From NCBI GenBank assembly GCA_903926075.1, contig CAIYHQ010000128.1, forward strand, positions 1-64,000: a stretch of DNA of 64,000 nt, given 5' to 3'. Below the pieces are notes generated by a model, which ran no database searches, had not been told where the DNA came from, and saw only the letters and a list, made by a program, of their open reading frames with translations. The stretch is from an uncultured Methanomicrobiales archaeon. GTDB taxonomy: Archaea; Halobacteriota; Methanomicrobia; Methanomicrobiales; Methanospirillaceae. This document shows positions 1-64,000 of the stretch, piece by piece (position 1 is the first letter of the stretch; every line of letters begins with the position of its first letter). The position numbers and the translations under genes were made by a program.

Positions 1-651
1 AAGGTTACTACTGTCGAAACAACTGAATCCGTTCAACCGACTCAAACTGAAAAAGTAACCTCTACAGAGTCAGGCAAAACTACGGGAACAACCAAGGTTA
101 CTACTGTCGAAACAACTGAATCCGTTCAACCGACTCAAACTGAAAAAGTCGCTACTACGGAGTCAGGCAAAACTACGGGAACAACAAAGGTTACTACTGC
201 TGAAACAACTGAATCCATTCAACCGACTCAAACTGAAAAAGTAACCTCTACAGAGTCAGGCAAAACTACGGGAACAACAAAGGTTACTACTGTCGAAACA
301 ACTGAATCCGTTCAACCGACTCAAACTGAAAAAGTCGCTACTACGGAGTCAGGCAAAACTACAGGTACAACAAAGGTTACTACTGTCGAAACAACTGAAT
401 CCGTTCAACCGACTCAAACTGAAAAAGTAACCTCTACAGAATCGGGTAGAACTACGGGAACAACAAAGGTTACTACTGTCGAAACAACTGAAACTGTTCA
501 ACCGACTCAAACTGAAAAAGTAACCTCTACAGAATCTTCCAAAACCACGGGAACCACCAAAGTTACTACTGCTGAAACCACAGAAAATATTCAACCGATT
601 CAAACCGAGAAAGTCACTCCCACTGAGACTATTAAGGCAACTTCAACTTCA
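1..651 (+). repeat. Seven 93-bp in-frame tandem repeats
   Basis: Units start at 1, 94, 187, 280, 373, 466 and 559, each 93 bp (31 codons), inside the surface protein gene. Units 1 to 4 alternate between two variants: GTAACCTCTACAGAG in units 1 and 3, GTCGCTACTACGGAG in units 2 and 4. That suggests a 186-bp dimer was duplicated. Units 6 and 7 are more diverged. The array may continue to the left of the window. Confidence 0.95.
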
Positions 652-1461
652 ACAAATGAAGTGACTACTGTTAAACTGACTGAAACTGGGACTGCTACTA
701 TTGTAACTAGTGAAACAGGTACATCCAAACCAACTGTAACTGCTTCATTAACTCCCACTGAAACCGGGATTGTTACAACAGGACAGACGACAAGCGGAAC
801 AATAGCAATTCAGACTATAGTGACTCCAAATGGTCCAACTGGCGGTATCGATACAGGTGGATGGGCCCCGGGAATTAAAATCTATGTAGATGGAACATTC
901 CAGGGAACAACCCCCACTCTGCTCACTGACGTTCCTGCAGGGACCCATACAATTACCGCGGAAAAAGATGATGAATTTGCAGAGATTGAAAACTTCGATG
1001 TTTCAGATGGAAAAATAGCTAAATTGCCGGTTAAATCATTAGACCAGACATTTAGCGTAGTTTATGGCGAAGTTGATCCAAGCACAGTCTGTTGTAATGC
1101 GACAGCCTATAATGCAAGTGTCAGGGTTAACAAGACATTCTTTGCATATGAACTTGAGACATATTATCGCTGGGACGACAGTTCAAAGACTGCACAGTAC
1201 ACACTCTACAAAGACGGAAAGAAATTCCTCCAGGGACAACTCAAGCGGGGACCTGAAATAAACGGAACAGGCAAGTGTAAAAACTTTACAGAATCTGAAG
1301 ATCAGGTTAAACGTGAGATCCCGGCAGGACTCTACACAATAAGTGTAAAGAAACAGGCACTATGTCTTAATTCTACTTCAAGCAAAAAAGAAGGCATATT
1401 ATACTTTGAAGGATATGATTTGACAAAAACGGCAGTTCCCACAAAAACTGTGAAACCCTGA
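1..1461 (+). CDS. Thr-rich tandem-repeat surface protein with PEGA-like domain (5' partial)
   Basis: The frame is open from the first base, so the N-terminus lies outside the window. The visible part begins with seven 31-residue repeats rich in Thr, Glu, Ser and Val (each contains a QPTQTEK-like core). A further Thr-rich stretch follows, then a PEGA-like beta-sandwich of about 60 residues (IYVDGTFQGTTP, then VPAGTHTITAEKDD, roughly residues 295-350 of the visible part). A C-terminal domain of about 120 residues contains C-C, C and C residues and several N-glycosylation sequons. There is no transmembrane anchor at the C-terminus. PEGA domains are common in archaeal S-layer-associated proteins, and the Thr-rich part is probably an O-glycosylated stalk. 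I infer an exported cell-surface protein; its ligand is unknown. Confidence 0.8.
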   Translation, partial: KVTTVETTESVQPTQTEKVTSTESGKTTGTTKVTTVETTESVQPTQTEKVATTESGKTTGTTKVTTAETTESIQPTQTEKVTSTESGKTTGTTKVTTVETTESVQPTQTEKVATTESGKTTGTTKVTTVETTESVQPTQTEKVTSTESGRTTGTTKVTTVETTETVQPTQTEKVTSTESSKTTGTTKVTTAETTENIQPIQTEKVTPTETIKATSTSTNEVTTVKLTETGTATIVTSETGTSKPTVTASLTPTETGIVTTGQTTSGTIAIQTIVTPNGPTGGIDTGGWAPGIKIYVDGTFQGTTPTLLTDVPAGTHTITAEKDDEFAEIENFDVSDGKIAKLPVKSLDQTFSVVYGEVDPSTVCCNATAYNASVRVNKTFFAYELETYYRWDDSSKTAQYTLYKDGKKFLQGQLKRGPEINGTGKCKNFTESEDQVKREIPAGLYTISVKKQALCLNSTSSKKEGILYFEGYDLTKTAVPTKTVKP

Positions 1462-1481
1462 TATTTCCCTTTTTAACTGGC

Positions 1482-2654
1482 TCATCTGTCAAATGCCTTT
1501 TTTAGTCTCTCCATACCCTCATAGATAGATTCAAAGGAGGTATTCGAGAAATTAAGCCTGATAAAATCATCACCACCCCCATTTACAAAAAAGGGTGATC
1601 CGGGTAATACAGCAACACCTTCATTAATCCCTTTTTTAAAGAGATCCATTGCAGATATGCTATCCGGGAGATTTACAATAAGAAACATCCCCCCCTCAGG
1701 TTTTGTATGGATACATTGAGGAAGCATATCGTCAATAAGATCACACATATAACTGCAACGTTTCCCATAGATTTCCGAGATTTTTTTCAGATGTTCATCA
1801 AGAGAATTATCTACAAGATAGCGATGGAGAATCTTTTGTGCGAGAAAGTTAGAATGAAGATCAGCAGATTGTTTTACAATATTGAATTGCTTGATAATTT
1901 CATGTGGTGCATAAATCCAGCCAATTCGCAATCCAGGTGCAATTATTTTTGAAAATGACCCTGAAAGAACAGTCTGAGAAGGAAGATATTTTTTTACAGG
2001 TACTCTTGGTACCTGGTCAAAAAAAAGTTCACCAAATGCATCATCCTCAAAAAAAACGGTCTCAGTCCCCTCCATGATCTGAGCTACAGCAAGTCTTTTT
2101 TCATTAGACCATGTTATTCCAGACGGATTCTGAGAATTTGGAATACCATAAAAAAACTTGGGCTTCACTTCGCAAACACATTTTTCAAGTTCTGCAATCG
2201 AAGGTCCTTCATTTGTAACTTTAATTGGACAAAATAAAGGTTCATAAAGTGAAAATGCTTCAATTGCACCAAGATAACCTGGGGCTTCAATTGCAACTGT
2301 GTCTCCTGTGTCAAGAAAGATCTTTGCAACAAGGTCCAGACATTGTTGAGAACCATTGACTATCTGGATATTATCAGGTTCGGGTGGGATATTAAACCTT
2401 GATTTATAGCGTTCGGCAATGTATTCGCGTAATGGAAGATATCCATCAGTAGTAGAGTACTGGAGTGCCACCATTGGTTCTTCTGATAACACCTGGCCTG
2501 AAGCCCGGGCAATTCCTTCACAGTCAATTAAAGTGGCATCAGGAAGTCCACCTGCAAATGAAATTATTCCTTCAAGTTGGGAGACGCGAAAGAGTTCCTC
2601 AAGAAATGAAGGAGGAAGGGAACTCATCCGCCTGGAAAACCTGGGCCATGTCAT
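1482..2654 (-). CDS. PLP-dependent aminotransferase, class I/II (2-aminoadipate/aromatic aminotransferase-like)
   Basis: A fold-type I aminotransferase of 390 residues from the ATG chosen here. A TTG 24 bp upstream extends the frame, but it would put the start inside an inverted repeat, and the family usually begins shortly before the SLPPSF segment seen here. The Schiff-base lysine is in GSFSK; the SQNPSG loop, the ED pair and the C-terminal FIRLNFS arginine segment are present. It resembles the LysN/MocR-type transaminases that use 2-oxoglutarate and a broad range of amino acids, so the substrate cannot be fixed from sequence. It stands alone, divergent from a SulP transporter, with a candidate operator immediately upstream. 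Confidence 0.85.
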   Translation of the reverse strand: MTWPRFSRRMSSLPPSFLEELFRVSQLEGIISFAGGLPDATLIDCEGIARASGQVLSEEPMVALQYSTTDGYLPLREYIAERYKSRFNIPPEPDNIQIVNGSQQCLDLVAKIFLDTGDTVAIEAPGYLGAIEAFSLYEPLFCPIKVTNEGPSIAELEKCVCEVKPKFFYGIPNSQNPSGITWSNEKRLAVAQIMEGTETVFFEDDAFGELFFDQVPRVPVKKYLPSQTVLSGSFSKIIAPGLRIGWIYAPHEIIKQFNIVKQSADLHSNFLAQKILHRYLVDNSLDEHLKKISEIYGKRCSYMCDLIDDMLPQCIHTKPEGGMFLIVNLPDSISAMDLFKKGINEGVAVLPGSPFFVNGGGDDFIRLNFSNTSFESIYEGMERLKKAFDR

Positions 2655-2666
2655 AACAGATCTATA

Positions 2667-2692
2667 AGTGAAACTCAAATATTAGTTTCACT
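2667..2692. promoter_or_regulatory. Perfect 8-bp inverted repeat, candidate operator
   Basis: AGTGAAAC and GTTTCACT flank a 10-bp A/T-rich spacer. The site ends 12 bp before the aminotransferase ATG, where an archaeal transcription start would fall, and is 72 bp from the divergent SulP start. The same arms, in the opposite order, occur at 18275-18301. Probably a repressor or activator site; the binding protein is unknown. Confidence 0.5.
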
Positions 2693-2764
2693 GGTCTATT
2701 TAAAAGTCGAAAACTACTTTTAAAATACTCACAGAATCAATAAATTTTAAAGCAGAGTGGATAC

Positions 2765-4426
2765 ATGGATCTTCCGGTTCTTCAGGGGATAGTGCCTGTC
2801 AGGAAAAAACAGGTACCATTGGATATAATTGCAGGAATCACCCTCGCTGCTCTTGCAATTCCGGAAGTGATGGGTTATGCAAAAATTGCAGGTATGCCTA
2901 TTGTAACCGGCCTGTATACTCTCCTTATACCAATGGCATTATTTGCTATATTAGGGTCTTCACGCCACCTGGTCGTTGGTGCAGATTCTGCAACTGCTGC
3001 TATTATTGCAACAACACTCGTCACAACGGCCCTTCCAGGGTCTCATGAATATATTGCTTTTGCTGGAATTATTGCTCTGCTTTCTGCAGGATTTTTATTC
3101 CTTTCACGTATCTTTCAACTTGGTTTTATCGCCGACTTTCTTTCCAGGTCCGCACTTATAGGATTTTTGACAGGTGTAGGTATCCAGGTAGCACTGGGCC
3201 AGGTCCCTGGAATGTTTGGAGTCTCAAACGAAACAAACAACTCCATCCTCACGATACTGCATATTTTTACAAATGGTATCACTTTCGTGAATGGTATTAA
3301 CCTCCTCCTGTCAATTCTGGTCCTTTCAATAATTTTTTTAGGAGATAGGATTTATAAAAAAATTCCGTGGGCACTCTTAACAATAATAGGGGCAATTGTT
3401 GCAAGCTGGGCATTCAGACTCCAAAACTATGGGGTAGCAACCATTGGCAACGTACCTGGTGGCCTTCCGGTTATCGCGTTTCCTGTCGTCCCGGTGGGAC
3501 AGATGAGTATTCTTTTAAGCTCTGCTGCAGCTTGCTTTCTCGTCATTCTTGCCCAGAGTGGAGCAACCTCAAGGGCATATGCATTAAGATATAATGAAAA
3601 ATTTGATGAAAATGTTGACCTTGTCGGTCTGGGTTTTGCCAACCTGGCTGCCGGTTTATCAGGAACATTTGTAGTTAACGGAAGTCCCACAAAAACTGAG
3701 ATGGTGGATAGCGCAGGTGGAAGAACCCAGTTAGCCCAGGTTGTCACAGTCGGCATTGTTTTACTTGTATTACTATATCTCACTGAACCTCTCTCTTATC
3801 TTCCGGGTTCTGTACTTGCGGTAATAGTATTTATGATAGGAATCCGGCTAATCGATATTAATGGAATGAAATCAATCCTCGACCGTCGTCCGGTTGAATT
3901 TATCGTCGCATTTTTTACAACACTGACCGTTGTCTTTATCAACGTAGGATGGGGCGTTATTTTCGCAATCGTTATATCTGTAATTGTCCATCTCAGACAT
4001 AGTTATAGGCCATCGAACTATCTAATGTTTAAAACATCTGACGGAGAGTGGAGATCAGCTCCCCTTGAATCAGGAACGCAGGCATTACCTGGCCTTGCAA
4101 TTTACCGTTTCAGTACCAACCTGTACTATGCCAATGAAGGCCGCTTTTCAAATGAAATAGTTAAAATAATGAAAGAATTTATTCCTTCGTTAAAATGGCT
4201 CTGCATCTGCGGGTCATCAATTAATGATATCGATTATTCAGGTTCAGAGTCCTTGAAACAACTTTATACCGAACTGAAAAAGATTGGTGTGGTACTAGTT
4301 CTCAGTGAAATAGATGACCATGTAAAACAGCAGTTAGAACGGGACAAGTATATTGAAATGATTGGATATGATCACATATTCGATTCCAATAACGATGTAC
4401 TACTGGCTTTTGGAAAAACAAAATAA
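2765..4426 (+). CDS. SulP-family anion transporter with C-terminal STAS domain
   Basis: A 553-residue membrane protein with the SulP order. An N-terminal PVRKKQVPLDIIAGITLAAL segment is followed by a dozen or so hydrophobic segments to about residue 430, including the conserved GSSRHLVVGADSATAAI and NGSPTKTEMVDSAGGRTQ regions. A cytoplasmic STAS domain follows (about 450-545; LKWLCICGSSINDIDYSG, with a Ser in the usual phosphorylation loop). SulP proteins carry sulfate, bicarbonate, molybdate or dicarboxylates; the sequence does not decide which. In a methanogen sulfate or bicarbonate uptake is plausible. The full length is normal for the family and the ATG is unambiguous. Monocistronic, with a stop followed by about 115 bp before the next gene. 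Confidence 0.92.
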   Translation: MDLPVLQGIVPVRKKQVPLDIIAGITLAALAIPEVMGYAKIAGMPIVTGLYTLLIPMALFAILGSSRHLVVGADSATAAIIATTLVTTALPGSHEYIAFAGIIALLSAGFLFLSRIFQLGFIADFLSRSALIGFLTGVGIQVALGQVPGMFGVSNETNNSILTILHIFTNGITFVNGINLLLSILVLSIIFLGDRIYKKIPWALLTIIGAIVASWAFRLQNYGVATIGNVPGGLPVIAFPVVPVGQMSILLSSAAACFLVILAQSGATSRAYALRYNEKFDENVDLVGLGFANLAAGLSGTFVVNGSPTKTEMVDSAGGRTQLAQVVTVGIVLLVLLYLTEPLSYLPGSVLAVIVFMIGIRLIDINGMKSILDRRPVEFIVAFFTTLTVVFINVGWGVIFAIVISVIVHLRHSYRPSNYLMFKTSDGEWRSAPLESGTQALPGLAIYRFSTNLYYANEGRFSNEIVKIMKEFIPSLKWLCICGSSINDIDYSGSESLKQLYTELKKIGVVLVLSEIDDHVKQQLERDKYIEMIGYDHIFDSNNDVLLAFGKTK

Positions 4427-4541
4427 CCGAATTATTTGATATACCTATAACTCCATTTTTTCCATGGTTGATTCCAGGTGAATAGAACTAGCACTAATTC
4501 GATATCGATAAATACCCCTTATGATTATATTTCCTCTTTAT

Positions 4542-4748
4542 ATGTCAGGGAAGATTCATTCAATGATTTCAACAATTATTAATGAAAGGGCGAAGGGAAA
4601 TCCTAGCCTGGAATCGTCAACACGGACAAAACTTATTTTAAAGGGAATCGACCCCTCAAATTTTTCAGAGAAATCTGAAGACGACCCGGTAATTATTGAA
4701 AAATTATTAAAGGTTGCAAGTGATATGGGTATAACCCTGAAGGTGTAG
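4542..4748 (+). CDS. Small conserved-looking protein upstream of FIST gene, unknown function
   Basis: A predicted 68-residue soluble protein with no motif I recognise. It is charged, with an amphipathic C-terminal helix (DDPVIIEKLLKVASDMGI). An in-frame ATG lies 21 bp upstream at 4521. I prefer 4542 because the A/T-rich box CGATAAATA at about 4505-4513 would place transcription initiation near 4536. The stop is two bases before the ATG of the FIST gene, so the two are almost certainly cotranscribed and translationally coupled. That suggests a partner or output of the FIST sensor, but this is inference from position only. Confidence 0.55.
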   Translation: MSGKIHSMISTIINERAKGNPSLESSTRTKLILKGIDPSNFSEKSEDDPVIIEKLLKVASDMGITLKV

Positions 4749-4750
4749 TT

Positions 4751-5854
4751 ATGGTTCTTAAAGTTACATATTCAATAAACCCGGATCCTGAAGCCGCGGC
4801 AAAAGAGATTCTCTTAAATTGTTCCGGATTAGACCCGAGCGCAGTACTTTTCTTTGCCTCATCCAGATTTAATCCTGAATCTATCAGTAAATCCATGAAA
4901 AATGCATTTCAGAAAGCCACAGTCATCGGTTGCTCTACATCAGGTGAGTTAATATCAGGAAAGATGCTTAAGCAGTCGGTTGTCGCAATGGTCTGTGAAT
5001 CAGATACCATCGGTGATATAGCAGTTGATATCATAAATCTGAATGAACCGGGATCTACCGAAACTATACTTACACAGCTGGCAGGGAAATATGGCAAGAA
5101 ACCCCTTGAACTTGACCCTGAAAAATATGTAGGTATTATTCTAATTGACGGGCTCTCGTGTGCAGAAGAACGAGTGATGGAACGTCTTTCAGACCTTACT
5201 AACATTACGGTCATTGGCGGTTCAGCAGGAGATGACCTTGCTTTTAAGAAAACATGGGTTTATGCAGACGGCCGGGTTTATGAAAATTCAGCATTACTCG
5301 CGGTATTGAAGCCAGCGGTTAAATTCGACTTCATAAAGACACAGTCGTTTTGCAGCCTTAAAAAGAAACTTACCGCTACAAAAGTTGATGAATCTACACG
5401 GAAAGTGCTTGAATTTAATAACAAACCTGCCCTTGTAGCATATTCTGAATCTTTAGGAATCCAGAAAGAAACTGCCAATTCATCATTTATGAAATACCCT
5501 GTAGGCCTTATATCAGACAATGAACCCTATGTACGAAGCCCCCAACGCACTGAGGGGGATGCAATGTATTTCTATTGCCAGATTCGTGAAGGTATGGAAC
5601 TTGATATTCTGGAATCCACGAATATCATTGAAGATACAAAAAAAGCGATTACTGATAAGCAAAAAGAGGTTGGTAAAATACTTGGACTCATTAATTTCCA
5701 TTGCATACTCCGTACTCTAGATTTGGAACAGCAGGGAAAGACGGAAGATTACGGAAAAATATTTAGTGACATTCCAATGATTGGGTTCTCAACCTATGGT
5801 GAAGAGTATATCGGCCATATCAATCAGACCTCAACAATGTTAATTTTTTACTAA
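4751..5854 (+). CDS. FIST domain sensory protein (FIST_N + FIST_C)
   Basis: A 367-residue cytoplasmic protein built of the N- and C-terminal FIST modules. The N half has the recurring VIGCSTSGELISG and TVIGGSAGDD turns; the C half ends MIGFSTYGEEYIGHINQTS, the usual end of FIST_C. FIST domains are thought to bind small ligands, perhaps amino acids, and occur in signal transduction proteins. This one carries no kinase or receiver of its own. It is coupled to the small gene immediately upstream and followed by a 200-bp A/T-rich gap. Confidence 0.85.
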   Translation: MVLKVTYSINPDPEAAAKEILLNCSGLDPSAVLFFASSRFNPESISKSMKNAFQKATVIGCSTSGELISGKMLKQSVVAMVCESDTIGDIAVDIINLNEPGSTETILTQLAGKYGKKPLELDPEKYVGIILIDGLSCAEERVMERLSDLTNITVIGGSAGDDLAFKKTWVYADGRVYENSALLAVLKPAVKFDFIKTQSFCSLKKKLTATKVDESTRKVLEFNNKPALVAYSESLGIQKETANSSFMKYPVGLISDNEPYVRSPQRTEGDAMYFYCQIREGMELDILESTNIIEDTKKAITDKQKEVGKILGLINFHCILRTLDLEQQGKTEDYGKIFSDIPMIGFSTYGEEYIGHINQTSTMLIFY

Positions 5855-6058
5855 TCCTTTCCAATATTTTGCCTCCACATGTCTTTTAGTATCTTTATCT
5901 CAAAACTCGCCCCTTTTCTAAAAAATTCCAGGCTCTGATGTTAATTTAATATTAAAAAAACCAAATAAGACATATCCCATTCAAACGGATGCAACCGGTA
6001 TAATCGAAGAAGAATATATGAAAAATGCAATTAAACCTTGTAACAGGAGAAACTGATA

Positions 6059-6763
6059 ATGACATGGTCTTTCAAAGAGGGATATAAATTTAGGTTGCAT
6101 AAGAGATCTTTAAATGACCTTTCTTATCTCATTGCTTTATTGATATTCTTATTCCTTGACAAATTAACATCAGGGCTCCATGAGCTCGTGGGAATAGGAA
6201 GTGACCAATTCATAATACCCATGATAAATTTTGAGTTCTTTGTCGAAGTACTTTATACTTTCTTTGTAATCATCTCACTTATTTCACTCCTCGTTCTCAG
6301 GCAGAAGTATCCTGAACCTTTATTCCTGTTAACCTGTAGTCTCGCAACGCTTGGACTTATTATCAATGTTATTGCAGTTGTCGGTTGTATAATACTGATT
6401 CCAAGTTCCAGGGCTCCCTGGATGATGCTTGACGCCTTCTACACATTCATCTCGACAATTCTCGTCTTTCTTGTCTGGTACTGGTGGTTAGACCACAGAG
6501 AAAGAAAAAGAAAAGAAGAAGGGCATTCCTACAAACAAGTCCTGGTTTTTCCACAGGATTCCACTTCCTATCACGGACATGATTCCTGGAAACCCGGTTT
6601 TGTGGATTATTTCTACCTCTCGTTTAATACGTCCTCAACTTTCGGGCCCACTGATACCCTTATCCTGACAAGACCCGCAAAAGCTATTATGATAATTCAG
6701 GTAGCAATTTCACTAGTTATTCTTCTTGTTCTTGCAGCTCGTGCAATTGGAATTGTCAGCTGA
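6059..6763 (+). CDS. Integral membrane protein, DUF1345-like with channel-like C-terminal loop
   Basis: A 234-residue protein with about five hydrophobic helices (near residues 20-40, 60-85, 90-115, 125-150 and 210-232). Between the last two lies a re-entrant-looking segment, DYFYLSFNTSSTFGPTD. That arrangement (aromatic helix, Thr-Ser-Thr-x-Gly then Asp) recalls both the DUF1345 family and the pore loop of two-TM cation channels. I cannot choose between them. A charged cytoplasmic loop (DHRERKRKEE) precedes it. An A/T-rich promoter region and GGAGA at -11 support the ATG. No neighbour explains its role. Confidence 0.6.
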   Translation: MTWSFKEGYKFRLHKRSLNDLSYLIALLIFLFLDKLTSGLHELVGIGSDQFIIPMINFEFFVEVLYTFFVIISLISLLVLRQKYPEPLFLLTCSLATLGLIINVIAVVGCIILIPSSRAPWMMLDAFYTFISTILVFLVWYWWLDHRERKRKEEGHSYKQVLVFPQDSTSYHGHDSWKPGFVDYFYLSFNTSSTFGPTDTLILTRPAKAIMIIQVAISLVILLVLAARAIGIVS

Positions 6764-6910
6764 AAGATGGAAAACGCGAATAATAGGAAAAAAGAAGGCC
6801 TTAAAAAAATTTTTATCACTTCTAATTAACCCATTTCCAGGTCATTCTTCAAAAAATGGTATTGGGCTGAACGTCTTGCTCTAACCCATAATTTTCACAT
6901 ATCCTTTTTT

Positions 6911-8584
6911 TTATCTGATTATTGGAGGGCGAATAAATACAGTACTCACGGTCTGAACTGCTCGCGTCTCTATTGGAATATTAAATGTGAAGAAATTGTA
7001 TGAGGTCGTCGGGATATAAATTCCTCTTGTCTGGGAAGGGGAAGTTACAACAGATGTAACTATCGGAGTTACAGCAGATGTAATTACCGGGGTTCTATCT
7101 GAACCTGTATTAACCTTGGTCTGTGTCACTACCGAATTGCAATCCGTATACCAGCTATTGCAATTATCACGGCACTGCGACCAGGCATAACGCTGGTCCA
7201 TTGTTGTATACGTAGCACTACACTGGACCAGACATTCATCACAGGTTGACGGAGTTCTCGAAGGTGTTGGTATTGGTGTTCCGGTTGACCCACAATTTGG
7301 ATATAATCGATTGCAATCGTTACGACACTGAGACCAGGCATATCTCTGATCCATTGTTGTGTATTTTGAACTACACTGGCCCAGACATTCATCACAAGTC
7401 CCTTTTGTAGGGGTTCCTGTATATCCGGGACATCCTGCAACAGAGTTATTCACTGGTTCACAGAGGTTTTTTGATCCTGTAAGAGCTTTAATGAGAGACT
7501 TTGCTACGAGTTGTTCACTGAAATTCGTGTATACGTCTCCCCATAAGTACCTTGTCTGCCAGGCTGAAGGGTCACCATATGCTACAACAAGACCACAGTC
7601 CAGGTTTGCAGATGACATAAGTACCGGGAGACTTCCCTTCGGCTGTAATACCGGGCTATATTTCAAGTTTTTTGGTGTCGTATAGACCGATTCGTCACCC
7701 TTTGCTATCTCTGACGCACCGTTGGGGATAATTGAATTTGCATGAAATGCCCCAAATTGAAATACTGCGAGTTCTACCGCAGGACCCAGTGGAACATTAG
7801 ATGAAGTTATCCATATATCTGCATTTGAGCGGTAAATCTGGGTCGTATTATCATCACTTACCATCAGGTCAAACGGATCACTGCCTTTCTTTCCTGAATA
7901 GAACTGCATAGGAAGTCCAAGACCCTTCAGAAGCTTATTCTGAACCAGATCATAGGAATATGACCCTGTATAGTCAGCAATGTATTCTTTTTCAGTCTGC
8001 CCTCCCATGAACTGTTGACCCATCAGGAGGAGTCCGTTGCCGCGGTGAACAAAGTTTCCGATGACTGCCATTTCATCGCTTGTGAAGTATGCAGGACCTT
8101 TTGACGTTGTATCAGGCTGTGCTATTATAAGGAGGTCATAATTAAGAAGTGAACTCTCTGTTATTGGTCCTACTGTAAACAGGTCAACCGTGTATCCCTG
8201 GCCCCGCATATCATCTGCCCATGCCTGCCAGTCAAATATTCTGGGATTCTTTTTCAAATCCAGGTAAGATGAGGTGACTTTGTCAATTGATATCCTCTCA
8301 GCATGTGACAGGTCAACAAGAATTTTCTTTCCACTTACCGTCCGGTTGGCAACAATTTTCCATACAGGACCACAAGGGTTCCTTGTTGTCTGCGTGCCGA
8401 TTCCACGACTTGGTACTATCCCTACTCCAGTCGGAACAGAAGGAACTGTCGGAGCCGAATCAGCAATCGAGCTTATTCCCTGTGTGGATACGGTGTCAGG
8501 TGCTGTAACTACTGTAGCCGATATTACCCATATTGTCGTAATAAGGATAATAATCGCCCCCATTATCGCATAAATCTTTTTCAT
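6911..8584 (-). CDS. Exported Cys-rich surface protein with amidotransferase-like fold (paralogue 1)
   Basis: 557 residues. A signal peptide or anchor helix (residues 5-25) is followed by a Ser/Thr/Pro linker and a domain of about 300 residues (75-375). That domain has the class I glutamine-amidotransferase/DUF4350-type pattern: ILVDLSH, DWQAWADDMR, NYDLLIIAQPD, GNGLLLMGQQFMGG, YGDPSAWQTR. The nucleophile-elbow position reads MGQQ, with no Cys, so enzymatic amidotransfer is unlikely. After it come two tandem Cys modules of about 35 residues starting CDEC, each with CxxCxxxC then CxxxC, separated by a Thr/Pro linker, then a Thr-rich tail. It is the shortest of three adjacent paralogues. A TTCAC-N5-GTGAA palindrome sits five bases before the ATG. 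I infer a disulfide-stabilised cell-envelope protein. Confidence 0.75.
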   Translation of the reverse strand: MKKIYAIMGAIIILITTIWVISATVVTAPDTVSTQGISSIADSAPTVPSVPTGVGIVPSRGIGTQTTRNPCGPVWKIVANRTVSGKKILVDLSHAERISIDKVTSSYLDLKKNPRIFDWQAWADDMRGQGYTVDLFTVGPITESSLLNYDLLIIAQPDTTSKGPAYFTSDEMAVIGNFVHRGNGLLLMGQQFMGGQTEKEYIADYTGSYSYDLVQNKLLKGLGLPMQFYSGKKGSDPFDLMVSDDNTTQIYRSNADIWITSSNVPLGPAVELAVFQFGAFHANSIIPNGASEIAKGDESVYTTPKNLKYSPVLQPKGSLPVLMSSANLDCGLVVAYGDPSAWQTRYLWGDVYTNFSEQLVAKSLIKALTGSKNLCEPVNNSVAGCPGYTGTPTKGTCDECLGQCSSKYTTMDQRYAWSQCRNDCNRLYPNCGSTGTPIPTPSRTPSTCDECLVQCSATYTTMDQRYAWSQCRDNCNSWYTDCNSVVTQTKVNTGSDRTPVITSAVTPIVTSVVTSPSQTRGIYIPTTSYNFFTFNIPIETRAVQTVSTVFIRPPIIR

Positions 8585-8589
8585 TCCAT

Positions 8590-8604
8590 TTCACTATATG
8601 TGAA
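8590..8604. promoter_or_regulatory. Palindrome TTCAC-N5-GTGAA upstream of paralogue 1
   Basis: A perfect 5+5 inverted repeat with an ATATA centre on the gene strand, ending five bases before the start codon. An identical arm arrangement lies six bases before the start of paralogue 3 (13115-13129). The near arm, GTGA, could also serve as a weak Shine-Dalgarno. Confidence 0.45.
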
Positions 8605-8657
8605 TATTAAGAGGTACTATAAAAAAGTATTGTATCTTAAAAAAGAAGGTATAGAAA

Positions 8658-10835
8658 TTACTTCTTTGTAGGAGCGGGGGTCTCTTTTGGCGGATAGGGC
8701 GTAATGATTAACCCACCGCCTGATGAACCACCAGTATCCTTTGTCGGAGTGCTACCGCCTAATCCACCCCACAAATTATTATTCCCATAACCTGGCAAAG
8801 TTGGTAAAGAACCCTGACCACTGGAACTTGTTGTAGGGTAGTAGATTCCGGGTATGTATGTGTTGTATATGGTTCCACTTGTCGGGGTTGGAGTTTCTCC
8901 AATAACTCCTAGAGTAAAGGTAGAATATGTAGTTGTAGGCGTTGGTGTGTTAGTCCTAATACTTATCCCGGAACTTGTCGGAGTGTTAGACGCTCTGGGT
9001 GAGTTGGTTCTAATAATCATCCTGGAATTTGTCGGAGTTACACTCGCCCCGGGACAAAACCTCTCCTTTTCACACATACTATTACAGGCCGCCCGTTCAT
9101 CAATGTTTAACAGGTTGTTACACCGGTCTTTACACTGGGTACAATCATCCTCACTACACGCAAGGGCCTCTTCACAGAACTGGAAGCAGGTCTGTCTCGT
9201 GGAAATGTCATCAATTGCTTCGCAGCCATTCCAGCATTGTGAGCAATTTATCTGAACACAATTGTTTATACGGTTCTGATATTTGCATTGACTTATACAG
9301 GACTGTGGATTAGATACACCGTTACAGACGATAGAGCAGTTCTGGCAACCGGATTCTATCCCAACACAATTTGGACAACTCTGCCTTATGCATGTAGGAT
9401 CGTTATTGCAGGTGTTGGCACAATTAGTGCAATAATCATTGGTATTAGTGTTTCCACAATATTGTGCCACACAATCACTACATTCTCCAGTCGTACCTGA
9501 TACCGAACAGACCTTCTGGCAGGGGGTACAACTTGAACTCTGACCACATGAGGTTTCGAATTGTACCGAGCATTCTTTCCTGCATTCATAACCCTGGTCG
9601 GTTGAAACCTGGTTATTACACCGGCTTATGCAGTCATCACAATTACGTGGTGTTATTGTCGTTGTTACAGAGTCTGTGGGTTCGCAGTCAGAAGCGACCT
9701 GGTTCGCACAGGCATTTCCTGTACTAGTCAGTGCTTCAATCAATGCTTTTGCAACCGGTTGTTCGTTATAAAGCGGATTAAGGTAGATATCCCCTTTATA
9801 ATTTTTAGTCTGCCAGGCTGACGGGTCACCATGTACTACCACAATTCCACAATCCGGGTGAACTGATGCGATAAGAACAGGATGGCTTCCCTTTGGCTTA
9901 AGAACCGGACTGAACTTTGTGTTCTTTGGAGTCGTATAAACCGTGTCGTCACCTCTCGCTATCTCTTCTGCACCATTTGGATTAATTGAATTTGCATGGA
10001 ATGCTGCAAATTTTGTTCCTGCAGACGGGCTTAATAAGTCGGGTCCGATCCAGATATCTGCCATTGCCCCCTCGACCATCGTAGATGGATTGTCAGTCAC
10101 CATCAGGTCATGGTAATCACCCTTAGTCTTTCCGGAGACAAAACGCATCGGCAGTTCAAGGTCAGAAATGAGTTTGTTTTCAACAAGGTCATAAACATAT
10201 CCGCCCTTGTAATCCGCAATATACTGTTCTTTTGACTGTCCCCCCATGAATTGTTGCCCCATCAGAAGGAGACCGTTTCCTCTATGAACAAACCTGTCTA
10301 TTGCCTGAACCTCATCATTTGAGAAATATGCAGGCCCTCCGGCCAAACTATCGGGTTCTGCTATTATGAGCAGGTCATAATTGAGAAGTGAAGTATCAGA
10401 TATCGGTCCTGCTGTTAAGAGGTTAATAGTATAACCCTGGCTTCGTATATCATCTGCCCAGGCCTGCCAGTCAAAGATCCTTGGGTTTTTCTTTTGGTCA
10501 ACAGATGAGGTAACACCATCAACCTTAATCCTTTCTTCATGTGTCAGGTCGATTAAGATCCTCTTCTGGTGTTCTATATCAGTTCCAACTACCTGCCACC
10601 TGGGAGTGCATGGGTTGACCGTCCGGGTTCTCGTAACTTCCTGCACTGTTGTCTGGACAACTGCTGTCTGTATTGCTATCCGGGTATCCGGGGGGACAGT
10701 TGCAGTCAGGACCGAGAACCTCTGGGTTGGAGTGGGTGTTGATGCAGCGTTACCTGCAAATGTAGATATCAGAACCAGTAAAAGAGCGATACAAACAATA
10801 ATTCCCATAGAATTGATAGATTTCATAACTTTCAC
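8658..10835 (-). CDS. Exported Cys-rich surface protein with amidotransferase-like fold (paralogue 2)
   Basis: 725 residues. A signal peptide (MGIIVCIALLLVLISTFAG, cleaved near GNAAS) is followed by a Thr-rich linker and the same non-catalytic amidotransferase-like domain as its neighbours (about 85-390; RILIDLTHEERI, NYDLLIIAEPDS, GNGLLLMGQQFMGG). A region of about 210 residues follows with repeated CxxCxxxC(x6-12)CxxxC modules carrying more than 40 cysteines. The tail of about 130 residues is rich in Thr, Ser, Pro and Gly. GGTGA at -5 marks the start, and a TATA-like AAATAATATAAG lies about 30 bp upstream. The Cys modules look like extracellular disulfide knots rather than Fe-S or zinc sites, given the export signal. 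Function unknown. Confidence 0.75.
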   Translation of the reverse strand: MKVMKSINSMGIIVCIALLLVLISTFAGNAASTPTPTQRFSVLTATVPPDTRIAIQTAVVQTTVQEVTRTRTVNPCTPRWQVVGTDIEHQKRILIDLTHEERIKVDGVTSSVDQKKNPRIFDWQAWADDIRSQGYTINLLTAGPISDTSLLNYDLLIIAEPDSLAGGPAYFSNDEVQAIDRFVHRGNGLLLMGQQFMGGQSKEQYIADYKGGYVYDLVENKLISDLELPMRFVSGKTKGDYHDLMVTDNPSTMVEGAMADIWIGPDLLSPSAGTKFAAFHANSINPNGAEEIARGDDTVYTTPKNTKFSPVLKPKGSHPVLIASVHPDCGIVVVHGDPSAWQTKNYKGDIYLNPLYNEQPVAKALIEALTSTGNACANQVASDCEPTDSVTTTITPRNCDDCISRCNNQVSTDQGYECRKECSVQFETSCGQSSSCTPCQKVCSVSGTTGECSDCVAQYCGNTNTNDYCTNCANTCNNDPTCIRQSCPNCVGIESGCQNCSIVCNGVSNPQSCISQCKYQNRINNCVQINCSQCWNGCEAIDDISTRQTCFQFCEEALACSEDDCTQCKDRCNNLLNIDERAACNSMCEKERFCPGASVTPTNSRMIIRTNSPRASNTPTSSGISIRTNTPTPTTTYSTFTLGVIGETPTPTSGTIYNTYIPGIYYPTTSSSGQGSLPTLPGYGNNNLWGGLGGSTPTKDTGGSSGGGLIITPYPPKETPAPTKK

Positions 10836-10900
10836 CTTTTTCCTGTTATTATCAACTTATATTATTTGAAACTTTCATAAGCTAAAAATTTTATTCTTTT

Positions 10901-13108
10901 TTATTTTGTTGGTTTAATCTGTGGCGAGAATGGTTTAAATGAGAAAGTGGTTATTAATCCACCAGAAGAACCTGTTGGTTTGGAAGAACTTGTATATACC
11001 GGGGCATATACAGGTAATGTATGGAGTGTTATGACCGGAAGAGTAACTACCGGTGTAGTAGTCCCTCCGTTCTGAACTCCGGGAATATAGGTTGTAATGG
11101 ACCGAGTCCCTGTGGCAGTTCCTGATACTCCACCTGTCGGTACAGGAGTTAATACTGCACTTATCAACCTCTCCTGACATACTTCTTCGATGCAGAGCTC
11201 ATTACAAGCTGCTCTTTCGTCAAGGTTTACAATGTCATTACAACGAGATTGACAGGTGTTACAAGTTTCATCCGTGCAGGAATTTGCGAGTTCACACATA
11301 CTTCTGCACTCCTGACGCAAGGAAGGGTCAGCGAGTCCGGAACAGGTATTCCAGCAGTCACCACAGCTATCCTGTGGACAGTCATTAAGTCTGTTCTCGT
11401 TATCACAGTTCTTTTCACATGCATAGATATCACTGGCATCTGCACATATTGTAGGACAATCCTCGCAATTATCAGTTGTTTCCTGAATACATTCAGCACA
11501 GATACTTCGCATGCATTCAGGGTCGTTGTGGCAATATCCTATACAGGTATTACATGTCATTGTCCCAATGCAGTTAGGACATGTTTGTTGCATACAATCC
11601 ATGTCAAAATTGCAGTCTGTTGCACATGTAGTACAGGTCGGTGTTTCTGGTTCACTACAATACTGTTCAAAACAGGCTGTGCATTCTGCTGCGGTTGACG
11701 GATTTGAACATGGGGTGATGCATGGGGGACAAGTTTGCTGTGTCTGAAAAGTGCATTCTTCCCCGTAGGTTCGGGAACACGATGCAAAACAAATAGGCCT
11801 TTCAGCGGGATTGATTATCCTCCTGCACTGGCTAAGACAATCTTCGCATCCAGGCCGGGTTGTTATAGGGGTCACCCTTGTTACACGTGGCGTGGTTACT
11901 GAAGGAGTTACATTAACCTGAGTCGTGTTATTTACGGCAAGACATCCAGCCGGGACTGTATATCCGCAGATTTGACGGAGATCTGTCAGGGCTTTAATTA
12001 TTTCATGTGCAACAACCTGCTCCTGGTAAAGTGAATTTCTAAATATTTCACCTTTATAATTTCGGGTCTGCCAGGAAGAAGGGTCACCATATATAATGAC
12101 ATATCCGCATTCAAGAGAGGATGCGGCAATAAGGACTGGCATGCTTCCTTTAGGTTTTAAGACCGGACTAAATTTTAGATTTTTTGGAGTGGTATAGACA
12201 TTTTTGTCTCCTTTTGCAATTTCTGATGCACCATTAGGTATGATAGAGTTTGCATGGAAGGCTGCAAAATGTATTGAGGGAGATGTGAAAATGGTTCCGG
12301 TACCTATCCATATATCAGCAATTGAACCCTGGACCATTGTTGCGGCATCAGTTGATACCATCAGGTCATGTGGATCAGATCCGGTTTTGCCGTTTGTGAA
12401 CCTCATCGGAAGGTTAAGATCAGATAACAGTGTATTCAGGATTATATCATATACATAGGTCCCTTTATAGTCTGAAATGTACTGCTGAACTGTTTCCCCT
12501 CCCATAAACTGCTGCCCCATAAGAAGAAGCCCGTTACCACGCCTCACGTAATTTCCGATAACTGCTGCTTCATCCTTAGTGAAGTACAGGGGACCGCTTG
12601 CATCTGAATCAGGCTCTGCAATAATAAGGAGATCTGAGTTCAGAAGAGTTGTCTCTGTTATGGGCCTTGTACGAATGAGTTTTACGGTGTAACCATGTGC
12701 CCTCATATCTTCTGCCCATGCCTGCCAGTCAAAAACCCTTGGGTTCTTTGTAAAGTTGAGATAAGAGGATGTGGCATTATCAATTCTTATGCGTTCACCA
12801 TGCGACAGGTCAACAAGAATTGTCCGGGAATTTCCAATCTCTTCTCCAATTATTGTCCATGCCGGGGCACATGGGTCAGTAGGACGGGTTAATGTTACTT
12901 CCTTTGTAACAGTCTTTGCCGGTACTGTTTTTGCAATATTAACTCCTTGTGTTGTTGAGACAATTGAATCAAGCTGATAGTTTATCTGTGCAACATCCGC
13001 TTCAATCCTGGGACCTTTACCAGATACTTGAATTGAAGTTAGAGAGATCAAAATTACAATACCAATAAAAACAATCGCCATTAAAAGAAGTGAGTTAGTT
13101 CTTGCCAT
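10901..13108 (-). CDS. Exported Cys-rich surface protein with amidotransferase-like fold (paralogue 3)
   Basis: 735 residues, with the same architecture as the two genes downstream of it. An N-terminal hydrophobic anchor (AIVFIGIVILISLTSI) leads to the amidotransferase-like domain (about 75-385; TILVDLSHGERI, NSDLLIIAEPDSD, MGQQFMGGE). A Cys-rich block of about 220 residues follows with repeated CxxCxxxC modules, then a Thr/Gly-rich tail ending QIKPTK. The domain is closely similar to paralogues 1 and 2, so the three arose by tandem duplication; the Cys blocks have expanded to different lengths. The gene leads the array and has its own palindrome six bases upstream of the ATG. All three run in the same direction with gaps of 65-73 bp and could be separately transcribed. 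Confidence 0.75.
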   Translation of the reverse strand: MARTNSLLLMAIVFIGIVILISLTSIQVSGKGPRIEADVAQINYQLDSIVSTTQGVNIAKTVPAKTVTKEVTLTRPTDPCAPAWTIIGEEIGNSRTILVDLSHGERIRIDNATSSYLNFTKNPRVFDWQAWAEDMRAHGYTVKLIRTRPITETTLLNSDLLIIAEPDSDASGPLYFTKDEAAVIGNYVRRGNGLLLMGQQFMGGETVQQYISDYKGTYVYDIILNTLLSDLNLPMRFTNGKTGSDPHDLMVSTDAATMVQGSIADIWIGTGTIFTSPSIHFAAFHANSIIPNGASEIAKGDKNVYTTPKNLKFSPVLKPKGSMPVLIAASSLECGYVIIYGDPSSWQTRNYKGEIFRNSLYQEQVVAHEIIKALTDLRQICGYTVPAGCLAVNNTTQVNVTPSVTTPRVTRVTPITTRPGCEDCLSQCRRIINPAERPICFASCSRTYGEECTFQTQQTCPPCITPCSNPSTAAECTACFEQYCSEPETPTCTTCATDCNFDMDCMQQTCPNCIGTMTCNTCIGYCHNDPECMRSICAECIQETTDNCEDCPTICADASDIYACEKNCDNENRLNDCPQDSCGDCWNTCSGLADPSLRQECRSMCELANSCTDETCNTCQSRCNDIVNLDERAACNELCIEEVCQERLISAVLTPVPTGGVSGTATGTRSITTYIPGVQNGGTTTPVVTLPVITLHTLPVYAPVYTSSSKPTGSSGGLITTFSFKPFSPQIKPTK

Positions 13109-13114
13109 AGGACT

Positions 13115-13129
13115 TTCACGACATGTGAA
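13115..13129. promoter_or_regulatory. Palindrome TTCAC-N5-GTGAA upstream of paralogue 3
   Basis: Same 5+5 inverted repeat and same distance from the start codon (six bases) as at 8590-8604, with a different spacer (GACAT). Conservation of the arms but not the centre between paralogues argues for a protein-binding site. Confidence 0.45.
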
Positions 13130-13265
13130 TAGAAAGGACCAGGATAAATAATTATCTCAATGTGAAAAAAATTTTACTTAAATATTTGCCTATTATTATT
13201 TAAGTATGGTCAAGCAATAATGGAAAACGGATGAGAAATTCTCTAAAAAAATATGATTCAGTATA

Positions 13266-13484
13266 TCAGGCCCTTAAAACCCACCTTGGAAATATTGCAT
13301 TAAAAGGGCAGAAATCACTGCATTTGAAACAGCCGATGCATATATCACTTTTATGCGGGTAAACCCTGCCATTATCCCAGACAAAAACACCCATGGAACA
13401 GAGGTCTATGCATGTCCCGCATACTTTACAGATGGCATGGTCAATATAAACTTCTATTTGAAGGGATATTGGATTTGTAAGCAC
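13266..13484 (-). CDS. Small 2x[4Fe-4S] ferredoxin
   Basis: 72 residues. Two cluster motifs are seen: CKVCGTCIDLCS (residues about 19-30, CxxCxxCxxxCS with Ser replacing the usual Pro after the last Cys) and CIGCFKCSDFCP (about 49-60, complete). The N-terminal VYIDHAICKVCGTC is typical of archaeal 8Fe ferredoxins and of ferredoxin-like subunits of ketoacid oxidoreductases. The product is probably a soluble electron carrier or a small subunit. It lies 59 bp downstream of the hydrolase gene on the same strand, and no oxidoreductase partner is adjacent. Confidence 0.85.
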   Translation of the reverse strand: MLTNPISLQIEVYIDHAICKVCGTCIDLCSMGVFVWDNGRVYPHKSDICIGCFKCSDFCPFNAIFPRWVLRA

Positions 13485-13543
13485 TATTTACCTTCTTTTC
13501 TATATCTAATGATACTATATGGAATAAGCATTACGGTAGGTTT

Positions 13544-14374
13544 TCAAGGATCAACAACAGGCCACTTCAATTTACAGGGAATATCAGGCATACTTAAATA
13601 TGAGACAACCAGGTCTATGACTTCAGGATTTTTAGGAAGCCTGATATGGCAATACTGCACAGGTTCAATTCCGTTCCATTTGGGTTTGTCAGGGACAATA
13701 TCAAAACCAGTACCAGGAAGATATGAGTCATGATGAGGTATGACTCCGTCTCCAAAACATGTCTGTACCCATCGACCGTCCAGGCACCGGACCCAGGTCT
13801 TCCCATCAAAATATGGAAAAAATTCCGGGGTCTCGGTCCTGTTAAAAGAGACAATACTCCGGTACGTGACACCTCTGCGTAACCCTGCGGTTTTTAATTC
13901 TTGCGTTGACTGACTTGTAAACCTTAAACTCATTGTCGCCTGATCCTTCTCTGGATTGTAAGACCTTGGAACAAAAATTCCTTCCAACTCCTTAATTATT
14001 TCAGGTCCATGTTTCTTATCATAGAAAATTTCCGCCATACATGAACCACGGTTAGGGGGTGCTATTCCAATAAGCTGTCGAAAATTCTCCTTTTTTTCAA
14101 CACAGTCAACTACCTCTAGGAAATATCTGCTAACATAAGCCCCCATTGAATGACTGACACAATCAATTGCACCAGTATATCCTGTTCTTTCCCTCACGTT
14201 TTTCAGATAGTCCTGAAGATGAGTCACAACTGTTCTTACAGGGGCATTATGAAGGTGGGAATAATCAAAATTCCAGTATGGAATATTTTTCTCTTCAAGC
14301 TTCACGATAAGTGGTTTCCATATACCTGGATGGCTCTTCCACCCATGGACAAGGAGTACCGGGACCTGCTGCAT
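13544..14374 (-). CDS. Alpha/beta-hydrolase, lipase-like
   Basis: 276 residues. It begins VPVLLVHGWKSHPG, the oxyanion-hole HG motif, and has the nucleophile elbow SHSMG in IDCVSHSMGAYVSRYF (about residues 88-103). That is the arrangement of lipase class 2 and PGAP1-like serine hydrolases acting on lipid esters. The likely acid and His fall in the C-terminal third (a GDGVIPHHDSYLPG segment offers the His). There is no signal peptide, so it is probably cytoplasmic. The ATG is preceded by A/T-rich DNA without a clear Shine-Dalgarno. A ferredoxin gene follows on the same strand. Substrate unknown. Confidence 0.8.
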   Translation of the reverse strand: MQQVPVLLVHGWKSHPGIWKPLIVKLEEKNIPYWNFDYSHLHNAPVRTVVTHLQDYLKNVRERTGYTGAIDCVSHSMGAYVSRYFLEVVDCVEKKENFRQLIGIAPPNRGSCMAEIFYDKKHGPEIIKELEGIFVPRSYNPEKDQATMSLRFTSQSTQELKTAGLRRGVTYRSIVSFNRTETPEFFPYFDGKTWVRCLDGRWVQTCFGDGVIPHHDSYLPGTGFDIVPDKPKWNGIEPVQYCHIRLPKNPEVIDLVVSYLSMPDIPCKLKWPVVDP

Positions 14375-14516
14375 AGATATTAATTAATTTTCTCCTTTTG
14401 ATACGATGAAGATTATTATTGAGAACCAGATGATATGTAAATTCATTGTAAAAAATCTGGCATGAACAATATACCCAAAAGAATAATAGTAATTTGATTA
14501 CAAATTACCCTTTATA

Positions 14517-15599
14517 ATGGATGAAACACATTCCTGCCATATAGCTGCTGATAATAGTATCAGTGAAATCATTGGTGTTTTACTAATAATTATCCTTCTC
14601 ATAGCCATTGCAACGATTGTTTCAGCCATGTGGTTTGGCTGGGCAGGTGGTCTTCTCTCCCGCACCCCATATCTTAAAGTTAATATATCAGCATATGATA
14701 TTGGCGGAGACCCAAATAACCAGTCAATTGAACTATTCCATCATAATGGCGATGTTCTCTCACTCCAGGCGGGTGGCAAAGGAACTCTCGCGAATATAAC
14801 CCTACTCCTCCCGGATGGATCTTTCGCAAATGCTATTCCTTCAACTGATCTCAAATCTTTTTCCCCAGGACAATTCATTTATATTTCAAAAAAGGCTGGA
14901 ACCCCATCATATTATGGTATCTCTTCAACACCACTTCAAAAATCTGAATCTCTTATGGGTGGGAAATATACGGTAAATATCATTGACGCAAATACTCACA
15001 TCCTGCTTGTAACACAAAGCGTGACAATTAACGGCCAGTTGAATCCAAATCCAACTGTTACTACAACAATGACTCCAGCTCCCATTCACTATCCCGGGTT
15101 TACGGTCGAAACCTGGGTAAAGTGGAACCAGAACCCCACAGCTTCCAATAATAATGAGATGTGGGCTACAATAGTAGTTGATGGTGACAGTGACAGTAAC
15201 CGTCGTTATCATCTTCAACATGACATGACAAACTCCCTTTTTGAGTTTGCCATCGCAACATCGGTTAATGGAGGAGGTAGCGGGACCTGGATCTATTCAA
15301 CGACAAGTCCAAAGAAGGATATCTGGTATTACATAGCAGGGGTATACAACCAGACAGATCCGGGTAACAGGCATAAAATATATGTTAACGGAATCATGGA
15401 AAACGGGGCGACCAGTGATGCAAGCGGCCTTCGGTCATCACCTAACAAGTACCAGGTTGGAAGTCCAGGAGGGATAACATTCAATGGTGAATCAAATGTC
15501 CGAAAATTCAATGGTGTTATGGGTAGCAGCCTTCATACGTACGAATATGTACTAACGGACGCAGAAATACAAGGGCATTATAATAATGGTCACCCCTGA
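14517..15599 (+). CDS. Archaeal type IV pilin-like protein carrying a LamG/concanavalin domain
   Basis: 360 residues. The N-terminus has the archaeal class III (prepilin) layout: a short polar leader, then ISEIIGVLLIIILLIAIATIV (about residues 14-35), the SEIIGV motif being the mature pilin start recognised by PibD-type peptidases. A beta-rich region of about 130 residues follows, then a Pro/Thr linker and, from about 185, a LamG_3/concanavalin-like jelly roll (FTVETWVKW, WYYIAGVYN, KIYVNGIMENGATSD, FNGVMGS, LTDAEIQGHYNNG). LamG domains bind carbohydrates or proteins. I infer a minor pilin or adhesin tip displayed on a pilus-like fibre. It stands alone between the hydrolase gene and the convergent chemoreceptor gene. 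Confidence 0.85.
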   Translation: MDETHSCHIAADNSISEIIGVLLIIILLIAIATIVSAMWFGWAGGLLSRTPYLKVNISAYDIGGDPNNQSIELFHHNGDVLSLQAGGKGTLANITLLLPDGSFANAIPSTDLKSFSPGQFIYISKKAGTPSYYGISSTPLQKSESLMGGKYTVNIIDANTHILLVTQSVTINGQLNPNPTVTTTMTPAPIHYPGFTVETWVKWNQNPTASNNNEMWATIVVDGDSDSNRRYHLQHDMTNSLFEFAIATSVNGGGSGTWIYSTTSPKKDIWYYIAGVYNQTDPGNRHKIYVNGIMENGATSDASGLRSSPNKYQVGSPGGITFNGESNVRKFNGVMGSSLHTYEYVLTDAEIQGHYNNGHP

Positions 15600-15632
15600 A
15601 TTGAGACATAAATTATTTTTTTACAAAATTAA

Positions 15633-18182
15633 TTATGACTGAAGCCTGAAACTTTTTACCATTTCTGCCAGGTGTCCGGCCATTTCCTTCATTTCATGAG
15701 TAGCTCCCGCGATTTCTTCTGTTGAGGCATTTCCCTCCTCAGCAAGAGCTGCTAAATCTGCCATTCGCCGTTCGTCAGACTTAAACTCTAATCTGACATT
15801 ATCGATTTCTTTTGTTACGCGAGTCGTGGCACGGGCCTGATCCTCTGTTGCTTTTGTTATGTCATTAATGCTTGTCACTGCTGAATTGAGATCATTTACC
15901 ATCTTCCTAAGGGCCTCGATTGTCTTTGTAACACTGGAAATCCCTTCCATTATCTCATGGTATGCCTGCTCGATTGACTGGGCGGTAGTGCTGCTGGATA
16001 CAACAATAGCCTCTATAACTCCTTCGATATTCTTTGTAGCATTTTTTGATTCACCGGCCAGATTTTTAACTTCCCCGGCTACGACAGCAAAACCTCTGCC
16101 ATGTTCGCCTGCTCGTGCTGCCTCAATAGCAGCATTTAGTGCAAGCAGGTTTGTCTGGTTAGCGATATCTGTAATCAGCTTCACTATCTTTCCTATCTCT
16201 TTCATCTCATTATTGAGATGATTAATTTCAGAAACCGCTTTTCCTGATATCTGCTCAACAACTTTCATTCTGTCATTTGCCTCATTACCGAGGCCGACAG
16301 CTGTAATCCCTCCATCAGCCATCATTCTGGAGAGTTCCTGAAGTTCTTCGGCAGTACTTGTTATCTCTTCAATCGAAGCAGAGAGACTTTCAACCTGTTG
16401 TGTCACATCCTCAAGCTGAGTAAGCCTCTTTCTTATGCTATCTGTAGTCTGTTGTGATGTTATTGCTATATCATGTGATGCTTTTGCAATATCCGCCGAA
16501 CCTTTGCCTATGTTATCAATCATCCGGCCAAGCTTTAAGGACTGGTCGGCAATTGTAGACATAACGGTGCTTAGTTGTTTGAGTGTCTTGTTATGATCCT
16601 CTTTAAGAGAAGTGAGAGGATCATTTGGCAATATTGTTGCATGCACAGTGAGGTCGCCATTAGCAAGGGCTCTGAGGCTTATTGTAAGATCATTAATACT
16701 TGCTTCCATCTGTTTCTCAAGAACATGTTTTTCGGTTAGATCAATAAGGCACTCCAGCACTTCAGTAACCTCTCCATTGTTGTCGAAAAGAGGAATAAAT
16801 GAAAATTCAAGGAACTTTTCACCTGAAGGGAAAATAACCTTGAGATTCCCACTGCCTTTGTTCTTTTTTGCAAATGCGTCGTGTGCCAAGTCTCCATTTC
16901 TTTCGATGACTTTAAAATCAGTAAAATGCATTGAAAGAATTTCGCTTCGGCTGTGCCCACATAATTCGAGAAATGCATTGTTTGTTCCGGTAAGTTTCAT
17001 ATCTTTATCAATAAAAAGGAGAGGGATGGGATTCTCTTCGATTATTGTCTTCATTTCGTTAGTTTTATTTCGCTCATCTGTAACGTCAATTACACACTCA
17101 AGAGAGTCAAGAACCTCGTCATTTTCATCAAGGAGAGGAATGTATGAGGTCATCAAGGTTTTTGTCCCTGATGGAAATTCTGCGATAACTTCTGCATTAC
17201 CACGTTTTTTAGTAAAAAAGGCATCTTTGGCTGAACTTCCTTTGAGGCTGATTACTTTCAGGTCTTTCAGGCTCATAGATTTTAACTGCTGGAGAGTGTA
17301 ACCTGAAAGGTCTGCAAATGCCTGGTTAACTTCTGTAATCCGTAAATCTTTATTATAGACAAGAAAGGGGACTGGATTATTAAGGATCATCTGAAGTGAT
17401 CGGTCTTTTTCCGCTTCAACAGATGTAAGGTCAATATATAAAACCAGAATATTCTCTACATTACCTTCACTATCAAGGTATGGTATTGAGTATTGTTCCA
17501 GTTTTTTTCTCCCAGTAGAAAGATTTGCTATAACTTTTGCAACAGCCCGCTGCTTTGACCTGATGCAGTCTTCTATATATGAACCCTCAACTTTCTCGAT
17601 ATTAACATCTTTAATTGAAAATTCCTTATTCAACTTAATTTCCAATCCTGTCAATTGAGTGAATGCAGGATTAAAATCATTCATTGTGAGGTCTTTATTC
17701 AGAAGAACCATTGGAATTGGATTTTCATAAATTCCACGCTCCAGATTTTTAAATTTTAGAGCATTATTTGCTTCTTTGGCTTTTTTCTCTGTAAGGTCTT
17801 CAACGGTTGTTACAAGATATTCAAGATTTCCATGTTTTGCAGCAGTGAGTGTTACCAGGGCTGGAAATTCATCCCCGTTTTTTCGTTTGTGAACCCATTC
17901 AAAGACTTGCACACCATTCTTCAGGGCTTTTTTCATATATTCAATTGAAGATTCCAATGATGAACGACCATCCATTTGCAATGGCGGTGAGAAAAGTCCT
18001 GGTTCCTGCCCAATAAATTCCTCACGGGTTCTACAGCGAAATAGTTGAAGGCTTGCAGAATTACAATCAATAATTTTGCCATTTGCAATTATGTGCATAG
18101 AAACTGGCATTTGCTCAATAATAGAACGTAGATAATGAGAATCCTCTTCAATTAATGTACTGGATGAATTTTTTATTGTCAT
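15633..18182 (-). CDS. Soluble methyl-accepting chemotaxis protein with four PAS domains
   Basis: 849 residues with no transmembrane segment. Four PAS domains (about 12-135, 150-260, 262-375 and 378-490) are followed by a HAMP-like stretch ([13 protein letters not shown]) and an MCP signalling domain (about 560-849). The hairpin tip is present ([19 protein letters not shown], then [15 protein letters not shown]). PAS 2 to 4 share the phrase NP(I/V)P, so they are internal duplications. A soluble PAS receptor is likely to sense internal redox state or a small ligand and to signal through CheA/CheW, which are not in this window. Its promoter lies in the 277-bp gap that contains a long palindrome, divergent from a hybrid kinase gene. 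Confidence 0.93.
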
Positions 18183-18274
18183 TTAAACCTGACCTCTTAA
18201 AATGTGATATTATCCGGAAAGTTCCAGAATACAAAAGTATAATTGACAGACACGGTAGCAATATGATTCTTTAT

Positions 18275-18301
18275 GTTTCACATATTAATATGTTGTGAAA
18301 C
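18275..18301. promoter_or_regulatory. Long palindrome between divergent chemoreceptor and kinase genes
   Basis: GTTTCACA and TGTGAAAC flank an 11-bp centre; CATATTAATATG inside it (18281-18292) is itself a perfect palindrome. The site lies 93 bp from the chemoreceptor start and 158 bp from the kinase start. Its arms match those at 2667-2692. The rest of the 277-bp gap is A/T-rich and shows no gene. Confidence 0.5.
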
Positions 18302-18459
18302 TAAACAAATATTAATTCATGAATATCAGACAATGATAGAAAAAGAGATGAAAAATAATAGATTGGTACTTGCCTGTATATTCCGATAACTATATCCTCA
18401 TACCCTTCAATAAATTTTTAAGGCTCTTAAAGATCTGGGATTAATCTCACTGTGATGAA

Positions 18460-20400
18460 ATGATTTCAATCCTTTACGTTGACGATGAAACATTTTTACT
18501 GGATGTAGCGAAGGCTTACCTGGAGCAAAATAATGAATTTCAGATTGATACGTCAAAATCAGCAAAAGAGGGGATAGAAAAACTCAAGTCTAATAATTAT
18601 GAAGCTATTCTATCGGATTATGAAATGCCGGGTATGAACGGGATAGAATTTTTGAAATATGTCCGTAATTCTGGAAACACTATTCCTTTTATCATATTCA
18701 CAGGCCATGGAAGAGAAGAAGTAGCAATTGAAGCCCTGAATAATGGTGCTGACTTTTACATTCAGAAAGGAGGACAACCCAGAGCACAGTTTCTTGAACT
18801 ATCATGCAAAATTCGTCAGGCAATTGAGCGTAAAAGAATTGAATCTGAAAATAAAAGAATTATCTCGTTATTAAGTGCCACACTTGAATCATCGCACGAC
18901 GGGATCCTGGCTGTAGATCTTTACGGAAAAATAGAGAATAATAATAAAAAATTTCTTGATATGTGGCATATTACGGATGAAAACCTGGAAGGGAAAAGTG
19001 ATAACGAGCTCCTTCAGATTGTAATGGACCAGCTTGAGGAACCGCATTCATTTATTGACAAAGTAAATTTTCTTTATGATAATCCATCGATGACAAGTTT
19101 TGATCTAATCAGGTTTAAGGATGGGAGAGTCTTTGAACGTTTTTCTCAGCCTCAGATAATCGGATATTCAATTGTCGGTAGAGTCTGGAGTTTTAAGGAT
19201 GTAACTGAACAGAAAAAGGCAGAAAGTCAGTTACTCACCACAAATGAACAGATGGCGGCAGTAATTGAAGAGCTCCGGTCTACCGAATCAACACTTCTCT
19301 ACCAGAACCTGAAATTGGAAGAGCAAAAAAAAGAACTTGAAATTCAGACAAAAGAGCTGATTAAAAGCAGGTCAGCTTTAATTGAAAGTGAATCGAGGTA
19401 CCGTGCAGTAGTCGAAGACCAGACCGAGTTCATTTGCAGATTTAGTCCACACGGGATTCATGCCTTTGTTAATGACGCTTATTGCCGGTATTTCAATAAA
19501 AGTAAAGACGAAATCATAGGCAAAAAATTTATACCTGATATCCCTGATGAAGAAAAGGGAAGTATGAAAAAGCACTTCTCATTATTTACCGTTAATTCAC
19601 CAGTTCATTCAATTAATCACCGTATTTTAATGGATAATGGTGAGGTCAGATGGCAGGAATGGAGTGACAGGGCTATCTTTAATGAAAATGGAGAAATTAT
19701 CGAGTTTCAGTCAGTTGGACGCGATATAACTGAAAAGAAGAAAGCTGAAATCGCACTTAAAGAGACAAACCGAAAACTTAACCTCCTATCCAGCATAACC
19801 CGCCATGATCTCCTTAACACCCTCACCTCCCTTGAAGGATATCTGGAACTTCATAAAGATGAAACAAACGAACCAAAAATGCTTGATTATCTGAATAAAG
19901 AGATATTTCTTGTTAAAAGGGCAAGGAACCAGATATCGTTTACCAAGATGTATCAGGATCTTGGCGTTCAAGCACCGGTCTGGCATAGATTAGATCAGAT
20001 TATTGAACTTGTCCAATCATCTAACCCGCACTCAAAGGTTAATGTTAATTATGAGTGTGGTTCAGTCCGTATTTTTGCAGACCCACTTTTTCTACAGGTT
20101 TTTATGAACCTATATGATAATAGTGTAAGATATGGAGGGCATATAACAAATATAACTGTGTCATGCAGGGAAGAAAAAAATACTCTTGAAATCATCTGGA
20201 GTGATGATGGTGTCGGAATTCCAGCAGATCTGAAATTACGAATATTTGAAAAGGGTTTTGGAAAAAATACGGGTTATGGTCTTTTCCTCTCGCGTGAAGT
20301 GCTTGCTATAACAGGAATGAATATTCACGAAAACGGTAAACCGGGTCTTGGCGCGAGGTTTGTAATCCAAATACCAAAAGAAGCGTATGCAACGATTTAA
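18460..20400 (+). CDS. Hybrid signalling protein: receiver-PAS-PAS-histidine kinase
   Basis: 646 residues, cytoplasmic. The N-terminal receiver (1-120) has the acidic pair D8/D9, phospho-acceptor D53 in LSDYEMPGMNG, and Lys in QKGG. Two PAS domains follow (about 140-255 and 310-430), separated by a coiled coil (LKLEEQKKELEIQTKEL). A kinase core completes it: H-box SSITRHDLLN, N-box LYDNSVRYGG, SDDGVGIP, and GFGKNTGYGLFLSREV. A receiver at the N-terminus of a kinase suggests it is itself controlled by an upstream phosphodonor; this layout is common in Methanomicrobiales. It is monocistronic and divergent from the PAS chemoreceptor, with which it may share regulation. Confidence 0.92.
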   Translation: MISILYVDDETFLLDVAKAYLEQNNEFQIDTSKSAKEGIEKLKSNNYEAILSDYEMPGMNGIEFLKYVRNSGNTIPFIIFTGHGREEVAIEALNNGADFYIQKGGQPRAQFLELSCKIRQAIERKRIESENKRIISLLSATLESSHDGILAVDLYGKIENNNKKFLDMWHITDENLEGKSDNELLQIVMDQLEEPHSFIDKVNFLYDNPSMTSFDLIRFKDGRVFERFSQPQIIGYSIVGRVWSFKDVTEQKKAESQLLTTNEQMAAVIEELRSTESTLLYQNLKLEEQKKELEIQTKELIKSRSALIESESRYRAVVEDQTEFICRFSPHGIHAFVNDAYCRYFNKSKDEIIGKKFIPDIPDEEKGSMKKHFSLFTVNSPVHSINHRILMDNGEVRWQEWSDRAIFNENGEIIEFQSVGRDITEKKKAEIALKETNRKLNLLSSITRHDLLNTLTSLEGYLELHKDETNEPKMLDYLNKEIFLVKRARNQISFTKMYQDLGVQAPVWHRLDQIIELVQSSNPHSKVNVNYECGSVRIFADPLFLQVFMNLYDNSVRYGGHITNITVSCREEKNTLEIIWSDDGVGIPADLKLRIFEKGFGKNTGYGLFLSREVLAITGMNIHENGKPGLGARFVIQIPKEAYATI

Positions 20401-20489
20401 ATAGGTTTTCAGGAACTGGTTGACTTAAATTTTTTTTTGCGTTTACAACCCAATCGTATTAATGCAGGGAACAGGCAATAATTATCCAT

Positions 20490-21701
20490 ATGAATATCCA
20501 AAATAAAATAGCACTGATTTGTACTTTTCTGTTATTCACTGTAATATTATCAGGAACTATATGTACGGTTTCAGCCACACAGGATCTCCAGTTTAAATCG
20601 TTAAACAATGCCCTGACAAAAAGTGTCACAATTGTTCATACACTGTCTAAAACATCCGTAATAACTTCACCTGTGGTTACTCCTCCCTTTCATGTCACAG
20701 TTAATGTAACGAGGACACGAAACTCAGGATCATCAAAAACACCAACAGTAAAAGCTTCCCAGACAATTAAAAAGAAGAATTCTCCTACAATTGTTGAACC
20801 CACATTTGGGGTAATTGCTAACGAACACCTTGATGCACTCGCTGATATAATTGGCTCACGCATTGTCGGTTCAGACGGAGAAAGGAAGGCAACCGAATAC
20901 ATTAAGTCCGAGTTTGAAAAAGCAGGATATACCGTTCGCGTTCAGCCGTTTGGTTTAACGACAGAAGACGATGAGAATCTGAATTCCCAGAATATAATTG
21001 CCGTGAAGCCCGGGAAATCATCGGATGAAATAATTATAGGTGCACATTATGACTCAACAGGTCCGGGAAAGGGGGCAGACGATAATGCTGCATCCGTTGG
21101 AATACTTCTCGAAATTGCACAACAACTGAAAGATAAAGAGACACCATACACTATCCGTTTTATAGCCTTTGGCTCTGAGGAGGAAGATCTGAATGGTTCA
21201 CATTCGTTTGTCGATTCGATGAACGCATCAGCTATAAAAAAGACAATTGGCATGATCAATCTTGACAGCCTCGTGGCCGGGGACAATCTGTATCTATATG
21301 GGGATAAGGGAATCTACGTCAGGGACCTGATAGTGAATACTGCAAAAGAAGAAGGGATAACAATAGAGACAAAGACAGCTAAAGATCTTGATGACCCGGA
21401 TGGAACACCCTGTGACTGTGCCGATTATACTCCATTCCAGGAAGCAGGCATTCCATTTGCATTTCTTGAAGCAACAGACTGGAACCTCGGAGATATGGAT
21501 GGTTTAACACAGTTTGACACTTCTCTTGGTGAAGACGGAGTATCAAGACATACACAATATGATACCATTGAGTATCTTAATTCAGTATTCCCAGGTAGGA
21601 TTAACGAACGGCTTACAGAACTTACAAAACTTTTCACTTATGCACTTACTAGCAGTGGTGCGAAAAAAAGCGGAACTCAGGTTGATTTCATTAATATTTA
21701 A
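20490..21701 (+). CDS. Exported M28-family zinc aminopeptidase
   Basis: 403 residues. A signal peptide (residues about 7-30, ending VSATQ) is followed by a Thr/Ser-rich linker to about 105 and an M28 peptidase domain. The metal ligands are visible: H in IIGAHYDSTGPGKGADDNAA with the bridging D, the catalytic and metal Glu pair in FGSEEEDLNGS, D in MINLDSL, and H in SRHTQYDTIEY. All ligands of the co-catalytic two-zinc site are present, so it should be active, cleaving N-terminal residues from extracellular peptides. The three-gene group with the cupin and the CSIC protein is spaced by 15 and 4 bp and may be one transcript. Confidence 0.92.
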   Translation: MNIQNKIALICTFLLFTVILSGTICTVSATQDLQFKSLNNALTKSVTIVHTLSKTSVITSPVVTPPFHVTVNVTRTRNSGSSKTPTVKASQTIKKKNSPTIVEPTFGVIANEHLDALADIIGSRIVGSDGERKATEYIKSEFEKAGYTVRVQPFGLTTEDDENLNSQNIIAVKPGKSSDEIIIGAHYDSTGPGKGADDNAASVGILLEIAQQLKDKETPYTIRFIAFGSEEEDLNGSHSFVDSMNASAIKKTIGMINLDSLVAGDNLYLYGDKGIYVRDLIVNTAKEEGITIETKTAKDLDDPDGTPCDCADYTPFQEAGIPFAFLEATDWNLGDMDGLTQFDTSLGEDGVSRHTQYDTIEYLNSVFPGRINERLTELTKLFTYALTSSGAKKSGTQVDFINI

Positions 21702-21716
21702 GGGATATAAAACCTA

Positions 21717-22082
21717 ATGGCGGAATTTAGTCTAGATAAGATGGAAAAATCTGATAAGATGCGAGACGAATTAAAAGGGAAAATTATCAGGTTAAAAGAG
21801 CTTGTCCAATATCAGGGTGGAACAGTAGCAAGCAGGATGATAATAAGCCGGAAGAATGGTAGCGTCACGATCTTCTGTTTTGATGAGAGTGAAGGGCTGT
21901 CTGAACACACGGCACCGTTTGATGCTTTAGTCACGATTCTTGATGGAGAATGTGAGGTCTGGATCGCAGGCGGGACCTTCCAGATGAATGAGGGCGATTC
22001 AATAATTTTTCCAGCAAATATCCCGCATGCTCTCTCTGCAATAACCAAATTTAAAATGTCACTAATAATGATTAAGGAGTGA
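21717..22082 (+). CDS. Cupin-domain protein
   Basis: 121 residues folding as a single small cupin: the first motif region LSEHTAPFDALVTILDGECEV and the second GDSIIFPANIPHAL. Metal-ligand candidates are H in SEHTAP and H in IPHAL; the usual HxH is reduced to a single His, so metal binding may be partial. Small stand-alone cupins often bind a small ligand or act in redox or sugar metabolism; no specific role can be assigned. A second in-frame ATG at residue 9 would shorten it slightly. The gene begins 15 bp after the peptidase stop and ends four bases before the next start. Confidence 0.82.
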   Translation: MAEFSLDKMEKSDKMRDELKGKIIRLKELVQYQGGTVASRMIISRKNGSVTIFCFDESEGLSEHTAPFDALVTILDGECEVWIAGGTFQMNEGDSIIFPANIPHALSAITKFKMSLIMIKE

Positions 22083-22086
22083 TTTA

Positions 22087-22383
22087 ATGGGAGGAAATGA
22101 CGAGGAAGGCTACTATTGTTCTATCTGTGGTGGTATTCCGCCTGATAAGATAAAAACAAAACGTGTCCTCATCAATGGGAAAGATACAGGAATTGAAAAT
22201 CTTGACTGGATCTTTGAGGAAGTTAAAACTCTTAAGACCGAAAACGATTCTGTCCTTACTGAAGAGATTCTTAAAAGAGTCAAACAGTTCAATTATGTTC
22301 CTACAAAAATAACTGATGAATACGGGAGAGCATTGCTCGCGGAATATAAAAAAGTAAATAATGAAAATGGTTTACCATTTTGA
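22087..22383 (+). CDS. Small conserved-looking protein with CxxC knuckle, unknown function
   Basis: 98 residues. It opens with YYCSICGGIPP, a single CxxC that could form half of a zinc site or a redox pair. The remainder is a mixed alpha/beta segment (RVLINGKDTGIENLDWIFEEV) and a helical C-terminus (LLAEYKKVNNE). I believe similar short proteins are widespread in methanogens, but I cannot assign a function. The start follows the cupin stop by four bases with TAAGGAGTGATTT as a strong Shine-Dalgarno, so it is translated from the cupin transcript. Confidence 0.7.
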   Translation: MGGNDEEGYYCSICGGIPPDKIKTKRVLINGKDTGIENLDWIFEEVKTLKTENDSVLTEEILKRVKQFNYVPTKITDEYGRALLAEYKKVNNENGLPF

Positions 22384-22395
22384 TAATACCTGTTT

Positions 22396-23712
22396 TTAAA
22401 TAATGAATCCTGCTCCTGGTTTAATAATTGCTAATATCAGTGGTATAACTGCGGCACTTACTGCAATAATGTCCCTTGTGGGAGGGGGAGGTTGAGGACA
22501 GACTGTGCCCTCTCCCTTATAGCCCCTGATTGCAAGCAGGACCGCCTGGGTATGAGCCCTTCGCATGGCACGGACAATTATCGTCACCACTGCCGGGATT
22601 AGTAATTTTACTCCTTTTTTTCTCCCTTTCAAGAAAAGAGCAAACATTGTGTCAGCCCAGTCAGAATTTAGTCTGATAAGTGACTGATGCATCAATTCCG
22701 CGACAATACCTAGTTCAAAACCGAACCTGCACCTTATCATGGAACCTATGGCCAGCCTGAATTCATTAGGTTTTACTTCCGAAAAAAGGCTAATTGCTAT
22801 GATTATTACGGTTGAAGTACGCACAAGATACGAAAACCAGTCAGCAGAGGTAAAAGCCATCAGGCACGAAATGATGATTAGGAGAAGCAGCAAAGAAAAT
22901 ATTTCACGTCCTTTTTTAAAAATAGCCTTAGGCCCACCCATTATAAACCACCAGATTAATGCTGCAGCTGCTCCTGATAAAGAGAGATATGCTGCCGCAG
23001 AAAGAAGGAGTGAGGCCACTATCCCGAGACGGAGGTCATCAATTTTAAAAAATCCTTCATAAATGCCGGGATGAGATTTGTTACTTGTTTTTTCCTGAAC
23101 GTTCTGTGAATGGTTTATTTCCTCAACTTTCGGAATAATTCCAGCTTTTTTAATTACTCCTTTATCAATATTCCAGAATGCGGCATTTTTTAATGTATCA
23201 GGGCAGGTGTGACAAAATAGTATTGTAATACCCTCACGAACGGAAAGAATTGCAGAAATTTTTTCAATTTCCTGTCTGTCAAGAGTGGAAAATGGTTCAT
23301 CAAGTATAAGGAGATCCGAACGGACTGCAATCGTAAGATAAATCTGAAGTCTTTTCTGCTCTCCACGTGACAAAGAGTGGAGATAACATCGGGATTTATC
23401 TACAAGCCCGGCTTTTTCCAGGATATAAGGATCTGAAATACCCCAGGTACTGACCTCCTCTTCCGGAGTACTTTCAGTAAAATGGAATTCAGGAAACTGG
23501 AGGGAGAGCATAGTGGATGAGATTCCATCCTTCTTTATTGCTCCATTATCAGGAGAAATGTATCCAGATAAAAGTTTTGCAAAAGTGCTCTTTCCACTTC
23601 CTATTTTTCCAGTAATGATATATAACCCGTTATTGAAACGACAATCTGCCACCAGTCTGAAATTTTCCCTGGAATATAAGACATTTTCGCAATTTAGTTC
23701 CAGGGATACCAC
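22396..23712 (-). CDS. Fused ECF transporter ATPase and T component (EcfA-EcfT), biotin uptake
   Basis: 438 residues. Residues 1-205 are an ABC ATPase: Walker A GKIGSGKST, Q-loop region LQFPEFHF, signature LSRGEQKR (LSGGQ variant), Walker B LLILDEP, and a switch-region His in LFCHT. A polar linker (about 205-235) leads into an EcfT/CbiQ-type membrane domain (240-438) with four or five helices and the coupling segment RAMRRAHTQAVLLAIRG, which carries the Ala-Arg/Ile-Arg-Gly motifs that dock the ATPases. Separate EcfA and EcfT genes are the rule. With the preceding EcfA and BioY it forms a complete energised biotin importer. It ends the long minus-strand operon. Confidence 0.9.
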   Translation of the reverse strand: MVSLELNCENVLYSRENFRLVADCRFNNGLYIITGKIGSGKSTFAKLLSGYISPDNGAIKKDGISSTMLSLQFPEFHFTESTPEEEVSTWGISDPYILEKAGLVDKSRCYLHSLSRGEQKRLQIYLTIAVRSDLLILDEPFSTLDRQEIEKISAILSVREGITILFCHTCPDTLKNAAFWNIDKGVIKKAGIIPKVEEINHSQNVQEKTSNKSHPGIYEGFFKIDDLRLGIVASLLLSAAAYLSLSGAAAALIWWFIMGGPKAIFKKGREIFSLLLLLIIISCLMAFTSADWFSYLVRTSTVIIIAISLFSEVKPNEFRLAIGSMIRCRFGFELGIVAELMHQSLIRLNSDWADTMFALFLKGRKKGVKLLIPAVVTIIVRAMRRAHTQAVLLAIRGYKGEGTVCPQPPPPTRDIIAVSAAVIPLILAIIKPGAGFII

Positions 23713-23743
23713 CTCATTTTGATTTGCAGATAATTATAACTCA

Positions 23744-24370
23744 TCAGATCTCTAAAACCTCTTCAGGAGTTCCATATCTTTTTAATAATCCCCCTTCAAT
23801 CTGGATAACAAAATCAGCTTTTTTTGCGAGTTCCTTTGAATGTGTACAGATAATGAGATACTTTGGTCTTTTGTAAACCAATACTTCAACTACGTTTAAG
23901 ACCGTCTCTTTGTCAAGGGATGAATCGAATTCATCAAGGACCACAAGATCCGGGCCTGTAACAAGAATAGCTGCAATTGCTACAAGGACCTTCTCACCAC
24001 CTGACAAGGTACTGGTATCCCGGTTGAGAAGATGTTGCAATGAGAGTTTTCCGGCTATGGACAAAACCTTTAAACGGATCTCTTCACAGGGAACATTCTT
24101 AAAGACAAGTGGGGATGCAATTTCGTCAAAGACAGAGAAGAATAGAATATTATCATCAGGTGTTTCATCCATCCAGCCAACATCAAGGGATCTGGGGCTA
24201 ACTCCGTCAATAACTATACTACCCTGGCCCGGGACCCTTATTCCGGCAATAAGCTCGAGAAGAGTTGTCTTTCCGCACCCATTATTCCCAACAACTGCAG
24301 TAAAACCTTCCGGGATAGAAAGTGAAGGGATTTTAATGATTCCTTCAGAGACCGAGTTACAATAAATCAT
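23744..24370 (-). CDS. ECF transporter ATPase subunit (BioM/EcfA-like)
   Basis: 208 residues, a compact ABC ATPase: Walker A VGNNGCGKTT, signature LSGGEKV, Walker B LVVLDEF (Asp then Glu, with Phe in place of the usual Pro), switch His in ICTHSKEL. ECF modules need two ATPase sites, and this protein supplies one while the ATPase half of the downstream fusion supplies the other, forming the asymmetric EcfA-EcfA' pair. It starts six bases after the bioY stop and is followed by a 31-bp gap to the fusion gene. The LDEF variant of Walker B keeps the catalytic Glu. Confidence 0.88.
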   Translation of the reverse strand: MIYCNSVSEGIIKIPSLSIPEGFTAVVGNNGCGKTTLLELIAGIRVPGQGSIVIDGVSPRSLDVGWMDETPDDNILFFSVFDEIASPLVFKNVPCEEIRLKVLSIAGKLSLQHLLNRDTSTLSGGEKVLVAIAAILVTGPDLVVLDEFDSSLDKETVLNVVEVLVYKRPKYLIICTHSKELAKKADFVIQIEGGLLKRYGTPEEVLEI

Positions 24371-24376
24371 TAAGGT

Positions 24377-24913
24377 TTATACTGTGCTATTCTTGTTTTC
24401 AGGGTGAATTTTATCGGCTATCAGGTACGCTGCAATACCCTTAAGTATATCACCTGGAATAAAAGGGATGACACCTACAAGAAGCGATTTGACAAGGTCA
24501 AGATTTGCTGACAACATAAGCCATGAAACACCAAATCCATAGATAGTAATTGTTCCAAGAACAATCCCGGGTATCCGAAGCCATAACTTCCCTTTCTCGT
24601 AGATAATACCAACAATAGCAGCAGCCGGGATAAAACCTACCAGGTAACCCCCGGTCGGTCCTAGTACAATACCTATCCCGGCAGTCCCGTTATGAAAAAC
24701 AGGAAGGCCCATTATTCCAAACACAAGGTAGAGAAAAGGTGGAATCACTGCATATCGTCCCATCACAACTCCGGTGAGAAGGACAAAGAGCGTCTGAAGG
24801 GTAATAGGTACAGGGAAGAATGGAACTGCCAGAAAACCCCCAATTGCAAGCAGACCAACGAAGGTAGCGGTCATTGTAACAAGGGTTGCCCTTTCTCTGT
24901 CTCCAAACATCAC
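24377..24913 (-). CDS. bioY: Biotin transporter substrate-binding protein BioY
   Basis: 178 residues, about six membrane helices, the usual BioY length. The family phrases are clear: VPFFPVPITLQTLFVLLTG near the N-terminus, then GPTGGYLVGF and a C-terminal FIPGDILKGIAAYLIADKI. BioY is the high-affinity biotin-binding S component of ECF transporters. It lies between birA (six bases upstream) and the ECF ATPase (six bases downstream). A methanogen has few biotin enzymes (pyruvate carboxylase is the likely client), and scavenging rather than synthesis is suggested because no bio synthesis gene is present here. Confidence 0.95.
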   Translation of the reverse strand: MMFGDRERATLVTMTATFVGLLAIGGFLAVPFFPVPITLQTLFVLLTGVVMGRYAVIPPFLYLVFGIMGLPVFHNGTAGIGIVLGPTGGYLVGFIPAAAIVGIIYEKGKLWLRIPGIVLGTITIYGFGVSWLMLSANLDLVKSLLVGVIPFIPGDILKGIAAYLIADKIHPENKNSTV

Positions 24914-24919
24914 TGGACC

Positions 24920-25897
24920 CTATGTATTAAGGCAATCTCCGGAGATTACATGTTCTACCCTTCCATTGTCCTTTCTAATCATTAATGCCCCTGATTCGTC
25001 AATATCAAATGCATCCCCTTCGAAGGTGTTTTTTAATGTGAGAATTTTAACTCTGTGATCAAGTGTACATGAAAGGCTCTTCCATTCGCGTATAATAGCA
25101 TCATACTCTTCCTCTTCAAGGAGCAGGTACCGGCTTTCGAATTCCTTTAAAACACGTGCAAGAAGAGCAGCCCTGTCTACGTCATGCTCAAGTTCCGAGC
25201 TTATTGATGTAACACCGTCAATAAGAACCTCTTCGAGTTTGTTTACGGGAATATTTACATCAATTCCTATTCCAAGCAGGCAATAATTGACAACACCTTC
25301 ATCCGCTCCTATTTCCAGGAGAAGGCCGGCTACTTTCTTGTCTCCGATAAAGATGTCATTTGGCCATTTTATCAGAGCTCCTAAATCATATTCACGGCGT
25401 ATAGAGCGTGCTACAGCAATTGCACCCGCCATTGTTACCATGAATAATCTTTCGACCGGAATTGCCGGGTTGAGGACAATAGTTACCCATATCCCTCCTG
25501 ACGGCGATAACCATGACCTCCCAAGCCGGCCCATACCACCGGTCTGCTCTTCAGCAATCACAACCATTCCATGAATTCTTTCAACATTTTCGTTTTGCAG
25601 AATTTCTTTAGCTGTGGAGATTGTTGAGGGAGTCTTCTCAAAGTAACGCATCTGTCTGCCAATAAAACCGGTCCTCAGCTTTTTATGGACCTCATATGGC
25701 AGGTGAATATCAGTCCTCTGCTTGAGCAGATAACCCTCATGTGACGTCGAAATTTCATATCCGATCTCTGTCAGTTTCTGGATGTGCTTCCAGACTGCAG
25801 AGCGGGAGATAGAAAGTTTCAGGCTAATATCATCTCCGGTTACCGGCTCCTTTGAAGAACTCAGGATCTCAAGCACTCTGAATGCAGCAGTATACAT
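24920..25897 (-). CDS. birA: Bifunctional biotin-protein ligase / biotin operon repressor
   Basis: 325 residues. An N-terminal winged helix-turn-helix (HTH_11 type, residues 5-60; VTGDDISLKLSISRSAVWKHI) is followed by the biotinyl ligase domain (about 80-270) with the biotinyl-AMP loop EEQTGGMGRLGRSWLSP and KWPNDI, and a C-terminal SH3-like domain (275-325). The enzyme attaches biotin to the biotin carboxyl carrier domain; the HTH suggests that, as in BirA, the loaded protein represses transcription. It may therefore autoregulate this operon from the promoter far upstream near 29.1 kb or from an internal one; I saw no obvious operator at its own start. Confidence 0.93.
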   Translation of the reverse strand: MYTAAFRVLEILSSSKEPVTGDDISLKLSISRSAVWKHIQKLTEIGYEISTSHEGYLLKQRTDIHLPYEVHKKLRTGFIGRQMRYFEKTPSTISTAKEILQNENVERIHGMVVIAEEQTGGMGRLGRSWLSPSGGIWVTIVLNPAIPVERLFMVTMAGAIAVARSIRREYDLGALIKWPNDIFIGDKKVAGLLLEIGADEGVVNYCLLGIGIDVNIPVNKLEEVLIDGVTSISSELEHDVDRAALLARVLKEFESRYLLLEEEEYDAIIREWKSLSCTLDHRVKILTLKNTFEGDAFDIDESGALMIRKDNGRVEHVISGDCLNT

Positions 25898-25901
25898 AAT
25901 A

Positions 25902-26324
25902 TTACCTTTTTGCGCTTATTTGTTCACTCGGCAGGGGACAGGGGTCTTTTCCACAAACCTGCTTTAGTATTGCAGACTGGTGCTCCATAAGTGTTGCAAG
26001 GTCAAAAATTCCGGTTATATCAACGATTCCAAGTGAAGCAATCGCAGTCCCGTCACTCCCTCTTATCGGTGCAACAATGACAGGAACACCTTTGTAAGCC
26101 CCGGAAACGGGAGTGGTTTTGATAACTTTGTTATCCCTGATTACATCCTCAAGGACCGGCCCTGAATATTCCCTGTCAACGACCCTCCCTTCTTCTATCC
26201 TTAATCCAGGTAAATCACGGGAGCGTGCAGTAATAGGCAGCCGGTTTAAAAGTTCATGCAATGCCATAGCAATGGGTTCAAGGTCATTGACACTGGAATT
26301 GGGTGCAAGTATAAAATGATCCAT
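25902..26324 (-). CDS. DUF2111-family protein
   Basis: 140 residues from the ATG chosen here. The frame extends 96 bp further upstream, but that would overlap the preceding gene by 65 bp, and this ATG has a good Shine-Dalgarno (GAGGA, seven bases away). The body, with DLEPIAMALHELLNRLPITARS, PGLRIEEGRVVD, GPVLEDVI and PVIVAPIRGSDG then GIVDITGIFDLATL, matches the methanogen-specific DUF2111 family, whose function is unknown. The GIVD segment resembles a PAS/GAF-like ligand pocket, but this is a guess. It ends four bases before birA. Confidence 0.82.
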   Translation of the reverse strand: MDHFILAPNSSVNDLEPIAMALHELLNRLPITARSRDLPGLRIEEGRVVDREYSGPVLEDVIRDNKVIKTTPVSGAYKGVPVIVAPIRGSDGTAIASLGIVDITGIFDLATLMEHQSAILKQVCGKDPCPLPSEQISAKR

Positions 26325-26355
26325 CAGAAGTTCCTCATAATTCCCTTGTGCAATC

Positions 26356-26922
26356 CTAAAATAAAGTTTCGCACTGTGATGTGCAGAACATCCTGATAAA
26401 TGTTCGTGAAGGGTATTCATGAATTGATGTTACTATCGCTATTCCCACTCCTATCCTTTTTATTATAAGTACAGCCCGCTCGTGAGAATGGAGCGCAGTA
26501 ACACCTTCGTGTTCAGGAAACCACCCATCGCAGGAGATACACTTCCTGTCATATCCCTCAATCATGTCAGTATATTCCCCTTCTCCCTCCAGTTCGTAGC
26601 AGGCGTACTCATAAGTATAAGATATGGAAAAAGGTAGCCAGTCATAGGAATTACCTTTGATTGCCGCTCCAAAGACAAGAAGTCTGCCTCCCCCTTCTAA
26701 AAACCGTTTTATCCTGACTTCTGAGGCCCGTAACGCTGGAAGCAGATTCGAATATTCTGGATTTGCAAAACCAGTTGGAATTATCAGTGTTGAAAATTTC
26801 CCCCTGAAAAACGGGGCTGCAAGCAGTTGAGGTGTAACAGGTTCAGCGTGAATTCCGCACTCTTCAACAAATCGTGAGAATAGCAGAGGAGAATCCCATG
26901 CAACTCCGGCAGAGTCATTCAT
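26356..26922 (-). CDS. Hypothetical protein with amidotransferase/flavodoxin-like fold
   Basis: 188 residues, no recognised family. The middle (STLIIPTGFANPEYSNLLPALR, then IKRFLEGGGRLLVFGAA) has the strand-loop-helix rhythm of class I glutamine-amidotransferase-like proteins, but with no Cys at the nucleophile position. Four Cys residues lie in the C half, two as CISC. Its ATG overlaps the rtcB stop (ATGA-type coupling) and it precedes DUF2111 by 31 bp, so it belongs to the RtcB-biotin operon. The link to RtcB suggests an RNA-related role, but this is inference from position. Confidence 0.7.
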   Translation of the reverse strand: MNDSAGVAWDSPLLFSRFVEECGIHAEPVTPQLLAAPFFRGKFSTLIIPTGFANPEYSNLLPALRASEVRIKRFLEGGGRLLVFGAAIKGNSYDWLPFSISYTYEYACYELEGEGEYTDMIEGYDRKCISCDGWFPEHEGVTALHSHERAVLIIKRIGVGIAIVTSIHEYPSRTFIRMFCTSQCETLF

Positions 26923-28367
26923 CCCTTGATCACCGCGAGTGGTTCAAGGCGTGCAACGAGTCTTGAGATCCCAAGCTCATGAACAACTCTTACGACCTCA
27001 GTGCTTGATTTATAGACATGGGGTGACTCTTCGGCAATAGATGCATCGTTTGGAGCCTTGACAATAATTCCGGCCCTTAATAATTCTTCCTTCACTTCTT
27101 TTCCAGACACTGTTTTTTTTGCTTTTGACCTGCTTGAAACTCTTCCTGCACCATGACATGTACTCCCGAAAGTGAGGTCCATTGCCTTCTTTGTTCCATG
27201 AAGAAGGAAAGATGATGTCCCCATGCTCCCTGGAATAATCACAGGCTGACCGGATTCCATATAGTGAGAAGGGAGATCGGTTGAGTGAGGCCCGAAAGCA
27301 CGTGTTGCACCTTTCCGGTGAACACAAAGAGGAGCGGGATGTCCGTTTAGGTCATGTATCTCTCTTTTTGCAACATTATGTGCTACATCATATACAAGGT
27401 GCATATCATCATATTCAGTCTGAAAGAGTTTTGTGAAGACTTCGCGTGTTTTATGCATTATTATCTGCCGGTTTGCCCATGCATAATTTGCAGATGCAGC
27501 CATTGCACTATAATATAACTCACCTTCTTTTGAATGGACAGGAGCGCATGCAAGCTGGCGGTCAGAAAGTGATATTTTGTATTTTTTCGCTGCTGCAGAA
27601 AGGGAAGCAATATTATCTGTACAGACCTGGTGACCAAGTCCACGTGAACCACAGTGAATCATGACACATATATCTCCTTCCTTTACTCCAAACGTATTCG
27701 CTATCACCGGGTCATAAATCTGTTTCACAACCTGTACTTCAAGGAAATGGTTTCCTGAACCAAGAGTTCCACCTTGTGGCAATCCACGGGAACGTGCTTT
27801 ATCTGACACTGCCCCAGGGTCGGCATCAGGCATGGCTCCCTCTGCCTCACAATTTATGATATCAGATGAGAGGCCGTATCCCTGCTTGACTGCCCATTTA
27901 GCTCCGGTTAACATCATCTGTTCAAGTTCAGGGCGGCTTATCCTGATATCGCTCCTTGACCCCACTCCGGTTGGAACAGTTTTGTATAAAGTCTCAATGA
28001 GGTTGCGTTTTTTTGAACTGATATCACTTTCAGTGAGGGGCGTCTTAAGAAGTCTGACTCCGCAATTGATGTCAAAACCAACCCCACCAGGAGAGATTAT
28101 CCCCTCCTCCTCGTCAAAAGCCGCAACACCCCCTATAGGAAACCCGTACCCCCAGTGAATATCCGGCATTGCGTAAGCTCTGCGAACTATACCTGGCAGG
28201 GTAGCGACATTGGCCACTTGTTCAACTGCTCCAGGTTCAAGAGTTTTTTTCAGGCTTTCAGAAAGAAATATCGTCCCTGGCACCCGCATACCCGGGATAT
28301 ATCCTATGGGAACTTCCCATTCAAGTTCACTCCTTTTTATCAATGATTCCAAAGAATGTTCTGTCAT
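26919..28367 (-). CDS. rtcB: tRNA-splicing ligase RtcB
   Basis: 482 residues, the normal size for an intein-free archaeal RtcB. Key segments are present: MPDIHWGYGFPIGGVAAFD, GVGFDINCGVRLL (metal-binding Cys and Asp), LGSGNHFLEVQ, HCGSRGLGHQ, and GTSSFLLHG leading to FGSTCHGAGR, which carries the guanylated His of the active site. RtcB joins 2',3'-cyclic phosphate and 5'-OH ends using GTP and Mn2+, sealing tRNA halves after intron removal. It overlaps the archease gene upstream and the hypothetical gene downstream by four bases each. Confidence 0.97.
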   Translation of the reverse strand: MTEHSLESLIKRSELEWEVPIGYIPGMRVPGTIFLSESLKKTLEPGAVEQVANVATLPGIVRRAYAMPDIHWGYGFPIGGVAAFDEEEGIISPGGVGFDINCGVRLLKTPLTESDISSKKRNLIETLYKTVPTGVGSRSDIRISRPELEQMMLTGAKWAVKQGYGLSSDIINCEAEGAMPDADPGAVSDKARSRGLPQGGTLGSGNHFLEVQVVKQIYDPVIANTFGVKEGDICVMIHCGSRGLGHQVCTDNIASLSAAAKKYKISLSDRQLACAPVHSKEGELYYSAMAASANYAWANRQIIMHKTREVFTKLFQTEYDDMHLVYDVAHNVAKREIHDLNGHPAPLCVHRKGATRAFGPHSTDLPSHYMESGQPVIIPGSMGTSSFLLHGTKKAMDLTFGSTCHGAGRVSSRSKAKKTVSGKEVKEELLRAGIIVKAPNDASIAEESPHVYKSSTEVVRVVHELGISRLVARLEPLAVIKG

Positions 28368-28777
28368 ACGTCAAACAGCAGATCTACTATATACATTCCA
28401 TCTTTATCTTTGATCTCCAGTCCATAGAGTGAAATCCCTTTGACCTCACTTCCTCCACCATGATTCTTCCTGATAAAAGGATCACCTGAAAGGTCTGCAG
28501 AAAGAGTGGTATATGTGTCATCTATAGAGATATCAAAACCGGAAAAAACAATATTTTCAGCATCTGACAGGTAGAGAATCTCAGAAAGGAACATGGATAG
28601 GAGTTCATGAAGGTTTTCTGCCTTAATGGAAAATTTTCTAGAGATTTGAGAACCTGCTTGACCTGAATACATCACACACATAAGAGCTTTAGCAGACTCT
28701 TTGAAAAGATCATGAATATTTACGGCTGTTATCCGGAACCTTATATCTGCGGTATGGTCAAGTTCGATTATTGTCAT
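28364..28777 (-). CDS. Archease, RtcB activator
   Basis: 137 residues, the full length of the archease family: HTADIRFRI at the N-terminus, ALMCVMYS, LLSMFLSEILYLSDAE, and the C-terminal VKGISLYGLEIK and DLLFDV, with the conserved acidic residues (D at 8 and the final Asp). Archease speeds RtcB guanylylation and multiple turnover. Its stop overlaps the rtcB start in an ATGA junction, so the two are translationally coupled, as seen in many archaea. The start overlaps the gene upstream by four bases. Confidence 0.95.
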   Translation of the reverse strand: MTIIELDHTADIRFRITAVNIHDLFKESAKALMCVMYSGQAGSQISRKFSIKAENLHELLSMFLSEILYLSDAENIVFSGFDISIDDTYTTLSADLSGDPFIRKNHGGGSEVKGISLYGLEIKDKDGMYIVDLLFDV

Positions 28778-29082
28778 ACAAGCTCATCGGCAGCAGACCG
28801 CTCATACCGCATAAGGAGGTCCATCGAGATATCAAAGAGATATGGAGCCTGATGGCGTGAGACGAATATAAGATAATCTCCTGCCCTTATTCTGACATCG
28901 GTACCTTTTGGAGGTTTTACTTTAACGGGATGAAGCACCGGCCCGAAGCATGAAGTTGAGATCCGAAAGTCGCATCCTCTTTTTGAGATATACGAGATTA
29001 CCTCTGGACTTATTGAGATCTCATGATCTTTTCCCTTATTCTTCCCGCTCTGGTACATCCCGAATAGGTTAGACTGACTCAC
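28774..29082 (-). CDS. Hypothetical protein heading the archease-rtcB operon
   Basis: 102 residues from a GTG; an ATG 24 bp downstream (29058) is an equally good start because neither has a clear Shine-Dalgarno. A central segment (RGCDFRISTSCFGPVLHPVKVKPPKG) followed by GDYLIFVSRHQAPYLFDISMDLL is distinctive, with two Cys. I do not recognise the family. Its stop overlaps the archease ATG, so it is the first gene of the operon that runs to 22396. The promoter must lie in the 71-bp gap shared with secF. A role in RNA repair is possible from context only. Confidence 0.7.
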   Translation of the reverse strand: MSQSNLFGMYQSGKNKGKDHEISISPEVISYISKRGCDFRISTSCFGPVLHPVKVKPPKGTDVRIRAGDYLIFVSRHQAPYLFDISMDLLMRYERSAADELV

Positions 29083-29121
29083 GCTTAAAGGATTTTCTTT
29101 GACTACAACTGGATATCACAT

Positions 29122-29129
29122 CTATATAT
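29122..29129 (+). promoter_or_regulatory. TATA box of secF, near-leaderless transcript
   Basis: CTATATAT is centred 28 bp before the secF ATG (29154), placing transcription initiation at or a few bases before the start codon. The gap to the divergent operon is only 71 bp, so both promoters overlap. Confidence 0.5.
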
Positions 29130-29153
29130 CCTTTCCAGACCGATAATATTGGC

Positions 29154-30017
29154 ATGGGACCATTCAGATACGACATCAGCCGATATTCTCCCATAAAGAT
29201 GATGGCGGTCCCGATTGTGATATTTGTCATCGCCATCATCTCTTTGGGTGTGAATACGGCACACACCGGTCTGCCGGTTACTCCTGGTATTGACTTTTCA
29301 GGAGGTACTGCAGTCACGCTCTTTACCGGGGATTCCGCGGACCAGATAAGAACCTATTTCAGTGGTTTCCCACTTGACAGCATAGGTGAAGGTGTGAATA
29401 ACGGCAAATACATAAAATTTGCAGCAATGAACGATGCTAAGTTACAGGAACTCTCCGCGCTGATATCGCAGCGTTACCCTGATGCCAAAGTAGACCAGAT
29501 AGGGGAATCTTTTGGTAAAACACTTCAGGAACAGGCAATTTATGCACTAATATTCTCCTTTATTGGAATGTCTATAGTTGTGTTCATTGCGTTCAGGACG
29601 TTTGTCCCGTCAGTAGCGGTTGTTCTGTCTGCAATTGCTGACATGGCAATGACAGCTGCCGCTATGAACGTTTTCGGACTTACTCTTAACCTTCCGACAA
29701 CTGCAGCACTTCTGATGCTTATCGGTTATTCTGTAGACAGTGACATCCTGTTGACAATGCGGGTGCTTAAGAGGCAGGGCAAGTTTGAGGAAAAGATTGA
29801 AGGTGCATTTCGTACCGGAATTATTATGACCACTGCAACTCTCTCGGCGATAATCGGGATGTGCCTTGTTACCTATTTAGGGCAGGTACAGGTTATCTAT
29901 GAGATATCCATGGTTCTTATTATAGGGCTTTTATTCGATATCATGAACACCTGGCTTACAAATGCTGGTATTTTAAAGTGGTATGTTACAAGGAGAGAGG
30001 GTCGTGAATATCGCTGA
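29154..30017 (+). CDS. secF: Protein-export membrane protein SecF
   Basis: 287 residues with six predicted membrane helices. The first helix (PIVIFVIAIISLGV) is followed by an extracytoplasmic loop with GIDFSGGTAVTLF, the SecF signature. The C-terminal helices carry TAALLMLIGYSVDSDILLTMRV and a segment ending GLLFDIMNTWLTNAGIL. SecD and SecF use the proton motive force to assist translocation through SecYEG on the outer face. In archaea secF precedes secD, as here, and the genes overlap by 14 bp. Starts leaderless from the TATA box 28 bp upstream. Confidence 0.96.
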   Translation: MGPFRYDISRYSPIKMMAVPIVIFVIAIISLGVNTAHTGLPVTPGIDFSGGTAVTLFTGDSADQIRTYFSGFPLDSIGEGVNNGKYIKFAAMNDAKLQELSALISQRYPDAKVDQIGESFGKTLQEQAIYALIFSFIGMSIVVFIAFRTFVPSVAVVLSAIADMAMTAAAMNVFGLTLNLPTTAALLMLIGYSVDSDILLTMRVLKRQGKFEEKIEGAFRTGIIMTTATLSAIIGMCLVTYLGQVQVIYEISMVLIIGLLFDIMNTWLTNAGILKWYVTRREGREYR

Positions 30018-31461
30018 TTTAAAAGAGATTGTTTCAGACTGGAGAGTTGCCCTCTATCTGGTAATTCTTGTACTTGCCATAATCTCAATAGGCCCACATT
30101 TTGAGGACGGCCAGTTTAAAACCAATCTCCAGTTTGGTCTTGACCTTCAGGAAGGTTCATGGCTTCAGCTTGACTTCCAGTCCGTTGTTATCGGTATAGA
30201 TACCGATAAACCGATTGATCAACTCACAGCGGATCTTAAGGCAAAGCTTGATGCAGACGTCATACAAGTAGCACCTTCTAAACTTGAAGTGAGAAAATTA
30301 GTATCAAAAGAAGAATTGACAAAAGCTTTTGATTCACTGCAAGCCGGAAAGATAGTAACGTATGAACAGGGTGTATCGAAAAACACAGCTGACGATGTAA
30401 AACAAATTCTTGAGACTAAGATCAATGCACTCGGAACTAAAGATGCAAAGGTCAACACACTCACAGGAATGAATGGTATTACACGATACATCCGTGTTGA
30501 GCTTGCCGGTGTATCAATGAAGCAGGCCCAGGATGTTGTCGGAAAACAGGGCAAGTTCGAGATAAGAGTCCAGACAACTGGAAACGATACTGAACACGTC
30601 CTGTTTGGTGACTCTATCACAAGTGTAGGCATACCGTCTCAGGAACCCGCAGGTAGTGGTGTCTGGGGAGTTCCATTCACCTTGTCAGAGACCGGAGCCA
30701 ATGCATTAAGAAATGCATCAATTAATACTGGTGCGGTTACCGACCCTGAGCGTCACCATCTTGAGATGGTCCTTGACAACAGGACAGTATTCTCTGCACC
30801 TCTGTCTCCAGACCTCGCAGCGAAGATACAAAGAGATCCAATACGCGAATTACTCGCAACAACCGGAAAGGGTACGAGTGCACTTAATGATGCCAAGAAC
30901 CTTGAGATTCACTTAAGAGCAGGAGCTCTGCCTGTTGCTGTGGTAATAGCAGGTTCTGGTTCAGTATCTGCAACCCTTGGTGAGCACTTTAAGGTAATGT
31001 CTATCCTTGCAGGAATTGTTGCACTTCTGTTCCTTGCAATAATGATATTCTACCGCTATCGTGAACCCTCGATTGTCTTACCTATGGTGCTTATCAATGC
31101 ATCTGAGATAATTATTCTCCTGGGAATTGCAAGGTTCGTCCAACAACTGGATCTATCTGCAATAGCGGGTCTTATTGCAGTCCTTGGTACAGGAATTGAC
31201 CAGCTAGTGATAATTACAGACGAGATCCTCCACGAAGGAAAGGTTCCGTCACCAAACCTCTATCTGAAACGACTTACCCGTGCGCTTGCAATCATTGTCA
31301 TATCAGCAGCGACCGTGATAATTGCCATGCTTCCGCTTGCGGTAATGTCGCTTTCTACATTGAGAGGGTTTGCAATCATCACTATACTCGGTGTCCTTGT
31401 GGGTGTACTGGTTACCAGGCCGGCATATGGCAGGATAATCATGTATATTCTCTCAAAGTGA
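30004..31461 (+). CDS. secD: Protein-export membrane protein SecD
   Basis: 485 residues from GTG at 30004, chosen because GGAGAGAG lies about six bases upstream; an in-frame upstream extension would run through the secF coding end without a better ribosome site. Helix 1 (WRVALYLVILVLAIISIGP) is followed by FGLDLQEGSWLQLDF (the SecD D1 motif), a large extracytoplasmic domain, then LEIHLRAGALPVAVV and five C-terminal helices (FLAIMIFYRYREPSIVLPM, LGTGIDQLVIITDEI). It acts with SecF in protein export. Complete, with ordinary family features. Confidence 0.95.
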   Translation: MNIADLKEIVSDWRVALYLVILVLAIISIGPHFEDGQFKTNLQFGLDLQEGSWLQLDFQSVVIGIDTDKPIDQLTADLKAKLDADVIQVAPSKLEVRKLVSKEELTKAFDSLQAGKIVTYEQGVSKNTADDVKQILETKINALGTKDAKVNTLTGMNGITRYIRVELAGVSMKQAQDVVGKQGKFEIRVQTTGNDTEHVLFGDSITSVGIPSQEPAGSGVWGVPFTLSETGANALRNASINTGAVTDPERHHLEMVLDNRTVFSAPLSPDLAAKIQRDPIRELLATTGKGTSALNDAKNLEIHLRAGALPVAVVIAGSGSVSATLGEHFKVMSILAGIVALLFLAIMIFYRYREPSIVLPMVLINASEIIILLGIARFVQQLDLSAIAGLIAVLGTGIDQLVIITDEILHEGKVPSPNLYLKRLTRALAIIVISAATVIIAMLPLAVMSLSTLRGFAIITILGVLVGVLVTRPAYGRIIMYILSK

Positions 31462-31527
31462 GAACAGGCACCCTGACCCAATAATCTTTATCTCTTTTTC
31501 CCACAATCTTTTCCTGAGTGTTGTATA

Positions 31528-31800
31528 ATGGGAAAACCAGTGCTCATGGACTTTTTTGCTGATTGGTGTGGACCATGCCGGCAGCAGGGACCGATTATCG
31601 ATGAACTGAAAGCAAGAATCGGAGATCAGGTTGAGATAAAGAAAGTAGACGTTGACAGCAACATGGAACTTGCCAACAAATACGCAATACGCGTTGTTCC
31701 AACGATAGTTATAGAACAGGACGGCAAGGTCATGAGGACATTTGAAGGTGTCCAGTCACTTGAATCCCTTGAAAAATTCTTACTATCCCTGGTGAAGTGA
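31528..31800 (+). CDS. trx: Thioredoxin
   Basis: 90 residues, a short thioredoxin with active site WCGPCRQ (Cys at about 14 and 17) and the cis-Pro in VRVVPTIVIE (VVPT). The FFADWCGPC opening and EGVQSLESLEKFL end are typical. In methanogens such proteins reduce disulfides of methanogenesis and biosynthetic enzymes. It directly abuts the F420 reductase gene (stop then GTG with no gap), suggesting a shared redox role: F420H2, NADPH and thiol reduction. This is inference from arrangement. An ATG with A/T-rich promoter CTTTATCT about 35 bp upstream. Confidence 0.94.
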   Translation: MGKPVLMDFFADWCGPCRQQGPIIDELKARIGDQVEIKKVDVDSNMELANKYAIRVVPTIVIEQDGKVMRTFEGVQSLESLEKFLLSLVK

Positions 31801-32451
31801 GTGAAGATAGGCATTATTGGCGGTACCGGGGATATAGGAGAAGGGATGGCCCTCCGCCTCTCTCCACTATTTGAGGTCATTGTCGGCTCGAGGAATAGTG
31901 AGAAGGCAATTGAGACTAGCGTCTGCTGTAGTGATACACTACATTCAAGAAACGTCAAATGTTCATGCAGTGGGACAACAAATGCGGATGCTGTTCTGAA
32001 TGCTGATGTAATCATCCTTGCAGTGCCATGGAAAAACCTCACTGAAACTGTAAGGAGCCTTCCTGACTTTGGAGACAAAATTGTTGTAAGCCCGGTTAAC
32101 CCGATGGAAAAAAGGGATCATTTTGTTTTTGTTCCTCCTGATGAGGGCTCAGTGGCGCTATATCTAAAGAGGATTTTACCTCCGGAGGCAAGGCTTGTTG
32201 TAGCATTCAATACAATAGCTGCCAACCGGTGGAAGGCAATTGACGAGGAACTTCGTTATTCAGTTCCAGTCTGCGGTGATGACCTGGAAGCAAAATCAAT
32301 AGTCTCTGATATTGTAAACAGTACATCTGCCCTTAAAGCCTATGATGCTGGTCCACTGGCAGCATCATGCATGGTGGAGAGCCTTACGCCATTGCTCCTG
32401 AACATAGCCAGGTATAATAAGATGCGGGATGTCGGACTTAGATTTGTCTAA
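31801..32451 (+). CDS. npdG: F420H2:NADP oxidoreductase (NADPH-dependent F420 reductase)
   Basis: 216 residues, GTG start with no gap after thioredoxin. The Rossmann fold opens KIGIIGGTGDIGEGMALRL, and the NADP-binding GSRNSEKA loop (Ser-Arg for the 2'-phosphate) follows. VILAVPWKNL and VVSPVNPM are family phrases. The enzyme moves hydride between F420H2 and NADP+, giving the cell NADPH for biosynthesis. The C-terminal part (ESLTPLLLNIARYNKMRDVGLRFV) ends in the canonical way. It overlaps the aldolase gene by 23 bp. Confidence 0.93.
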   Translation: MKIGIIGGTGDIGEGMALRLSPLFEVIVGSRNSEKAIETSVCCSDTLHSRNVKCSCSGTTNADAVLNADVIILAVPWKNLTETVRSLPDFGDKIVVSPVNPMEKRDHFVFVPPDEGSVALYLKRILPPEARLVVAFNTIAANRWKAIDEELRYSVPVCGDDLEAKSIVSDIVNSTSALKAYDAGPLAASCMVESLTPLLLNIARYNKMRDVGLRFV

Positions 32452-33007
32452 AAGACTTGCCCGTGAAGTCGCACTCATTGGTGCGAGACTTATCAATAGC
32501 GGACTCTTAACAGCGAATTTTGGCAATATCAGTGTCAGAGAAGGAGATTATTTTTTTATAACACAAAGTGGTTCTTATCTTGAAGACCCAGGGAATCTTA
32601 TAAAGGTCCCATTGATCGGGGATGCCCCGACAGGAGCTTCTATTGAATACAAGGCTCATAGGGAAATTTACCTGAGTACGCGAGCGGGTGCAGTTATACA
32701 TGCACATCCACCGCACTCTGTTGCGGTTTCAATATTAATTAATGAAGTAATCCCGCTTGATAGTGAAGGAGAAATGTTCTGTCCCAGTTTTCCGGTTGTA
32801 TCCGGGAAACCCGGAACAGACGAACTTGCAAAAGCTGTAGGGGAAGGTTGCAGACAGTCGTCTGTAGTACTCGTCCGTGGTCATGGGACCTTTACAATGG
32901 GAAATACCCTGGAGGAAGCATATATTCTGACAAGTATCGCGGAACATTCGTGCCGGGTCCTTTGGCTACTTCGTGCGGCCGGGGGGATTGGTTCTGACTT
33001 CACTTGA
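32429..33007 (+). CDS. Class II aldolase/adducin family protein (fuculose-1-phosphate aldolase-like)
   Basis: 192 residues with the zinc-dependent class II aldolase fold: ANFGNISVR, the HAHPPHS zinc pair in AVIHAHPPHSVAVS, and RGHGTFTMG supplying the third His; Glu in the middle (EYKAHREIYL) is the likely acid. Homologues in methanogens (MJ1418 type) are assigned as L-fuculose-1-phosphate aldolase and proposed to make lactaldehyde for F420 side-chain synthesis. Sitting next to an F420-using reductase fits that idea, but the substrate is not proven. It overlaps both neighbouring genes and is translated from one transcript. Confidence 0.88.
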   Translation: MSDLDLSKRLAREVALIGARLINSGLLTANFGNISVREGDYFFITQSGSYLEDPGNLIKVPLIGDAPTGASIEYKAHREIYLSTRAGAVIHAHPPHSVAVSILINEVIPLDSEGEMFCPSFPVVSGKPGTDELAKAVGEGCRQSSVVLVRGHGTFTMGNTLEEAYILTSIAEHSCRVLWLLRAAGGIGSDFT

Positions 33008-33260
33008 AGAGAAGATAGCCCGACTTCTGCCCCATGAACAGAGGGAAGTTGAGGACTTTGTTGATTATCTTCTCACCCGGGCGATTCAGGGCCTTCAATC
33101 CAATAAAAGTGCAGGGCACGATTCTGTAACATCTTCCATTAGGGAGAGTGATTTTATACCTGCATTCAAGGAACCTGAAGTTTTAAAAAGTTCATTCGAA
33201 GTGAAGATACCAGAAAAACAGACAACAGAAGAAGAAACAGTATTAGACTGGATTCTCTGA
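32973..33260 (+). CDS. Small DUF2281-like protein at the operon end
   Basis: 95 residues from GTG at 32973, overlapping the aldolase by 35 bp; a TTG at 32988 (LVLTSLEEK) may be the real start. The conserved-looking part is LEEKIARLLPHEQREVEDFVDYLLTR, like the N-terminus of DUF2281-type small proteins, some of which act as antitoxins. The rest is acidic and probably unstructured, ending DWIL. No toxin gene is next to it; the stop lies two bases from the 3' end of a convergent tRNA gene. Function unknown. Confidence 0.6.
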   Translation: MRPGGLVLTSLEEKIARLLPHEQREVEDFVDYLLTRAIQGLQSNKSAGHDSVTSSIRESDFIPAFKEPEVLKSSFEVKIPEKQTTEEETVLDWIL

Positions 33261-33262
33261 GA

Positions 33263-33334
33263 TGGACCCGACGGGATTTGAACCCGTGGCCTTCACGTTG
33301 CAAACGTGACGATCTACCCCTGATCTACGAGCCC
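33263..33334 (-). tRNA. tRNA-Ala (UGC)
   Basis: A 72-nt cloverleaf read on the minus strand. The acceptor stem GGGCTCG pairs with CGGGTCC and includes the G3-U70 wobble pair that AlaRS requires. D arm GATCAGGGGTAGATC, anticodon loop TTTGCAA (anticodon TGC), T arm with GGGTTCAAATC. Discriminator A, no encoded CCA. No intron. Its 3' end is two bases from the end of the upstream operon's last gene on the other strand. Confidence 0.97.
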
Positions 33335-33410
33335 GATAAAATTCCTTTATTTTATTGATACCGTAACTTTATCTATGTTTTGATTATATCCTCCGATAGT
33401 AAGGAATAGA

Positions 33411-33482
33411 TGGACTTGGCGGGATTTGAACCCGCGGCCTTTACGTTGCGAACGTAACGATCTACCCCTGATCTACAAGCCC
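33411..33482 (-). tRNA. tRNA-Ala (CGC)
   Basis: A 72-nt cloverleaf on the minus strand, 76 bp from the tRNA-Ala(UGC) gene and nearly identical to it. The acceptor GGGCTTG pairs with CAAGTCC, keeping G3-U70; anticodon loop TTCGCAA gives CGC. Paired changes in the acceptor, anticodon and T stems keep all helices. Discriminator A, no CCA, no intron. The tfb gene lies just upstream. Confidence 0.97.
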
Positions 33483-33519
33483 GAAAATATCTGAAAGAAT
33501 TGAAGACTCCAGAAAAAAT

Positions 33520-34530
33520 TTAGAGAATAATTTCAATATCTAGTTTCTCTGCGAGTTCTTTATATCTGTTCCGGATTGTGACTTCAGTCACACCTGCAAC
33601 TTCTGCGACTTCCCTTTGAGTCCGGCGCTCCCCTCCAAGGATAGAAGAGATGTATATGGCTGCAGCTGCAACGCCAGTGGGGCCGCGCCCACTTGTAAGT
33701 TCACGCTCTCCGGCCTGTCTCAGAATCTCTACTGCCCTGCTTTGGACTTCACCTTTGAGATTAAGCCCTGAACAAAACCTTGGGACGTAATCGATTGGTG
33801 AGGTAGGAAGAAGTTTTAACCCTAGTTCACGAGAAATAAAACGGTAAGTTCTTCCTATCTCTTTACGTGAGACACGCGAGACTTCTGCTATTTCATCGAG
33901 AGTTCGTGGCACATTACATTGTCTGCATGCTGCATAGAGTGCGGCAGCTGCAACACCTTCAATGCTTCTTCCCCTAATCAGATTCTTGTCAACAGCATCA
34001 CGATAAACAACTGCTGCTGTCTCTCTAACATTTCTTGGAAGACCCAGAGCCGAGGCCATCCTGTCAAGTTCAGAGAGGGCAAATGCAAGGTTACGCTCTG
34101 TAGCATTGCTAACCCTGATTCTCCGCTGCCACTTTCTTAACCGATAGAGCTGTGCACGGTTTTTACTGGATATGGCCCTACCATATGAGTCCCGGTTTCT
34201 CCAGTCTATCATTGTGGAGAGTCCCTTGTCATGTATGGTGAAGGTCATTGGTGCTCCTACTCTGGACCTTTTCATCCTCTGGTCATGATCAAAAGCCCGC
34301 CATTCCGGACCCCGGTCAATAAAGTCTTCATCCAGAACAAGACCACATGACTGACATACCAGTTCAGCGCGTTCATAATCATGAACCAGCTGACGGGAAC
34401 CACATTCAGGACAGACTGTTTCTGTATGGTCTTCTGCTTTCTTCTCCTGCTCTTTTTCCTTCTCTCTTGTACGGCTTTTGAGTGCGAGACGCTCGCTCTG
34501 AAGAATTTTTAATTTTTCTACTTCCTGCAT
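33520..34530 (-). CDS. tfb: Transcription initiation factor IIB (TFB)
   Basis: 336 residues. A basic leader (1-35) is followed by the zinc ribbon with CPECG then [10 protein letters not shown] (about 40-68), the B-finger/linker ([39 protein letters not shown]), and two cyclin-like repeats (about 140-235 and 235-336); the C-terminal HTH ([24 protein letters not shown]) contacts BRE. TFB recruits RNA polymerase to TBP-bound promoters. It is the usual length. Its first 125 bp overlap the 3' end of gar1 in another frame, which is unusual. Confidence 0.97.
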
Positions 34531-34768
34531 TATTGTTCACCTGCGGAGATTCAAATAGAGGTGTACCTGGAGCTATATCTGCGCCCTGCTTGCAGACAAT
34601 AGCAGCGTACGGCCTCTCGACATTACCAAAGAGGTCGACAAGCGTCCCCGTTACCTTCTTACTCTGGTCGAAGACAGATGCGTACAGCCGTGGAAGCTGT
34701 GCCGGGTCACATTCGAGTATCAATATTTTTTGATTACATACCGCAAAGACGCGGCCTACCGGTCTCAA
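34406..34768 (-). CDS. gar1: H/ACA RNP component Gar1
   Basis: 120 residues from TTG at 34768, chosen because GAGGT lies seven bases upstream. The first about 75 residues are the Gar1 barrel: [35 protein letters not shown], then GTPLFES. The tail (about 80-120) is Lys/Arg/Ser-rich. Gar1 joins Cbf5, Nop10 and L7Ae in the pseudouridylation particle. gar1 upstream of tfb is a conserved archaeal order, but here the gene runs 125 bp into tfb in a different frame, so its basic tail is overprinted on the TFB leader. A shorter true 3' end is not possible without another stop. Confidence 0.85.
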
Positions 34769-34864
34769 AGACAGACCTCACTTATGGTACATGAAATGCG
34801 TTGATAACCTATATATATTGAATCTTCCAATATATAAAAATAATGTAAAACTATAATACGATCT

Positions 34865-35518
34865 TCAATGCCTTCTTATTTTATTCATATTTAAATCCAG
34901 AATATTTTGATACTCTTCACCTGTCAGTCCTGCCCCCCTCCCTACAAGTTCCTTTGCGCGTGCATCAAGGAGGTCACCCGGCGAATGGGCATCTGAATCA
35001 ATCACAATCTGACAACCTGCATTCCTGGCAGTGATGAGTACATGGCCATTTGTTCTGTTATGGCCGCCTCGCGACGTGATTTCAAGGAATACTCCGTTCT
35101 CTGCAGCAAAAGATGCATCCTCAAGACTTATTAAACCAGGGTGAGCTAGAATGTTGACATCCGGACAGCTACATGCGGCTCTGTTTGTGCCTGGCGCAAC
35201 CGGTTCAACCGGTGACTCACCATGTACGACTACTATGTCTGCCCCTGCCATTTTTGCTTCTTTTGCAAGACCTTGTATCTCTTCGGGTGGGACATGTGTT
35301 ATTTCAACGCCGGCAAGTAGTTCAACGCCAAAACGTGCCGCCGAGGGTTTCAGTCGCGAAAGCGAATCAATAAGAAAGGTAATATTGGTTAAATCTGCAT
35401 GGTCGGTAATTGCAATGGTTGTGTATCCCAGTACAGACATCCTCCTTATAAGTTCGATTGGAAGGATATCACCGTCACTCATCGTAGTATGCGTATGGAA
35501 GTCCCAGAGTTCTTCCAT
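34865..35518 (-). CDS. PHP-domain phosphoesterase
   Basis: 217 residues with the PHP metal motifs in order: DFHTHTTMSDG (HxH and D), AITDHADL, VEITHVPP, VVHGESP, NILAHPG, and DSDAHSPGD. All ligands of a trinuclear metal site appear intact. PHP proteins of this size act as histidinol-phosphate phosphatases, AMP/RNA phosphoesterases or similar; I cannot choose. Its ATG directly follows the srp19 stop (TAA then ATG), so it is coupled to SRP19. It is the last gene of that minus-strand pair. Confidence 0.88.
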   Translation of the reverse strand: MEELWDFHTHTTMSDGDILPIELIRRMSVLGYTTIAITDHADLTNITFLIDSLSRLKPSAARFGVELLAGVEITHVPPEEIQGLAKEAKMAGADIVVVHGESPVEPVAPGTNRAACSCPDVNILAHPGLISLEDASFAAENGVFLEITSRGGHNRTNGHVLITARNAGCQIVIDSDAHSPGDLLDARAKELVGRGAGLTGEEYQNILDLNMNKIRRH

Positions 35519-35788
35519 TTAACGATGCTCCAGATGGTCACTTACTATTCGTATAAGCTTTTGTTTTTGCTCTTTCCACTGTACAATAGCCCGTCCGTCG
35601 AATTTATACCAGAATGCCGGATGGGCTTTTTTTTCAGTCCTGTATGGTATTTTACAACGTAGAAGAGCTTTCTCAAGTTCGATAAGTGTGGCATGCTTTG
35701 TGCCTTTCTTTAGCGGGACCCGCCTCCCTTCTTCACGTGTAAGAGTTGAATCAAAATAACAGGGATAAAGGATACGTTCATTTTCCAT
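35519..35788 (-). CDS. srp19: Signal recognition particle 19 kDa protein (SRP19)
   Basis: 89 residues, normal for archaeal SRP19. It opens RILYPCYFDSTLTREEGRRVP, the family signature that contacts the SRP RNA tetraloops, and has the RCKIPYRTEKKAHPAFWYKFDGRAIV segment. SRP19 binds helices 6 and 8 of 7S RNA and prepares the site for SRP54. No SRP RNA gene was recognised in the window. Divergent from hypB across a 53-bp gap, and coupled to the PHP gene downstream. Confidence 0.96.
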   Translation of the reverse strand: MENERILYPCYFDSTLTREEGRRVPLKKGTKHATLIELEKALLRCKIPYRTEKKAHPAFWYKFDGRAIVQWKEQKQKLIRIVSDHLEHR

Positions 35789-35812
35789 GTATGTACTCTT
35801 AGGAAGTGAATC

Positions 35813-35818
35813 TATAAA
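35813..35818 (+). promoter_or_regulatory. TATA box of hypB
   Basis: TATAAA is centred about 27 bp before the hypB ATG (35842), which predicts a leaderless mRNA. No Shine-Dalgarno precedes the ATG, in agreement. Confidence 0.5.
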
Positions 35819-35841
35819 CCCTATCCATCCAACCTATTTGC

Positions 35842-36489
35842 ATGCACCAAATCGACGTCAGGATCGAAAAGGATGTGTACGACGTCAACAACGCAACAGC
35901 CCGCATTAATTCAGACGAACTTAAGTCCCACGGCGTGAGGGCATTTGACCTCCTGGGAGCGATAGGTTCCGGAAAAACTGCATTTATTGAAAGAGCGGTT
36001 CCGGCTCTCGCAAAAAAAGGATTAAAGACAGGTGCGATTGCCGGAGATGTATATGGTGATGACGATTTCAAACGTCTAATCTCACTTGGAATTCCTGCTG
36101 TAAATTTAAATACAGGTAAGGAATGTCATCTTGATGCACACCTTGTCTCTCACGGACTCCTCTCACTTCCACTGGACGAGATAGATATTCTTTTTATCGA
36201 AAATGTAGGGAATATGGTATGTCCGACTGATTTTCGATTAGGAGCTGAGAAGCGAATCGCAATTGTAAGTTCAACTGAAGGCGACGACGTTGTGAACAAG
36301 CACCCGATGATGTTCCGGGACTGTGGGATAGGAGTAATAAATAAAACCGACCTCGCAGAATTTGTAGGCTGTGACATTTCCAGGATGGAACGGGATATGC
36401 GGAGGTACAATCCGGAAATAAAGGTTTTTCGAACAAATATGAAGACAGGCCAGGGTATCGATGATATTATTGACGCAATTCTCGCCTGA
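35842..36489 (+). CDS. hypB: Hydrogenase nickel-insertion GTPase HypB
   Basis: 215 residues. P-loop GAIGSGKT (about 40-47), the metal-binding segment GKECHLDAHLV (Cys-His pair at the dimer interface), FIENVGNMVCP (switch region), and INKTDLAEF for guanine binding. The N-terminus lacks a His-rich nickel-storage stretch. HypB works with HypA to load nickel into [NiFe] hydrogenases; a client hydrogenase (EhaO, 62162-63247) is in this window. No hypA is adjacent. Monocistronic and probably leaderless. Confidence 0.96.
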   Translation: MHQIDVRIEKDVYDVNNATARINSDELKSHGVRAFDLLGAIGSGKTAFIERAVPALAKKGLKTGAIAGDVYGDDDFKRLISLGIPAVNLNTGKECHLDAHLVSHGLLSLPLDEIDILFIENVGNMVCPTDFRLGAEKRIAIVSSTEGDDVVNKHPMMFRDCGIGVINKTDLAEFVGCDISRMERDMRRYNPEIKVFRTNMKTGQGIDDIIDAILA

Positions 36490-36515
36490 CACAAGAGATT
36501 AAATAAAACAATAAC

Positions 36516-36526
36516 GTATATATATA
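36516..36526 (+). promoter_or_regulatory. TATA-like box upstream of rps8e
   Basis: TATATATAT within ACGTATATATATAGC, centred about 24 bp before the rps8e ATG. GGTGAT at 36534-36539 offers a Shine-Dalgarno, so initiation could instead come from the weaker TAAATAAAAC at about 36500. The rest of the gap is plain. Confidence 0.4.
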
Positions 36527-36544
36527 GCGTTTTGGTGATAGGAT

Positions 36545-36922
36545 ATGCTCTGGCAAGGCGGTTCAATAAGAACATTAACAGGTCACAGAATTAAAAAGAC
36601 CAAAGGAAAGAAGCGAAGAGAGATGGGATCATCGCCTGCAGAAACCCATATAGGGGTTGACAGAGCGAAGATCGTGCGAACATTCGGCGGAGGGTCGAAA
36701 GTGCGTTCACTTAGACAGGAATTTGCATCTGTCTGTGACCGTAATAGCGGTTCTGTTCAACAGGCAAAGATTGAGAAGGTTGAAGAGAACCGTGCAAACC
36801 CTAACTACGTAAGAAGAAACCTCCTTACAAAGGGTGCAATTATAAGGACCTCCATCGGAAAGGCACGAATCACAAGCAGACCCGGTCAGGACGGCGTTAT
36901 AAACGCAGTCCTTATTGAGTAA
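36545..36922 (+). CDS. rps8e: 30S ribosomal protein S8e
   Basis: 125 residues, the full archaeal length. The N-terminal WQGGSIRTLTGHRIKKTKGKKRREMG and the GGGSKVRSLRQEFASV segment identify S8e; the C-terminus ends RITSRPGQDGVINAVLIE. It binds 16S rRNA in the small subunit. GGTGAT six bases upstream supports the ATG. It is followed by a nine-T run that abuts the next ATG. Confidence 0.97.
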   Translation: MLWQGGSIRTLTGHRIKKTKGKKRREMGSSPAETHIGVDRAKIVRTFGGGSKVRSLRQEFASVCDRNSGSVQQAKIEKVEENRANPNYVRRNLLTKGAIIRTSIGKARITSRPGQDGVINAVLIE

Positions 36923-36947
36923 GTGTCGAACAGACACATAATTATTA

Positions 36948-36956
36948 TTTTTTTTT
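36948..36956 (+). terminator. Nine-T run after rps8e
   Basis: T9 immediately follows ATTATTA and directly precedes the ATG of the DUF2240 gene. Archaeal termination often uses such runs on the coding strand. Because it touches the next start codon it may attenuate transcription between the two genes. Confidence 0.4.
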
Positions 36957-37412
36957 ATGAGCCTCGAGACCATTGTTGCAGCTGCATTCAGGCATACAAG
37001 GAAAGAATGGCTCAAGAAAAGTGAACTTGTTTATTATCTTGCATTCGATCGTAAATGGATGTCTCAGGATAAAGCAAATGAACTGATTTCAAGAGCAATA
37101 GAGGCAGGACTCATCCATTATGAGGGCGATATGATTCAACCGCTGTTTAATGTCTATGAGGTCAATGTTCCAATGGGGTATCACCCTCGCGAGAGCCTTT
37201 TTGATGATACAGACCCGGTTGAAATTCTTGCGCAAAGTATTGCCTCCGCTTCAAACCAGACAACGGACCAGGTTATTATGCAAATGAGCAAGCTGATTAA
37301 GGAAAAGTTTTCTGGTAACCTATTTCCTGAAGCTGCAATTGTGATTATTGCAAAAAAGTATGGCGTCCCTTTTTCAACTGAAATTCCGATGTTATTGGAA
37401 CGTGTCAGATAA
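36957..37412 (+). CDS. DUF2240-family protein
   Basis: 151 residues. The pattern VAAAFRHTRKEWLKKSELVYYLAFDRKWMS, an alpha-helical winged-helix-like start, then EAGLIHYEGDMIQPLFNVYEVNVPMGYHP and a C-terminal FPEAAIVIIAKKYGV match the archaeal DUF2240 family. Function unknown; the winged-helix-like start hints at nucleic-acid binding. It begins directly after the T-run behind rps8e and ends convergent with rps6e (10-bp gap). Confidence 0.85.
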   Translation: MSLETIVAAAFRHTRKEWLKKSELVYYLAFDRKWMSQDKANELISRAIEAGLIHYEGDMIQPLFNVYEVNVPMGYHPRESLFDDTDPVEILAQSIASASNQTTDQVIMQMSKLIKEKFSGNLFPEAAIVIIAKKYGVPFSTEIPMLLERVR

Positions 37413-37422
37413 GAGACCTGAT

Positions 37423-37827
37423 TTATTCTTTCTTCTCTTCCGGTTTTTCCTTGGGGAAGAGATCATCAAGTGACTTTTCTCCATAACCTGTTACTACAGC
37501 ATTTATCTGGACAAAGTCATTAGTTATCTCTTCACCACGGATGACTTTCCTCTGACGTTCTCCTGATTTTGTCGGATTAAAACCTACACCGCGTGAGAGG
37601 AGAGTGCGTTTCTTACTCTGACCAGGAAGTCCTTTACGTGCGGGAATGCCTGTCCTGTCTGATCCACCTGTGATCTTCATCCTATATCCAGCAAGCCCTA
37701 TCGGACCTGCTTCAACTTCATCCCCAATTCGCTTACCGAGTATTCCATTTGCCGCAGGCCCGCCTACATCAATTTTATAGGATATACCTGTGCGCCTGTC
37801 AGATAGAACGAGTTTATAATCGACCAT
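37423..37827 (-). CDS. rps6e: 30S ribosomal protein S6e
   Basis: 134 residues from the ATG at 37827; a GTG nine bases upstream is also in frame but adds nothing conserved. It opens VDYKLVLSDRRTGISYKIDV and has KRIGDEVEAGPIGLAGYRMKITGGSDRTGIPARKGLPG, the S6e signature, then RKVIRGEEI. The tail is acidic and basic (KEKPEEKKE). It is the downstream partner of infB, a conserved archaeal pair, separated by 42 bp containing a TATA-like stretch (ATAATTTATAA), so it may also have its own promoter. Confidence 0.96.
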   Translation of the reverse strand: MVDYKLVLSDRRTGISYKIDVGGPAANGILGKRIGDEVEAGPIGLAGYRMKITGGSDRTGIPARKGLPGQSKKRTLLSRGVGFNPTKSGERQRKVIRGEEITNDFVQINAVVTGYGEKSLDDLFPKEKPEEKKE

Positions 37828-37869
37828 GACTACCACGTGACTTATAAATTATCTTGAAAGTCCTATTAA

Positions 37870-39648
37870 TTACTTGCCCCAGAATGGATTCTCTTTCCTT
37901 CTCATTTTTGTAAATTCTTCAAGGATAGTCTGAGTGGGTATAGGAAGATGAGAGAGAAGTTCCTTTTCAAGCACCTTGACATGGCGCTCCGGGATATCTA
38001 CGTAGAGATCGTCAGAGACATTTACCTGGCGTCCTACAGTTGCACCCTCTATTGAAATTGCAACTTCCTGTCCGGCTATCGCTTCCGGGATAGATTCTCT
38101 TCTCAATTGAATGGTTTTCAGATGCCCAACCTTCTTTCCATCCATTAGACAAAGCTCAACATTTGTTCGGAGCGTCCCTGCGAGTATCCGGACTCCGACA
38201 ACCGCGGGGTTGCTCTGGCGGAACACGTTGTTTGGAAGGACCGTTACTTTTGCAGGCATTACAATTTTTTCAAACTTCTGTTGTTGTCTGGAACGCTGCA
38301 GCTCTTCACTCCATTCGCAATACTCGTCAATCAGGCGGTATATGACTCTTCCTTCGAAGTGCTTAAGTTTTTCATAGGATGGATCCTTTTTAAGTTCAAG
38401 CGCATCGGGAAGGACAGGTGTATTAAAAGAGAGAATGACTTTATAGAGCTCTTCTTTTACAGCTTCTGTATCAATTATGTCATGACGGCTTACAGGCCCG
38501 ACTTCAGCCCGTCTGACCGGTATTTCCTTTGATGCAAGTTCTTTGCATAATGCTTCCAGTGCTCCGATAGTATCGGCCTTGATTACAATTCCTTCTGGTG
38601 AAAGGTTGACATCGATTGTTTCCATTTCACGCCGGATTAATTCGATAATCTCCTTGCGATCACCACGAATAGCGCGCAGTGGACTTCCGGCAACTACTTC
38701 CTCAAGGCCAGGCGCAGAGACTTTTATTCCGGTTGCTGCAACCACCCGTTTTACACGCTCAAACCTGTCCTCTACCAGGATCTCTTTCATTGGCCTGGGT
38801 TTCAGGAGCGAACGGACTTTTGTGATAATAACACCTTCTTTTGATGCTATTGCAATCTCGTCACCGACAGAAAGCGTTCCATCATAAAGAATTACATCAA
38901 GAGTTATACCAAGACCACGCTCTTCTTTCACTTCGAGAACTGTACCACAACCCGGGCCATCAACTTTCAAAGCAAGTTCCTGCTCAAGATATCTCTGGGC
39001 GAGCCCAATCATTACAAGGAGGAGGTCCGCGATCCCTTCTCCGGTATGTGCGCTTAAAGGGACTATTGCAAGGTTCCGGGCAAAGTCCCTTACTCTGTCG
39101 AAACGATCTGCAGAGAATTCCATGTCAGAAAACCTGCCAACAAGTTCATAGATCTTTGTCTCAACATGCTGTTTTACCCGCTCATTCTGATTGGAAAACG
39201 AAGCGACAAACCCTTCTTCAGGGTATACTCTCCAGCCTCCGGTGCGGTCAAGTTTTGTCGCGGCAATGACAAAAGGCGTTTTGTAATTTCTCAAAATCTG
39301 AACAGCTTCAATCGTCTGGGGCTGAAAACCTTCATTCAGGTCAACAACAAGGATGGCCATATCGGCAAGAGCTCCTCCACGTGCCCGCAGAGTTGTAAAT
39401 GCATGATGTCCAGGGGTATCGATAAAAAGTAGTCCAGGAACATTAATTGGTGCTTTTTCCATAGCCCCGCTCATTTTACGGATCGCTTCTATCGGGACTA
39501 TGGTGGCCCCAATATGCTGGGTTATTGCTCCTTGTTCCGTGTTTACAACTGATGAACCCCGGATTTTATCCAGAAGAGATGTCTTCCCGTGATCTACATG
39601 ACCGAGTACACAGACGATTGGTGTCCTGATCTTCAGTTCCTTCGTCAT
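37870..39648 (-). CDS. infB: Translation initiation factor aIF5B (IF-2 homologue)
   Basis: 592 residues, normal for archaeal aIF5B. G1 GHVDHGKT, G2 within TQHIGAT, G3 DTPGHHAF, G4 ATKLD (NKxD variant) are present. The second beta-barrel domain, a linker helix and domain IV (RVIYRLIDEYCEWSEELQ, then ILAGTLRTNVEL) complete it. The factor promotes subunit joining. An intein is absent, although archaeal infB genes often carry one near the G1 motif. It lies upstream of rps6e in one transcript; the 180-bp gap behind it is A/T-rich and holds its promoter (ATATAGAATATATTT). Confidence 0.97.
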   Translation of the reverse strand: MTKELKIRTPIVCVLGHVDHGKTSLLDKIRGSSVVNTEQGAITQHIGATIVPIEAIRKMSGAMEKAPINVPGLLFIDTPGHHAFTTLRARGGALADMAILVVDLNEGFQPQTIEAVQILRNYKTPFVIAATKLDRTGGWRVYPEEGFVASFSNQNERVKQHVETKIYELVGRFSDMEFSADRFDRVRDFARNLAIVPLSAHTGEGIADLLLVMIGLAQRYLEQELALKVDGPGCGTVLEVKEERGLGITLDVILYDGTLSVGDEIAIASKEGVIITKVRSLLKPRPMKEILVEDRFERVKRVVAATGIKVSAPGLEEVVAGSPLRAIRGDRKEIIELIRREMETIDVNLSPEGIVIKADTIGALEALCKELASKEIPVRRAEVGPVSRHDIIDTEAVKEELYKVILSFNTPVLPDALELKKDPSYEKLKHFEGRVIYRLIDEYCEWSEELQRSRQQQKFEKIVMPAKVTVLPNNVFRQSNPAVVGVRILAGTLRTNVELCLMDGKKVGHLKTIQLRRESIPEAIAGQEVAISIEGATVGRQVNVSDDLYVDIPERHVKVLEKELLSHLPIPTQTILEEFTKMRRKENPFWGK

Positions 39649-39828
39649 ATTGTTCCACTCCGGTCATATACGCGAAAATTACCTTTTTTATATAGAATAT
39701 ATTTTTTTAACATTTTTCACAGGTAAGAGGTGACATTCTCTGCGTAGTTAATATTGTAATGTGTGTTGAAGGCTATTTTTATTTTTCTCCTTTGAATTGT
39801 TCCAAATGTTATTGGAGTATTTGGCTTC

Positions 39829-40068
39829 CTATTTTTCTTTCATCTGCATGACTTTTTTATACTCCTCTTCACCAAGGCATTCTTTTGCGTATTTACACCA
39901 TTGGACACAGGACTGGATGTCATTGTAAACTGTTGTTCCACAATTACTGCATTTTACTTTTAGATCATTTGAAAAGACCTCGACTTCTTCACCGCATTTC
40001 GGGCACTTTTTGATTGAGAGAGTTGGAGTCCTGAGATTTGCAGCACCCGGACATTTATCAAATATCAT
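39829..40068 (-). CDS. Small zinc-ribbon-like protein with C-terminal Cys cluster
   Basis: 79 residues from the ATG at 40068; a GTG start 93 bp upstream would add a non-conserved-looking extension. It begins IFDKCPGAANLRTPTL, then KKCPKCGEEVEVFSNDLKVKCSNCGTTVY (a rubredoxin-like CxxC-x14-CxxC zinc ribbon), then SCVQWCKYAKECLGEEEY (CxxxCxxxxxC). I believe similar proteins are widespread in methanogens but I know no function. The second cluster is compatible with a Cys-coordinated metal. Stand-alone. Confidence 0.75.
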   Translation of the reverse strand: MIFDKCPGAANLRTPTLSIKKCPKCGEEVEVFSNDLKVKCSNCGTTVYNDIQSCVQWCKYAKECLGEEEYKKVMQMKEK

Positions 40069-40213
40069 GGTACTCTTTTCTGTCTTCTCCAAACTATTTT
40101 TATTATCTGGTGAAGTAATGATATAGAATACTTTGACTGAATCACCAGCATGTTTTTTCACTCGCGCCAGCCTGATGGAAAAAAATCGGAAATCAGGATG
40201 AGTATCAGGGATT

Positions 40214-40285
40214 GCCAGGGTAGGGTAGTGGTTATCCTAGGGGACTGTGGATCCCTTGACCCGGGTTCGAATCTCGGCCCTGGCC
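40214..40285 (+). tRNA. tRNA-His (GUG)
   Basis: A 72-nt cloverleaf on the plus strand. The acceptor GCCAGGG pairs with CCCTGGC, D arm GGGTAGTGGTTATCC, anticodon stem GGGGA/TCCCT with loop CTGTGGA (anticodon GTG), T arm CCGGGTTCGAATCTCGG with a G-U pair. The discriminator is C73, as His tRNAs require. The base before G1 is T, so the G-1 is not encoded. No intron, no CCA. Followed by a T5 run. Confidence 0.95.
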
Positions 40286-40333
40286 TCTTTTTAAAGTTGT
40301 AGTCAATAAATATCTTTAAAGTCCAATAACGGA

Positions 40334-40603
40334 TTAATATTTCCGGTATATGGTTTTCCGGGGACCAACTTCTACCAAATAAACGATGAGTTTATTGTTT
40401 TGAATAGACAGGATAGCTCGGTAACCCCCAACATTCAAAGAATGAAACGGAGATTTATCAGATCCTTCTAACTTCTGCACACGGGGCCAGGGATTAGTCT
40501 TCAGTTCATGTATGGTTCTGATTATCTCCTGAGCTATCGGGAATGGTATTTCTTTGAGGTTTCTCTTTGCTTTATTTGAGTAGGTGATCTGAAATTCAGT
40601 CAT
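40334..40603 (-). CDS. RelE/ParE-family toxin
   Basis: 89 residues: QITYSNKAKRNLKEIPFPIAQEI, KLEGSDKSPFHSLNVGGYRAILSI and IVYLVEVGPRKTIYRKY. The central L-x-G followed by G-x-YR-x-x-x and the C-terminal G-x-R-x-x-x-Y are the RelE-type fold with basic catalytic residues. Such toxins cleave ribosome-bound mRNA. It follows its antitoxin with a four-base overlap. It is next to a tRNA-His gene. Confidence 0.88.
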   Translation of the reverse strand: MTEFQITYSNKAKRNLKEIPFPIAQEIIRTIHELKTNPWPRVQKLEGSDKSPFHSLNVGGYRAILSIQNNKLIVYLVEVGPRKTIYRKY

Positions 40604-40836
40604 TCAACTCCGAATTCTTTCATGATCTCTGCTTCAGAATGTACCCTTCCTGCTTTGATATCTTCCAGCGCTTGTTCTATCCCTGCTATCTCTTCGGAAG
40701 TGAGAGGATCAGGATCAATGGCACATGAGAGAAGGCGTTCTATCACTGTGCTGTATGATTCCCGGGGGTGTGTTTTCAGGTTCGTTAGTTGTTCCTTCAG
40801 ATCTGATCGAATGTATATTGTGGAAGCAGCTTGCAT
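40600..40836 (-). CDS. Antitoxin of the RelE-family pair
   Basis: 78 residues. The N-terminus (STIYIRSDLKEQLTNLKTHPRESYSTVIERLLS) is a ribbon-helix-helix-like DNA-binding segment; the acidic, helical C-terminus (ALEDIKAGRVHSEAEIMKEF) is the usual toxin-wrapping part. It precedes the toxin gene with an ATGA overlap. It should bind its own promoter, in the gap upstream to 41.1 kb; an operator was not obvious. Confidence 0.85.
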   Translation of the reverse strand: MQAASTIYIRSDLKEQLTNLKTHPRESYSTVIERLLSCAIDPDPLTSEEIAGIEQALEDIKAGRVHSEAEIMKEFGVE

Positions 40837-40926
40837 GATTTACCTATAGGTGTCTATAGTTATTGATAGTAACGGGATGGCACAGTATGATCCGTACCAG
40901 CACACATATTCCAAATTTGATAAGTA

Positions 40927-41145
40927 TTAAATCCTGACCGACGAGAACGCTGTCACAATTCTCCCGGCTGGATTTAATGTAACCCGGGTGTACCGGACCT
41001 CGCTTTCCCTGTGTATCCATGCATTACCGCCGGTTATCTGTTTCGCAAGCTTCGAGCTCGTAATGGGCGTATTGTGGTCTGAGTTGCAGAGAGTTTCGCG
41101 AGCCTTCGATTGATGATGGTGTGGAAACGAAGGGGAATTCCTCAA
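40927..41145 (-). other. Possible gene remnant in the 322-bp antitoxin-TPR gap
   Basis: The stretch 40837-41158 has no clear gene. One open frame of 72 codons has an ordered-looking C-terminus (AKQITGGNAWIHRESEVRYTR, then VTLNPAGRIVTAF) like the last domain of a larger protein, preceded by unlike sequence. It has no start site I trust. It could be the tail of a lost gene, or chance. Confidence 0.2.
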
Positions 41146-41158
41146 TATTAGTAAATGT

Positions 41159-42904
41159 TTAATTATTTTCTAATTTATTTAACAAAAGTTGTTTAGCTTT
41201 CAAAGCATCTGTGTAATTCGGGTCAATCGTGATAACTTTGTTATAAGCATCTAATGCTTCCTTCTTTCGACCAAGGTAAAATAATGCATTTCCTTTACCA
41301 TACCAGGCTTTTGCATAATTCGGGTCAATCACGATTGCTTGGTTGTAGGCTTCCAATGCTTCTTCATCCCGATCGAATTTTTTTAATGCATTTCCTTTAT
41401 TATACCAAGCCATTTCATAATTCGGGTCAATCGCAATTGCTTGGTTGTAGGCTTCCAATGCTTCCTCATTCCGACCGAGATCACTTAATGTACTTCCCTT
41501 GTTATTCCAGACATCTGCATCATTCGGGTCAATCGCGATTGCTTGGTTGTAGGCTTCCAATGCTTCCTCATTCCGACCGAGATTTTTTAATGCATTTCCT
41601 TTACCATACCAGATTATTAGATAATTTTGATCAATTGCGATAGCCTTGTTGTATCCATCTAATGCATCCTGATATCTGCCGAGGTTTTCTAATATAACAC
41701 TTTTGTTATACCAAGTTTTTGCATCATTCGGGTCAATTGCGATTACTCGGTTGTAGGCTTCCAATGCTTCCTCATTCCGACCGAGATTTTTTAATTCGTT
41801 TCCTTTATTATACCAGGCATATACAATATTCTGGTCAATCGCGATAACTTTGTTATAAGCATCTAATGCCTCCTCATTCCGACCGAGATCACTTAATGCA
41901 TTTCCCTTGTTATTCCAGGCATCTAGATCATCCGGGTTAATATCGATTACTTTATTGTAAGCATCTAATGCTTCCTTCTTTTGATCAAGGAAATATAATG
42001 CATTTCCTTTATAATACCAAGCCATTGCATGATTCGGGTCAATCGTGATTGCTTGGTTGTATGCTTTCAATGCTTCCTCATACAAACCGAGACCACTTAA
42101 AATATTTCCTTTATTATACCAAGTTTTTGAATCATTCGGGTCAATCGCGATTGCTTGGTTGTATGTTTCCAATGCTTCCTCATACAGACCGAGAATTTTT
42201 AATGCTATCCCCTTGTTATAACACGCCATTGCATGATTCGGGTCAATCGTGATTGCTTGGTTGTAGGCTTCCAATGCTTCCTCATGCAGACCGAGATTAA
42301 ATAATGCATTTCCTTTATTATACCAAATATTTGCATGATTCGAGTTAATCGATATTGCTTTGTTATAAGATTCCAATGCTTCCTCATGCAGACCGAGATT
42401 ACTTAATGCATTTCCTTTGTTATACCAAATATTTGCATCATTAGGGTTAATCGACAGTGCTTTGTTATAAGATTCCAATGCTTCCTCATACAGTCCGAGA
42501 TCACTTAATGCATTTCCCTCATTATTCCAATCCTTTTTATTTTCATTTATTTTAGGGTTATTATTAGCAAGAGATTTCTTATCTATCTGGAGAAGTTCCA
42601 TATCGATTGGTGCACCCAATGAATATGCCCATGCATAAACTGCCCATTGAGTTAAAATTTTCTCTATCCCATATTCTTGAAAAAGTTTATCAACAATTCC
42701 TGGTGCATTTATTTTAATATTATTAGGATTGCTGATGAATTCATCTACAATTCCTTCATCAAGGACAACATAGAGAATATTTTTCTCTCTTCCATAAGAA
42801 TTTTTGAAAGTATCAGAGATAATTACCTTACATCGAGATCGATTAGAACATATCTCAAATCCGTTTTTGGCAATTATCTCTTTTAACAGCTCATGTGGTT
42901 TCAT
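41159..42904 (-). CDS. TPR protein with about 13 near-identical repeats and an N-terminal helical domain
   Basis: 581 residues. Residues 1-125 form a helical domain (LLKEIIAKNGFEICSN, then RCKVIISDTFKNSYGREKNILYVVLDEGI, then ILTQWAVYAWAYSLGAP) of the kind found at the N-terminus of many bacterial and archaeal TPR, WD40 and LRR proteins. About thirteen 34-residue TPRs follow, each W-Y-N-K-G-N-A-L...EALEAYN-(K/Q)-A-I-x-I-D-P-N, running to the end. Repeats are so alike that the DNA is repetitive too (about 102-bp unit, with expected recombination). Such solenoids bind peptides. It has no membrane segment. The gap upstream (42905-43146) holds nothing recognised. Confidence 0.9.
   Translation of the reverse strand: MKPHELLKEIIAKNGFEICSNRSRCKVIISDTFKNSYGREKNILYVVLDEGIVDEFISNPNNIKINAPGIVDKLFQEYGIEKILTQWAVYAWAYSLGAPIDMELLQIDKKSLANNNPKINENKKDWNNEGNALSDLGLYEEALESYNKALSINPNDANIWYNKGNALSNLGLHEEALESYNKAISINSNHANIWYNKGNALFNLGLHEEALEAYNQAITIDPNHAMACYNKGIALKILGLYEEALETYNQAIAIDPNDSKTWYNKGNILSGLGLYEEALKAYNQAITIDPNHAMAWYYKGNALYFLDQKKEALDAYNKVIDINPDDLDAWNNKGNALSDLGRNEEALDAYNKVIAIDQNIVYAWYNKGNELKNLGRNEEALEAYNRVIAIDPNDAKTWYNKSVILENLGRYQDALDGYNKAIAIDQNYLIIWYGKGNALKNLGRNEEALEAYNQAIAIDPNDADVWNNKGSTLSDLGRNEEALEAYNQAIAIDPNYEMAWYNKGNALKKFDRDEEALEAYNQAIVIDPNYAKAWYGKGNALFYLGRKKEALDAYNKVITIDPNYTDALKAKQLLLNKLENN
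41160..42510 (-). repeat. About thirteen 102-bp DNA repeats encoding TPR units
   Basis: The TPR array is built from 102-bp units (34 codons) with many identical blocks, for example the segment coding GRNEEALEAYNQAIAIDPN, which occurs several times. This is an in-frame coding repeat that could expand or contract by recombination. Confidence 0.85.
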
Positions 42905-43146
42905 TTTTAGTCAATTATCATTAGTATAATTTATTCTATTATGTTAAATTAGAAAAAGGCTTGCATAACTCATACAAAAGGACTTAATGCCTCTTCCTAG
43001 GGAGATGAATCCTAAATGTGAAAAAAATTTGCAATATTCTTCTGTGTTGGAAAAACCAGTGTTGGGGGGTTGCAATTAACACCCAGAGACATCACACATG
43101 GATATGCAGTTATAATAAAGACCGTTTGTTGAAGGGATGCCGCAGT
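42905..43146. other. Gap without recognised gene
   Basis: A/T-rich spacer behind the divergent TPR gene. I saw no tRNA, long open frame or hairpin of note. It continues, after a small minus-strand open frame, as a second spacer (43333-43620) carrying the promoter of the beta-helix gene. Confidence 0.5.
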
Positions 43147-43332
43147 TCAATTCGCAGGTTTTACATGCATCTTTTGGGTTTTTGAATTATTTGGGGCATG
43201 TATCTCTTTTTGTGCTGGAAGATCGATTATAAAATAATGCATACTTGCTACAAAACTTACGGCTATTGATAAAAATACGATGAGCAATATCAATCTGCCC
43301 ATTGGTGATTGGGTGAATTGTATTTGAGTCAT
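43147..43332 (-). CDS. Small single-span membrane protein
   Basis: 61 residues: a short polar N-terminus (TQIQFTQSPMGR), a single hydrophobic helix (LILLIVFLSIAVSFVASMHYF), then an outside-looking tail (IDLPAQKEIHAPNN). The QSP-GR...DLPAQ layout looks like short membrane proteins I recall from methanogens. It has no Shine-Dalgarno, and the 242- and 288-bp gaps around it make a chance frame possible. Function unknown. Confidence 0.45.
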   Translation of the reverse strand: MTQIQFTQSPMGRLILLIVFLSIAVSFVASMHYFIIDLPAQKEIHAPNNSKTQKMHVKPAN

Positions 43333-43538
43333 GATGAAAAACCATCTAGATGAATCGGTTATTTTATTACTTTAAGCTATAAGCTGCCATATTAATATCT
43401 TCTTCTTTGAAAGAGAATTAATAAAATAACAGGTTATTCTATTTGCCCTGGTAGTAAAATTCCTCTTGATCCCGTGTTAACTTGGTTGAAGTTAGACTCA
43501 CTAAAAACATGATCTATTAATTGAAGTCATTTCAACAT

Positions 43539-43560
43539 ATGTATTTATAATAATATGATA
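43539..43560 (+). promoter_or_regulatory. Promoter-like A/T box upstream of the beta-helix gene
   Basis: TATTTATAATAATATGATATG in the spacer 43333-43620 is the best archaeal TATA-like stretch, about 65 bp before the GTG start at 43621. The long leader would carry GGTGA at -11. The rest of the spacer shows only small imperfect hairpins. Confidence 0.35.
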
Positions 43561-43620
43561 TGTGCTAAGTTTATCGTTTAGTAAAACCAAAGGAAATTTA
43601 TCAATATCCGTTGGTGAAAA

Positions 43621-45768
43621 GTGATTTGTCGAATCAGTAAATATCAATTCCTCATACTTTTCTCACTAATGATTTCAGTTCTAGCAGGGACAACTGTAAC
43701 AGCCGAGACGAATGGATTCTCTTTGAATTCCCCGAATCTCTCTTCACCCGATGCAGGTTATTCTTCAGTGCCGGATGTAACAACAATTCCTGATAGTGAA
43801 CACACTGTATTTACACAAGTCACTCCCGAAATGGTTATCCCAATTGTAAATACTCCAGACTCAACTATTCAACAACCGATCGATACAGAAATACCACTTC
43901 AACCTAATCCAACAATAACCAAAAGTCCACAGGTAACAGATACACCGATAGATACTCCGGGCTTGAATGAAATTCCTGATGTAAATCCCACTAAGAATGA
44001 AAGTTTTTTCGGGTTAAATATTCCACAAGGAGAGGTTAATAGTCAGATTACACCGGAGATTACCTGGTCCGACCCTCCATTGAACTCCTCAGCAAGTAAC
44101 CCTTATTATTCCAGCAGTAATAGCAACTGGGTTATCAATGAGTCTGGTCATGACTGGACTATGGACCTTGATCCCAGCCATAATACAGGGACCGGAGTTA
44201 CTTTATCAAATAATACTTTTTCGGGTTTCGGTTGGAGTTTTGCAATACTCATCAATAGCCCTGATGTCATGTTTGATGGTATGGGTGCAATTCTTGATGG
44301 CGGTGGAAAAACATCATATGGAATTCTTGTAAATAACCAAAGTTCAAATAATTATCACGATTTTTCATCTGACCCGGCAAATGCACTAGGCGGTATCAAT
44401 ATAAAAAATGTGACCTTAATTGGATTTACACAAGCAGGAATATTTTTCAATAACGTGATTGGAACACTTTCGGATCCGGGTACGAATCCTTCAAGTATTA
44501 CGAACGTGAATTCCAGTTATAATGGGATAACGGGTTATTCGAATGGAGAGGGCATATTTCTTCAAAATTCTGATGGGATTGATGTGAGTTCAAATACTGC
44601 TAATGGAAACCAAGGGGAGGGAGTAGCGGGTTGGTCCAATGGTGGGTGGAATTCCAATAATAACACCCTTATTGGAAATACTGCTAATGGAAATCAGGGG
44701 GAGGGATTTTATCTTGGCTCCAACAACACCCTTATTGGAAATACTGCTAATGGAAACCGATGGGGGGGGTTTGGTCTTGACTCCAATAATACCCTCACCA
44801 GTAATACCGCAAATGATAATGTGAATATTGGTTTCGTTTTTATGTTTTCAAATAATCTCAACGGTAACAAAGCTAACGGGAATCAACATAGTGGTTTTGC
44901 AATTTACGGCGATAATAACATTCTCAACCAAAATACGGCTAACGGCAATCAATCTTATGGCTTTGAAGTCCTTGGTTCAAACACTGATATTAAGGGGAAT
45001 ACAGCAATAGGTAATCAAGAGGATGGCTTCTATATCTGTTCGTCTAATGGTAACACCCTCAACCAAAATACGGCTATCGGGAATCAAAAGAATGGGTTTA
45101 ATCTCTGTCATTCATCTAACAATAATGACTTGAGCGATAATACCGCAACAGGAAATCAAGAGAATGGATTCTATATTTGGAATTCAAATAATAACACCTT
45201 TATTAGAAACGATGCAAGAGGACAAAATATAGGGTTCGACGTTATTAATTCTACTTCGAACACATTCACTAGGAACAAAGGCTGTTTCGTTTGGGAGAAT
45301 TCCAGTTTTATCCCGGTCGACATCAATTACTGTACCTCAAATCCCTCTCCTTCTTCACTTCCAACAATACCTTCATGGAATATTACACTACCCACAATAT
45401 CAGACCAGGTAACAACGAATGAATCACAACAGCATCCCTACGAGATACAGTTTATCAGTTCAACGATAGATTCGCAATTACAACCGGGACAAACATTTAA
45501 CGGATTTATCACAATCAAAAATACAGGCACAACGGCATGGACTTCCGAAGGGTTAAAATTCGGTTTAAAACCTTTTGGTGATGCACTAAAATTCGGAATC
45601 GGTGATATTATGATTCCTGATGGAACGATTATAGAACCGGGACAAGAATTCAGCTTCCCTGTCACAATCACGGCTCCATCAACTCCAGGCGTATACGATC
45701 TTCAGTTTAGGATGTTTTTTTTTATTGCCATCAAAGAACGGGAAAACGGAAGGTATTCCCTTTGGTGA
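43621..45768 (+). CDS. NosD-like parallel beta-helix surface protein, C-terminus shifted out of frame
   Basis: 715 residues in this frame, GTG start with GGTGA upstream. A signal peptide (about residues 7-30, ending TAETNG) is followed by a Thr/Pro-rich linker to about 150. A parallel beta-helix (about 170-565) of repeated N-T-A-N-G-N-Q-x-x-G-F-x-x-x-x-S-x-N-N-T-L turns, as in NosD/CASH and pectate-lyase-like repeats, follows. From about 600 comes an NBR1-type Ig-like domain (FNGFITIKNTGTTAW...), which needs IPFGDIININVGV to finish. That finish is present 50 bp later in another frame, behind a T9 tract at 45715-45723. The reading frame in hand instead ends KERENGRYSLW. Probably a surface carbohydrate-binding protein; see the next entry for the rest. 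Confidence 0.8.
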   Translation: MICRISKYQFLILFSLMISVLAGTTVTAETNGFSLNSPNLSSPDAGYSSVPDVTTIPDSEHTVFTQVTPEMVIPIVNTPDSTIQQPIDTEIPLQPNPTITKSPQVTDTPIDTPGLNEIPDVNPTKNESFFGLNIPQGEVNSQITPEITWSDPPLNSSASNPYYSSSNSNWVINESGHDWTMDLDPSHNTGTGVTLSNNTFSGFGWSFAILINSPDVMFDGMGAILDGGGKTSYGILVNNQSSNNYHDFSSDPANALGGINIKNVTLIGFTQAGIFFNNVIGTLSDPGTNPSSITNVNSSYNGITGYSNGEGIFLQNSDGIDVSSNTANGNQGEGVAGWSNGGWNSNNNTLIGNTANGNQGEGFYLGSNNTLIGNTANGNRWGGFGLDSNNTLTSNTANDNVNIGFVFMFSNNLNGNKANGNQHSGFAIYGDNNILNQNTANGNQSYGFEVLGSNTDIKGNTAIGNQEDGFYICSSNGNTLNQNTAIGNQKNGFNLCHSSNNNDLSDNTATGNQENGFYIWNSNNNTFIRNDARGQNIGFDVINSTSNTFTRNKGCFVWENSSFIPVDINYCTSNPSPSSLPTIPSWNITLPTISDQVTTNESQQHPYEIQFISSTIDSQLQPGQTFNGFITIKNTGTTAWTSEGLKFGLKPFGDALKFGIGDIMIPDGTIIEPGQEFSFPVTITAPSTPGVYDLQFRMFFFIAIKERENGRYSLW

Positions 45769-46105
45769 TATAATTAATATCAATGTTGGTGTTTCACAAA
45801 ATGGAAAGAAGACCGAGTCTCTAAAGAAAAATCTACTATCAATAATGCCTTCAATGTCACCTGTTAGAATTCAAACAGATGTTGGTCCCGTAGTTACGCC
45901 ATTAAGATGGACTCCCACTCCCGTGTGGAAGCCTATGTCCTATTCGTTGAGTTTCAATGCAACGCCGGTGATTACGGTCAATCAGGTCACTGGAAATTCT
46001 GCGGTGGAAGAATATCATACCGGCAACCTTACGAGGAACCCCATATCTATCGTTTATCGTCCAACCGCCGTACCAAGGCCATCCGCTATTATCCCGGGAA
46101 AATAG
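45725..46105 (+). pseudogene. Displaced C-terminal end of the beta-helix/NBR1-Ig protein
   Basis: This frame supplies the missing strand (GIPFGDIININVGVSQNGKK) of the Ig-like domain and a C-terminal region of about 100 residues (PSMSPVRIQTDVGPVVTPLRW...). Removing one T from the T9 tract at 45715-45723 joins it to the upstream frame as MFFLLPSKNGKTEGIPFGD, giving one protein of about 827 residues. It may be a base-call error, a true frameshift mutation, or transcriptional or ribosomal slippage on the T run. It is not an independent gene. Confidence 0.75.
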
Positions 46106-46355
46106 TAATTAGGTTGGTGACAGACAATGAGAATTTGCCTTTTAGAGTGAAGACACTTCAATTCAATTTCAATGGATGACTTTATATCAAACAAATGACC
46201 TGAAATTGTATTTGTAGTTATAATTCCCCCAAGTTCATTGAGTGAATCAGATGTTATCAGAAACATCAGCCTTAGTTGAAACACAGGGTGAAAATATATT
46301 TGTTCGTGATCTAAAAGCAAAAAAGTATGTGCAAGCAGACAAACAATAAAGTATC

Positions 46356-48509
46356 ATGCTAGATGCTATCCGGGTCCTTTATGTAGATGACGAAACAGGT
46401 CTTCTCGAGATTGGGAAATTATTCCTTGAGGAATCCGGAGACTTTTCTGTTACAACAATTGATTCGGCGACTGCTGCATTGCGTCTCCTTGAAAAAGAAA
46501 ATTTTGATGCTATCGTTTCCGATTACCAGATACCTGGAATGGATGGCATTGAGTTCCTAATTGAAATAAGGGCAAGATTTGGGGAAATTCCTTTCATCAT
46601 ATTCACTGGCAAAGGCAGGGAGGAAGTTGTTATCCAATCCATCAACAATGGAGCGGATTTTTATCTCCAGAAAGGTGGTGAACCTGAATCACAGTTCGCT
46701 GAACTTGCACATAAAATCCATGCTGCGGTCTCCCGGAAAAAGGCGGAAGATAAATTAAGAGAGAGTGAAGCACAAAAAACGGCAATCCTTGACGGTATTA
46801 CCGCCAATATTGCATTTGTAGACAAAGATTTGAAAATTCTCTGGGCGAACAAGGCAGCAGCTAAATCTGTCAACAAATCGCCAGCTGAAATGATTGGTCA
46901 CACATGTCACGCCTTTTGGGCAGATCCCGCACACCCTTGTGTAAACTGCCCGACAATAAAGGTATTTGAGACAAAACAGTCGGAACATACAATAATGCAC
47001 ACCCCGGACGGCAGGGTTTGGGACGAAAGGGATGAGCCGGTCTTTGATGAACAAGGAAATCTCATTGGTGTTGTGGAAATCGACCAGGACATCACCAAAC
47101 GGAAACGGGTTGAAGAAGCACTGCTGGAGAGCGAGGAGAAATTCCGAAATATCTTAAATCTGATTAATGACGGGGTCCAGATCAATGAGATTGATCCAGA
47201 GGGGAAACCCGGAAAATTTATCGAGATAAATAATGTTGCTTGCCAAATGTTAAAATATACTCGCGAAGAACTGCTGGAACATGGTCCTCTCGATTTTGTT
47301 ACTGATTACCATAACCGTCCTCTCAATGAGATCCTGACTGAATTATTTTCAACCGGTCACTCAATCTTTGAGACTGAACATCGGAAAAAAGATGGAACCA
47401 TATTCCCGGTCGAGATTAATGCCAATGTGGTTAATCTCCTTGGAAAAAAAGTTGTAGTGTCTGTCATCAGGGATATAACTGAGCGCCAGCGGGCAGAAGA
47501 GGCAATGCAGGAGATTAATGAATTGTACTCGAAGTTTTTCAGTCGCTCACCCATTTATGCCTACATTAAAACAGTGATGCCTACTCAAAGCCGCGTGATC
47601 CAGGCAAGTGACAACTTTCATGAGATGATTGGTATATCTGGTAAGGATATGGTGGGCAAAACAATGACTGATCTGTTTCCTCCTGAATTAGCTGAGAAAT
47701 TTACTGCTGACGACTGGAACGTCGTTTCCAATTGTAAGGTGCTTAATCTGGAGGAGAATTTCAATTACCGCAACTATATCACTATTAAGTTCCCAATTGT
47801 CCTGAAGGATAAAAATCTCCTGGCTGGTTATACTTTAGACATCACCGAGCGAAAGCAAGCAGAAGATGCACTTCACCAGGCAAATAAGAAACTCAACCTC
47901 CTCTCAGAAATCACCAGGCATGATATCAAGAACAAAATAATGACAATACAGGGTTTCTTACGATTTACACGGAAATTACAAGATATTGACAAGATTCAAT
48001 CTTCCCTGGAGAATATACACGAATTAACAAAGGCCGTTGAACATCAGATAGATTTCACAAAGGATTATCAGGATCAGGGGGTGAAATCACCAAGATGGCT
48101 GAATTTATCGAATATGATTATATTAGCGAGTAACCCCGCAATTCAGATTATTAATGAAACTGGAATTCTCCAGATATTTGCAGACCCCCTCTTTGAGAAG
48201 GTGATGCATAACCTGACAGATAATACAATCCGTCATGGAGAGACGGCAACAGAGGTTCATGTATCCGTATTAAAAAAACAGGATAACATCCGGATTATCT
48301 GGAGGGATAATGGTATAGGAGTCCAGGCTGAAGAGAAGGATAAGATATTCCAGCGAGGTTACGGTAAACATACAGGTTTTGGCCTTTTCCTTATTAAAGA
48401 AATTCTTGCAATCACCGGAATTGCGATACAGGAGAACGGCGAGCCAGGTAAAGGTGCACGTTTTGAGATCACAGTACCGAATGGGAATTGGCGTTATGGA
48501 AATGAATAG
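46356..48509 (+). CDS. Hybrid signalling protein: receiver-three PAS-histidine kinase
   Basis: 717 residues. A receiver (1-125; D11/D12, D56 in VSDYQIPGMDG, Lys in QKGG) is followed by three PAS domains (about 140-252, 260-375, 385-500) and a kinase core (H-box EITRHDIKNKI, N-box LTDNTIRHG, RDNGIGV, GYGKHTGFGLFLIKEI). PAS 1 carries a CHAFWADPAHPCVNCP Cys cluster, a metal or Fe-S type of site rather than a plain ligand pocket. It is the first gene of a four-gene operon (12-bp gap to the next). The kinase core is closely similar to that of the last kinase of the operon. Confidence 0.93.
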   Translation: MLDAIRVLYVDDETGLLEIGKLFLEESGDFSVTTIDSATAALRLLEKENFDAIVSDYQIPGMDGIEFLIEIRARFGEIPFIIFTGKGREEVVIQSINNGADFYLQKGGEPESQFAELAHKIHAAVSRKKAEDKLRESEAQKTAILDGITANIAFVDKDLKILWANKAAAKSVNKSPAEMIGHTCHAFWADPAHPCVNCPTIKVFETKQSEHTIMHTPDGRVWDERDEPVFDEQGNLIGVVEIDQDITKRKRVEEALLESEEKFRNILNLINDGVQINEIDPEGKPGKFIEINNVACQMLKYTREELLEHGPLDFVTDYHNRPLNEILTELFSTGHSIFETEHRKKDGTIFPVEINANVVNLLGKKVVVSVIRDITERQRAEEAMQEINELYSKFFSRSPIYAYIKTVMPTQSRVIQASDNFHEMIGISGKDMVGKTMTDLFPPELAEKFTADDWNVVSNCKVLNLEENFNYRNYITIKFPIVLKDKNLLAGYTLDITERKQAEDALHQANKKLNLLSEITRHDIKNKIMTIQGFLRFTRKLQDIDKIQSSLENIHELTKAVEHQIDFTKDYQDQGVKSPRWLNLSNMIILASNPAIQIINETGILQIFADPLFEKVMHNLTDNTIRHGETATEVHVSVLKKQDNIRIIWRDNGIGVQAEEKDKIFQRGYGKHTGFGLFLIKEILAITGIAIQENGEPGKGARFEITVPNGNWRYGNE

Positions 48510-48521
48510 AAACGGTGTATA

Positions 48522-51500
48522 ATGGTAGATAATATCCGGGTCCTCTATGTTGATGATGAGCCAGATCTTCTTGATCTTGGAAAAATTTTTCTTGAGAACT
48601 CAGGAGAGTTTTTTGTCAGAACTATTGATTCAGCATTTGCTGCCTTAAAACTCCTCAAAACTGAAAAGTATGATGCTATCATTTCAGATTACCAGATGTC
48701 TGGAATGGATGGCATCCAATTTCTTATTGAGGTGCGAAAACATTTTGGAAAGATTCCATTTATCTTATTTACAGGAAAAGGTCGGGAAGAAATTGTTATC
48801 CAGGCTATCAATAATGGGGCAGATTTCTATCTCCAGAAAGGTGGTAACGCCGATGCTCAATTTGCTGAACTCTCGCACCAGGTCAAACATGCTGTTTCCC
48901 GAAAAAGGGCTGAAGAGGAATTGACAACTGCTCAGATTTTGCTGAAAGAAACCTTTGAACAATCTCCAGTCCCAATGGTTCTTGTGAGTATGCCTGACGG
49001 CATAATTCGGATTGTCAATTCAGCCTGCAGAGAATTTCTTGGTCTTCTCGATGAGCCTTCGCCCATTAATACCCAGTTAATAAGTTTCAAGCCCTCTTAC
49101 AAAGATTTCGATTCCCAGGGAAATGAAAGAACGATTGAAGATTCACCCATTGCCCGGGCATTGTCGGGACAAAAAACTTCTAACGTGGAGGGCAGGATAG
49201 TTAGAAAAGATGGGACGGTAAGCTGGGAACTCGTCAATGGCACACCCATCTACAATGCAAAGGGAGAGATAATCGCGGGCTATCTTATTCTCACCGACAT
49301 TACCGAACGGAAGTTTGTAGAAGAATTGGTACGAATGAGCGAAGCTAAACTTCAGCTTGCACTTTTAGCGTCTGATATTGGGATGTGGGAACTTGATATT
49401 CCTACTATGACAGGCGTAATCGATGAAAAGGCTGCACAAATCCTTGGTTACCAAAAAAAAAAAGATATCGGGTCCCATAGTATCGATTGGGATTTATTAT
49501 CACATCCTGACGATATTCCATTAATTAATAAAAGGCTTACCAATTATCTGGAGGGACTAGAACCTTTTTTTGAGTCTGAACATCGTATGCGTCATTCTTC
49601 CGGTGAATGGATATGGGTAGTCGGCAAAGGGAAAATAACATCCAGGCCTTTGAATGGATCACGTTTAAGGATCTCTGGAACTTTACAAGATGTTACTAAA
49701 CGCAAGAAGATAGAGTTAGAATTGATATCATATCGGGATCGTCTCAAAGAATTACACCATTTTGCACATATCGGAACATTTGAATTGATTCTGGAAACCA
49801 ATACTGTGACCTGGTCAGAAGAAATGTTCAATATCTCAGGGAGAGACCCTTTGCTCCCAGCACCCAGTTATGCAGAGCTTCCTTGTTTCTTTACGGACGC
49901 AAGTTGGGACCGTTTAATCAGTATTGCAAAAATGGCCCTATCTACTCATGAAAAATTTAATATTGAGTTAGAATTCATCCGTCCTGATGGCAGCATACGA
50001 TTGACAAATGCATTTGTGGGTATTAAAAGTGACACTAAAGGAAATATTATCGGATTTCATGGCACTGTGCAGGATATCACAGAATACAGACAGGCACGGA
50101 TAGCATTGGAGGCAAGTGAGGAGAAATTCCGGCAGAGTGAATATAAATACCGGACCCTGATTGAAAATTCAACCGATGTCGTATTTACCGTTGATAAAGA
50201 TGGGCGCTATCAGTTTGTCAATAATGTGTTCGCATCAACATTCGGCAGCACACCAGATTTTTTCATAGAAAAATCATTCTGGGATATTTATCCAAAAGAA
50301 CATGCAGACCAGCGCTTTGAGGCGGTCACCAGGGTATTCCAGACCGGGAGGGAGGTATCAGTTGAAGTTGCGGTACCCCTGCCTGACAAAACATTATGGT
50401 TCCTTGCAACACTCAACCCGGTGAAAGACGATAAAGGAAATGTTACCCAGGTTCTTGCTCATTCAAAGGACATTACTGATCGCAAAGAAGCCGAAGAGGC
50501 GCTTCATCAGAGTGTGCAACTTTTCCGTGAGATTATTAACAACGCAAACGATGCTATATTCCTGCTTGAAAGGACCCCGAAGGGTCCTGGTAAATATCTT
50601 CTTGTGAATGATAAAGCCATCCGGATGCTGGGATATTCAGAAAAAGAGCTCCTGGAAATTTCCCCCCGGGATATCGTACCAGGGGATATGGCGAAAAAAA
50701 TCATACCGGATGTCATAAAAAAACTTCTCAAAGACGGACATGCTACCTTTGAGTCTGCACATCGGCGAAAAGACGGGAGTATCTACCCGATTGAAGTCAG
50801 CACCCATACATTCCGTTACAAAGGAAAGGATGTTGATCTCTCAATTGTCCGTGATATCACCGAACGAAAACGCTCTGAAGACGCACTTCGCAAAGCGAAC
50901 AAGAAACTTACCATTCTCTCTTCAATCACCCGCCATGATATCAACAACCAACTGATGGTTCTGATGGGATACATCAACATACTCGAAAAGAAGCAAACCG
51001 ATCCTTCACTCAGTGAGTATTTCAGAAACGCGAAAAATACTTCACAGCGGATTTCTGCGATGATCCAATTCACCAGGGAATATGAGTCTATCGGCATCAA
51101 TGCACCATCCTGGCAGGAATGCCACAAACTTGTGGATAATGCTAAAAAACAAATCCAGCTCATGCAAATCAAGGTGGAAAATGATCTCCCATCCAGTGCA
51201 GAAGTATTCGCAGATCTGCTTATAGGGAAGGTTTTTTACAACTTAATCGATAATGCGGTGCGACACAGCGGGAAAATTACTACTATTCGATTTTCTATGG
51301 AGGAATCAGGTGATAGTCATCTGATAATATGCGAGGATGATGGGGAGGGTATACCAGTTGAAAATAAGGAGGAAATCTTTGAGCGTGGCTTTGGGAAGAA
51401 CTCAGGGCTTGGATTAACCCTTGTCAGGGAGATCCTTGACATCACCGGCATCACTATTCGCGAGACCGGTGAACCTGGGAAGGGTGCACGGTTTGAAATC

Positions 51501-51545
51501 ACGGTGCCAGATGGGAAGTGGCGGTTAGAAACTGAAAATCGCTAA
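48522..51545 (+). CDS. Hybrid signalling protein: receiver-five PAS-histidine kinase
   Basis: 1007 residues. A receiver (1-125; D56 in ISDYQMSGMDG) is followed by five PAS domains (about 134-255, 270-390, 400-520, 545-660, 670-785) and a kinase core (H-box SSITRHDINNQ, N-box LIDNAVRHSG, EDDGEGIP, GFGKNSGLGLTLVREI). PAS 2 and 3 are PAS_3/MEKHLA-like with a Trp or Phe at the aromatic position (SDIGMWELDI). It begins 12 bp behind the preceding kinase and ends 12 bp before the cobalamin protein. The many PAS domains suggest integration of several signals. Confidence 0.93.
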   Translation: MVDNIRVLYVDDEPDLLDLGKIFLENSGEFFVRTIDSAFAALKLLKTEKYDAIISDYQMSGMDGIQFLIEVRKHFGKIPFILFTGKGREEIVIQAINNGADFYLQKGGNADAQFAELSHQVKHAVSRKRAEEELTTAQILLKETFEQSPVPMVLVSMPDGIIRIVNSACREFLGLLDEPSPINTQLISFKPSYKDFDSQGNERTIEDSPIARALSGQKTSNVEGRIVRKDGTVSWELVNGTPIYNAKGEIIAGYLILTDITERKFVEELVRMSEAKLQLALLASDIGMWELDIPTMTGVIDEKAAQILGYQKKKDIGSHSIDWDLLSHPDDIPLINKRLTNYLEGLEPFFESEHRMRHSSGEWIWVVGKGKITSRPLNGSRLRISGTLQDVTKRKKIELELISYRDRLKELHHFAHIGTFELILETNTVTWSEEMFNISGRDPLLPAPSYAELPCFFTDASWDRLISIAKMALSTHEKFNIELEFIRPDGSIRLTNAFVGIKSDTKGNIIGFHGTVQDITEYRQARIALEASEEKFRQSEYKYRTLIENSTDVVFTVDKDGRYQFVNNVFASTFGSTPDFFIEKSFWDIYPKEHADQRFEAVTRVFQTGREVSVEVAVPLPDKTLWFLATLNPVKDDKGNVTQVLAHSKDITDRKEAEEALHQSVQLFREIINNANDAIFLLERTPKGPGKYLLVNDKAIRMLGYSEKELLEISPRDIVPGDMAKKIIPDVIKKLLKDGHATFESAHRRKDGSIYPIEVSTHTFRYKGKDVDLSIVRDITERKRSEDALRKANKKLTILSSITRHDINNQLMVLMGYINILEKKQTDPSLSEYFRNAKNTSQRISAMIQFTREYESIGINAPSWQECHKLVDNAKKQIQLMQIKVENDLPSSAEVFADLLIGKVFYNLIDNAVRHSGKITTIRFSMEESGDSHLIICEDDGEGIPVENKEEIFERGFGKNSGLGLTLVREILDITGITIRETGEPGKGARFEITVPDGKWRLETENR

Positions 51546-51557
51546 TAGGAATTAATC

Positions 51558-52634
51558 ATGGAAAGTAATGGATTTGATCAGGTTTATCATCCAGTTGATC
51601 TTGATCGAAGACTGAAAGCACAAAAATCTTATGAAGCCTATAGCGAACGATATCCACATATTATTAACGCTTATAACGATTATCAGAAAGCACGCACATT
51701 GGAGGATTTCACCTACCACATCCGTTACCTCGAAGAGTCACTTGCTGTTAGCGATGCAGCAATTCTAATCGATTATACAAAATGGGCAAAGGTACTATTA
51801 TCATCACTTGGGTTGCCAGAAAATTGCCTCTCCTCAAGTCTCGTGGTACTTAGGGATGTCATTGATGAAGACCAGTCTATAGAAAATAGTAAAATAGCTC
51901 ACGATTATATTGAAAAATGCCTCTTAATACTTAAAGATGCTCCAAAGGTTGTTCCCTCTTTCATCACTGATGAAAACCCCCTGAAGATCGTGGCACATGA
52001 ATATCTCGATTCTCTGCTATTAAATGCAGACCGGGTAAAAGCTCACGATATATCAGTGGATTTGGTCAATAAAGGAATAATGGTCAGGGAGGTCTATCTC
52101 CAGGTCTTCCAGCCTGTCCTTTACGAAGTTGGTCGATTGTGGCAAATGCAGAAGATTAGTGTAGCACAGGAGCATTACGTCACAGCTTCAACTCAGCAGA
52201 TCCTTGCACATTTCTATCTAAAATTTATCGTAGGAAATAAAGATATCGTGAAGCAGAATAAAACTCTTGTCACAACCTGTGTTTCAGATGAACTCCACGA
52301 AGTTGGAATCAGGATGGTTGCGGACTTTTTTGAATTGGATGGGTGGAATTCTTATTACATTGGTGCAAACAGCCCGTTAATGAGTATTATACAGACAATC
52401 AGGGAGCGAAATGCCATTGTAGTTGCTATCTCCTCGACCATGTCCTATAATCTTCCTCATGTTCATTCCCTTATCCGGGCTATCAGAGAATCTCCCGAGA
52501 CACAGAATGTCAAAATCATTATTGGTGGATATCCTTTCAATATTATGCCAGATCTCTGGAAAAAGGTCGGAGCAAATGGATATGCTAAAAATGCAGAAGA
52601 TGCGGTCTATCAGGCAAACGAGCTAACTATGTAG
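51558..52634 (+). CDS. Cobalamin-binding sensory protein with CarH-type Wx9EH motif
   Basis: 358 residues. A helical N-terminal domain (about 1-135) is followed by a B12-binding cap (about 140-225) with VGRLWQMQKISVAQEH: W195 followed nine residues later by E205-H206, the Wx9EH signature of CarH/LitR-type B12 photoreceptors. A Rossmann B12-binding domain follows (about 236-355) with E245-L-H247-E-V-G250, the DxHxxG lower-ligand motif with Glu for Asp, then YYIGANSPL, and IIGGYPFN for the dimethylbenzimidazole/nucleotide tail. It has no methyltransferase partner in the operon and no HTH, so it is not MtaC-type. It probably binds adenosylcobalamin and signals to the adjoining kinases. Confidence 0.85.
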   Translation: MESNGFDQVYHPVDLDRRLKAQKSYEAYSERYPHIINAYNDYQKARTLEDFTYHIRYLEESLAVSDAAILIDYTKWAKVLLSSLGLPENCLSSSLVVLRDVIDEDQSIENSKIAHDYIEKCLLILKDAPKVVPSFITDENPLKIVAHEYLDSLLLNADRVKAHDISVDLVNKGIMVREVYLQVFQPVLYEVGRLWQMQKISVAQEHYVTASTQQILAHFYLKFIVGNKDIVKQNKTLVTTCVSDELHEVGIRMVADFFELDGWNSYYIGANSPLMSIIQTIRERNAIVVAISSTMSYNLPHVHSLIRAIRESPETQNVKIIIGGYPFNIMPDLWKKVGANGYAKNAEDAVYQANELTM

Positions 52635-52671
52635 CAATTAATTCCAGAAGTACCTAATTTAATACAAAAAT

Positions 52672-53877
52672 ATGAATGAATCACCACGAAATCCCGGAAT
52701 TGTGCTTATTTGCGATTTTAATGGGATTATTCTGCACATATACAGGGATGATTTCAGTATTTTCAGCTTACCGGTCAACAAAGGTGAACACCTTTCAAAA
52801 TATATCAAATCCTCTTCAAAAAAAACCGTCACTGGATTTTTCTCAAAACTCTCATCTGTTGGATTTTTAACTAGCAAACCAATTGAATTTATAGCCTCCA
52901 GTACGACAGAGACCCTATATTGCCTTGGCGTTCGGGAATTAAATTTTTTTATAATATTTGGAGCCAATTCACCCACTGATCTCGGTGAATTAATTTCCGA
53001 GGTCCTTTATTCGGATGGTGTACCTGTTGATTTCTCACAAATCTGCAGTGAAAACTACTCGCATGATAAGACTAGAATACCTGATTATCAAATCTATGAG
53101 GATTTTACCAGACTTAATAATGAACTTGTCAATATGAACCGCGAACTTGCTGATGCTCAAGTAGAAATAGAGATGAAATCGGATGAATTGAATAAAGAAA
53201 TTGAGTTAAGAAAGCAGGTAGAAGAATCACGGTTGATAACCCGCAAAAAACTTAACATTCTCTCGAGTTTGACGAGGCACGACATAAAAAATAAAGTGAC
53301 AACAATATTGGGTTTTTTAAGATTCGCACAAAAAACAAACGATATTGAGAAGATTAAACCTTTCCTCGAAAAGATACATGAGTCTGCAAAGGCCATTGAA
53401 CACCAGATAGATTTTACGAAGGATTATCAGAACCTGGGAGTAAACTCACCCAAATGGCTGAGATTATCTGATATGATCATATTAGCCAGTAACCCCGCGA
53501 TTCATATCATTGATGATACCGGAACTATCCAGATATTTGCCGACCCACTCTTTGAAAAGGTGATGTATAACCTGACAGATAACACTATCCGTCATGGAAA
53601 GACTGCAACCGAGGTTTATGTATCTGTTACAACTGACCAGGATGACATCAGGATTATTTGGGATGATAATGGTGTTGGAGTCCCTATTGATCAGAAGGAG
53701 ATGATATTTAACCGGGGTTTTGGAAAAAACACCGGGCTTGGGCTATTTCTTATCAGGGAAGTTCTTACCATAACAGGGATGACAATACAGGAGACAGGAG
53801 AACCCGGGAGAGGAGCACGTTTTGAGATTACGGTGCCAGATGGGATGTGGCGTTATGGGAGTGAATCTATTGATTGA
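52672..53877 (+). CDS. PAS-histidine kinase following the B12 sensor
   Basis: 401 residues. An N-terminal PAS-like sensor (about 8-120; GIVLICDFNGIILHI) is followed by a coiled coil (about 140-190; ELVNMNRELADAQVEIEMKS) and a kinase core: H-box SSLTRHDIKNKVTTILGFLRF, N-box LTDNTIRHGKTATEV, DDNGVGVP, GFGKNTGLGLFLIREV. The core matches the first kinase of the operon almost block for block, so one copied the other. It starts 37 bp behind the B12 protein. It has no receiver of its own, so it may be the direct output of the B12 sensor or serve the two receivers upstream. Confidence 0.92.
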   Translation: MNESPRNPGIVLICDFNGIILHIYRDDFSIFSLPVNKGEHLSKYIKSSSKKTVTGFFSKLSSVGFLTSKPIEFIASSTTETLYCLGVRELNFFIIFGANSPTDLGELISEVLYSDGVPVDFSQICSENYSHDKTRIPDYQIYEDFTRLNNELVNMNRELADAQVEIEMKSDELNKEIELRKQVEESRLITRKKLNILSSLTRHDIKNKVTTILGFLRFAQKTNDIEKIKPFLEKIHESAKAIEHQIDFTKDYQNLGVNSPKWLRLSDMIILASNPAIHIIDDTGTIQIFADPLFEKVMYNLTDNTIRHGKTATEVYVSVTTDQDDIRIIWDDNGVGVPIDQKEMIFNRGFGKNTGLGLFLIREVLTITGMTIQETGEPGRGARFEITVPDGMWRYGSESID

Positions 53878-54728
53878 TTGGTTACTCCGCCATCAATCGT
53901 AATCGTCTTTTCCGTAACCTGGATCTTCTTTCCAGACTGTTCAAGTGCCTGATCAACGACATATCTGACACCATTACAGCAGGGAACCTCCATATGGACG
54001 ACCATTATTGATTTTATCGTATGCTGTTTAAATATCGCTGCCATTTTTGTTATGTAATCGTCAATGTCCGAATCTAATTTTGGACAGAATATGATGACTA
54101 TCCGGTTCATGAGGAACTCGTTATGAAATCCTGCATAGGAGAAAGGGACACAATCAGCTGATATCAGTAGATCTGCGTCATCAAAATATGAAGCCTCGGG
54201 GTTCAGGAGTCTTAGCTGGATTGGCCATTGTCGAAGCTCGGATTCACTTTTTTCCAATGGCTGACTGGTGAAAGTGGAAGTTTTCCAGGTAATATTCCTT
54301 GCTGAAGACCCTGGGCAGGTATTGAAGAGTGAATTGCTCGAATGTACAGGTTTTGTGTTGTACAGGGGGGCATTATGGTCAGGAATGACGATATTATTTT
54401 CATTCAGGTATTTAATCGCCTCGTTGTAAAGGCTCTTCTGACCATGGCCTATAAGGTGCTCGAGATGAGCTTTGATAACCTGTTCACCTTGTCGGGATAT
54501 ATTTTCCATAACAGTCTTCTCATCATAAGGGGCGGCTTCACGCTCGATAACGCTAATCGCTTCCACTGGGCAATTCCCGATACAAGCACCAAGACCATCA
54601 CAAAAGAGATCGCTCACGAGTCGTGCTTTTTTTTCAATGATCTGAAGTGCTCCCTCTGGGCAATCCGGGATGCATTGCCCGCATCCTGTGCATTTATCCT
54701 CATTGATACTGATTATTTTTCTTTTCAT
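53853..54728 (-). CDS. Ferredoxin-domain protein linked to Hcp
   Basis: 291 residues from the ATG at 54728 (MKRKIISINEDKC); in-frame ATGs at 54740 and 54770 are alternatives, none with a clear ribosome site. Two [4Fe-4S] motifs: CTGCGQCIPDCP (about 11-22) and a variant second cluster CDGLGACIGNCP (CxxxxxCxxxCP). A helical linker and a C-terminal domain of about 150 residues follow, with Cys pairs (SADCVPFSY, EVPCCNGVRYVV). It looks like an electron-transfer partner for the hybrid-cluster protein. Same strand as the HxlR regulator; its 3' end overlaps the convergent kinase by 25 bp. Confidence 0.8.
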   Translation of the reverse strand: MKRKIISINEDKCTGCGQCIPDCPEGALQIIEKKARLVSDLFCDGLGACIGNCPVEAISVIEREAAPYDEKTVMENISRQGEQVIKAHLEHLIGHGQKSLYNEAIKYLNENNIVIPDHNAPLYNTKPVHSSNSLFNTCPGSSARNITWKTSTFTSQPLEKSESELRQWPIQLRLLNPEASYFDDADLLISADCVPFSYAGFHNEFLMNRIVIIFCPKLDSDIDDYITKMAAIFKQHTIKSIMVVHMEVPCCNGVRYVVDQALEQSGKKIQVTEKTITIDGGVTNQSIDSLP

Positions 54729-54789
54729 AATATCGCTCATGAGAAATTTTCTTCTCATCATTTCTGTCATATCAAGGCTAAATTATTGC

Positions 54790-55149
54790 TTACAACACAC
54801 ATACCTTGCAGTCCTGCTGACCGCAGGGAATGTTTTCTATCTTCCATTTCAGAGCCCAACTTTTAATACCCCTTATCACGTTGATGATCTCAAGCCCGCT
54901 TTCTGTCAAAGTATATTCAGTCCTGACCGGAAATGAGGTCGCATCGACATATCGGTTAAGAATCCCCTCCCTCTCAAGCTCCTTCAACCTTTCAGAGAGG
55001 ACTTTTGGTGTGATATCATGTAGGGATTCACGAAGATCTGAAAACCTTCGAGTGTAACGTTCGCCTTTATAGAGCTCAAGTATTATCAGTAATGTCCATT
55101 TTTTTGTCAAATATTTCACGGTTTTATTAACTGTGCATGTATTCTGCAT
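54790..55149 (-). CDS. HxlR-family transcriptional regulator
   Basis: 119 residues. The winged helix is clear (VKYLTKKWTLLIILELYKGERYTRRFSDLRESLHDITPKVLSERLKELEREGILNR). A Cys near the start (NTCTVNK) is at the position used by redox-sensing HxlR/YodB proteins, and the C-terminus adds CGQQDCKVC, a further candidate redox or metal site. It precedes the ferredoxin-domain gene (about 60-bp gap) and is divergent from hcp across an 84-bp gap, so it likely controls both in response to NO or reactive nitrogen. This is inference from arrangement. Confidence 0.88.
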   Translation of the reverse strand: MQNTCTVNKTVKYLTKKWTLLIILELYKGERYTRRFSDLRESLHDITPKVLSERLKELEREGILNRYVDATSFPVRTEYTLTESGLEIINVIRGIKSWALKWKIENIPCGQQDCKVCVL

Positions 55150-55154
55150 TGTAT

Positions 55155-55166
55155 GTATTTGGATAC
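55155..55166. promoter_or_regulatory. GTAT-N4-ATAC candidate HxlR site
   Basis: GTATTTGGATAC, a short dyad five bases before the hxlR start codon and beside a TATA-like TTTATAATT for hcp (about 55176). Dyads of this type are typical of HxlR-family operators. Short, so not conclusive. Confidence 0.35.
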
Positions 55167-55233
55167 TCCTGATTATTTATAATTTGGTATGCTATTGATA
55201 TCTCGTATTAAAAAAGAACTAGGGAGTAAGATA

Positions 55234-56574
55234 ATGTTTTGTTACCAGTGCGAAGAAACCGTTAAAGGAACGGGATGTACGGTCAAGGGTGTATGCGGCA
55301 AGGAGGACGAGATCGCAGCATACCAGGATTTGCTTATTTATATTTGCAAAGGGATCTCAAAGAGAAACCTTGCAGCAATGGAAAAAGGAGAAGGAGATCC
55401 GAAAGTAGGATTATTTATTGCTGATTCACTTTTTTCCACACTGACTAATGTGAATTTTGACAAAGCAAGATTCTCTGACCTTATTACGAGTGCCATAAAT
55501 ATGCGTGATAACCTTCCAGTTACCGGAAATAGTGAACCAGATGCCTGTACCTGGAAACCCAAAAGTGAAACTGATATCCTGGAAAAAGCAAGAACGGTAG
55601 GTATTCTTTCAACTTCGAATGAAGATGTCCGTTCTCTTCGTTCTACTCTTCTCTTTGGTCTTAAAGGGATAGCCGCTTACTATACCCATGCTTCGATTCT
55701 TGGTAAGACTGATGAATCAATCACAACCTTTCTCCAGAGAGGCCTTGCATCCACACTCCAGGATCTGACAGTCCCAGAGATGGTGGCTCTCTTAATGGAG
55801 TGCGGAAGTACAGGGGTCACAACTCTTTCACTTCTCGATGAGGCTAATACATCTGCCTATGGTAATCCCAGGATAACTAATGTTAAAACAACTGTTGGAA
55901 CACTTCCGGGAATTCTGATTACCGGGCATGATTTAAAGGATATGGAACAGCTTCTTGAACAATCAAAAGACGCCGGGGTAGAAGTATACACTCACGGTGA
56001 GATGTTACCGGCACACGCCTACCCTGCGTTCAAAAAATATACTCACCTTTATGGCAATTATGGTGGTTCGTGGCCACATCAAAAGAAAGAATTTGAAAGA
56101 TTCAATGGACCAGTACTGGTTACGACCAACTGTATTGTGCCCCCTGCGGATTCTTATCGCGACCGTCTCTTTACAACCGGGCTTACCGGATATCCAGGAG
56201 TCAAACACATTTTTGCATCTGCTGGCGGTAAGAAAGATTTCTCTTCAATAATTGATCTCGCAAAAACGTCCCAGCCACCTCAGGACCTGGGTCAGGGCGG
56301 TGCTGACCTGATTACCGGTTGTGCCCATGATGCGGTGCTCGCGATAGCAGACAAGGTTGTTAATGCGGTTTCTTACAATATTGCATGGTATGAACAAAAG
56401 GCACTACTGGTCCTGTTATCATTACTTTCCCTTGGCATCAAAAATATAACACTCGGGCCGAAACTCCCGGCCTTTGTTTCACCTGCTGTGCTCGATGTGC
56501 TCGTGAAAAATTTCGATCTGAAGCCAAACACAACTGTGGACGCAGACCTCGCCCGGATGTTAAAGGGCCTGTAA
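55234..56574 (+). CDS. hcp: Hybrid-cluster protein (hydroxylamine reductase), class III
   Basis: 446 residues from ATG 55234, chosen because GGGAG lies nine bases upstream and because it gives the family N-terminus FCYQCEETVKGTGC. The first four Cys (CxxC-x8-C-x5-C) bind the [4Fe-4S] cluster. The hybrid-cluster ligands appear in MVALLMECG, ITGHDLKDME, VTTNCIVPP, TGLTGYPGV, and TGCAHD. The short length is class III, as in archaea. Hcp reduces hydroxylamine and, as shown in bacteria, NO to N2O. Divergent HxlR and ferredoxin genes support a nitrosative-stress role. A TATA-like TTATTTATAATTT lies about 55 bp upstream. Confidence 0.95.
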   Translation: MFCYQCEETVKGTGCTVKGVCGKEDEIAAYQDLLIYICKGISKRNLAAMEKGEGDPKVGLFIADSLFSTLTNVNFDKARFSDLITSAINMRDNLPVTGNSEPDACTWKPKSETDILEKARTVGILSTSNEDVRSLRSTLLFGLKGIAAYYTHASILGKTDESITTFLQRGLASTLQDLTVPEMVALLMECGSTGVTTLSLLDEANTSAYGNPRITNVKTTVGTLPGILITGHDLKDMEQLLEQSKDAGVEVYTHGEMLPAHAYPAFKKYTHLYGNYGGSWPHQKKEFERFNGPVLVTTNCIVPPADSYRDRLFTTGLTGYPGVKHIFASAGGKKDFSSIIDLAKTSQPPQDLGQGGADLITGCAHDAVLAIADKVVNAVSYNIAWYEQKALLVLLSLLSLGIKNITLGPKLPAFVSPAVLDVLVKNFDLKPNTTVDADLARMLKGL

Positions 56575-56663
56575 TTACTGAGATGTAACTGTATATGGCT
56601 TAATAGATCTTAAAAATTTTACTATAGAAAGAAATTTGTATAGCAAAATAAATATGGGATATA

Positions 56664-59029
56664 ATGGAAAATACGTTCCAGGTCCTTTATGTTGATGATG
56701 AACTGGAGCTCCTTGAGTTAGGTAAGTTGTACCTTGAGGAAGCAGGAAATTTTTCCATTGTGACAGAAAATTCAGCATTTGAAGCTTTTTTACTACTTAA
56801 TGAAAGAAGATTTGATGCCATTATATCGGATTTCCAGATGCCAGGCATGAATGGTATCGATTTTTTAAAGAAAGTAAGAAGTTCAGGAAATAATATTCCC
56901 TTCATTCTTTTTACTGGCCGGGGACGTGAAGATATTGTGATCCAGGCTTTAAATGAAGGGGCAGACTTTTACCTCCAGAAAGGTGGAGACCCTTTAACAC
57001 AGTATACTGAGCTCGAGCACAAAGTCCGCCATGCAATCAATCAAAAATGTGCAGAAAATGAGTTAAGAGAGAGTATTGCGAGGTATAATTCGCTTATTGT
57101 CGTCTCAAACACCGGTGCGTAGGAATACCACCGTGACCAAGGCTACCTCTGGTGCAGCCCTGAATATCTCTCAATGCTTGGTTTTAACACCTGCCAGTTT
57201 AATTTTTCAGGTTCTGCAAATTTGAAAGAGACCTGGATCGACCTGCTCCACCCGGATGACCGTATCGAGGCGGTGAGGAAATTTACACAATATCTAGAGG
57301 ACGGATCACCCGGCATTTACGAGAATTATTTCAGGATGCGGCATGCTGATGGGTGTTGGGTCTGGATCTACTCCCGTGGTATAACATTGCGTGACAAAAA
57401 TGAAGTCCTGACTGATAAAACAATCGGTACCCATATCAATATTACTGACTCCAAAATGACAGAGGAAGCAGTGCGAATAACAAGCCGATTAATGAAATAT
57501 TCACTGATTTGTCTTCAAATGGACATTCTGTCTTTGAGACAGGGCATGTGAGAAAAGAGGGGAATATTATTCCTGTTGAAATTAATGCCCATATTTTCAC
57601 TCTCCTGGGTAACCAGGTAATTTTATCAGTTATCCGGGATATTACAAAACGCAAAGGAGCTGATGAAGAGGCAAAAAAAGCGGCAGAAAATGTGAGGACA
57701 TTGCTTAATTCAATTGATGAAATGGTCTTTGTATTTGATCAAAATGGATTTATTCTTAAGGCAAATGAAGCTGTAAAAAAAAGACTCCAGTACACGGATA
57801 AAGAGATTATCGGGATGCATGTCCTGCAGATTAATGTGCCAGAAAGGAGAGGAGAAACTTACGCCATCTTTTCCGGGATTCTTGACGGGACAGCCACGAC
57901 CTGTCCGGTTCCTGTTATTGCAAAGGATGGCACCCGTATTGAAGTCGAAACTAAGGTTGTTAGAGGCACCTGGGACGATATGGAAGTATTTATTGGTGTC
58001 TCGAGGGATGTTACTGAGCGAAATAAAGCCGAAGTAGAATTGCGAGAAAGCGAAGAACGGTTTAAAACACTTGCCAATGCGGCTTTAGAAGGGATCCTGA
58101 TCCACGAAAATGGTATAATTCTTGACTGCAACCCAAAGTTTGCTGAAATGTTTGGATACGAACAGAAAGAGATAATTGGTAGAAACGGCTTTAAATTCAT
58201 GTTAACCCCTAAATCGCGTGGCTTAATTTTTGAATGGAGACAAAACGGGGCTAAAGGTACTATTGATATCGTTGGTATCAGGAAGGACAAGACGGAGTTC
58301 TATGGGGAAACTTCAACGACCACTATTAACTGGCGTGGAAAGCAGCATTCGATGGTGCATATGTATGATATAACAGAACGAAAAAAGGCAGAGGAAGCGT
58401 TGCGGGAAAGTGAAGAAAGACTCAGACTAAAACTGGATTCTGTCCTTTCTCCGGAGATAGACCTTGGTGAACAGGACCTAGCCCAAATCATTGATACTGC
58501 CTCAATTCAATCAATGTTTAATGATTTTCATCAGATCACCGGGATGCCTATCGGAATTGTGGACCTGAAAGGAAATGTTCTTGTTCATGTGGGTTGGCAG
58601 GACATCTGTACAAAATTCCACAGATTACACCCTGAAACCTTAAAAAATTGTATTGAAAGTAATCGCATTTTAAGTAAAGGAGTTTCAAAAGGGGAGTTTC
58701 GGGCATACCGGTGCAGGAACAATATGTGGGACATTGTAACACCCATCTTCATTGGTAACAAGCATGTAGGGAATATGTTTTTTGGTCAGTTTCTATATGA
58801 TGATGAGAAACCTGATCTTCAATTATTTATAAAAACAGCCCAGCAATTCGGATTTGATAAGGATGAGTACCTCGAAGCTCTCAACCGTGTCCCAAGATGG
58901 AGCAGGGAAAAAATTCAGAATACTATGAAATTTTATGCAAAATTTGCAGAGTTAATTTCAAAACTTAGTTACAGCAACCTGAAACTTGCAAAAATTATAG
59001 CTAACCAGAATTTAAACTTTAATAGTTAA
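56664..59029 (+). pseudogene. Decayed receiver-PAS-PAS-PAS-PocR sensor gene
   Basis: A once continuous gene now broken twice. The receiver (D56 in ISDFQMPGMNG, GGD) is intact to 57119, but TAG at 57120-57122 interrupts the first PAS where a Trp codon (TGG) is expected; the frame continues after it as EYHRDQGYLWCSPEYLSML. At about 57472-57485 the second PAS lacks roughly 65-70 residues and changes frame, resuming as NNKPINEIFTDL. From there two more PAS domains (about 57.7-58.4 kb) and a PocR sensory domain (58.43-58.98 kb, with CTKFHRLHP and CRNNMWDIVTP) are intact to the stop, but no kinase follows. A fragment from near 57.5 kb could still be translated. 11 bp overlap with fwdC at the 3' end. 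Confidence 0.85.
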
Positions 59030-59783
59030 AAAATGAGCTAACAACTAATTCTCCTTTGCCATTGTTCGCCATATCGCCTTCGAATCTGCAAAATTTTTTA
59101 CCTCCAATTCGCACTGTACCTTTCTTTTCAAAAGTCGGAAGCATATCATAAACCCTCCCTGAAACAATACATCTTCCTCCAGTCATACCTCCGCAAACGC
59201 GTTCACTATCTCCATCGATTAATAGTTCTCCACTTCGCAATCCTACTCCGGACAGGTCACCTGACCTTCCATGAATGTGGATAGTGCCTCCTGACAGGTA
59301 CCCTGCCGTGAAATCTCCTGAATTACGATACACTTCAATTTTACCCCCTTCCATTCCTTTACAGCCAATCCGGTAGGCAGCTCCACAAAAATGGGAAGCG
59401 TCCCCATGACAGGTTATTAGGCCACCCGTCATTCCGGACCCAAGCCATGATCCGGCATTACCATGTATTGTTATTGTACCTCCACTCATAAAATTGCCAA
59501 AATGCATGCCGGCATCCCCAAAAATTGTAATCTTTCCTGAACCCATCTTTTGACCGACCCGCTTTAATCGCCCGGTATCTCCACACAAAACAATCTCAAC
59601 CTCGTCTGGTGAATCGGCCTCCCCTTCTATTGTGACATCGAATATCTCTTCCAGTCCGCGTTTTTTATTTCCTTCGTATAACTCAATACTGATACCCTGA
59701 TAGAATGATTGAGGAATAATCATTTCTGCTTCAACGGGTATTGGTGGATTTTTTGGAATCCGCATACTGAGCGTAACTTTCAA
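59019..59783 (-). CDS. fwdC: Formylmethanofuran dehydrogenase subunit C homologue
   Basis: 254 residues from TTG 59783, chosen for GGAG eight bases upstream and the family-like start KVTLSMRIPKNPPIPVEAE; an ATG six codons later is the alternative. The body is the FwdC beta-helix of G-x-x-x-G-x-x-M-x-x-G-x-I turns (GDAGMHFGNFMSGGTITIHGNAGSWLGSGMTGG) ending GGKKFCRFEGDMANNGKGEL. FwdC, related to the C-terminal glutamate-synthase domain, is structural and contacts FwdA. It is the last gene of the Eha-Fwd operon; no fwdA is present in the window. A 91-bp gap separates it from fwdB. Confidence 0.92.
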   Translation of the reverse strand: MKVTLSMRIPKNPPIPVEAEMIIPQSFYQGISIELYEGNKKRGLEEIFDVTIEGEADSPDEVEIVLCGDTGRLKRVGQKMGSGKITIFGDAGMHFGNFMSGGTITIHGNAGSWLGSGMTGGLITCHGDASHFCGAAYRIGCKGMEGGKIEVYRNSGDFTAGYLSGGTIHIHGRSGDLSGVGLRSGELLIDGDSERVCGGMTGGRCIVSGRVYDMLPTFEKKGTVRIGGKKFCRFEGDMANNGKGELVVSSFFNY

Positions 59784-59874
59784 TAAAACAGCTCCGGAAT
59801 AATTTTTTTCCCTTGGTGTTGAGATAGATTATTATCGGGAAATTTGCCCTGTATAAGTGTATAACTTCTCTTAA

Positions 59875-61170
59875 TCAAGGTTTTACTCCTTTCGAGTCCA
59901 TGATTTTTATATAAATCCTTTTTAATACTTCAGCATCAGAGGGATAACCACTTTGATAAAGTTTTTTTATCGGTACTGGAGTCCCATCCATCCTATAATA
60001 CACCCCCTCTGCATCAATGCCGGATTGAGCGGTTGGTATCTGAATTTTTGAGAGATGAGTAGTGGCATTGATATGTGGGTCAATCTGTATTGTCGGGATT
60101 TGTGCAAGATGCTGGCAACATGGCCTTGGGAGGATTGCCCCTGGATCACTCCCTACGATAAGACATGCATCACATTCATTCCTTGCAAGGACATCAACAG
60201 CGGTAGTCTCTCCCGGGTTGTAATATCCAACCCCCCTTGCAAAGTCAACAGAACTTGGGTATCCGGAGATCTGGTTTAATACTTTTTTTGCACTGTAAAT
60301 ATTTCCATGTTCCCACATCGGGAATATTGATGTTTCTGTGTGCTTGTTCAGTTCACGAGCAAGTTCGACAACATTCCTGATATTTTCAAATTTTCCTCGT
60401 GTCTCTGACAATCCTTGCCCAATAAAAAAAGCACAAACCCGGGAATTTTTAATTAATTCTGCAATATGAACCAGTTGTTCTCTTAAAACACCACTTATGA
60501 ATGCGGGTAAGAGGTCTTTTTTTCCTAGAAATATGACCCTTAATGCCGATAATACGGCATAATCGCAACCAGGGTCGATCTTAACAAACTCATCTGCAAG
60601 ATTTGAAGTACTAGTCTTCCTTGCATCAAAGACTATTACTGTCCTTTTCCTGAATGAATTGTCAAGAAAAAGGTAACGGGCGTAGGTGGTATATCTGCTC
60701 ATATGTCGTGGATGAGACATAACAGGATCACAACCCCAGTATACTACTACATTGGACTTTTCCTTTACCTGTTCAAGAGTACAACCCTGGTGACGCAATT
60801 CCTCAAAGCCTGGGACTGCCGGCCCTTCATATATTGAAGCAGTGTTATCTATAACGCCCCCTATGAGTCCGGCGATTCTGACTCCAAGTAACTGGGCCTC
60901 TTCAAATGAATTACTCCACCCAAAAAGGAGCGGTCTATCGGCATCAAGGAGAATTTCCACGGTCCTGTCTATCGCTTTTTCATATGAGATTTCAAACCAA
61001 TCATTGCGGGTTCTCTCGATAGGACTCTTGAGCCGCTTTGAGCCTGTGAATTTTTTTTCTCCGGTTATACAGGCATTTTGAACTTCAAGTACTTTTTCGC
61101 CCTCTACTTCTACTATAAGATCATCACAAAGGCATCCACAAAAAGGACAGACTACATTCTCAACCCTCGT
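59875..61170 (-). CDS. fwdB: FwdB homologue (formylmethanofuran dehydrogenase subunit B) without canonical catalytic residues
   Basis: 431 residues if read from ACG at 61170; there is an in-frame stop just upstream and no ATG, GTG or TTG before GTG 60960, which would remove 70 residues including the [4Fe-4S] motif CPFCGCLCDD and the fourth Cys (NACITG). GGGGGTG six bases before ACG supports that start. The body is clearly FwdB (GLIGGVIDNTASI, VVYWGCDPVMSHPRHMSRY, SGYPSSVDFARGVGYYNPGET, LIVGSDPGAILP). But where characterised FwdB has Cys-His (SVCHGP) this has Tyr-Glu (SIYEGP, about 114-115), and where they have Arg in PMRGHYN it has PMWEHGN (Trp about 286). So CO2 reduction at tungsten or molybdenum is doubtful. 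It overlaps fwdD by 11 bp. Confidence 0.85.
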   Translation of the reverse strand, partial: TRVENVVCPFCGCLCDDLIVEVEGEKVLEVQNACITGEKKFTGSKRLKSPIERTRNDWFEISYEKAIDRTVEILLDADRPLLFGWSNSFEEAQLLGVRIAGLIGGVIDNTASIYEGPAVPGFEELRHQGCTLEQVKEKSNVVVYWGCDPVMSHPRHMSRYTTYARYLFLDNSFRKRTVIVFDARKTSTSNLADEFVKIDPGCDYAVLSALRVIFLGKKDLLPAFISGVLREQLVHIAELIKNSRVCAFFIGQGLSETRGKFENIRNVVELARELNKHTETSIFPMWEHGNIYSAKKVLNQISGYPSSVDFARGVGYYNPGETTAVDVLARNECDACLIVGSDPGAILPRPCCQHLAQIPTIQIDPHINATTHLSKIQIPTAQSGIDAEGVYYRMDGTPVPIKKLYQSGYPSDAEVLKRIYIKIMDSKGVKP

Positions 61171-61549
61171 ACCTTACACCCCCACAGGCAGCCATCAATT
61201 TCCATACCGGAATTATGTCAAGAGTTGTTATTGAGACCGAGACTTCCACCCACTTGAAATCCGGAACTCCGGTCCCGTGTGTGTCGAAATCAAGGAGAAA
61301 ATTTGCATAGGGCCCGGCCGGGAGAAAAAGGGTCCCTCTGTCAACTTCCTCCTCCTCCGTTATATATACTATAACCATTACACCGTTTCTGGATAATATG
61401 ATGTGATTATCATCCTCAAGTCCAAGTATCATCATATCCACAGGGTTCATGGAACATGCCGAAACAACGTGCTGGTATTCAAATGAATTTTTCATAGAAA
61501 GGTTTGAACACTGACTGGTTGTCCTCCCGGTATTAAGTAAAAATTTCAC
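61160..61549 (-). CDS. fwdD: Formylmethanofuran dehydrogenase subunit D homologue
   Basis: 129 residues from GTG, overlapping the stop of the polyferredoxin by one base. FwdD is the molybdopterin-dinucleotide-binding C-terminal domain split off as a subunit: KFLLNTGRTTSQ, then ACSMNPVDMMILGLEDD, VDRGTLFLPAGPYANFLL, and TGVPDFKWVEVSV are family phrases. It completes the pterin site of FwdB. The pterin-contact segments look intact although the FwdB catalytic residues are not. Between the polyferredoxin and fwdB, in one operon. Confidence 0.9.
   Translation of the reverse strand: MKFLLNTGRTTSQCSNLSMKNSFEYQHVVSACSMNPVDMMILGLEDDNHIILSRNGVMVIVYITEEEEVDRGTLFLPAGPYANFLLDFDTHGTGVPDFKWVEVSVSITTLDIIPVWKLMAACGGVRYEG
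61177..61183 (-). promoter_or_regulatory. Shine-Dalgarno GGGGGTG for the ACG start of fwdB
   Basis: On the minus strand GGGGGTG is followed by six bases and then ACG AGG GTT GAG AAT, which matches the usual fwdB beginning (M)RVENVVCPFC. The site lies inside the end of fwdD. It is the main evidence that translation starts at ACG. Confidence 0.55.
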
Positions 61550-62157
61550 TAATTCACAACCCCCTGAACCGCTTCCAGGATTTTAACAATATATATAGAA
61601 TTATTAGGGCAGACAGTCTCACATATTTTACACCCAGTACATTTATCGCTATTTTGAACCTTCACTTTCCCTTTGGAACCAACACGGATAACAAGATTAT
61701 TACTAATTTCTAACTTGTTGGAATTAGAATCTCTATCACGAATTTCTATATTAACCGGGCAGGCACTGGAACAGTTTCCGCAACCTGTGCATTTAAAGTC
61801 TTTTATCTCTATATAAAAAGAACAATTCAGATGGCTTGACTGGATTTGCGTCCACTCCCTTACTTTACCACTTTGAAGCACATTATGTGGACATGCTTCA
61901 ACACAAATACCACACCGGATGCAACATTCTTTATGAATAAAAGGTATCCATCCTTTTTCAGTTTTTAACACTTCTATTGCACCAGGTGACGGACAAACCA
62001 TCATACAAAGAAGAGTATGTGAACAGGGATTTCCTGTCGATTCGGGAAAGTCCCGAAAATAAGGAGGAGAAACGAGGGCTTGAGTCCGAGGAAAGAAAAA
62101 AGATTTCCACCATCGTAGCCGTGCAACCTCCTGGATATAGTAATATAGGGATACCAT
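61549..62157 (-). CDS. Polyferredoxin of the Eha-Fwd operon
   Basis: 202 residues from ATG 62157 (GGAG ten bases upstream); a TTG at 62181 is an alternative but overlaps ehaO. N-terminal about 45 residues (YYYIQEVARLRWWKSFFFP) resemble EchF/HycF-type hydrogenase ferredoxins. Then a partial cluster motif (CSHTLLCMMVCP) and three complete [4Fe-4S] motifs: CIRCGICVEACP, CTGCGNCSSACP, CTGCKICETVCP. It lies between the hydrogenase large subunit and fwdD, so it is the likely electron wire from hydrogenase to the Fwd-like module. Corresponds in position to EhaP/EhaQ. Confidence 0.85.
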   Translation of the reverse strand: MVSLYYYIQEVARLRWWKSFFFPRTQALVSPPYFRDFPESTGNPCSHTLLCMMVCPSPGAIEVLKTEKGWIPFIHKECCIRCGICVEACPHNVLQSGKVREWTQIQSSHLNCSFYIEIKDFKCTGCGNCSSACPVNIEIRDRDSNSNKLEISNNLVIRVGSKGKVKVQNSDKCTGCKICETVCPNNSIYIVKILEAVQGVVN

Positions 62158-62161
62158 AAAG

Positions 62162-63247
62162 TTATCGCTCCGTGCAGGCAATGCATGGATCTATTGACAC
62201 AAATACTGACGCAACGTCAGCAATTGATTCGAGTCCAGGGATCATTTTTTGCATACAGACCTCAATATTCATAATTGAGGGTGTCTCAATTGCAATGTCT
62301 ATTATTCTCCCGGCATCATCAGTCTTAATAAAATAGGTGAGTTGTCCTCTGGGAGCCTCACCACTGTGCGTTATCTCCCCGGCTTTAGGAATGCCACCAA
62401 AACGGACTAGACCCCCGGGAAGAGTCGCGAGGGCGGTTTTAATGAGATCAATACTCTGAATTATCTCTGAGAATCTCAACATGACTCTTGCATAGTTATC
62501 CTTACCGTTACTGACTATGGACACAAAATCCAGTTTCTGGTATACAGGATGTTCAAGCCTGCAGTCGAAAGTTATTCCGCTTCCCCTGGCGAGGGGGCCG
62601 ACTGCATGGTTTAACCTTGCAGATTCTTCAGTTAATATACCGATACCCCTGCTCCTTAAAGCAATCAATGGGCCTGTACTGAACATATTCATCCACTGAT
62701 TAACATTCACTTCAAGCTTTTTAAGTCGAACTGGTATTGACCTCATTTCCTCATCTGAAATATCAAACCTCACACCACCTGGAATTATATACGAACAGGT
62801 TACCCTTGCCCCGGTCAGCCTTTCAAGTTCATCCATAACTGATTCCCTTTCGTTGAGCAGGTACATGGCAAGGGTCTCATGACCTATCGTATTGCAGTAA
62901 GAAATATTTGCAAGCAGGTGACTCTGAATCCTGTCAAATTCATTGGCTATAACTCTTAAGTAAAGTGCCCTTGGAGACACTTCGATTCCACTTATCTTCT
63001 CAATACTTTCTATAAATACCATGTTATGGATGACTGAGCAGACCCCGCATACACGTTCCGCAATGAACATAACCTCCTGCCATGGCTTTCCTCGCATAAT
63101 TCTTTCAATACCTCTTTTCATGTAGCCAAGCTCGGTTTCACATGAGAGGACATATTCACCTTTTGTCTCACACATTATTCTTACCGGCTCCCTGAAACAG
63201 GGATGCACAGGACCAAGCGGTATTGAGATATCAACGATTTTTTTCAT
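62162..63247 (-). CDS. ehaO: Energy-converting [NiFe] hydrogenase large subunit (EhaO-type)
   Basis: 361 residues. The two NiFe ligand motifs are intact: ERVCGVCS (about 65-72) and DPCIACTER at the very C-terminus. The opening IPLGPVHPCFREPVRI and the RIQSHLLANISYCNTIG helix are group 4 (membrane-associated) hydrogenase features. The end at CTER shows there is no cleavable C-terminal extension, as in other group 4 enzymes. It oxidises H2 and, with ion flow, reduces ferredoxin. It needs HypB-type maturation. It overlaps ehaN (TGATG) and ends four bases before the polyferredoxin ATG. Confidence 0.93.
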   Translation of the reverse strand: MKKIVDISIPLGPVHPCFREPVRIMCETKGEYVLSCETELGYMKRGIERIMRGKPWQEVMFIAERVCGVCSVIHNMVFIESIEKISGIEVSPRALYLRVIANEFDRIQSHLLANISYCNTIGHETLAMYLLNERESVMDELERLTGARVTCSYIIPGGVRFDISDEEMRSIPVRLKKLEVNVNQWMNMFSTGPLIALRSRGIGILTEESARLNHAVGPLARGSGITFDCRLEHPVYQKLDFVSIVSNGKDNYARVMLRFSEIIQSIDLIKTALATLPGGLVRFGGIPKAGEITHSGEAPRGQLTYFIKTDDAGRIIDIAIETPSIMNIEVCMQKMIPGLESIADVASVFVSIDPCIACTER

Positions 63248-63699
63248 CAGGGTTCAGCCTTAAAGTCAGGAAAGATTTTTGGTATCTGGGCAAGAATCGC
63301 AGCGATAATCTCGGTTGGACGTGGAGGACATCCAGATACATTGGCATAAACCGGAATATGCTTTGAGACAGGCGGGTCGATATATGACCCTCTCCTATTG
63401 AATACTGAGCCGGATTGTGGACAATTGCCAATTGCTATTGCAGCCTTTGGCGCCGGAATTTTATCCCATAAAATACGAAGCTTATCATCCCATCCAGGAG
63501 TAAATGCTCCAGCGACAAGGAGTATATCTGCTTCCCTTGGGTTGTTATGGATAACTATACCATATTGCCCGATATCATACCTTGGAGCAAGGCATGCAAG
63601 CACCTCAATACCACATCCATTGCATGAACCTGCATCAACATAACACACATGGATGGAACGCCTCCTCACAATGTTCATTATAGATTGAAATGCTGTCAT
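63247..63699 (-). CDS. ehaN: Energy-converting hydrogenase small subunit (EhaN-type)
   Basis: 150 residues of the NuoB/EchC-type small subunit. It binds one proximal [4Fe-4S] cluster: CNGC in VDAGSCNGCGIEVLACLAPRYD, then IGNCPQSGSVF and VSGCPPRPTEI supply the other Cys. The family length is normal. It relays electrons from the NiFe site in EhaO to the ferredoxin subunits. It overlaps the upstream gene by four bases (ATGA) and the downstream gene by one. Confidence 0.92.
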   Translation of the reverse strand: MTAFQSIMNIVRRRSIHVCYVDAGSCNGCGIEVLACLAPRYDIGQYGIVIHNNPREADILLVAGAFTPGWDDKLRILWDKIPAPKAAIAIGNCPQSGSVFNRRGSYIDPPVSKHIPVYANVSGCPPRPTEIIAAILAQIPKIFPDFKAEP

Positions 63700-64000
63700 T
63701 TTCCAAAAATCTCCCTTAACTGGGAGAGGCCATCATTAATTGCCTTCTCGATTGACGTTCCGGCTGCAATTGACATTTCAACAGATCGGATAATGCCCTC
63801 CATCTGTTCCTTACGGTATAATGGGATATGCAATACAAAAAAACGGTATCCTATCTCATGGGCGACCCTGCTGACTGGCGTTTTATCATTTATTCCGGCT
63901 TGATAGTGTGTAGGAAGATTTTCAAGCGAGACCATATCAAAATTCTCTATCAGATATAGTCTTAATTTCTGAGGTGGTATTTTCAGCCTTTTAGATATTG
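63696..64000 (-). CDS. ehaM: Energy-converting hydrogenase subunit EhaM-like (DUF1959), 5' partial
   Basis: The frame is open to the right edge, so the N-terminus lies outside the window; 100 codons are visible. Segments KRLKIPPQKLRLYLIENFDMVSLENLPTHYQAG and then HEIGYRFFVLHIPLYRKEQMEGIIRSVE and EKAINDGLSQLREIF agree with the DUF1959 family, which in Eha operons is EhaM. It is a small soluble subunit of unknown role. The order ehaM-ehaN-ehaO is that of Methanothermobacter eha. The membrane subunits should lie beyond the right edge. Confidence 0.75.
   Translation of the reverse strand, partial: ISKRLKIPPQKLRLYLIENFDMVSLENLPTHYQAGINDKTPVSRVAHEIGYRFFVLHIPLYRKEQMEGIIRSVEMSIAAGTSIEKAINDGLSQLREIFGK

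Follow-up and report, generated by a model that had tools for sequence, protein, structure and literature searches.

In formylmethanofuran dehydrogenase, the formate made by the FwdB subunit is used by the product of fwdA. FwdB is one of the most ancient subunits for CO2 reduction and has been assigned a basal position in its superfamily (PMC7331816); in its active site a cysteine (Cys118) is the protein ligand of tungsten or molybdenum (W/Mo), and His119 is the proposed gate (PMC11656701). An Eha-Fwd operon in which fwdA lies between fwdB and fwdC has been described for Methanomicrobiales (PMC2686161), and in Methanothermobacter FwdA is common to the isoenzymes (PMC3087415). Eha is known to have an anaplerotic role as a supplier of reduced ferredoxin (PMC5116941, citing Lie et al., 2012). 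The homologue of a C1-pathway enzyme can also be a subunit of Eha, as is the case for EhaT of Methanothermobacter, which resembles formyltransferase (PMC3087415). EhaT and FwdB belong to different protein families.

NuoG/Nqo3 is an FeS-cluster subunit of complex I, which pumps ions and is related to group 4 hydrogenases. This formate-dehydrogenase-like subunit lacks Mo/W-bisPGD (PMC10100899), is ancient and widespread in complex I, belongs to a different subfamily from FwdB and takes its electrons from NADH. In the formyltransferase/hydrolase complex of methylotrophic bacteria, the FwdB homologue FhcB lacks the catalytic metal ligand and serves as a non-catalytic scaffold (PMC10100899, PMC11656701); it works without FwdD and metallopterin and sits with FhcA, its partners being FhcA and FhcD. 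Among archaea, the Molybdop protein of the type II HdrA-FdhB clusters of Methanosarcinales and ANME-2/3 is without the Cys118 equivalent and has been proposed to have a structural and non-catalytic place in a complex for electron transfer (PMC12054007). Here, a FwdB homologue encoded beside the Eha hydrogenase of an uncultured Methanomicrobiales archaeon is described and compared with these systems.

The window (the whole stretch of DNA analysed, 64,000 nucleotides) is part of contig C128, a 131-kb contig of one draft assembly in 134 contigs, and the genome is the only member of its genus in our collection. A fwdB-like gene on the reverse strand (59875..61170) encodes 431 amino acids, and its reading frame (59875-61173, reverse strand) is open across 432 codons. 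The product scores 484.9 bits (cut-off 327.8) with TIGR03129 (NCBIfam, formylmethanofuran dehydrogenase subunit B), covering positions 1-420 of the 421 of the profile, and a phmmer search of PDB chains paired it with the FwdB chains 8rja_B, 5t5i_B, 9sfi_Q, 7bkb_H and 9sw6_J. The FwdB fold is also supported by an AlphaFold model (pLDDT 75), for which 5t5i is the best structural match and which has a fold match to FhcB (6s6y_B). The segments 110-132, 287-292 and 302-320 of this model are below 50; since a canonical orthologue modelled from the same alignment as a control (pLDDT 77) was low in nearly the same places, the model is uninformative on the pocket.

The initial annotation had proposed that the catalytic Cys-His-Arg is gone at about positions 114, 115 and 286, and the alignments bore this out. 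DNTASIYEGP pairs with DNTASVCHGP of Methanothermobacter wolfeii FwdB (5t5i_B), with Tyr-Glu opposite Cys118-His119, and FPMWEHGN pairs with IPMRGHYN of the same chain, with Trp opposite the Arg of PMRGH (phmmer); this Arg is presumably Arg288 in the numbering of the initial annotation. In the 431-residue numbering, Tyr114 and Glu115 (TAT GAA, 60826..60831, reverse strand) replace the metal-ligand Cys and the gating His, and Trp286 and Glu287 (TGG GAA, 60310..60315, reverse strand) replace the catalytic Arg and the adjoining Gly. Cys, His, Arg and Gly occupy the four columns in 40/40 aligned relatives, and Cys-His-Arg is intact in all 58 other FwdB proteins collected. Those columns hold no substitute Cys-His pair or Arg. 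The His290 equivalent is retained as His288. The four [4Fe-4S] cysteines (C8, C11, C15 and C34; 61069..61149, reverse strand) and the HPRHMSRY and RGVGYYNPGE blocks are likewise retained, as had been read from the letters; the further statement that the stretch from WGCDPV to HPRHMSRY is kept holds too, except that Asp148 of WGCDPV is Asn in 40/40 relatives, this N148D change lying at the edge of the first of two changed segments.

In the 40-relative alignment these segments contain all of the departures from strict conservation. Among the 40 relatives 107 columns are invariant, and the fwdB-like protein departs at 23 of them, all within the two active-site segments (23/42 columns, against 0/65 elsewhere), whereas individual relatives depart at 6 or fewer of the columns counted as invariant. 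The first segment (residues 101-148; 60727..60870, reverse strand) has 14/24 invariant columns altered (16/30 with a set of 17 relatives) and the second (residues 245-300; 60271..60438, reverse strand) 9/18 (15/29 with the 17 relatives). The segments were delimited after the data had been seen; two tests that are independent of that choice indicated clustering, namely a permutation scan of the 40-relative alignment (p = 5e-5 for the densest 20-column stretch) and a runs test in the 17-genome set for which the operon was fetched (p = 0.0005; 31/59 altered in the two segments vs 3/94 outside). In the same 17-genome set, none of the eight other module subunits showed significant clustering of changes. 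As the two segments contain the Cys-His and Arg positions, they probably line the active site.

Such a pattern is not that of random decay, which predicts scattered changes and stops, neither of which is present. In a simulation of neutral mutation to 22% amino-acid change about five stops were expected and the probability of none was about 0.007; the gene contains 0. It is also not a simple pseudogene, since its remainder is under strong constraint. As far as conservation can tell, constraint has been lifted from the pocket and its flanking segments but still acts on the remainder of the subunit and on the FeS chain. A single sequencing error is excluded for Tyr-Glu and Trp-Glu because several base changes are involved at two places about 170 codons apart. 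Although the assembly is a draft, an artefact of assembly or sequencing in any broader sense, or a chimeric gene, is hardly credible, given several independent base changes in two segments within an intact frame, an entire operon that sits on one long branch near the same family, and a contig of this length. All three catalytic residues (metal ligand, gating His and Arg) are replaced and more than half of the otherwise invariant segment columns are altered, which gives good support to the earlier view that the usual reduction of CO2 is beyond this subunit; the companion proposal, that it may have been repurposed, with electron transfer, a pterin module or another substrate as candidate roles, draws indirect support from the constraint on the remainder.

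The gene order around the fwdB-like gene is largely that of the Eha-linked Fwd of Methanomicrobiales. Reading on the reverse strand, the window begins within ehaM (DUF1959; 63696..64000), which runs past the window to contig position 64085 and beyond which lie ehaL and ehaJ. It is followed by ehaN (hydrogenase small subunit; 63247..63699), in which the likely cluster ligands C26, C29, C93 and C124 are retained and C98 is changed to Ser, and by ehaO ([NiFe] hydrogenase large subunit with RVCGVC and DPCIACTER; 62162..63247). Cys98 of EhaN, which is outside the four likely ligands, is conserved in 17/17 relatives. Next are a polyferredoxin with four [4Fe-4S] motifs (61549..62181; recognized by profile matches, 15/15 conserved cysteine columns retained), fwdD (molybdopterin-dinucleotide-binding subunit; 61160..61549; PF01568, with NF042908 below its cut-off), the fwdB-like gene and, after a gap of 91 bp (59784..59874) where relatives have fwdA, fwdC (beta-helix subunit; 59019..59783; TIGR03122, 203.7 bits, above cut-off). 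The cluster ligands are thus unbroken at the sequence level from the [NiFe] site through the polyferredoxin to the [4Fe-4S] site of FwdB. The fwdB-like gene is an orthologue, by sequence and gene order, of the Eha-linked fwdB already described. The locus shares with the described systems the order ehaJ-(L)-M-N-O-polyferredoxin-fwdD-fwdB, 50-58% identity, the [4Fe-4S] site and a downstream fwdC, and differs from them in the replaced Cys-His-Arg, the degenerate pocket, the missing fwdA, a split operon and accelerated evolution (PMC2686161).

EhaO together with FwdA directly after FwdB is the usual arrangement, found in 70/80 contig loci from the search. Here fwdA is absent from the Eha-Fwd operon, and contig C69 carries the genome's sole FwdA; this absence counts in favour of a lost CO2 role of the fwdB-like protein. 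As a proof of inactivity it was rejected, as FwdA is shared in Methanothermobacter (PMC3087415) and one locus without a nearby fwdA (L220) is intact. At that locus (L220:5524-8284, Methanolinea) FwdD and FwdB are fused into a protein of 628 aa with intact CHGP and MRGH. FwdD-FwdB genes without fwdA or eha found alongside also occur at L224, L228, L233, L235 and L236, and the six loci come from Methanolinea, Methanoculleus and other Methanomicrobiales; fwdC is present in L220 and L224.

On contig C69 the genome has a canonical, complete fwdD-B-A-C set, with DNCATVCHGS and AMRGHWN in its FwdB, so the canonical fwdB that the initial annotation had advised looking for is present. Its second suggestion, that further Eha-linked fwdB genes might carry the same substitutions, turned out negative: none was found among the best 30 matches of 199 genomes, in the 80 contig loci or with the degenerate Tyr-Glu pattern, which occurs in 1/232 genomes of the order, this one, and is blind to other replacements. 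A scan of the contig collection with one protein as the query yielded no relatives. Because Eha-linked fwdB genes generally encode ordinary enzymes, the change belongs to one lineage and does not characterize Eha-linked Fwd as such. Two genomes of genus g2 (G161 and G005) were searched, and in both the Eha-linked FwdB is the only FwdB found, from which it follows that it is catalytic there and that the ancestor was catalytic too. The canonical FwdB of the present genome (C69, L002) has 91% identity to that of another genome (G017, L071), a value that does not exceed 71% for any other relative searched, and elongation factor 2 (EF-2) does not group the two genomes; the gene may have been exchanged between them.

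The explanation that we favour, with moderate confidence, is that the fwdB-like protein is a pseudo-FwdB, dead for CO2 and formate, which the Eha module retains as its terminal component for electron transfer or scaffolding. By alignment it descends from an ordinary Eha-linked FwdB of Methanomicrobiales, with the pocket lost and the [4Fe-4S] site retained; the CO2-reducing job would be done by the canonical Fwd complex of contig C69, whose genes are observed and whose job is presumed. FhcB and Nqo3 (PMC10100899), the HdrA-linked Molybdop proteins (PMC12054007) and EhaT (PMC3087415) serve as precedents. Eha would use the ion gradient to bring electrons from H2 via the polyferredoxin into the FwdBCD module, which would pass them not to CO2 but to a soluble ferredoxin or a canonical Fwd docked to it, and would also hold the complex together. 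Eha, once dedicated to a CO2 reductase of its own, would now reduce ferredoxin for more general use.

Against this explanation count the fast evolution of the whole module and the splitting of its operon, which would also fit a module on its way out. Of the membrane subunits, ehaJ adjoins the operon, and ehaB-H are elsewhere on contig C128 (105.4-108.3 kb), on the same strand and 40 kb from ehaJ-fwdC, with two transposase-like genes, identified by eye, in between; ehaI was not found. Rates were compared as the mean tree distance (FastTree) of this genome to other families, relative to that of the family members. The ratio was 1.62 for FwdB, 1.77 for EhaH, 1.58 for EhaJ, 1.47 for the polyferredoxin, 1.40 for FwdD and about 1.3 for EhaN, EhaO and FwdC, against 0.91 for EF-2; the canonical FwdB gave 1.46 in a comparison that probably mixes paralogues. 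When the module without FwdB was concatenated, the terminal branch of the tree was 0.71, compared with 0.15-0.41 in relatives. As the subunits and the concatenated branch are elevated while EF-2 is normal, fast evolution extends to the entire Eha-Fwd module.

Three features that the initial annotation had missed, namely the missing fwdA, the split eha genes and this module-wide acceleration, keep alive the alternative of a dispensable module in early decay, in which the FwdB pocket was lost first and the rest is to follow; we consider it unlikely. Losses in the family are in keeping with it. EhaO and the Eha-type FwdB are jointly absent from G017, G059, G064, G069, G081, G089 and other family members; almost all family genomes without an Eha-type FwdB are also without EhaO, with G177 and G197 as exceptions and with assemblies that are partly fragmented, and since the two are missing together, the Eha-Fwd module tends toward loss as a whole. 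No stop or frameshift was detected in the examined ehaB-H and ehaJ-to-fwdC genes, however, and within FwdB the changes at invariant sites are concentrated in the pocket, outside of which it is better retained (0-3% of invariant columns altered) than EhaO, EhaN, EhaJ and EhaH (10-21%). The start codon of the fwdB-like gene might also be taken as a sign of decay, being ACG (61168..61170, reverse strand) at the ATG position of relatives, where it overlaps the end of fwdD. Intact orthologues nevertheless start at the same place with ACG (L029, G029) or ATC (L034, G142), so that the ACG is not a mark of decay and the absent ATG was ruled out as evidence for it. A fwdB without an ATG, GTG or TTG start is thus seen in three lineages (ACG, ACG and ATC), two of which have an intact active site, which suggests that translation of these genes is coupled to the end of fwdD.

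Whether the protein still carries a cofactor bears on two further alternatives. The good conservation of FwdD and of the residues outside the pocket makes a bound cofactor, and hence some chemistry, possible, which counts against the favoured explanation. An altered enzyme that still binds W/Mo-bisPGD together with FwdD, and whose Tyr/Glu/Trp pocket performs a different two-electron reaction fed by Eha, is in our view unlikely. The many charged replacements for Gly, Met and Asn (G126R, G133E, N137E, M256E and G287E in the 431-residue numbering) suggest that a tunnel was given up, not that a pocket was rebuilt, and there is no second example with a conserved new pocket. Nor is a Tyr known to us as a ligand of Mo/W-bisPGD anywhere in the superfamily, which again speaks against such an enzyme. 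On the other side, FwdD is retained beside FwdB and the invariant residues outside the pocket are all kept, in contrast to FhcB, where loss of the D subunit and loop remodelling accompany the loss of metallopterin (PMC11656701), and oxygen ligands (Ser, Asp) are known elsewhere in the superfamily (PMC10100899). More doubtful is the specific case of a FwdB-family W/Mo-bisPGD protein with Tyr/Glu/Trp for Cys/Sec-His-Arg that has kept its cofactor and FeS chain for new, Eha-driven chemistry; it would be the first member of the superfamily with a Tyr environment.

A pure scaffold, with neither cofactor nor electrons, would attach FwdC, FwdD and the polyferredoxin to the hydrogenase, much as the documented non-catalytic scaffold FhcB holds its own partners in bacteria (PMC10100899). 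We regard it as very improbable because all four [4Fe-4S] cysteines and FwdD are retained, and a scaffold without redox function needs neither. FhcB differs in further respects, as here FwdD stays and FwdA is missing; the protein is far closer in sequence to archaeal FwdB, the genome is archaeal, and the protein does not belong with FhcB. The HdrA-linked Molybdop forms a clade near FdhG/FhcB, is linked to hdrABC, mvhD and fdhB and occurs in many species (PMC12054007), in contrast to the eha and fwd linkage and the one genome here.

The locus, with its pocket lost and the rest tightly constrained within an ion-driven hydrogenase module, offers a means of asking what Fwd contributes to Eha-Fwd apart from the reduction of CO2. 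It also allows one to ask whether the electrons from Eha go to a Fwd of its own or to a common pool of ferredoxin. In one living lineage it displays the sort of step by which NuoG of complex I must once have arisen from a formate-dehydrogenase-like enzyme.

Two minor observations concern the surroundings of the operon. The 40 kb that split the eha operon (C128 65.2-105.4 kb; L004, L066 and L067) contain many genes for PAS-domain histidine kinases and response regulators. On the other side, the window has an open frame at 55189-56574 with a CYQCEET motif, which we take to resemble hybrid-cluster protein, and a divergent gene at 54790-55149, presumably for an HxlR-like regulator.
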